Virus record (IMG/VR): IMGVR_UViG_3300010885_007305 | Span: 1 to 22,679 of that record | Length of the DNA stretch: 22,679 nt | Reading direction: 5' to 3' (one strand) | Source of the DNA: a virus | In this document: positions 1 to 22,679 of the stretch, one piece after another | Layout of the letters: the number at the start of each line of letters is the position of its first letter | Numbering within the stretch: the stretch's first letter is position 1 | Position numbers and translations under genes: made by a program | The notes under the pieces: generated by a model | What the model was told of the DNA's origin: nothing | Databases searched by the model: none | Seen by the model: the letters and a program-made list of their open reading frames with translations, nothing else

Positions 1-188
1 GATTTAAGCTCTGTATCGCGCTTGTCGAGTTGCTCCTGCATGGCGTTGAGGTGGTCCTGCATGGTGACACTCTGCTCCCGCACGTAGTCCAGTATCTGGA
101 TGACATCGGCAAAGTCGTCGCTTGTGAGTGCGCGCGAGTCCATGCCACGCACATACTCCATAACATCTTGGAAACTTACGTCCTTCAT
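1..188 (-). CDS. Hypothetical protein, 3'-truncated by window edge
   Basis: An open frame reads from an ATG at 188 (minus strand) to the window edge with no stop, giving 62 codons. The start is fixed by AAGGAG six bases upstream. The visible protein begins MKDVSFQDVMEYVRGMDSRA and continues with a helical, charged stretch (about residues 40-62, with MQDHLNAMQEQLDK) that looks like a coiled coil. It is the most downstream visible member of the minus-strand run; 25 bases separate its start from the stop of the upstream gene. I do not recognise the family. The frame is real by ribosome binding site and spacing; the function is unknown. Confidence 0.7.
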   Translation of the reverse strand, partial: MKDVSFQDVMEYVRGMDSRALTSDDFADVIQILDYVREQSVTMQDHLNAMQEQLDKRDTELK

Positions 189-213
189 TTGAAGCTCCTT
201 ACTTCTGTGGGTA

Positions 214-579
214 TCAGTTGAGTTCGGCACTGGTGTCGTACCACGCACGCTGCTGATCGAAGTTCATCTCCACAGGCACGATAGTGTGGATGGTGATTAC
301 CTGTGTGGTATCGATGGGGGTGTCGTCGTAATATTGCTCGTGCTTGCGTTGGTTGAACGGACGCTTGTCGATGAGCAGCAGGCACAATCCGTTGAGCCGT
401 TCACGAGTGGTGGACGTGCCCCATCCCGCAAGCGTCATGGATATATCCCCATTGGGCTCACGCCATGCGATACGATTACCATGCAGGTACACATTATCGC
501 CGTCTGTCATGGTGCGTTGGCAGCGGCGCGATGTGCGCTTGAGAAACGCCTTCATGATGTCTTTAGTTTCTTGCCTCAT
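214..579 (-). CDS. Hypothetical phage protein, 121 aa
   Basis: The ATG at 579 follows AGGAG with a suitable spacer and lies two bases after the stop of the upstream gene, so the two are probably translated as one operon. The protein opens with a basic helix (MRQETKDIMKAFLKRTSRR), then has a short segment built around YLHGNRIAWRE, DISMTLAGWGT and TTRERLNGL. I have seen this HGN-IAW / TLAGW / TTRERLNGL pattern in small uncharacterised phage proteins, but I know of no function. The C-terminal third (about residues 75-121) is less distinctive. There is no membrane segment. It is probably a small soluble accessory protein. Confidence 0.8.
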   Translation of the reverse strand: MRQETKDIMKAFLKRTSRRCQRTMTDGDNVYLHGNRIAWREPNGDISMTLAGWGTSTTRERLNGLCLLLIDKRPFNQRKHEQYYDDTPIDTTQVITIHTIVPVEMNFDQQRAWYDTSAELN

Positions 580-581
580 GG

Positions 582-815
582 TTAACTCCTCTCGATCAAG
601 TCAATCAGTTCACTAATCTCTTCGGACGTTGCGGTTATGTAGTCGTTACGAGTCTCCTCTTGAATTGCGAACAGCAGTTCTACTATCTCCCGCAGTGCGG
701 TGTTTCGATCCTTCGACAGGAAGAAAGACGGCATGACCAGCCTCGGCCCTTCGAAGTCATTGTCCTTATATGTTTCGCGTTGATGCAGAACTGCATCTCT
801 GACTTGGGATACCAT
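582..815 (-). CDS. Hypothetical protein, 77 aa
   Basis: The start at 815 is preceded by GGAGGT (spacer TAATA), one of the strongest ribosome binding sites in this arm. The protein is acidic and mostly helical: a central RNTALREIVELLFAIQEET helix and a C-terminal EEISELIDLIERS helix suggest a small helical bundle or a dimerising protein. It ends two bases before the next gene, in a tight operon. No catalytic motif, signal peptide or membrane segment is visible and I do not recognise the family. Confidence 0.75.
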   Translation of the reverse strand: MVSQVRDAVLHQRETYKDNDFEGPRLVMPSFFLSKDRNTALREIVELLFAIQEETRNDYITATSEEISELIDLIERS

Positions 816-830
816 TATTACCTCCGTGGG

Positions 831-1217
831 TTAGCAGTATGGTTTTTGTGCGAGCACGGCACGTATGCCCGCAGGCTCATAGCGAGAGTACACCCCGCCA
901 GAATACTTCTTACAGTCTAGTGCATGACCGGCACGCACAAGTGCTTCACCTATGTCGCTACCTGCATGGGTGCGGCATCGGGCGATGGTGCGTTGGTGTG
1001 ATGTGTGACCTGTACTCACGCAGGTAACCGGCATCACACCAACTAGTCCTATAAGCGCGAGCCTCGCACGCTCACCATGAGGCTCACCCAGTTCTTCCGC
1101 ATCGATACCGTATATGCGGATGTGGTGGTTCTTTAGTGTTATGGTGTCGCCATCATGGACGGATGGCACGCCAGTAAGAGTCAGGCACGCACCAAACACC
1201 ATGCAGATTACGCTCAT
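831..1217 (-). CDS. Staphylococcal nuclease-like (SNase/TNase) protein
   Basis: Small calcium-dependent nuclease fold (SNase family), 128 aa, the usual length for a single-domain member. Active-site residues can be placed by motif: HDGDT (D24, equivalent to D21 of the S. aureus enzyme), IRIYGIDAEE (R34, D39 and E42, equivalent to R35, D40 and E43) and HQRTIA (R76, equivalent to R87). The usual DAPE/DTPE appears here as DAEE. The first 15-18 residues are hydrophobic (MSVICMVFGACLTLTG) and could be a signal peptide or anchor, as in secreted SNases, but lack a strongly basic n-region. The start overlaps the upstream stop (ATGA). Possible roles, inferred: host DNA breakdown, or a secreted/periplasmic nuclease. 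Family call is firm; role is not. Confidence 0.85.
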   Translation of the reverse strand: MSVICMVFGACLTLTGVPSVHDGDTITLKNHHIRIYGIDAEELGEPHGERARLALIGLVGVMPVTCVSTGHTSHQRTIARCRTHAGSDIGEALVRAGHALDCKKYSGGVYSRYEPAGIRAVLAQKPYC

Positions 1218-1480
1218 CTGTTATCCTCGATTGGAGTTACGTCGAAGGTAAAGAGTGAACACTCGCACGCGAGCACGCTGTATAGGCGTGCGTCATGATA
1301 GGTGAGGAACGATGGCGACTCGGAGTCGACGTCGATGCACCAGCATCGATGATGGTCGCGATACATATCGGCAGTGAACAAGCGGATTGCTTCGAGTTCC
1401 TCGCCATCGTACCCCGAGAGGTCACCGTTGATGAGCGCAGATGCCCAGTGGGTTGGCAGCATTCGTGTGGTGGTTTTCAT
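1214..1480 (-). CDS. Small hypothetical phage protein, 88 aa
   Basis: Start at 1480 after GAGGTAACCC; the stop overlaps the nuclease start by four bases (ATGA), implying translational coupling. The N-terminal motif HWASALINGDLSGYDGEELEAI is followed by a cysteine- and aromatic-rich middle (HHRCWCIDVDSE) and CECSLFTF near the C-terminus. The 'W-ASALINGD-SG---EE' opening resembles small uncharacterised proteins found on phages and plasmids, possibly a DUF family, but I cannot name it with certainty. There is no membrane segment. A repeated promoter-like motif (1507-1520) lies about 27-40 bases upstream of its start. Confidence 0.75.
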   Translation of the reverse strand: MKTTTRMLPTHWASALINGDLSGYDGEELEAIRLFTADMYRDHHRCWCIDVDSESPSFLTYHDARLYSVLACECSLFTFDVTPIEDNR

Positions 1481-1505
1481 GGGTTACCTCAATAGGTCAG
1501 TGTGG

Positions 1506-1751
1506 TTAGCTAATGGGGAGCAGGTCATTCACCTGCGATGGTGTTATGTCCCGCCAGTACTTGTGCTTAGTCGGCACGCTGCGCCACCGAAATCCATCCG
1601 TATATCCCTCGACTACTGAGCAGATACGCTTCATGTGGTAGCGCTCGAAGAAAGCTTGCGCAGCTTCGCGCGGCGTGTCCATCGCAGGTCCGGTTATGTT
1701 GTTCCTCCCGATTGCCATGTACTTTGTTGGGTATTCGTCCTGTTCTGTCAT
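1506..1751 (-). CDS. Hypothetical protein, 81 aa
   Basis: ATG at 1751 with GAGGTAACG directly upstream. The protein reads MTEQDEYPTKYMAIGRNN, then a helix EAAQAFFERYHMKRICSVVEGY, then aromatic- and basic-rich FRWRSVPTKHKYWRDITPSQ. I do not recognise it. Its last codons (DLLPIS plus stop) overlap the repeated motif at 1507-1520, so that DNA may be both coding and regulatory for the gene downstream. No membrane segment or catalytic signature is visible. Confidence 0.7.
   Translation of the reverse strand: MTEQDEYPTKYMAIGRNNITGPAMDTPREAAQAFFERYHMKRICSVVEGYTDGFRWRSVPTKHKYWRDITPSQVNDLLPIS
1507..1520 (-). promoter_or_regulatory. Degenerate copy of TTCCCCAATAGCTA motif
   Basis: Minus-strand CTCCCCATTAGCTA matches the 14-mer found at 3244-3257 and 4383-4396 at 12 of 14 positions. 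It lies 27-40 bases upstream of the gene starting at 1480 and overlaps the end of the upstream coding region. Candidate promoter; weakest of the four copies. Confidence 0.3.
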
Positions 1752-1829
1752 CGTTACCTCTAGTGGTTGGTGGGTTGTGTTGGGGGAACCTTGTAGTGCG
1801 GTATGATGGTGTTATGGGGGTGACACGCA

Positions 1830-1910
1830 TTACACGAACAACATTGCGGCAAGCGCGCCCACGCAGGCCATGGTGATGATGGTGAGTGTGGTTTCGATGA
1901 TGGCGAGCAT
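1830..1910 (-). CDS. Tiny single-span membrane peptide, 26 aa
   Basis: Very short frame with start at 1910 behind GAGGT (spacer AAACC), the same ribosome binding site layout as the neighbouring genes. The product has one acidic residue near the start and is otherwise hydrophobic (MLAIIETTLTIITMACVGAL, then AAMLFV), so it would form one transmembrane helix. It fills an otherwise empty gap between the genes ending at 1927 and starting at 1751. Small phage membrane peptides can be holin-like, inhibit host proteins or exclude other phages; nothing in the sequence decides between these. It could also be a non-functional frame. Confidence 0.5.
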   Translation of the reverse strand: MLAIIETTLTIITMACVGALAAMLFV

Positions 1911-1926
1911 GGTTTACCTCGTGGGG

Positions 1927-2175
1927 TTAGAAGGCGAAGTTATCTTCAGGACATGGGCGGATGAAGATGATTACCGCAGCGCCGCGCGGGCGGATTGCAA
2001 TCTCGTCGCCGTAATCATCTGTTTCGTGCTTGCCAGTGACACATAGCAGCGCCTTGACCTTGCGCACAATCGTGCGGGTGGTGGCGTTATCATCCGCAGT
2101 GAAGGTGCACTTTTTTACCCAGCAATAGTTCGCCTCGCCTGCGAATGTGTCCGTCATGGTAGCTTCATAGATCAT
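1927..2175 (-). CDS. Hypothetical phage protein, 82 aa
   Basis: I choose the ATG at 2175 rather than the farther upstream one at 2214 because AGGAG sits eight bases upstream of it and the extra 13 residues look random. The protein begins MIYEATMTDTFAGEANYCWV, followed by a basic stretch (TTRTIVRKVKALLCVTG), then YGDEIAIRPRGAAVIIFIR. The order 'MIY-A---DTF-GEANY-WV...GD-I-IRP-G---I-FI' is one I associate with small conserved phage proteins of unknown function, probably a compact alpha/beta fold. No enzymatic signature is visible. Confidence 0.8.
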   Translation of the reverse strand: MIYEATMTDTFAGEANYCWVKKCTFTADDNATTRTIVRKVKALLCVTGKHETDDYGDEIAIRPRGAAVIIFIRPCPEDNFAF

Positions 2176-2203
2176 GGTGGTTACTCCTGAGGTATGGGCG
2201 TGA

Positions 2204-2329
2204 TTATGCGGCATGAGTGCGCGACGCGCGCTTGGAGCGGGGGAGGCGCAGCGGCCCGAGCCTGCGGCATTGTTCCTTGAAGTAGCGATCTGCGATGTCC
2301 TTAACCGTGTAACCTTTGGGCTTGCGCAT
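2204..2329 (-). CDS. Small basic protein, 41 aa
   Basis: ATG at 2329 with GAGGT five bases upstream (GAGGTACACCATG). The product begins MRKPKGYTVKDIADRYFKEQ and ends in a strongly basic tail (RRLGPLRLPRSKRASRTHAA), so it would be very positively charged. The 'YTVKDIADRYF' segment resembles the first helices of a helix-turn-helix, but the protein is too short for a full domain. It may bind nucleic acid. It lies between the 82-aa gene and the tandem repeat at 2344-2365. Family unknown; existence supported by ribosome binding site and fit in the gap. Confidence 0.55.
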   Translation of the reverse strand: MRKPKGYTVKDIADRYFKEQCRRLGPLRLPRSKRASRTHAA

Positions 2330-2343
2330 GGTGTACCTCATTA

Positions 2344-2365
2344 GGTAAGCGGTGGGTAAGCGGTG
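2344..2365. repeat. Perfect tandem 11-bp repeat (GGTAAGCGGTG x2)
   Basis: Two head-to-tail copies at 2344-2354 and 2355-2365, immediately upstream of the minus-strand 41-codon gene. They are followed on the plus strand by a 24-base all-purine run (2365-2388). Paired sites at this spacing could bind a regulator as adjacent operators. Confidence 0.5.
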
Positions 2366-2453
2366 GGGAGGGAGGAGAAAAGGAGGAGCCGCTACCGAGC
2401 CATCCCGGATACCCGCTGACTTGTCGGCACGGCTAGACCGACCGGGTGTTAAT

Positions 2454-2473
2454 GAGTGGGCAATTGCCCACTC
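2454..2473. terminator. Perfect 20-bp palindrome, possible terminator or operator
   Basis: GAGTGGGCAATTGCCCACTC is its own reverse complement. It starts 24 bases past the stop of the 227-aa minus-strand gene. As RNA it would form an 8-bp GC-rich stem with loop AATT. Neither side has a good U-tract (ATTAAC on the minus strand, TTATGG on the plus), so an intrinsic terminator is only possible; a dimeric protein-binding site is the alternative. Between it and the stop lie short TTATGGTG repeats. Confidence 0.4.
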
Positions 2474-2496
2474 TTATGGTGTTATGGTGTTATGGT

Positions 2497-3180
2497 TTAG
2501 TGGGCGACCTGCGCTTGCAGCATGGCGATCTGCGCAAGTTTCTCCGCACGGTCCTCACGAGCCATGATCATGGCGAGTACTTCTGATGTACGGGCGAGGG
2601 CGGACTCGGCAAGTTCCCGCTCAGAGACTGTCATACCTTCTACAGTAAGAGACTTCTCTAATGCCTTGGCAGCGCTGCGAATGTAATCCTTGGCAGTCTT
2701 ATCCTTGGGGGTTGTACCCATAGCTTCACGGATTTCATCGTCCGATAGTTCGCTATTAGGTGAGCCGAGTTGAGCACGGGCAACGCTAATGTAAGCGGCA
2801 TATGCAGGCTGAGGCTTGAGGTTTTCCTTGCGCATGGCGGCGTGCTCAGATGCAGCACGCTGGATCACGTCTACCGCATCGATGGGCAAGAGCCCCATCT
2901 TGATGAGCGCCTTGAGCTTGCTTGCATTGGCAGCCTTGCCGCCTTCCGTGTGATTCAGTTTCTTGCTTTCTGCGGTAAGATAATCATCGTAGATTTCCTT
3001 GGCCAAGTCTTCGCCAATGTATCCAAGAGCCGCAGCTTCGACGGTTCGCATGGCGAGGCGGGGCAAGGAATCCTTGCCGAGGGCGGATTCGCGGCCAAGT
3101 TCCCGCACGTCTGCGAGGTAATTCTTGCGCCCATCATCAAGCGCGGAAGAATTCGAGAGAGTGTTATAGGTTGTATTCAT
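2497..3180 (-). CDS. Hypothetical helical protein, 227 aa
   Basis: Longest gene of the accessory arm. ATG at 3180 with AAAGGA upstream. The sequence is alanine-, lysine- and glutamate-rich and almost entirely helical: LPRLAMRTVEAAALGYIGED, a KLKALIKMGLLPIDAVDVIQ segment, a DYIRSAAKALEKSL helix and a C-terminal helix with SEVLAMIMAREDRAEKLAQI. There is no membrane segment, Walker motif or metal-binding motif. Such a soluble helical protein could be a DNA-associated or inhibitory early protein, but I do not recognise it. A copy of the repeated promoter-like motif lies about 60 bases upstream, and a 20-bp palindrome follows, so this gene may form its own transcription unit. Confidence 0.8.
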   Translation of the reverse strand: MNTTYNTLSNSSALDDGRKNYLADVRELGRESALGKDSLPRLAMRTVEAAALGYIGEDLAKEIYDDYLTAESKKLNHTEGGKAANASKLKALIKMGLLPIDAVDVIQRAASEHAAMRKENLKPQPAYAAYISVARAQLGSPNSELSDDEIREAMGTTPKDKTAKDYIRSAAKALEKSLTVEGMTVSERELAESALARTSEVLAMIMAREDRAEKLAQIAMLQAQVAH

Positions 3181-3240
3181 GGCGATGGTTCCTTTGGTTT
3201 GGGGGTTGAGTGTATACGTTACGTTAGTAGGTAAGTCGCA

Positions 3241-3257
3241 CCCTAGCTATTGGGGAA
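3241..3257 (-). promoter_or_regulatory. Repeated motif, candidate phage promoter
   Basis: Minus-strand TTCCCCAATAGCTAGGG. An identical 17-mer occurs at 4380-4396. It lies about 60 bases upstream of the 227-aa gene start and points along its transcription direction. The end AGCTAGGG loosely recalls phage RNA-polymerase promoters that end CTATAGGG, but no such polymerase gene is visible. Confidence 0.4.
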
Positions 3258-3308
3258 CCGCACGCAAGAGGGTGCTTTTGGCAAAGATTGCCAAACATTT
3301 GCGTGCGG
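3258..3308. repeat. Nested inverted repeat (hairpin within hairpin)
   Basis: Outer arms CCGCACGCAA (3258-3267) and TTGCGTGCGG (3299-3308) pair perfectly over 10 bp. Inside, TTTGGCA (3277-3283) and TGCCAAA (3289-3295) pair over 7 bp with loop AAGAT. It directly abuts the repeated motif at 3241-3257. It could be an RNA leader structure or a cruciform at an origin. Confidence 0.6.
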
Positions 3309-3322
3309 GAATTCGATTCCGT

Positions 3323-3535
3323 AATTCTTAATTCTTAATTCTTAGTAACTTATACAACGCTTACCTAGTAAGGTACTGATTTTGTTGGATAAAATTTTAT
3401 TCTTAATTCTTCATTTTGCTAAACGTCGATTCCAGTGGGGATGTTATGATTTGATGAGCGCAAAACATTGCACCATCGACCGAATGATTTTAGGTACTGC
3501 GATCAAAATAAAGAATTAAGAATTAAGAATAAAAT
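3323..3535. repeat. 7-bp iterons AATTCTT in opposed orientations
   Basis: Three tandem AATTCTT units at 3323-3343, one unit plus a variant (TATTCTT) at 3398-3411, then reverse-complement units AAGAATT at 3511-3517 and 3518-3524 with a variant at 3525-3531. The 18-mer ATTTTATTCTTAATTCTT (3394-3411) is exactly inverted at 3518-3535, 106 bases away. The heptamer GGTACTG is also repeated (3372-3378 and 3493-3499). Confidence 0.65.
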
Positions 3536-3587
3536 ATATATATATATAGGACTAGGCTTGCCTGCGGATTATTAGAGCTGCGGTTGT

Positions 3588-3613
3588 ACAACCTGATTAC
3601 ACAACCTGATTAC
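3588..3613. repeat. 13-bp tandem duplication across a stop codon
   Basis: ACAACCTGATTAC occurs at 3588-3600 and again at 3601-3613. The second copy encodes the last residues (NQVV) of the minus-strand 92-aa protein, and the first copy carries its stop codon. It looks like a recent slippage event that changed the C-terminus. Confidence 0.6.
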
Positions 3614-3875
3614 GTATCGCGGCGCGTGCGGCAATCTTGCGGGCGCGGGTCGATGGCGCACCTTCGAAGCGCGACACAACCCCAACGGGCGCATAGGTGC
3701 GCACCGTGCAGGCTGCGATCTGCTTAGCTTCATAGGCGTGGCGTGACATAGGCTTGACGTCATATGTCACCCCGCTACCCATCGACCGGAACATAATATC
3801 CCCGCGCGATGGCATCTTGGCAAATTGTTGATTGAACTTTTGCATCTTGCGATTGTAAGCGTATTCATCTTTCAT
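3597..3875 (-). CDS. Hypothetical basic protein, 92 aa
   Basis: ATG at 3875, four bases after the stop of the upstream gene; AAGGGTG serves as a weaker ribosome binding site than is usual here, so coupling to the upstream gene is likely. The protein is basic: N-terminal MKDEYAYNRKMQKFNQQFAK, middle SMGSGVTYDVKPMSRHAYEA, C-terminal RFEGAPSTRARKIAARAAIR. I do not recognise it; it has no cysteine cluster or membrane segment. Its end is shaped by a 13-bp tandem duplication that contains the stop codon. It precedes the iteron region, so it could be a DNA-binding accessory protein, but that is only a guess from charge and place. Confidence 0.65.
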   Translation of the reverse strand: MKDEYAYNRKMQKFNQQFAKMPSRGDIMFRSMGSGVTYDVKPMSRHAYEAKQIAACTVRTYAPVGVVSRFEGAPSTRARKIAARAAIRNQVV

Positions 3876-3879
3876 GGTT

Positions 3880-4146
3880 TCACCCTTTCATGTGTTTGCC
3901 AGTAAGCGCGATCCAAGCTTCGTGCCGGATGGCCATAAGCGCCTTGAACTCAGCTTGTTCGCGATCATCGCAAGGCGAAGGTAGTTTTGCTTCGATGGCG
4001 AAACCTTTCGATTTACCTTCGTAAGTAACGTCGATGGTTCCACGGATGGGGCCGGTGGACGCCTTGCCTATCGCGTCACCTATCGTATAGACGCGATCCA
4101 GCCGCGCTTGTGAGGCGCGGCGCATTGCATTACTCGCACGTTGCAT
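3880..4146 (-). CDS. Hypothetical protein, 88 aa
   Basis: The ATG at 4146 is chosen over the GTG at 4152 because AGGAGG ends five bases before it and the GTG lies within that ribosome binding site. The N-terminus is a basic helix (MQRASNAMRRASQARLDRVY), followed by a beta-like RGTIDVTYEGKSKGFAIEAK and a helix EQAEFKALMAIRHEAWIALT. The 'FAIEAK' strand loosely resembles the E-x-K strand of nuclease-like folds, but no full catalytic set can be placed. It is the first gene after the hairpin-rich leader at 4165-4328, so it may be regulated by RNA structure. Confidence 0.65.
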   Translation of the reverse strand: MQRASNAMRRASQARLDRVYTIGDAIGKASTGPIRGTIDVTYEGKSKGFAIEAKLPSPCDDREQAEFKALMAIRHEAWIALTGKHMKG

Positions 4147-4164
4147 AGTCACCTCCTGAAATCA

Positions 4165-4201
4165 TGTGATGATGTTACCCCCGTGAGGTAGCATCATCAC
4201 A
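4165..4201. repeat. Long hairpin, 15-bp stem, just upstream of a ribosome binding site
   Basis: TGTGATGATGTTACC (4165-4179) pairs with GGTAGCATCATCACA (4187-4201); the only non-Watson-Crick position is a T opposite G. Loop CCCGTGA. On the minus strand this hairpin ends about 10 bases before AGGAGG. No U-tract follows, so it is not a standard terminator. Confidence 0.7.
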
Positions 4202-4233
4202 CGACCGGACCCTTGCTATCGGGCGGTCGTGTG
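4198..4233. repeat. Second hairpin sharing an arm with the first
   Basis: CACACGACCG (4198-4207) and CGGTCGTGTG (4224-4233) pair perfectly over 10 bp. Bases 4198-4201 are also the outer end of the neighbouring 15-bp stem, so the two cannot both be complete. This is the geometry of alternative RNA folds. Confidence 0.6.
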
Positions 4234-4249
4234 ACTACCAGCTTTAACA

Positions 4250-4328
4250 GACGGTTATGACCCCGCCATTTGAGCACGGACCTTAACCGTCGCAGGGTGG
4301 GATTTAACCTACCGGAATAATCGCCGGT
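4250..4328. repeat. Three further adjacent inverted repeats
   Basis: GACGGTTA (4250-4257) with TAACCGTC (4284-4291), 8 bp; GGTGGG (4296-4301) with CCTACC (4308-4313), 6 bp with one G-T pair; ACCGG (4311-4315) with CCGGT (4324-4328), 5 bp. The last two overlap and exclude each other. Together with the two hairpins to the left they cover almost all of 4165-4328. Confidence 0.5.
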
Positions 4329-4340
4329 CCAATCATACTG

Positions 4341-4354
4341 TAGTTATTGGGGAA
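4341..4354 (-). promoter_or_regulatory. Repeated motif, candidate promoter
   Basis: Minus-strand TTCCCCAATAACTA differs by one base from the copies at 3244-3257 and 4383-4396. It lies upstream of the hairpin chain and the 88-aa gene, in the direction of their transcription. Confidence 0.35.
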
Positions 4355-4379
4355 TGCTGGAGGATCACTGCGATCCATG

Positions 4380-4396
4380 CCCTAGCTATTGGGGAA
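4380..4396 (-). promoter_or_regulatory. Repeated motif, candidate promoter
   Basis: Minus-strand TTCCCCAATAGCTAGGG, identical over 17 bases to 3241-3257. It is the first such site downstream of the terL terminator, so it could restart transcription into the accessory arm. Confidence 0.4.
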
Positions 4397-4502
4397 AGCC
4401 CCTACCCGGCGGGGTATGTGGACAGGCGGAGGGGGGTGGGGGGTGGGTCTTTTTTGGAGTCCCCCAAAAATACATAGCACCAAAAAACCATTCACTAACA
4501 CA

Positions 4503-4540
4503 ACACAAACAAAAACCCCCCACTCCAAGAGCAGGGGGTT
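4503..4540 (-). terminator. Intrinsic terminator of the terminase operon
   Basis: Read on the minus strand, AACCCCC pairs with GGGGGTT (plus-strand arms 4514-4520 and 4534-4540), with a further CTC/GAG pairing in the loop, and the stem is followed by TTTTTGTTTGTG. It begins 22 bases after the terL stop. On the plus strand no U-tract follows, so it acts on the minus-strand transcript. Confidence 0.8.
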
Positions 4541-4562
4541 CCAAAAATTTTAGACTAAATTT

Positions 4563-6011
4563 TTACGTCCACGCCCCCGAAGGAACACGGCTGCGGCCTT
4601 CTCGTCGTGGGCGCGTCTGCAACCTCCCAGAAATCATCCCCACCATCCCACCATGAGCTGCCAGTGCCGCGTACTGAAGGGCGTCGATAACGTGCGAGTA
4701 TTCGTTCTTGTCAGGGGTAGGCTTCATCCTGCCGCTCCGCATCTTGGCATAGCGATACCCACCAGACATCGCACGAATGACTGTAGGGCACCTGTCCTTG
4801 TCTATGAGGATGGCCGGACCCCCGTCGCGCTGTGCCAGCAAGAACGCCTCGATAGACCGGATGCGGGGGTCGATGTCGTTGGTGGGTGCGGGGAACGCCA
4901 TGAACCCCATACGCTTCAAAGCATCAAACGATGTCTCCTCGTAAATGGAGCCCTTCGAGCGACCTGCTGGATCACCTACCATCGCAACAGCGCGCCCCAG
5001 AAACATAGGGTTCATGAGGGCGGGGCGCAGGTTACGCTCGACGTGCAGTTCCAGACCGATGTCCTCGGCTATCACTTCTGCAATTACGAGGAAGCGTCCC
5101 TTGTGATCGAGCTGGCAGATGATGCTACAGGGGTCGCGCCCAAAGTCCTGTCCGATGATTAGCGGATGTCCAGATACTGGCGTAACGCCCTCAACCACAT
5201 GAAAGCTAGACTTAAAGCTCTCGCGGAACACCGCGCTGCCGCTGGGGTCATCTCCAAACTTTGCGTGAACATAACGCTTACACCAGTCTTCCGCGTTTGA
5301 GCGGAGGAAGCGTTCGTAGTAGGTACGCCCCTGCGCCTTGCGGCCTTCTGATGTTATGGGGAGCTTGAGCGTCTCGGGGGTCTGGGTGAGCCACTCAAGG
5401 TTCTCTGCGGTGTCCTCCATTCCACCCGGCTGGATAAATATCTGCCAATCCGGTGGTGTAGCCAGCGCCATGATCTTGTGCCACGGAGACCCCTCAGAGG
5501 GCATGTTGGTGTCGGCGATGATGCCGAACCAAGTGGCACCACCAAGGTTTGCTGCGGGGTAACGTCCACAGCGGCCAGCCAGAGGGCTAACGATACCGAC
5601 ATCCATCTCGATGGCCTCGGACATCCACGCGCCCGTGAGCTGCATGGACAGAAGCCTGCGCTGGTCCTCAGGGGTGTCCAGTGGGATGAGCAGCCACTCC
5701 GAGCGCACATCTCCGATACTTATATAGATAGTGTTGTCACTTACCTTGTACTGCGCGATGCCGTCGAGCCATGTTGTGATGTCCTTGAGCACGGTGTCTT
5801 TGAGCTGCTTGAGCGTCTGGCGGACGATGGCCCAGCGGGTGTAGCGCAGCCCGTCCGCTGCCGGTGCCTGCTCGCAGGACCGTCGGAACAACTCAAACAA
5901 ACAGGCGGTGGTCTTGCCGGAGCCCACGGGGCCAGCGATGAGACGGCCAAAACTATTGGACTTCATGAACGCTGCACAGGTCGGCGGAGCCGAGTAGTTA
6001 ATGTTGGGCAT
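4563..6011 (-). CDS. terL: Terminase large subunit
   Basis: The packaging motor that pumps phage DNA through the portal and cuts it. 482 aa, a normal size. The N-terminal ATPase carries Walker A GPVGSGKT at residues 27-34 (K33, T34) and a candidate Walker B/coupling segment around 121-135 (LLSMQLTGAWMSEAIEM, E132 following the hydrophobic strand). The C-terminal RNase H-like nuclease shows its three expected acidic positions: D289 in GQDFGRDP, D347 in AVAMVGDPAG and D443 in HVIDALQYAA. The start at 6011 follows AGGAGG and overlaps the upstream stop (TGATG). A strong terminator follows the gene. It is transcribed opposite to the portal and capsid genes. Packaging type (cos, pac or direct repeats) cannot be told from this alone. 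Confidence 0.95.
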   Translation of the reverse strand: MPNINYSAPPTCAAFMKSNSFGRLIAGPVGSGKTTACLFELFRRSCEQAPAADGLRYTRWAIVRQTLKQLKDTVLKDITTWLDGIAQYKVSDNTIYISIGDVRSEWLLIPLDTPEDQRRLLSMQLTGAWMSEAIEMDVGIVSPLAGRCGRYPAANLGGATWFGIIADTNMPSEGSPWHKIMALATPPDWQIFIQPGGMEDTAENLEWLTQTPETLKLPITSEGRKAQGRTYYERFLRSNAEDWCKRYVHAKFGDDPSGSAVFRESFKSSFHVVEGVTPVSGHPLIIGQDFGRDPCSIICQLDHKGRFLVIAEVIAEDIGLELHVERNLRPALMNPMFLGRAVAMVGDPAGRSKGSIYEETSFDALKRMGFMAFPAPTNDIDPRIRSIEAFLLAQRDGGPAILIDKDRCPTVIRAMSGGYRYAKMRSGRMKPTPDKNEYSHVIDALQYAALAAHGGMVGMISGRLQTRPRREGRSRVPSGAWT

Positions 6012-6487
6012 CAGTCCTCCTCATGGTCGATGACTTTGTACGGGACTTCTTTTTCAATCTTGATCTGGTTATCAGCGCCCAGATTGATAGTGACGGAGAA
6101 CTTCTCACCGCCCTCCATCGTCTGCGTCCCAGTCCCGCCAACACCGGCCCAGCGGCTGATGAGTTTACCGGCCTCGACTTTGGCGTTGAGGTTTTCGTTG
6201 CGGTCGTTCATCCGCATAAAAAGCTCGGGGAGCCACTCCTCAAGCGCGGATGCGGACTTCAGACGAAGGCGCTCTTGGGTGTTTAGGGCGCTGCCCCACG
6301 CCGACGTCTCTGTTTCAAGGAGCATACGGAAGCGGGTATTAGCCTGAATAATTTCCCATTGATCGCCGTCTACACCGTTGTCCCGGAGGATATTGTCGAT
6401 GGTTTGGATGTCCATCGCGATCTCTCTGGCCAGTTTTATGAGGATATGCTCGGAGATAGTGGGGTCTGGCACGGATACTTGCGCCAT
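6011..6487 (-). CDS. Probable terminase small subunit
   Basis: 158 aa, directly upstream of and overlapping terL by one base (TGATG), the usual place for the DNA-recognition subunit. The N-terminal half is helical (SEHILIKLAREIAMDIQTID, then DNGVDGDQWEIIQANTRFRM) and could contain a helix-turn-helix-like DNA-binding unit. The middle helices (NAKVEAGKLISRWAG) would suit ring oligomerisation, and the C-terminus is beta-like and acidic (KFSVTINLGADNQIKIEKEV, then IDHEED), plausibly the TerL-contact tail. ATG at 6487 after AGGAGAAACTTT. The call rests on position, size and organisation rather than a diagnostic motif. Confidence 0.7.
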   Translation of the reverse strand: MAQVSVPDPTISEHILIKLAREIAMDIQTIDNILRDNGVDGDQWEIIQANTRFRMLLETETSAWGSALNTQERLRLKSASALEEWLPELFMRMNDRNENLNAKVEAGKLISRWAGVGGTGTQTMEGGEKFSVTINLGADNQIKIEKEVPYKVIDHEED

Positions 6488-6617
6488 AAAGTTTCTCCTA
6501 TGGTTGTCAAACAGGGTGACTATACTGTATCGTGCATGGAAACGTCGAGGCCCGTCTCGCGGAGCACCGTCTTATGTTTACCCCCAAGTACCATAATCTC
6601 AGTAGGGATAGAGGATA
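6488..6617. promoter_or_regulatory. Divergent control region between terminase and portal operons
   Basis: 130 bp separate the two divergent starts, so promoters for both are expected here. A TATACT on the plus strand (TATAGT-like on the minus) sits in a short dyad (ATACTGTAT), but no convincing -35 box lies at 16-18 bp on either strand. At 6577-6595 TTTACCCCCAAGTACCATA loosely resembles the motif repeated in the left arm. The exact promoters are unresolved. Confidence 0.4.
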
Positions 6618-8669
6618 ATGGCGGATACAATCGGTCAGCGGGGCGTCCTGCGCGTCGTATCTCCAGCGCAACTTGAGACTGCGCTTCAGAAGCAGGATAA
6701 GGACCGCGCCGCTTCTCAAGTGGCTGAAGGTCCGGTGATGTCTAACCTTGCTGGGTATATGCGTACCCAGTTTGAGATGATGAAACAGCACCGTAATGAC
6801 GCCATGTCCGGCTGGTCGGAGCGCCTCCTAATCGCCCTGCGGGCGTTCAACGGGCACTACGACGCCACAAAACTAGCGGAAATTAGGAAGTTTGGTGGGT
6901 CTGAGGTTTACGCGCGCATCATTGCAATGAAGTGCCGAGGGGCGTCTTCGCTGCTCCGGGATGTGTATCTTGCTCCAGATCGTCCATGGGGTCTTGCTCC
7001 TCCCCAAGACCCGGACGTGCCTCCTCAGATTGTTGATAGCGTTCAGCAGCTTGTGCAGGTTGAGATTGCCTCCATGACTCAGGCAGGCATCCCACCGAAC
7101 CCGACAATCATCCGAGACCGTACTCTCCAGCTTATGGAAGCGGCGAGGGTGGCCGCTAAGGCGCGCGCTATCCAGCAGTCCAAAGTAGCTGAGGAGAAAA
7201 TTGACGAGATACTCTCGCAGGGTGGGTTCTATAAAGCTCTGGCTGAGTTCCTTGTTGACCTTCCCCTGTTCCCCTTTGCCTGCATCAAAGGGCCAACCGT
7301 GCGGATTGTGCCCACAGTTGTGTGGGAGAATGGCCAAGCAACAATTGCTCAGCAGCCCAAACTATTCTGGAACCGAGTATCACCATTTGATATTTGGTGG
7401 ACGCCGGGCGTATCTGACATCGAAGATGCTTCTGTTGTCGAGCGTACCCGCGTTACTCGTGCAGACCTGAACGATCTCCTTGATCTGCCGGGATACAACA
7501 CTGAGGAAGTTCGCGCTGTGCTCGATGAGTATGGTCGTGGCGGCATTGCTGATGATTGGGATACCACTGACAGCGAGCGCGCGGTCATGGAGAGCCGAGA
7601 GAACCCTCAGACAAATCGGTCTGGGATGATCTCCTGCCTTGAGTTCCATGGCAACGTCCAAGGGCGGATGCTTCTTGAATATGGCATGAGCGAGCAGGAA
7701 ATTCCTGATCCAATGCGCGACTACTTCGTACAGTCGTGGCTCATAGGCACGCATGTCATCAAGGTTCAGATGGCTCCGTCGCCCCGCAAACGGCACTCTT
7801 ATTTCATTACGAGCTTTGAGAAAGTGCCGGGTACTCCCGTGGGTAACGGGTTGCCGGACATCCTCAGCGACATTCAGGAGGTGGCAAACGCCTCTCTACG
7901 TGCGCTAGTCAACAATCTATCCATCAGCTCCGGGCCTCAGGTGGTTGTTAATGACGACCGACTGGCTCCTGATGAAGACGGAGAGGAACTGTATCCATGG
8001 AAACGCTGGCACGTTCAGTCTGATCCCATGGGCAATAACTCACAAGTTCCCATCAGCTTCTTTCAGCCGGTGTCCAACTCTCAGGAGCTTCTGGGGGTTT
8101 ATCAACAGTTTAACAATCTTGCCGATGAACTATCTGCAATCCCAAAATACCTCTCTGGGCAGGGAGCTGGCGGTGCCGGTCGTACAGCTTCTGGGCTTGC
8201 TATGCTTATGGGCAATGCCTCTAAAATCCTTCAAACCGTCGCAGCAAATATTGATCGAGATGTCCTTGATCCTTTGCTGACCCAACTCTTTGATATGCTT
8301 ATGCTTACCGATCAATCTGGCATGTTGACGGGTCAAGAGCAGGTTCGTGTGATGGGCGTCAACGTCGCCATTCAGCGCGAGACCCAGAGGGCTCGTCAGC
8401 TTGAGTTCTTGCAGATTACGGCTAATCCCATCGACGCCCAGATCGTTGGGCCTAAGGGTCGCGCCGCCATTCTGCGGTCTGTCTCTCAGACAATTGGACT
8501 TGATAGCGCCAGTATTGTTCCTACTGAGGACGCTATCAACAAGATGCAAGAGGCAGCGGCTGGCGCTCAGATGGCGCAAGCTGGGGCACAGGCGCAGGGT
8601 GCGCAGCAGGGGTCCAACGTAACGCAGGATATGGGTCCGAGGACAAATATAACTGGCGGCGCTGGTTAA
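6618..8669 (+). CDS. Portal protein
   Basis: Forms the dodecameric ring at the capsid vertex through which DNA is packaged and ejected and on which the head assembles. 683 aa, typical of large podovirus (P22-type) portals. Visible features: an N-terminal helical region, a clip/stem-like region with SPFDIWWTPGVSDIEDASVV (about residue 255-275), SYFITSFEKVPGTPVGNGLP (about 395-415), and the characteristic ELSAIPKYLSG followed by AGRTASGLAMLMGNASK (about 505-540), a pattern I associate with portals of this group. The C-terminus is Ala/Gln/Gly-rich and probably disordered or barrel-like. ATG at 6618 follows GAGGATA. It is the first gene of the plus-strand structural operon. Confidence 0.93.
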   Translation: MADTIGQRGVLRVVSPAQLETALQKQDKDRAASQVAEGPVMSNLAGYMRTQFEMMKQHRNDAMSGWSERLLIALRAFNGHYDATKLAEIRKFGGSEVYARIIAMKCRGASSLLRDVYLAPDRPWGLAPPQDPDVPPQIVDSVQQLVQVEIASMTQAGIPPNPTIIRDRTLQLMEAARVAAKARAIQQSKVAEEKIDEILSQGGFYKALAEFLVDLPLFPFACIKGPTVRIVPTVVWENGQATIAQQPKLFWNRVSPFDIWWTPGVSDIEDASVVERTRVTRADLNDLLDLPGYNTEEVRAVLDEYGRGGIADDWDTTDSERAVMESRENPQTNRSGMISCLEFHGNVQGRMLLEYGMSEQEIPDPMRDYFVQSWLIGTHVIKVQMAPSPRKRHSYFITSFEKVPGTPVGNGLPDILSDIQEVANASLRALVNNLSISSGPQVVVNDDRLAPDEDGEELYPWKRWHVQSDPMGNNSQVPISFFQPVSNSQELLGVYQQFNNLADELSAIPKYLSGQGAGGAGRTASGLAMLMGNASKILQTVAANIDRDVLDPLLTQLFDMLMLTDQSGMLTGQEQVRVMGVNVAIQRETQRARQLEFLQITANPIDAQIVGPKGRAAILRSVSQTIGLDSASIVPTEDAINKMQEAAAGAQMAQAGAQAQGAQQGSNVTQDMGPRTNITGGAG

Positions 8670-8684
8670 CGAAGGAGAACTAAT

Positions 8685-8906
8685 ATGGCTATGGGTAAAG
8701 AAAAGTCCTCGAAGAATGTTGTGTTTGCTAAGGGTGGAAAAACTGGCCTTGTTGGCAAGCAGACATCGACTGGCACGCAGGTTCCCGGTCAGACTGCTCA
8801 GATGGGTCGTGGCGGTGGCAAGTTTGCGCAGGGTGGCCCAACTGGCAAGGTTGGCAAGCAGAAGCCTTCCGTGGCTGCCAAGCCCGGCGTTTCGGCGTCG
8901 AACTGA
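8685..8906 (+). CDS. Small basic Gly/Lys-rich protein with two internal repeats
   Basis: 73 aa, starting after AAGGAG. It contains two near-copies of a 13-residue unit, FAKGGKTGLVGKQ and FAQGGPTGKVGKQ (DNA 8724-8762 and 8823-8861), separated by a Thr/Gly/Gln-rich linker. The composition (Gly, Lys, Gln, Thr, almost no hydrophobics) indicates a disordered, positively charged chain. Proteins of this type sit between portal and scaffold genes in aquatic podoviruses as I recall them; a minor virion or DNA-associated role is possible but unproven. The stop overlaps the next start (TGATG). Confidence 0.8.
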   Translation: MAMGKEKSSKNVVFAKGGKTGLVGKQTSTGTQVPGQTAQMGRGGGKFAQGGPTGKVGKQKPSVAAKPGVSASN

Positions 8907-9097
8907 TGGCTATCCGCACTAAGATAAAAAGTGCGGTAAAGAGTTTGGAGCAGCACGAGCGTGCTGTCTCCATTCCTCGCGTTACCGGAATAGCAAAACC
9001 AAAAATCTCTAAGAATACAAGGCAGTACAAGAAGGGCTCCCTTCAAGACTCCGGTGAATTTGGTTTTGGTGACACAGGGCTAACAGGTGAGAGCTAG
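8906..9097 (+). CDS. Small basic protein, 63 aa
   Basis: Starts in the stop codon of the previous gene (TGATG) with no clear ribosome binding site, so it relies on translational coupling. Basic N-terminal half (MAIRTKIKSAVKSLEQHERA, then GIAKPKISKNTRQYKKGSL) and a short acidic/Gly tail (FGFGDTGLTGES). Like its neighbours it is probably disordered and may be a minor virion component. Family not recognised. It ends in TAG, overlapping the ribosome binding site TAGGAGAG of the next gene. Confidence 0.75.
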   Translation: MAIRTKIKSAVKSLEQHERAVSIPRVTGIAKPKISKNTRQYKKGSLQDSGEFGFGDTGLTGES

Positions 9098-9106
9098 GAG
9101 AGTAAT

Positions 9107-9322
9107 ATGAAGTCCAAGATGATTGGCGACAAGGTTACTCGGATCGTTGGTAAGGGATCTAAGGATGAGGTTCTTCCCAGCCGCATGGCTATGGAGACCA
9201 TCACCAAGGGTGACCCGATGCAGCGTTCCATGAATAACTACGCCAAGAAAACCCCTTCGGGGCTTAGTGCAATGGGTCCATCGTTCATGATGATGGGCCG
9301 TATGATGGGGCGTGGTTATTGA
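9107..9322 (+). CDS. Methionine-rich small protein, 71 aa
   Basis: ATG at 9107 after TAGGAGAG. Twelve to thirteen of 71 residues are methionine, including clusters near the C-terminus (SFMMMGRMMGRGY). The N-terminus is basic (MKSKMIGDKVTRIVGKGSKD). There is no clear membrane segment because of the interspersed Gly/Arg/Ser. It is likely a minor virion or assembly protein given its place between portal and scaffold; I do not recognise the family. The next gene starts inside its stop region. Confidence 0.75.
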   Translation: MKSKMIGDKVTRIVGKGSKDEVLPSRMAMETITKGDPMQRSMNNYAKKTPSGLSAMGPSFMMMGRMMGRGY

Positions 9323-9558
9323 GCGACCGTGATCTCATTCTTAAAGCAGCATCAGTAGCTAATGTAGCCCCCAAGGAGTGGTCGGACTTCTTGGCGGCTC
9401 TTTCTTTGTACACCGACACGCGGCGTGACCAGTGCGTCTCGTCCCCCGTTGATGCCATTTTTGTAGCTCAAGGCAGGGCGCAGCAATGCGTCTCGCTCCT
9501 TAGGCTATTTCAAGAGTGCCGTCAGACGGCTGACCAGATACAGGAGAAACGTAAATGA
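9319..9558 (+). CDS. Small conserved phage protein, 79 aa, TTG start
   Basis: The best start is TTG at 9319, overlapping the previous stop (TTGA), with GGGGCG upstream. No ATG or GTG start lies in this frame near the beginning. The product is soluble and helical: MSDRDLILKAASVANVAPKE, WSDFLAALSLYTDTRRDQC, then a helix QQCVSLLRLFQECRQTADQI. Small proteins with this layout occur before the scaffold gene in marine podoviruses as far as I recall. Function unknown. The stop overlaps the scaffold start (ATGA). Confidence 0.75.
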   Translation: MSDRDLILKAASVANVAPKEWSDFLAALSLYTDTRRDQCVSSPVDAIFVAQGRAQQCVSLLRLFQECRQTADQIQEKRK

Positions 9559-10598
9559 CAGCATTTGTTCCCGGTACAGTTGATCCCAACGTGCGTATTC
9601 CAGACGCTATCAAAGCAACCGCTGCCCGCGCCGATGCGGCATTTAGGGCTGCCTATAACTTGGAACCTGAGGGAAGTAATGGGGTTCAGGAGGAGAGCAC
9701 GGAAGAGCCAACAGCTTCCTCCGAAGCCCAAAACCAGCAGGAATCCGAGAGAAAAACCAAAAAACCTTCTGAAGATTTTACTGAACAGTCCCAGAATAAG
9801 TCTGAGGAAGACCAGTCTTGGGAGCACAGATATAAGTCGATGAAGGGTCGATATGACCGTTCTGAGGCGCAACTTCGCTCCATGAGCGATCAGATTACTA
9901 GCTTGCAGAACGTAATCGCTACAATGCAAGTCTCCGCCCCCGTGCACGGCAAGTCGGAAATGTCCGCTGAGCGCTTCCTAACAGATGAGGAAGAGAATGA
10001 TTACGGCGCGGAGTTTCTTACCGTTGTTGGTAAAAAGGCAAAGGAAGAACTTCTTCCAATTGTCAAAGGTTATGAATCAAAAATCTCTGAACTTGAGGAG
10101 CGCCTCAAGAGTGTAGGCGGGTATGTTCAGCAAGATGCCCGGTCTAGAATGGAGTCAATGCTTGACGACCGAACCCCTAGTTGGCGAGATGTTAACTTCG
10201 ATCCAAACTTTATTTCGTGGTTGAAGTTGCCAGATCCATATTCTGGTGTTATTCGTCATGAGATGTTGAAAGCCGCGTACGAGCGGAACGATGCCCCTCG
10301 GGTAGCGGCTTTCTTCAACGGCTTCCTCTCTGAAGAGGCTGCCACGGACCCCGCAAGGGAAGAGACAGGCCGGACACAAGCTCCCGCCAAACCGTCTCTG
10401 GAAAAATTTGCGGCACCGGGTAGAGCCAAGACGGCAGCGGCCTCTGGTGCCCCTGCTGAGAAGCCCATCTTCACTCGCGCCCAAATCGCTAAATTCTATG
10501 CCGAAAGCGCTTCCGGTAAGTTCCGGGGGAAAGAGGCAGAAAAGGATCGCCTAGAAGCTCAAATCTTCGAGGCGGAGCGGGAAGGACGCATCAGGTAA
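9555..10598 (+). CDS. Capsid scaffolding protein (probable)
   Basis: 347 aa, immediately before the major capsid gene, where podoviruses encode scaffold. The N-terminal part to about residue 90 is disordered and rich in Glu, Ser, Gln and Lys. A helical segment from about 94 (HRYKSMKGRYDRSEAQLRSM, then DQITSLQNVIATM) forms a coiled coil, as in scaffolds that dimerise during procapsid assembly. The C-terminus is charged (RAQIAKFYAESASGKFRGKE, then EKDRLEAQIFEAEREGRIR) and would be the coat-binding helical region. The start overlaps the previous stop (ATGA). No protease motif is seen, so it is probably released intact rather than cleaved by a fused protease. Confidence 0.85.
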   Translation: MTAFVPGTVDPNVRIPDAIKATAARADAAFRAAYNLEPEGSNGVQEESTEEPTASSEAQNQQESERKTKKPSEDFTEQSQNKSEEDQSWEHRYKSMKGRYDRSEAQLRSMSDQITSLQNVIATMQVSAPVHGKSEMSAERFLTDEEENDYGAEFLTVVGKKAKEELLPIVKGYESKISELEERLKSVGGYVQQDARSRMESMLDDRTPSWRDVNFDPNFISWLKLPDPYSGVIRHEMLKAAYERNDAPRVAAFFNGFLSEEAATDPAREETGRTQAPAKPSLEKFAAPGRAKTAAASGAPAEKPIFTRAQIAKFYAESASGKFRGKEAEKDRLEAQIFEAEREGRIR

Positions 10599-10622
10599 TC
10601 TTCTCTCTTGGGAGCCTCAACA

Positions 10623-11606
10623 ATGGCATTTCCTAACGCAGGATCGGGCACAACGCCCCCAATCTACCCCACTGGTTCTACTAGCAACAACCTCTCCTCG
10701 ACCGGCTTCATTCCTGAAATCTGGTCTGGCAAACTCGTCGAAAAGTTCTACGCTTCGACCGTCCTCGCGGCGATCTCGAACACGGATTACGAAGGCGAGA
10801 TCAAGAATCAGGGCGACAAGGTCAAGATTCGTACCAAGCCCACGATCACCATCTCTGACTATCGTGCTGACGGCCTGCTCTCCTTGCAGCGCCCCACCGG
10901 CAGCGTGGTTGAGCTGAACATCGACAACGGCAAGTACTTCAACACCATCCTTGACGACGTCATGGATGTTCAGTCCGACCTTAACCTTCTCAGCATGTGG
11001 TCTGATGACGCTGCCGAGCAGATGAAGATCGTGATTGATACTGCTGTGCTTGCTGGCATTCTTGGTCAGGCCAACAGCTACAACCGTGGCACGACTGCCG
11101 GTAGGATTTCCGGCAACATCAACCTCGGTGTCACCACCAGCCCCCTGTCCACCACGGCCATTGCCGCGTCTGGCAAGGTGGACATCCTCTCGGTTCTTCT
11201 CCGCATGGGTCAGGCCCTTGACGAGCAGAACATCCCCGAGACGGGTCGCTGGGTTGTACTGCCCACTTGGGCTGCTACGCTCGTCAAGCAGTCGGAACTC
11301 CGTCAGGCTTACCTGTCGGGTGACGGCGTCTCGATCTTGCGTAACGGTCGTCTGGGCATGGTTGATCGCTTCACCCTGTACACCTCCAACCTGCTCCCCA
11401 CGGGCACGGCTGGCGGTCTTGCTTCGGGTGAGACGGCCATCTACGCCGGTCATGCTCACGGTCTGACCTTCGCTTCGCAGGTCTCCAAGGTCGAGACCAT
11501 GCGTTCCGAGCAGACCTTCGGCACGATTCTGCGCGGCTTGCAGGTCTATGGCTACAAGGTCATCGACGGCACCGCGATTGCTCAGGCAATCGTGACCCCC
11601 GGCTAA
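10623..11606 (+). CDS. Major capsid protein
   Basis: 327 aa, the expected shell protein by position after scaffold and by composition. I start it at ATG 10623 (GGGAG eight bases upstream); the in-frame TTG at 10608 lies before that ribosome binding site. Features: an N-terminal Gly/Ser/Thr-rich arm, then FIPEIWSGKLVEKFYASTVL (about 32-51), a GDKVKIRTKPTITISDYRA strand region (about 68-86), the long spine-like helix DDAAEQMKIVIDTAVLAGIL (about 131-150), and PETGRWVVLPTWAATLVKQS (about 207-226). This is consistent with the HK97-like fold of tailed-phage coats. Codon choice is more uniform and C-ending than in neighbours, as often seen for very highly expressed genes. A terminator follows. Confidence 0.92.
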   Translation: MAFPNAGSGTTPPIYPTGSTSNNLSSTGFIPEIWSGKLVEKFYASTVLAAISNTDYEGEIKNQGDKVKIRTKPTITISDYRADGLLSLQRPTGSVVELNIDNGKYFNTILDDVMDVQSDLNLLSMWSDDAAEQMKIVIDTAVLAGILGQANSYNRGTTAGRISGNINLGVTTSPLSTTAIAASGKVDILSVLLRMGQALDEQNIPETGRWVVLPTWAATLVKQSELRQAYLSGDGVSILRNGRLGMVDRFTLYTSNLLPTGTAGGLASGETAIYAGHAHGLTFASQVSKVETMRSEQTFGTILRGLQVYGYKVIDGTAIAQAIVTPG

Positions 11607-11613
11607 TAGAAAC

Positions 11614-11647
11614 GGAGCCCCCAGTTAAGGGGGCTCCTATTCTTTCC
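11614..11647 (+). terminator. Strong intrinsic terminator after the capsid gene
   Basis: GGAGCCCCC (11614-11622) pairs perfectly with GGGGGCTCC (11629-11637), loop AGTTAA, followed by the T-rich TATTCTTTCC. Placed right after the capsid stop and only a few bases before the next ribosome binding site, it would give much more capsid mRNA than connector mRNA, with partial read-through feeding the downstream genes. Confidence 0.9.
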
Positions 11648-11660
11648 TTGGGGAGTTACC

Positions 11661-12017
11661 ATGGCGCTCGACACCGTCGCAGATTATGTCCGTAATGCTC
11701 GTATCCTTCTACAGGACACGATCCCGGATTATCGTTATTCTGACAGTGAGTTAGTCGAGGATATGAACCTCGGACTGCTGGAAGTGCGGCGTCTTCGCCC
11801 GGAACTAATGCGTTCCTACTTCCGGTCTTCTATCCCAACCTACACGACAACAAGCATGTCCACGACTTCTGTCGCTATGGACCCAATGTATCGTGTATCT
11901 CTGCTCTATTACATCTGTGGCCAAGCCCAGCTTCGAGATGACGAGAACTCACAGGACGCTAGAGCTTCTGTGTTCCTCAACAAATTTGTCGCCCAGATGC
12001 TAACCATTCAGTCGTGA
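11661..12017 (+). CDS. Head-tail connector/adaptor protein (probable)
   Basis: 118 aa. MALDTVADYVRNARILLQDT, then DYRYSDSELVEDMNLGLLEV and RRLRPELM, then a helix-rich C-terminus (YRVSLLYYICGQAQLRDDEN, then ARASVFLNKFVAQML). 'Long helix, D-x-x-Y-R-Y-S-D-x-E-L, helix ...LRPE' is the arrangement of the small helical adaptor proteins (gp6-like) that dock under the portal and close the filled head; I think it belongs to a phage adaptor DUF but cannot confirm the number. GGGGAG precedes the start. It lies directly after the capsid terminator, so expression probably depends on read-through. Confidence 0.75.
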   Translation: MALDTVADYVRNARILLQDTIPDYRYSDSELVEDMNLGLLEVRRLRPELMRSYFRSSIPTYTTTSMSTTSVAMDPMYRVSLLYYICGQAQLRDDENSQDARASVFLNKFVAQMLTIQS

Positions 12018-12024
12018 GGAAGCT

Positions 12025-12621
12025 ATGACTGCTGATCTTAACAGACTGATGGATAACCTTCGTGTCCGGCTGCCGGGAGCCAGTGACGAGGCGCTGAAGC
12101 TCGAATACTTTTCCACGATGGATCAATTTTTTAGCGCAACGAACATCTGGACAGAGGACATCGATTTCGCTGTCACCAACGACAACAAATCCTACTATGT
12201 GACGCCTACTGGAGTGGCTAACATCCAGCGTTTGATGGGGATTGTTAATTCTGATGGCGTGATTGTAGCTGCTCTGATGAAAGTACCGGGCGAGATTACT
12301 CTGGTACATTACCCAAGCCAATCAGATACTTATACGCTTCAGTTAGCTTTGTCCGTCAAAGACCCGGTAACCCGCGAAGGGTATCCTGAGCTTCCTGATT
12401 GGATACTTGAGAAGTACGGAGTCGATATTATCGATGGCGTCCTTGGCCGGATGATGTCGCAAATCGCCAAGCCGTATTCCAATGAGCGGATGGCGATCTA
12501 CCATATGAAGCGTTTTCAGAACACAATGGCGATGGCCAAAGTTGAAGCTCAACATAGAAACGTGTATCGTGGGCAGAGTTGGCGGTTCCCCCAGACGTTT
12601 GCTCGCCGCAAAGCTTGGTAG
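12025..12621 (+). CDS. Tail/connector protein (probable head-completion or tubular protein)
   Basis: 198 aa, start after GAGGAAGCT, seven bases past the previous stop. It begins with a helix (LNRLMDNLRVRLPGASDEAL, then KLEYFSTMDQFFSATNIW), has a beta-rich middle (EDIDFAVTNDNKSYYVTPTG, then PGEITLVHYPSQSDTYTL), and a helical C-terminal half (PDWILEKYGVDIIDGVLGRM) ending QSWRFPQTFARRKAW. This resembles the second adaptor/nozzle-type protein that follows the gp6-like adaptor in podoviruses. A role in joining portal to tail is likely; exact equivalence to a T7 or P22 protein is not claimed. Confidence 0.7.
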   Translation: MTADLNRLMDNLRVRLPGASDEALKLEYFSTMDQFFSATNIWTEDIDFAVTNDNKSYYVTPTGVANIQRLMGIVNSDGVIVAALMKVPGEITLVHYPSQSDTYTLQLALSVKDPVTREGYPELPDWILEKYGVDIIDGVLGRMMSQIAKPYSNERMAIYHMKRFQNTMAMAKVEAQHRNVYRGQSWRFPQTFARRKAW

Positions 12622-12646
12622 CCCATAGCTAACTGGAGAACGCAAA

Positions 12647-13069
12647 ATGGCTGCGTATAATAAGTTTTTGATCTTTACCAAAGACCTTGATGAAGGGAAG
12701 CACAACTTCGCTTCAAATACCTTCAAGGTAATGCTAACTAACACAGCTCCCGTGAACACTAACAGCATCAAGGCTGATCTGACTGAGATTAGCGCTGGTA
12801 ATGGCTACACCGCTGGCGGCACGGCGACAACAATTACATCCTCAACCTCGTCAGGCACCGCAAAGGTCACTGGTACGGATGTTGTTTTCACTGCTGCCGG
12901 TGGTTCAATTGGACCGTTGCGCTACGTAGTTTTCTATAACGACACGCAGACCTCCCCTGCTAAGCCCCTCATTGCTTGGTGGGACTATGGTTCTTCGATC
13001 ACACTGAACGATACCGAGACGCTTACTGTGGACTTTGATGCTGTCAACGGCATCTTTACGGTAACCTAA
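12647..13069 (+). CDS. Small virion structural protein, 140 aa
   Basis: Start after GGAGAACGC. The sequence is mostly beta: KFLIFTKDLDEGKHNFASNT, FKVMLTNTAPVNTNSIKADL, a Thr/Ser/Gly-rich middle (residues about 50-72) and PLRYVVFYNDTQTSPAKPLI, then WWDYGSSITLNDTETLTVDF. I associate this pattern ('FKVMLTN--P', 'Y-V-YNDT...PLI-WWDYGS') with a conserved tail or fibre-base protein in aquatic phages. It lies between connectors and fibres, which fits a tail-attached beta domain. No receptor-binding evidence. Confidence 0.75.
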   Translation: MAAYNKFLIFTKDLDEGKHNFASNTFKVMLTNTAPVNTNSIKADLTEISAGNGYTAGGTATTITSSTSSGTAKVTGTDVVFTAAGGSIGPLRYVVFYNDTQTSPAKPLIAWWDYGSSITLNDTETLTVDFDAVNGIFTVT

Positions 13070-13083
13070 TCGGAGGAGTAGCC

Positions 13084-13779
13084 ATGGCTATCTCAGTTAA
13101 GCATTTATTTACATCTGCAAAAGCGGATGGAACAGATAGCACGCTGGTCCAGCCATCAAACTGGAATGCGGAGCACACGATAACGCTCGCTGCGGGTAAA
13201 GTGCTTGGGCGTAGTTCCGCCAGTTCCGGTGCGATGCAGGAGTTGCCGATCTCTATTGATGCCACTGGGCAGTCGATGATCCCTCCTATTGGGACGACGG
13301 GCGAGCGCCCGGCTACCGCCGCCACCGGCATGTTTCGATTTAATACTACAACGACATCGTTTGAAGGGTACAACGGTGCCGCTTGGGGAAGCATTGGCGG
13401 AGGTGGGGGCGCAACTGGCGGGGGAACAGATGCCGTTTTCTTCAACAATAACAACGTAGTAACCACCAACTACACCATCCCGGCCTCGACAGTTACGGGT
13501 ACTGGCGGGGTCATCGGACCCTCCAGCACGACGATGACGATTGCTTCTGGTGGCCCCTTTACCGTTGGTATGCTGGTTACGGGCACAGGCGTAACCGCAG
13601 GGACGTATATCTCAGCGGTCACAAACGCCACGACCTACACGGTTACGCAGTCTCAGTCGGTTACCTCCACTACGTTAACAGGAACTGCCAACAGCAATTC
13701 TGGTACGTTTGGACCTGTTACCGTCGCCAGCGGAGCCACCGTAACGGTTCCATTCGGCTCAACATGGAGAATCGTCTAA
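13084..13779 (+). CDS. Tail fibre-like protein with inserted beta module
   Basis: 231 aa, start after GGAGGAG. Order: N-terminal MAISVKHLFTSAKADGTDST and NWNAEHTITLA (1-37), GERPATAATGMFRFNTTTTS and EGYNGAAWGSI (73-104; a 'peptide-of-virion' segment common to fibre proteins), TDAVFFNNNNVVTTNYTIPA (115-134), a beta module at about 139-201 (STTMTI...[15 protein letters not shown]...TTYTVTQSQSVTSTTLTG), then SGTFGPVTVASGATVTVPFG (206-225). The TNYTIPA and SGTFGPVTV segments are, as I recall, normally adjacent in such proteins, so the module appears inserted between them. The stop overlaps the next start (TAATG). Probable short fibre or fibre-base protein. Confidence 0.8.
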   Translation: MAISVKHLFTSAKADGTDSTLVQPSNWNAEHTITLAAGKVLGRSSASSGAMQELPISIDATGQSMIPPIGTTGERPATAATGMFRFNTTTTSFEGYNGAAWGSIGGGGGATGGGTDAVFFNNNNVVTTNYTIPASTVTGTGGVIGPSSTTMTIASGGPFTVGMLVTGTGVTAGTYISAVTNATTYTVTQSQSVTSTTLTGTANSNSGTFGPVTVASGATVTVPFGSTWRIV

Positions 13780-14765
13780 TGCCCGTCACAGTAAAAGGAT
13801 CTGGTGGCGGTGGTGTCACCCTTGATGCGGGATCTGCGGCGTCCGATACCACGCTGACGCTTCCAAACACCAGCGGAACCATCTTGCAGTCCGGCACAGC
13901 CGTCACTGCGGTGCAGGGCGGGACAGGCCTCACCACGCCCGGAACTTCTGGCAACGTGCTGACCAGTAACGGTACGGGTTGGACCAGCGCAACCCCAGCT
14001 ACATCCGTCATCAACGTCCAGACGTTCACCTCTTCTGGAACATGGACCCGGCCAACCGGATATGCAGATGGCTCGCGTGTGCTTATTCAAGCATGGGGCG
14101 GTGGCGGTTCTGGGAGTAAAAGAACTACTACCGGAGGTTGCGGCGGCGGCGGCGGCGGATACAATGAACGATGGATGACACTGTCTGCTATGGCCGCAGC
14201 GGCGCTTGGAACGCAGACGGTCACTATTGGCGCGGGCGGAACTGCCATAACCGTGGCTAACACAAACGGGAATGTTGGCGGAACGACCAGTGTTGGTTCA
14301 CTGGTTTATGCCTATGGCGGCGGCGGCGGCGGCAATTCTAGCGGAGCTGGCTCCGGCGGCGGCGGCGGCGGGCAACTAGGCGCGGGAGCAAACAACGGTT
14401 ACCCGGGCGAACCAGTTTTTGCTAGTTACTGGGATTCTACAAACGGTGTTAATGTTCTTGTTGGCGGCGGTAACTCTTATAATGCCGGTGCCCTTGTTAG
14501 CACCGCTGGCTTATTCCACGGCGGGGGCGGTGGCAGTACCGTTTCAGGCCTCAGCGTTGGGGTAGCGTCTGTCTGGGGCGGCGGTGGGGGTGGCGCGCAA
14601 GCTGCTGGCGCGGGCGGTGCATCTTCATATGCTGGGGCTGGCGGGGCTGCCGGTACAACTGGCACGGCGGGAACGCAGCCCGCTGGTGGCGGTGGCGGCG
14701 GTTCTAGCGGTAACTCTGGTGCTGGCGGCGCAGGCCAAGTCATCATCACCATCTTCCCGGCATAA
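13779..14765 (+). CDS. Glycine-rich tail fibre/receptor-binding protein A
   Basis: 328 aa from ATG 13779, which overlaps the previous stop (TAATG) and has GGAGA eight bases upstream; an ATG at 13764 would lie before that site. The N-terminal part (MPVTVKGSGGGGVTLDAGSA, then TLTLPNTSGTILQSG, then VQGGTGLTTPGTSGNVLTSN) is a fibre stem/attachment pattern. FTSSGTWTRPTGY (about residue 85-97) opens a glycine-rich distal domain that runs to the end, with runs of five to seven glycines coded by pure GGC/GGT. This resembles the poly-glycine receptor-binding domains of T-even-type gp38 adhesins, a comparison by composition only. Paired with the small gene after it. Confidence 0.8.
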   Translation: MPVTVKGSGGGGVTLDAGSAASDTTLTLPNTSGTILQSGTAVTAVQGGTGLTTPGTSGNVLTSNGTGWTSATPATSVINVQTFTSSGTWTRPTGYADGSRVLIQAWGGGGSGSKRTTTGGCGGGGGGYNERWMTLSAMAAAALGTQTVTIGAGGTAITVANTNGNVGGTTSVGSLVYAYGGGGGGNSSGAGSGGGGGGQLGAGANNGYPGEPVFASYWDSTNGVNVLVGGGNSYNAGALVSTAGLFHGGGGGSTVSGLSVGVASVWGGGGGGAQAAGAGGASSYAGAGGAAGTTGTAGTQPAGGGGGGSSGNSGAGGAGQVIITIFPA

Positions 14766-14774
14766 GGAGCAACC

Positions 14775-14987
14775 ATGTCAACCTATGCTGTCATCAATAC
14801 GGCCACCAACATCTGCGACAACGTCGTTGTGTGGGACGATACCCTTGGTCCGTGGACCCCGCCCGCAGGTCACTACATCATCAGCATCGACGGTTTAAGC
14901 GTCGGTATTGGCTTCTCCTATGACCCGGCCACAGGAATTTGGACCGCTCCTCCAAGCCCTGAAGAGCCCGCCACTCCCACTCAATAG
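14775..14987 (+). CDS. Small fibre-associated protein, 70 aa
   Basis: Start after AAGGAG. MSTYAVINTATNICDNVVVW, then GPWTPPAGHYIISIDGLSVG and IGFSYDPATGIWTAPPSP. The ending 'G-SYDP-TG-W--P' recurs in the 101-aa protein at 19245 (GYTYDPQNDVFYAPQP), so the two belong to the same small-protein type. It follows a glycine-rich fibre gene; a role as fibre chaperone or distal cap is plausible by analogy with tail-fibre assembly proteins, not shown. It ends in TAG inside TAGGAGG, the ribosome binding site of the next gene, and lies in the same frame as it. Confidence 0.75.
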   Translation: MSTYAVINTATNICDNVVVWDDTLGPWTPPAGHYIISIDGLSVGIGFSYDPATGIWTAPPSPEEPATPTQ

Positions 14988-14996
14988 GAGGCTGCC

Positions 14997-16133
14997 ATCA
15001 GCACTCTCAAGACCATCAACGTCATCCACCCCTCCGGCACGGTCAACAACATCGTCAACGATTCCGCTGGCAGCATCACTGTCGGCAACGATGTAATTGT
15101 CGTTAACGACATCGTTGTCGGGTTTTCCGGCACTGGATCAATCGCTACGACAACGCTGACGATCACAGCCTCAACTTCTGGCGCGCTTGCCATTGGCTCA
15201 ATCATCACCGGCACAGGAGTGACTGCCGGGACGACAATCACAGCCATTCTTTCAGGCTCTGGCGGCGTCGGAACATATACCGTCAGCGTGTCCCAGACTG
15301 TTTCTAGCACAACGATAACGTCTGGCTCGCTCACCGTAGCTGGCTCGTCCGTTTCCGGGTCGAGCGGAACAAACCTTCAGAACCGACTCTGGACCGGGTT
15401 CAGCGCCACGGGATCTATTGGCCCGTCTTCGACTACAATGACAATCACGGCTGTCTCAGGCGGCCTGTTGACGGTTGACTCCGTCATCACTGGCACGGGT
15501 GTGACTGCGGGGACGAAGATCGTAGCGCAGTTGACTGGCTCGTTTGGATCAACGGGAACCTACACTGTTAGCGCGTCTCAGACCGTTGCCAGCACAACCA
15601 TCTCATCCACTGGCGGAAGTTGGACATGCCCCGCTGGCGTGACGCAGGTTCGTGCGACGGTGATAGCGGGGGGTTCTGGTGGGTACAACGATGGAACAAA
15701 TCAGAACTCTGGGGCGAGCGGCGGTGCCGCAGTTGGTTATTTTACAATAACACCGACAACAGTTTACGCTGCAACAGTTGGAGCCGCCTCTGCTAGTGTC
15801 ATCACCGGCACATCAGCGTCTGGCGGATCAAGTTCATTTGGCTCCCTCCTATCGGCCACTGGGGCAAGCGGCGGATCTAGTGCCGGTGGTGGGGGAGCTG
15901 GATCTGGGACTGGTGGAAATTTAATAAACTCTAGCGCAAGTGTTATCACAATCCCTTGGTTCAAAATTGCTACTGCTACAGCTATTTCGGGTACAGCAGC
16001 TAAATACTGGTCCCAAATTGCTACTAACAATCAGCATCTCGCAGGCGCTGGCGGGGGCGCGGGCACTGGTGGATCTTCTGGATCTGCGCTCGGCGGCATT
16101 GGCGGCATCGTTTACATCGAATATGTGGGGTAA
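14997..16133 (+). CDS. Fibre protein B with apparent ATC start
   Basis: 378 aa if started at ATC 14997. GGAGG lies five bases upstream, and the first residues read (I/M)[18 protein letters not shown], the normal opening of a fibre protein of this kind (MSTLK...). No ATG, GTG or TTG exists in frame until GTG 15219, which lacks a ribosome binding site and would cut off 74 clearly coding residues. Then: beta module 1 (about 46-110; [12 protein letters not shown]...[15 protein letters not shown]...[16 protein letters not shown]), beta module 2 (about 138-203), [20 protein letters not shown] (207-226), and a glycine/serine-rich distal domain. The upstream gene is in the same frame behind one TAG. 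Either a rare start codon, or a mutated or misread ATG. Confidence 0.8.
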
Positions 16134-16137
16134 GGAC

Positions 16138-16443
16138 ATGACACAGCAAGCCCTGATCTCGCCCAACGAACCCGTTTACAACTATGCAACGCCACCTGCT
16201 GAGATCGGTGTCCGCATCGCCCAGACCGTCCCCGATGGTAGCGAGTTTCCTGTTGCTGAACCTCTCTACTGGGTGCCATGCGCGGATAACGTGGACGCCA
16301 GCACATACTACTGGGATGGCTCTGCACCTGCTGTGAAGCCGATAGCGCCCGCACCAGTGGAACCGGCCAAGCCGACACTTGAGGAACTACAGGCCCAGCT
16401 TACCGCCCTGTCCGCGCAGATCGCTTCGTTAGGGTCAAACTAA
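16138..16443 (+). CDS. Small fibre-associated protein, 101 aa
   Basis: Real start at ATG 16138 ([20 protein letters not shown]); longer versions of the frame run back into the preceding fibre gene in another frame. The ribosome binding site is weak (GGGGTAAGGA). The middle reads [40 protein letters not shown] and [20 protein letters not shown]; the C-terminus is a coiled coil ([20 protein letters not shown]). The aromatic 'W-P...YYWDG' portion and position after a glycine-rich fibre suggest a fibre-partner or chaperone protein. The stop overlaps the next start (TAATG). Confidence 0.75.
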
Positions 16444-18014
16444 TGGCATTTGTAACCTCAGATCATGTTCGGGACACATCGACCACGGCTGGATCTGGCG
16501 CATTCTCGGTATCGGGAACAGCGCCAACTGGCTATCGAACCTTCTCTGCGGTTTTATCTGTCAGCGATACTTTCTACTATTCAATTCAGCATCAAACGCT
16601 GAACGAATGGGAGGTGGGGCTTGGAACCTACACTTCTGCAAATGTCTTCCTCCGCACAACGGTTTACTCATCCTCAAATGCCGGGTCTGCCGTTACCTTC
16701 TCGGCAGGGACAAAGGATGTTTTCATCACAATGGCGGCGTCTAGGTCACTCCAGATCGATAGCGTCGGTAACGTAACCCCGTCGATAGGCAACTACACTC
16801 GCACTACCATCACTGCGACTGCCGGGCAAACCAGCTTCTCAGCGACCTACACGGTCAACTATGCCGAAGTCTATGTAAACGGAATCCTGCTCAACAGCGC
16901 CGACTACACAGCCACCACCGGCACAACCGTTGTGCTGGCGACTGCTGCATCTGCTGGCGACATCGTTGACGTCGTTGCCTTCAGCATCACCAGCTTCACA
17001 GGCAGCGTTACGATTACCGGCACCCCCACCAATGGGCAATTAACAAACTGGACCGGCTCAACAAGCATTCAGGGCGTCACCACTGGGACCGGCGTTGTCA
17101 CCGCCCTTGGCGTCAATACTGGCTCCGCAGGCGCGTTTGTCGTCAACGGCGGCGCTCTTGGAACGCCATCAAGCGGCACTCTCACCAGCGTCACTGGGCT
17201 GCCTTTGACCACAGGCGTCACCGGCATTCTCCCAACAGCAAATGGTGGCACTGGCGCGTCTGTGTCGCCAACGACTGCGGGCAATACGATATTTACTACT
17301 GATGGAACGAATTGGTCATCGACGCAAAAGATCGTGCGCGGCACATCTATTACGACAACGACAACCTCGTTCACTGGTCTTACAGTTGGAATTAGCACAA
17401 CGCTAACCGCATCTGTTGTGACAGGCACGATTCAGGTCGGGCAAGTAATCGCCGGGACGAACATTGCTGCTGGCACTGTAATTACGGCCCTTGGCACTGG
17501 CACTGGCGGCGCTGGAACTTATACAATCAGCCCTGCATCAACCGGCACAGTCAGCGGGACAATTACTGTCGTTGGCGTTGAATTTCAAAGCATCCCGTCT
17601 TGGGCAAAGCGCGTCACAGTCATGTTTAGTGGCGTCAGCACATCTGGAACTTCTTTGATGATTATTCAAATTGGTGCTGGCTCAATTCAAACAACTAGTT
17701 ATGTTAGCCTCATTGGTTTTGCGGGGACAACGGGCAGCGGTGGCGGAACATCAACAATAGGCTTCGCTATTGATACCGGAACCCCAACTGCTGCGTCTCT
17801 CCGTTACGGAACTTGCGTTATAACGCTTCTTGATGCCGCAACGGGGCTTTGGGTTGCGACTTCCACCACAGGCCATCAACTCAGCACTGCTTATTACTCG
17901 ATGACGATGGGCGGATCTAAAACTCTATCCGGTACTCTTGATCGCGTCAGAATCACTACCGTCAATGGGACAGATACTTTCGACGCTGGTTCCCTAAACA
18001 TCCTGTATGAATGA
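16443..18014 (+). CDS. Long modular tail fibre protein
   Basis: 523 aa, start overlapping the previous stop (TAATG). Modules in order: an N-terminal domain (about 1-100; [20 protein letters not shown] ... [20 protein letters not shown] ... [20 protein letters not shown] ... [13 protein letters not shown]); a beta domain (about 115-180; [40 protein letters not shown]); a repetitive stem (about 205-285; [40 protein letters not shown]); the shared beta module (about 315-378, [20 protein letters not shown]); and a C-terminal beta domain with [20 protein letters not shown]. Such mosaic fibres trimerise and bind host surfaces. Terminal domain could be a lectin-like head; not identified. Confidence 0.82.
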
Positions 18015-18024
18015 GGGATAACAG

Positions 18025-19248
18025 ATGACCATCTCTCGCAACGTATCAATCATGGCGCAGGGTGCTGGCACCACTGGCATCCTTAGCGCGCCCTACGGTG
18101 GGTCGCCCGTATGGCAGTCCGTCCAAACAAGCAGCTTTGCTGCTGCCACTGGCAATGCTTATCCGGTAAATACGACTTCTGGCGCGGTCACGGTGACGCT
18201 ACCTGCAAGCCCAACTGCTGGGCAAGCTATTCAACTTTCGGACTATGCGGGGACATGGCAGACCAATAACGTCACCATCTCCCCAAACGGCAACAAAATA
18301 AATAGCAGCACAAGCTCTTTCATCGCATCAGCGAAGAGGGGAAGCCTTGCTCTTGTGTACATTGACTCCACCCAAGGCTGGCTCGTCTACTCAGTTGTAA
18401 ACGTCTCTAATCCGGCGGCATACAGCGCGTCATATCTTGTTGTCGGCGGCGGCGCTGGTGGTGGTGCGGGCGGTGGTGGCGGCGGCGCAGGCGGTCTCTT
18501 GTCTGGGACTGTAAACTTGTCTCCCGGCACTGTTTACTTTGCAACTGTCGGGGCTGGCGGCGCGAGGGCACCGCAGGCAACAAATACAACCAGTATTCAA
18601 GGCGGTGATGGGAACATCTCCAGCATAACGCCTGTGGGGAATCTTGCTCTTGGCGGCGGCGGTGGTGGATCAGTCAACACCTCAATAACAGCGTTCAATA
18701 ATGGCCGCGCCGGTGGCTCTGGCGGCGGTGGCTCGGTTTCTGGAATTTCGGGTACGGGTGGCGCTGGCGCATCCGGCCAAGGTTTTGCTGGCGGGGCTAA
18801 TGCGCCAACAAGCCCAGCATTCGGTGGCGGCGGCGGCGGTGGATCGTCTGCTGTTGGTGGCGCTGGGTCCAGCAGCACGGGCGGCGGTGCGGGCGGCGCG
18901 GGTACAGCGTCATCAATCACGGGTGCGTCTGTTACCTACGCAGGCGGCGGCGGCGGCGGCACCTATACATCAGGCGCAGCGGGTTCTGGCGGATCAGGGG
19001 GCGGCGGTGCGGGCGGCGCTAACGCCGTTGCCGGTACGGATGGAACGGCAAACACTGGAGGGGGCGGCGGTGGTGGTGGGCAGAGCACTACTGCCGCCAC
19101 TGTTGGCGGTAATGGGGGGTCTGGGATTGTTATCTTGTCAGTCGCAACTGCGAGTTACAGCGGCATCTATTCCGGCAGCCCCACCATAACAACCAGCGGC
19201 AGCAACACCATCCTTAAGTTTGTCAGCAGCGGGACTTATATGGCATGA
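18025..19248 (+). CDS. Glycine-rich tail fibre/receptor-binding protein C
   Basis: 407 aa, start after GAGGGATAACAG. The N-terminal 125 residues form a beta domain (MTISRNVSIMAQGAGTTGIL; PVNTTSGAVTVTLPASPTAG; NNVTISPNGNKINSSTSSFI; LALVYIDSTQGWLVYSVVN) that I associate with aquatic phage fibres. From about 132 (AYSASYLVVGGGAGGGAGGG) a glycine-rich domain runs almost to the end, with six or more poly-glycine runs and the spacer YFATVGAGGARAPQ. The final residues TIPT-like strand (SPTITTSGSNTILKFVSSGT) close the protein. The glycine domain parallels those of the two fibres starting at 13779 and 14997. The stop overlaps the next start (ATGA). Confidence 0.8.
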   Translation: MTISRNVSIMAQGAGTTGILSAPYGGSPVWQSVQTSSFAAATGNAYPVNTTSGAVTVTLPASPTAGQAIQLSDYAGTWQTNNVTISPNGNKINSSTSSFIASAKRGSLALVYIDSTQGWLVYSVVNVSNPAAYSASYLVVGGGAGGGAGGGGGGAGGLLSGTVNLSPGTVYFATVGAGGARAPQATNTTSIQGGDGNISSITPVGNLALGGGGGGSVNTSITAFNNGRAGGSGGGGSVSGISGTGGAGASGQGFAGGANAPTSPAFGGGGGGGSSAVGGAGSSSTGGGAGGAGTASSITGASVTYAGGGGGGTYTSGAAGSGGSGGGGAGGANAVAGTDGTANTGGGGGGGGQSTTAATVGGNGGSGIVILSVATASYSGIYSGSPTITTSGSNTILKFVSSGTYMA

Positions 19249-19550
19249 CCCACTTTGCCAAGATTCTGGATAACAAAGTCGTCCAAGTTATCGTCGCAGA
19301 GCCTGAGTTCTTCGATACTTTCGTGGACTCGTCTCCCGGCCAGTGGCTTCAAACCAGCTACAACACCCGTGGCGGGGTCCACTATGGCGAAGACGGGGAG
19401 CCCGATGGCGGCGTTGCCCTGCGTGGCAATTACGCTGGCGTGGGTTACACCTACGACCCACAGAACGATGTATTCTATGCCCCGCAGCCGGGGCCTGAGT
19501 GGGTACTCAACACCAGCACATGGCTGTGGGAAGCACCCGAGAATTTGTGA
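19245..19550 (+). CDS. Conserved small virion protein, 101 aa
   Basis: Overlaps the preceding fibre gene by four bases (ATGA). MTHFAKILDNKVVQVIVAEP, FVDSSPGQWLQTSYNTRGGV, HYGEDGEPDGGVALRGNYAG, then VGYTYDPQNDVFYAPQPGPE and TSTWLWEAPENL. The series 'QTSYNTRGGVH...RGNYAGVGYTYD...F--PQP-P-W-LN' is one I recognise as a widespread small protein of marine phages, found next to tail genes. It is beta-rich and aromatic. The 70-aa protein at 14775 has a shorter related ending. Likely a fibre- or tail-associated component; biochemical role unknown. Confidence 0.85.
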   Translation: MTHFAKILDNKVVQVIVAEPEFFDTFVDSSPGQWLQTSYNTRGGVHYGEDGEPDGGVALRGNYAGVGYTYDPQNDVFYAPQPGPEWVLNTSTWLWEAPENL

Positions 19551-19563
19551 CCAGACAAAAAAC

Positions 19564-19576
19564 CCCATATGATGGG
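19564..19576 (-). terminator. Weak terminator-like hairpin (minus direction)
   Basis: CCCAT (19564-19568) pairs with ATGGG (19572-19576), loop ATG. Six adenines lie to the left (19557-19562), so a U-tract would follow on the minus strand, where no gene is being transcribed. It may limit antisense transcription or be chance. Confidence 0.25.
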
Positions 19577-19610
19577 TCGCACACCTGTTAACTAGAGGAG
19601 CTAACCTATC

Positions 19611-20699
19611 GTGGCATTTGGGGGTGGAATAGGAACAGCTCCAATTGGAAGTTTTCCCATCAGTGGAAGCATTGGTGGGACATCCTACGTTCTTGTTGCT
19701 GACTCTGGAGTTTACATACAGGTTGGTCAAAACGCTTTAGTCTATCGTGGGTTCACTCTATCAGTTATTTCTGGGACTTATGCCTACGCTGGCATTGATA
19801 CGGCGCTTACAGCTAGTAGGCGCATTACTACTAATGCTGCTACTTACTCCTACACAGGTTCCCCTGCGCTTCTTTCTGTTGGGCGAAAAGTATTTGCCGC
19901 ATCTGCTACGTATAGCTACGTAGGAAGTGATGTAGCACTTATAGCTAGTAGGCGCATCCCTATAGATGCCGCTACTTACTCCTATGTAGGTGCTCCCGCG
20001 TTCCTTTCTGTTGGGCGGAAAGTATCTGCTGCTTCAGCTTCGTATAGTTACGCAGGTTCTAATGTAATATTTATATCTAGCAGGAACCGTCAATTTGTTG
20101 TTGACGCTGGATCGTATTCACTAGTAGGAAGTGCTGCAAATTTACAGAGATTATACTTACTTACAGCAGAAAAAGGCGGGTATTCAGTATCTGGTTCTCC
20201 TTCTACTATTTACGCCAATAGAAAATTTTATGTATCAAATACAAATTATAGTTACGTCGGTAAACCAGTATCTATTAAACCATCCAGAAACATACCGGCT
20301 GATGGAACGAACTATACGACTATTGGGTTACCAGCTAGTATTATAAGGCACGCTCAACTTCCCATTGAGACTGTTGCTTATGGTGTTGCAGGGATACCAG
20401 CTAGATTGTTCCTATCCCAGTTCTTCACTGGAGACATGGAATATATCTATGTTGCTCAAGAACTTAACACCATAACAATACCAAAGACGCCAGAGTACGA
20501 CCCATACGAGGTATTTGTTGCACAAGAGCAGCATACAATGACCATCTCTGAGCCTGCCGACCGAAACGCCACCTATCGAAAGACAATGGCAGTAGCGCCG
20601 GAGTGGCAGATAATGTATGTTCCTTCAAAAGACTTCACAGCCGAAGACCCCGTTCATACGGACCTTCAGACCCAACCTAGACAGAGGGCACTCGTATGA
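19611..20699 (+). CDS. 22-residue tandem-repeat virion protein
   Basis: 362 aa, GTG start with AGAGGAG upstream; the N-terminus is MAFGGGIGTAPIGSFPISGS. From about residue 55 to 275 there are about ten repeats of 22 residues, consensus 'A-x-Y-S-Y-x-G-x-x-A-x-L-x-x-S-R-(R/K)-(I/V)'. The early repeats alternate in pairs (44 residues, 132 bp; e.g. AGCTAGTAGGCGCAT at 19811 and again at 19943), showing recent duplication. The C-terminal 85 residues (EYIYVAQELNTITIPKTPEY, EVFVAQEQHTMTISEP, TYRKTMAVAPEWQIMYVPSK) hold three related beta hairpins. The gene, mainly 20080-20560, is more AT-rich than its neighbours. Likely a fibrous or decorated tail component; exact role unknown. Confidence 0.8.
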   Translation: MAFGGGIGTAPIGSFPISGSIGGTSYVLVADSGVYIQVGQNALVYRGFTLSVISGTYAYAGIDTALTASRRITTNAATYSYTGSPALLSVGRKVFAASATYSYVGSDVALIASRRIPIDAATYSYVGAPAFLSVGRKVSAASASYSYAGSNVIFISSRNRQFVVDAGSYSLVGSAANLQRLYLLTAEKGGYSVSGSPSTIYANRKFYVSNTNYSYVGKPVSIKPSRNIPADGTNYTTIGLPASIIRHAQLPIETVAYGVAGIPARLFLSQFFTGDMEYIYVAQELNTITIPKTPEYDPYEVFVAQEQHTMTISEPADRNATYRKTMAVAPEWQIMYVPSKDFTAEDPVHTDLQTQPRQRALV

Positions 20700-20989
20700 G
20701 ACTAGGAAGCTTTGTAAAGACACCCATCGAGCGTAAACGATACGCTATTGACTACTCAGAGTGGCTGGATACGGGCGAGACATTATCGACCGTTGTCTAT
20801 ACCATCCCAGTCGTCACGACCCCGCCTTTAGCGGTCGACGCTACTTCTATAGGTAGTGCAAACACCGTTGCCGTGTTCTTTATCAACGGCGGACTCAATG
20901 GTCGCCAATACACCGTTGAGGTTGTAGCAACCACTTCTGGCGGGCAGATCAAGGAAGACACAATCCTTTTCACCGTGCGGGACGTGTGA
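20696..20989 (+). CDS. Fibre-tail adaptor-like protein, 97 aa
   Basis: Overlaps the repeat-protein stop (ATGA). MRLGSFVKTPIERKRYAIDY, SEWLDTGETLSTVVYTI, then a beta-sandwich-like remainder (NTVAVFFINGGLNGRQYTVE, VVATTSGGQIKEDTILFTV). The opening 'LGSF-K-P-E-K-Y-IDYS-WL---ETL' is the pattern of small phage proteins annotated as fibre-tail adaptors. It would join fibres to the tail tube or baseplate, consistent with sitting at the end of the fibre block. Confidence 0.8.
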   Translation: MRLGSFVKTPIERKRYAIDYSEWLDTGETLSTVVYTIPVVTTPPLAVDATSIGSANTVAVFFINGGLNGRQYTVEVVATTSGGQIKEDTILFTVRDV

Positions 20990-21234
20990 TGGATACTCAA
21001 ATGCTTATTAACCTTGCCCTTGGGTCATTGCTTGCCTTAGTCGGGTGGCTTGCCCGACAACTCTGGGAAGCAGTTGAAAGGTTAAAGTCTGACATCCACG
21101 AACTTGAAGTTGAACTTCCAAGCCGCTATGTCCGGCGCGAGGAGTTCTCAGAAGGGATCAGGGAGATCAAAGACCTTTGCAGGCAGATATTTGACAAAGT
21201 GGATAGCCTTGAGAAACGGAAGGCTGACAAATGA
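20989..21234 (+). CDS. Small membrane-anchored coiled-coil protein, 81 aa
   Basis: ATG at 20989 overlaps the previous stop (TGATG). One N-terminal hydrophobic helix (about 4-26; QMLINLALGSLLALVGWLAR) is followed by a coiled coil (AVERLKSDIHELEVELPSRY; EGIREIKDLCRQIFDKVDSL). Proteins with 'TM - helix - L-S-YV-R-E---D---IK' are common just before phage lysis genes. The form would suit an inner-membrane spanin or a holin accessory factor, but no outer-membrane partner (lipobox) is visible. Stop overlaps the next start (ATGA). Confidence 0.75.
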   Translation: MDTQMLINLALGSLLALVGWLARQLWEAVERLKSDIHELEVELPSRYVRREEFSEGIREIKDLCRQIFDKVDSLEKRKADK

Positions 21235-21704
21235 GCACCACGGAAGAGAAACAGGAGAAGTTCGCTATTGAGATGGCGGCAAGCGCCAGCAAGGGCGCGT
21301 TGGTCGAGAAAATCACCTTTGCCGGTATCCCCATCCTGTTCTCCTGCGTAGTCTATTTGATGAGTGCGCTTTCCTCCGCCAACAATGAGATCATTCAACT
21401 AAAGTCCAAGGTTGCGGTGGTTGTAAACGCTGACAACAAGGCCATACCGCCCCAAGGCACGACCATCGACATGGCGCAGATCCGCGAAAACCTAAGCGAT
21501 CAAATCTCCAAGGTTGAGAAAGAGAGTGCCCTGGCCCGCGCTGCTATGACCTTGGACCGTGAGCGGTCGATGGCGGCGGTTGATAAGTCCCGGCTCGACA
21601 TGGCGGCGGATGCTGCGCAAGCCCGAGCAGCTATCCGCTTTGATATGATGAAGCTGGTGGCGGAACTCGACAAGCGCCTCACCCTTCTGGAGAGGGGAAA
21701 GTAG
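21231..21704 (+). CDS. Membrane/coiled-coil protein, 157 aa
   Basis: Begins in the stop of the previous gene (ATGA). Cytoplasmic-like N-terminus (MSTTEEKQEKFAIEMAASAS), one probable transmembrane helix at about 31-50 (FAGIPILFSCVVYLMSALSS), then a long Ala/Glu/Arg-rich helix from about 80 (AQIRENLSDQISKVEKESAL; RAAIRFDMMKLVAELDKRLT). Likely a single-pass membrane protein with an extended coiled coil. It sits in the presumptive lysis block; holin, spanin or membrane-associated virion protein are all possible. Not recognised. Confidence 0.75.
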   Translation: MSTTEEKQEKFAIEMAASASKGALVEKITFAGIPILFSCVVYLMSALSSANNEIIQLKSKVAVVVNADNKAIPPQGTTIDMAQIRENLSDQISKVEKESALARAAMTLDRERSMAAVDKSRLDMAADAAQARAAIRFDMMKLVAELDKRLTLLERGK

Positions 21705-22169
21705 ATGGACCCAATCCTTCTGCTGGCCGCTGCCAAGGTTAGCTTCGAGGCCCTGAAGTCAGGCATTGCAGTGGGCAAGGAACTGCAATCCATGGCCAAG
21801 GATCTTGGCTCCTTGTTCGACAGCGTGGCTGCTATCACCCGTGTCGCTGCCGACCCCAAGGGCAGTTTGATGGCGGGCAAATCAGCCCAGCAGATTGCCA
21901 TGGAGGCATATGCCGCCAAGGCCGAAGCCGACTCTATGATGGAGGAGTTGAAGAACCACTTCATCGGAGAATTTGGAATTGCTGCATGGGATCAAGTACT
22001 TGCGGCTACCACGCAGATTAAAAAAGAAATGAAGGTAGCGGCTCTTGAGGCTCAGAAGGAGCAGGAAGAGCTTATGCAGGCCGTAATGACATGGGGGTCA
22101 GTGTTCCTTGCGATTGTTATGGTTGCTGTTTGCATTGTCCTTCTCATCCTTAGTTTTGCCACTCGATAG
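21705..22169 (+). CDS. Tail-anchored membrane protein, 154 aa
   Basis: Starts directly after the previous stop (TAG then ATG), with GGAGAGGGG upstream. The first 100 residues are helical and charged (LLLAAAKVSFEALKSGIAVG; QIAMEAYAAKAEADSMMEEL; WDQVLAATTQIKKEMKVAAL), then EAQKEQEELMQAVMTWG leads into one C-terminal transmembrane helix (GSVFLAIVMVAVCIVLLILS) and a short basic end (FATR). I recall similar 'soluble helices - W-x-F - C-terminal TM' proteins in cyanophage and other marine phage genomes, of unknown function. Its place before lysozyme makes a lysis role reasonable, but a canonical holin is usually smaller. Confidence 0.78.
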   Translation: MDPILLLAAAKVSFEALKSGIAVGKELQSMAKDLGSLFDSVAAITRVAADPKGSLMAGKSAQQIAMEAYAAKAEADSMMEELKNHFIGEFGIAAWDQVLAATTQIKKEMKVAALEAQKEQEELMQAVMTWGSVFLAIVMVAVCIVLLILSFATR

Positions 22170-22179
22170 GAGTTACGCC

Positions 22180-22679
22180 ATGCACATGAGTCAAGGTGGG
22201 TTGGATAACCTACTCAAGAAGTTTGAGGGCTGTAAGCTGAAGGCGTACCGTTGCCCAGCTAATGTTTGCACCATCGGCTACGGCCACACCTCAGCCGCTG
22301 GCGCTCCCGAGGTTACAGATGGTCTGACCATCACACAGGCACGCGCTGAGGAGATACTGAAGGTTGATATACTAAAGTATGAGAGGGCCGTCGAGAATTT
22401 GGTTAAGGTTGAACTAACTCAGAACCAATTCGACGTTCTTGTTGATTTTGCTTACAACGCTGGTGTTGGTAGCCTGAAGTCGTCTACCCTACTTAAGAAG
22501 GTAAACGCTCGTAAGCTCGATGACGTTCCAGCAGAGCTGATGAAGTGGACCAAGGGCGGTGGAAAAGTTCTTCCCGGACTGGTGCGCAGGCGTCAAGCAG
22601 CGGTTGTGTGGTGGAATACGCATCAGGATCATCCAGATGACGATGAAGATCATAGATCGGAGCCTGATGCTCCTCCTCC
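22180..22679 (+). CDS. GH24 lysozyme (endolysin), 3' end beyond window
   Basis: Muramidase of the T4/P22 lysozyme family that cleaves peptidoglycan glycan strands. ATG at 22180 (GGAG with a 7-base spacer); a second ATG at 22186 is too far from it. The catalytic pattern E-8-(D/C)-5-T is present as E16, C25, T31 within KKFEGCKLKAYRCPANVCTI and GYGHT: the middle residue is Cys instead of Asp. The QNQFDVLVDFAYNAG (81-95) and the PGLVRRRQ segment (132-139) are the usual lysozyme core. After residue 147 the protein turns strongly acidic and low-complexity (DHPDDDEDHRSEPDAPP) and is still open at the window edge, so a tail or linker continues. No signal peptide or N-terminal anchor is visible, so a holin would be needed. 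Confidence 0.93.
   Translation, partial: MHMSQGGLDNLLKKFEGCKLKAYRCPANVCTIGYGHTSAAGAPEVTDGLTITQARAEEILKVDILKYERAVENLVKVELTQNQFDVLVDFAYNAGVGSLKSSTLLKKVNARKLDDVPAELMKWTKGGGKVLPGLVRRRQAAVVWWNTHQDHPDDDEDHRSEPDAPP

Follow-up and report, generated by a model that had tools for sequence, protein, structure and literature searches.

The tail-fibre gene of this virus appears to begin at an unusual start codon, AUC, directly behind a leader that also precedes AUC or AUU (AUY) in genes of many other, uncultured phages. The window, that is, the whole stretch analysed, covers the entire virus record (22,679 bases). The favoured reading, with a probability of roughly 0.7, is that translation truly initiates at AUY, probably using fMet, and that a strong, fixed leader makes this workable. 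Judged from sequence, leader plus AUY is most likely a conserved element of many phages, serving one gene per contig as far as seen, usually a structural gene. This seems to be a genuine mode of starting phage proteins that has apparently been overlooked; among the papers listed by searches of the open-licence PMC literature, none describes such an element of phages in its title or the abstract shown.

The leader, AATAGGAGGCTGCC, occupies positions 14983–14996 of the plus strand and is of the type seen ahead of AUY starts in other phages. It includes the Shine-Dalgarno hexamer AGGAGG (14986–14991) and a 5-nt spacer, CTGCC (14992–14996), which is followed by the AUC codon (14997–14999). The fibre gene extends on the plus strand from 14997 to 16133 and comprises 378 codons plus TAA (16131–16133). 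Its product is assigned to the phage tail fibres by a match to PHROG phrog_38233 (E 6.6e-13); no Pfam match is obtained at E 0.001. The initial annotation described the frame as open from the TAG at 14985–14987 to 16133, lacking ATG, GTG or TTG before 15219, with ATC 5 nt past the Shine-Dalgarno; this is confirmed to the base. The first canonical in-frame codon, GTG at 15219–15221 on the plus strand, is codon 75 and is not taken as the start. The start proposed at AUC 14997 holds up in the family, which has ATG, GTG or TTG at exactly that codon in 39 of 47 rows. Upstream, also on the plus strand, a 70-aa gene (MSTYAVIN..., 14775–14987) ends at the same TAG and, as had been stated, shares the fibre frame and is separated from it by this single stop. 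The family of the upstream gene has 26 loci, 24 of them on contigs other than this virus's. A scan for Shine-Dalgarno plus AUH starts yields one other candidate in the window, ATA 8683, which overlaps ATG 8685 in a different frame. The starts listed for the other plus-strand genes, all ATG, GTG or TTG according to the initial annotation, come from an ORF list restricted to those three codons.

Relatives of the fibre gene were searched for in viral contigs by the conserved codons after the start, with start and leader left free. The resulting 45 stretches, the window and one phage record form 47 rows, with the starts ATG 36, ATC 6, ATT 2, GTG 2 and TTG 1. AUU or AUC is thus found at the homologous N terminus. 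The AUY rows represent five viruses. The window, L109 and L110 stand for one of them, and L146 and L148, which have the same start and were recovered from a single metagenome, are counted as another; the remaining three are L153, L108 and L136. In the four viruses besides that of the window, all found without use of the leader, the codon is ATT in L108 and L136 and ATC in L146 and L153. The motif AATAGGAGGC[T/G][A/G]CC stands directly ahead of AUY in 7/7 AUY rows with upstream DNA (five viruses; L148 begins at its ATC and is outside this count) and in 0/39 non-AUY rows; the leader of the TTG row (L139) is GATAGGAGGCTGAT. The different virus L108, a 59,952-base contig first found by scanning for an AUH start on this fibre N terminus, has ATT at the same codon behind TAATAGGAGGCTACC. 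An 80-bp block with the leader, the start and the first 22 codons (14983–15062 on the plus strand of the window) is 85% identical between the two, and no blastn match extends past either side of it. A scan requiring ATAGGAGGC (12 stretches) gives a sixth virus, L154, with ATT at the same codon, as well as the near-identical L155–L159, which have a similar leader and only 8 open codons.

At the sequence level, leader and AUY occur together at the homologous start, and the protein is under selection from codon 2. Comparison of codons 2–14 among five AUY fibre genes gives, over all pairs, 60 base changes that are synonymous and 21 codons in which the amino acid differs; random change is expected to be about 25% synonymous. 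Synonymous change is far more frequent than that, so these codons are translated.

It had been suggested that ATC could be a sequencing error or a mutation silencing the fibre gene. ATG is indeed the usual codon at the fibre start (36/47 rows), and yet this explanation is hardly tenable. The identical ATC is present in two other contigs of the same virus, from samples possibly not independent, with 0 differences across two 7.1-kb stretches. ATC is present in 3300027759_000923, 100% identical to the window over 12,847 bases, and in 3300009183_002768, 99.8% identical over 9,732 bases. Four further viruses carry AUY at the same codon behind the same leader, and the fibre protein is under selection. 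ATC is therefore neither an error nor the sign of a dead gene.

The two frames stand in register behind a single TAG in this virus, and amber read-through would join the upstream protein to the fibre in a product of about 450 aa. Such a fusion, raised earlier, is highly improbable and is contradicted by the relatives, in which a single conserved in-frame stop between the frames is not found: L108, L136 and L153 have TAA TAG in frame before AUY, the upstream gene of L108 is in a different frame, and where the fibre follows in relatives of the window's gene pair, its start is ATG and its frame a different one. Elsewhere in the window TAG acts as a normal stop. Code reassignment was rejected, TAG, TAA and TGA all ending genes in the window; a frameshift or a downstream start was rejected on the double stops, the closed other frames and the homologous starts.

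Initiation at AUY behind the leader is also indicated outside the fibre family. Viral contigs were scanned for AATAGGAGGCNNCCATY irrespective of downstream sequence, which gave at least 119 stretches; TAG is always 9 nt upstream of the scan sites. At least 60 codons are open at 94 of 117 leader-plus-AUY sites examined (near-duplicates included) and fewer than 60 at the other 23; as a control, 11% of 15,094 arbitrary TAG+9 positions in the same loci are open for at least 60 codons. Products assigned by PHROG or Pfam are a major head and protease fusion (L163), tail sheath (L165), portal (L238), virion or DNA-ejection protein (L266), minor tail protein (L228), SU10-type adaptor (L206), capsids (L185, L207) and fibres (L178, L256). 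The tail protein of L177 aligns with residues 2–216 on positions 2–216 of a 228-position profile. An Hsp70 gene on a viral contig (L168, 3487–5049, minus strand) seems to start at AUC behind the same leader, its profile beginning at residue 3. Profiles align from residue 1–4 in the portal, tail, fibre and Hsp70 products. No PHROG match was obtained for 5 of 19 proteins searched (window's own excluded).

Homologues carry ATG at the same codon in the fibres L277–L280, the capsid of MW202675, the capsids L154, L298 and L332 and the portal of Pseudomonas phage JG012. For the IQVIDRS capsids and for IASLDD the homologue's ATG is one codon to either side; in some other families the homologue alignment does not cleanly reach the start. 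In some related contigs the gene with AUY is a different one: the tail gene with AUU in L256 has an ATG homologue in L162, and the AUC gene of L162 has an ATG homologue in L256. Two capsid families, of 6 (5 distinct) and 3 sequences, have leader plus AUY throughout. The five distinct IQVIDRS proteins are 84–95% identical in amino acids, with the codon unchanged at 45–61% of conserved residues, and all have the leader with ATT. Across both families (84–95% amino-acid identity) the same codon is used at 45–62% of conserved residues, and the upstream 46 nt are only 13–39% identical. By this comparison the element has been kept in homologous genes while synonymous sites and upstream DNA diverged; since the capsid sets were gathered by exact pattern, relatives whose leader has decayed would be missed. 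The proposal that the AUC codon tunes down the fibre protein is not supported, since the same leader plus AUY begins major capsid genes. Major capsid proteins are required in large amounts. AUC does not necessarily imply low expression.

The 52 distinct AUY families are divided equally between AUC (26) and AUU (26); L204, L268 (ATT then ATG) and L190 (ATG at codon 4) are doubtful members. At position –4, which the search left open, T or G stands in 45/52 AUY families versus 21/46 of the AUG families that share the leader (p 3e-5). In 40/52 AUY families the second residue is P, S, A, G, T or C. Outside the fibre family, the search for AUY sites used the exact leader pattern, which in part dictates how tight the leader looks there. 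With the third codon base left free behind the same leader, at least 119 stretches were obtained, and among the 119 listed 78 have AUG, 40 AUY and 1 AUA. The 101 sites examined (in brackets, open for at least 60 codons) are ATG 78 (65), ATC 11 (9), ATT 11 (9) and ATA 1 (0); the remaining 18 stretches are in already known loci and have only C or T at the third base. Tolerance of near-cognate codons does not by itself predict this preference for C or U, because AUA is nearly absent though alphaproteobacterial infC genes apparently use it. Outside the leader, in 2.94 Mb of loci, strong Shine-Dalgarno sequences stand before 251 ATG and 10 AUY codons, the latter below the per-codon average of other codons. 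One credible AUY start is found there, that of a T4-type neck protein gene (L130, 3394–4290, Pfam E 6e-32), which seems to start at AUU behind GGGAGGCTAAC. AUY and AUG genes behind this leader show no difference in the structure predicted around the start, and unusually weak mRNA structure was rejected as a cause on the same grounds. As a separate observation, a 686-codon tape-measure-like frame (LTDLATLG..., L202, plus strand, 1808) has an apparent CUG start behind CATAGGAGGCCGCC.

In place of the usual near-cognate fMet pairing, initiation at AUY might use a dedicated route, with a factor specific to the leader or an initiator reading AUY in the manner of a GAU anticodon. AUC and AUU are equally frequent, AUA is seen once, at a non-coding site among 101, AUY is tied to the leader, and AUG with the exact leader occurs in 0/42 AUY contigs. 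According to PMC10158994, IF3 accepts AUU and AUC in vitro if the initiator carries a GAU anticodon. The route is nevertheless unlikely. A single tRNA (Met, CAT) was found in 20 pieces of 8 possibly incomplete AUY records, and no tRNA with a GAU anticodon there or in 28 loci, on which a phage-borne initiator tRNA was rejected; a phage bS21 was likewise rejected, with a homologue in 0/42 contigs. Only one leader-plus-AUY site is present per contig. The looser pattern AGGAGGNNNCCATY occurs exactly once in each of 44 virus records chosen for holding such a site (the starts in L190 and L196 being unconvincing), and the single copy may mean nothing, so rare is the element. That AAUAGGAGGC[U/G]NCC-AU[C/U] is a dedicated phage start signal, beyond a strong Shine-Dalgarno with a weak codon, is a tentative possibility. 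It is likewise only tentatively proposed that such a signal selects a third-position pyrimidine, serves major capsid genes and is placed on gene families that vary by phage. A once-per-genome, pyrimidine-selecting signal would point to a licensing factor or a decoding mode during infection.

Re-initiation, in which ribosomes ending the upstream gene at a UAA or UAG within the leader restart at AUY, accords with the window, where the leader TAG is the stop of the upstream gene. At 36 of 72 coding AUY sites, an upstream frame in register and at least 50 codons long ends at the leader. The other 36, e.g. in L165, L163, L210 and L185, are without such a frame, and AUG genes with this leader have it more often (40/50), which makes re-initiation quite improbable as the explanation. 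Coupling may help, as an optional addition to the element and not its defining feature. In an M13-derived reporter, termination-coupled re-initiation is reported to be inhibited by excess IF3, less so with a Shine-Dalgarno (PMC2268962). The phage starts resemble that system in adjoining an upstream stop and differ from it in the half of coding AUY sites (36/72) without an in-frame 50-codon upstream frame ending at the leader.

Under direct initiation at AUY, the leader AAUAGGAGGC[U/G]NCC, with its perfect AGGAGG and 5-nt spacer, would position the 30S subunit with AUC or AUU in the P site. Initiator tRNA-fMet would start at this codon despite the third-position mismatch, and the N-terminal residue would most likely be fMet. 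The tolerance of AUY would be owed to the strong leader. The start is probably sensitive to IF3, as may fairly be expected since the known AUU and AUC starts of infC are described as policed by IF3 (PMC5472188) and AUU read by a CAU anticodon is reported to be weak in vitro (PMC10158994).

Near-cognate starts comparable to the phage element are those of infC, ATT in E. coli and ATC in Streptomyces (PMC5472188). The infC gene is a cellular regulatory gene (IF3 autoregulation), whereas the phage element, with a single fixed leader and without AUA, is found on structural genes; alphaproteobacterial infC genes have AUA, AUC or AUU candidates behind other leaders. Streptomyces sigR, reported as a conserved gene with a GTC start repressed by IF3 and mis-annotated in genomes (PMC5472188), is similar in having a non-canonical start in a conserved gene. 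It differs in the codon (GTC, not AUY), in encoding a cellular sigma factor and in having no leader common to gene families.

The element is about as frequent in bacterial genomes as chance would give. AATAGGAGGCNNCCATY is present in 1/385 alphaproteobacterial genomes, and ATAGGAGGCKNCCATY in 7/299 Pseudomonadota genomes versus about 8 expected (a rough estimate from rounded genome sizes). Four of 10 distinct bacterial AUY sites are open for at least 60 codons (longest 240), as are 6/9 bacterial AUG sites with the same core leader. A possible exception is the 240-codon frame (L369), the sole bacterial AUY site searched against families, with a methyltransferase domain from residue 87; it might be a real cellular or a hidden viral case. 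The leader was not seen at alphaproteobacterial infC (31 genomes, 30 loci, 22 of them with candidate starts), which may not be the host's class, and mimicry of an infC leader was rejected on these 22 loci. Many of these infC genes (L414–L443) apparently start at AUA behind a Shine-Dalgarno (e.g. IARRPH...), fewer at AUC or AUU.

A search of 50,697 cultured-phage records covered two of the 17-nt variants that are possible. One variant matches once, over 16 bases, at what is an ATG start in Klebsiella phage RCIP0099, and the other nowhere; this says little, because only about one match each is expected (a rough guess from the metagenome rate).

Start prediction is described as leaning on ATG, GTG and TTG only (PMC5472188), so AUY-started capsid, portal, sheath and fibre genes tend to be called short or missed. 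If AUY with a fixed 14-nt leader expresses a major capsid protein, the view of such starts as weak, IF3-policed exceptions needs revision.

Three further observations were made. L136 (10044, plus strand) and L128 (reverse-complement position 7689) share their upstream gene, with high similarity over roughly 450 bases; their fibre starts differ, TAATAGGAGGCTACC-ATT in L136 (strong Shine-Dalgarno, weak codon) versus TAATAGGATACGCGCC-ATG in L128 (weak Shine-Dalgarno, strong codon). For the capsid-like ORF of the window listed from TTG 10608, ATG 10623 (MAFPNAGSG), with GGGAG just upstream, is the likelier start. Positions 19770–20084 of the window, within the gene at 19611–20699, contain a direct repeat with an offset of 132 bp and 75% identity.
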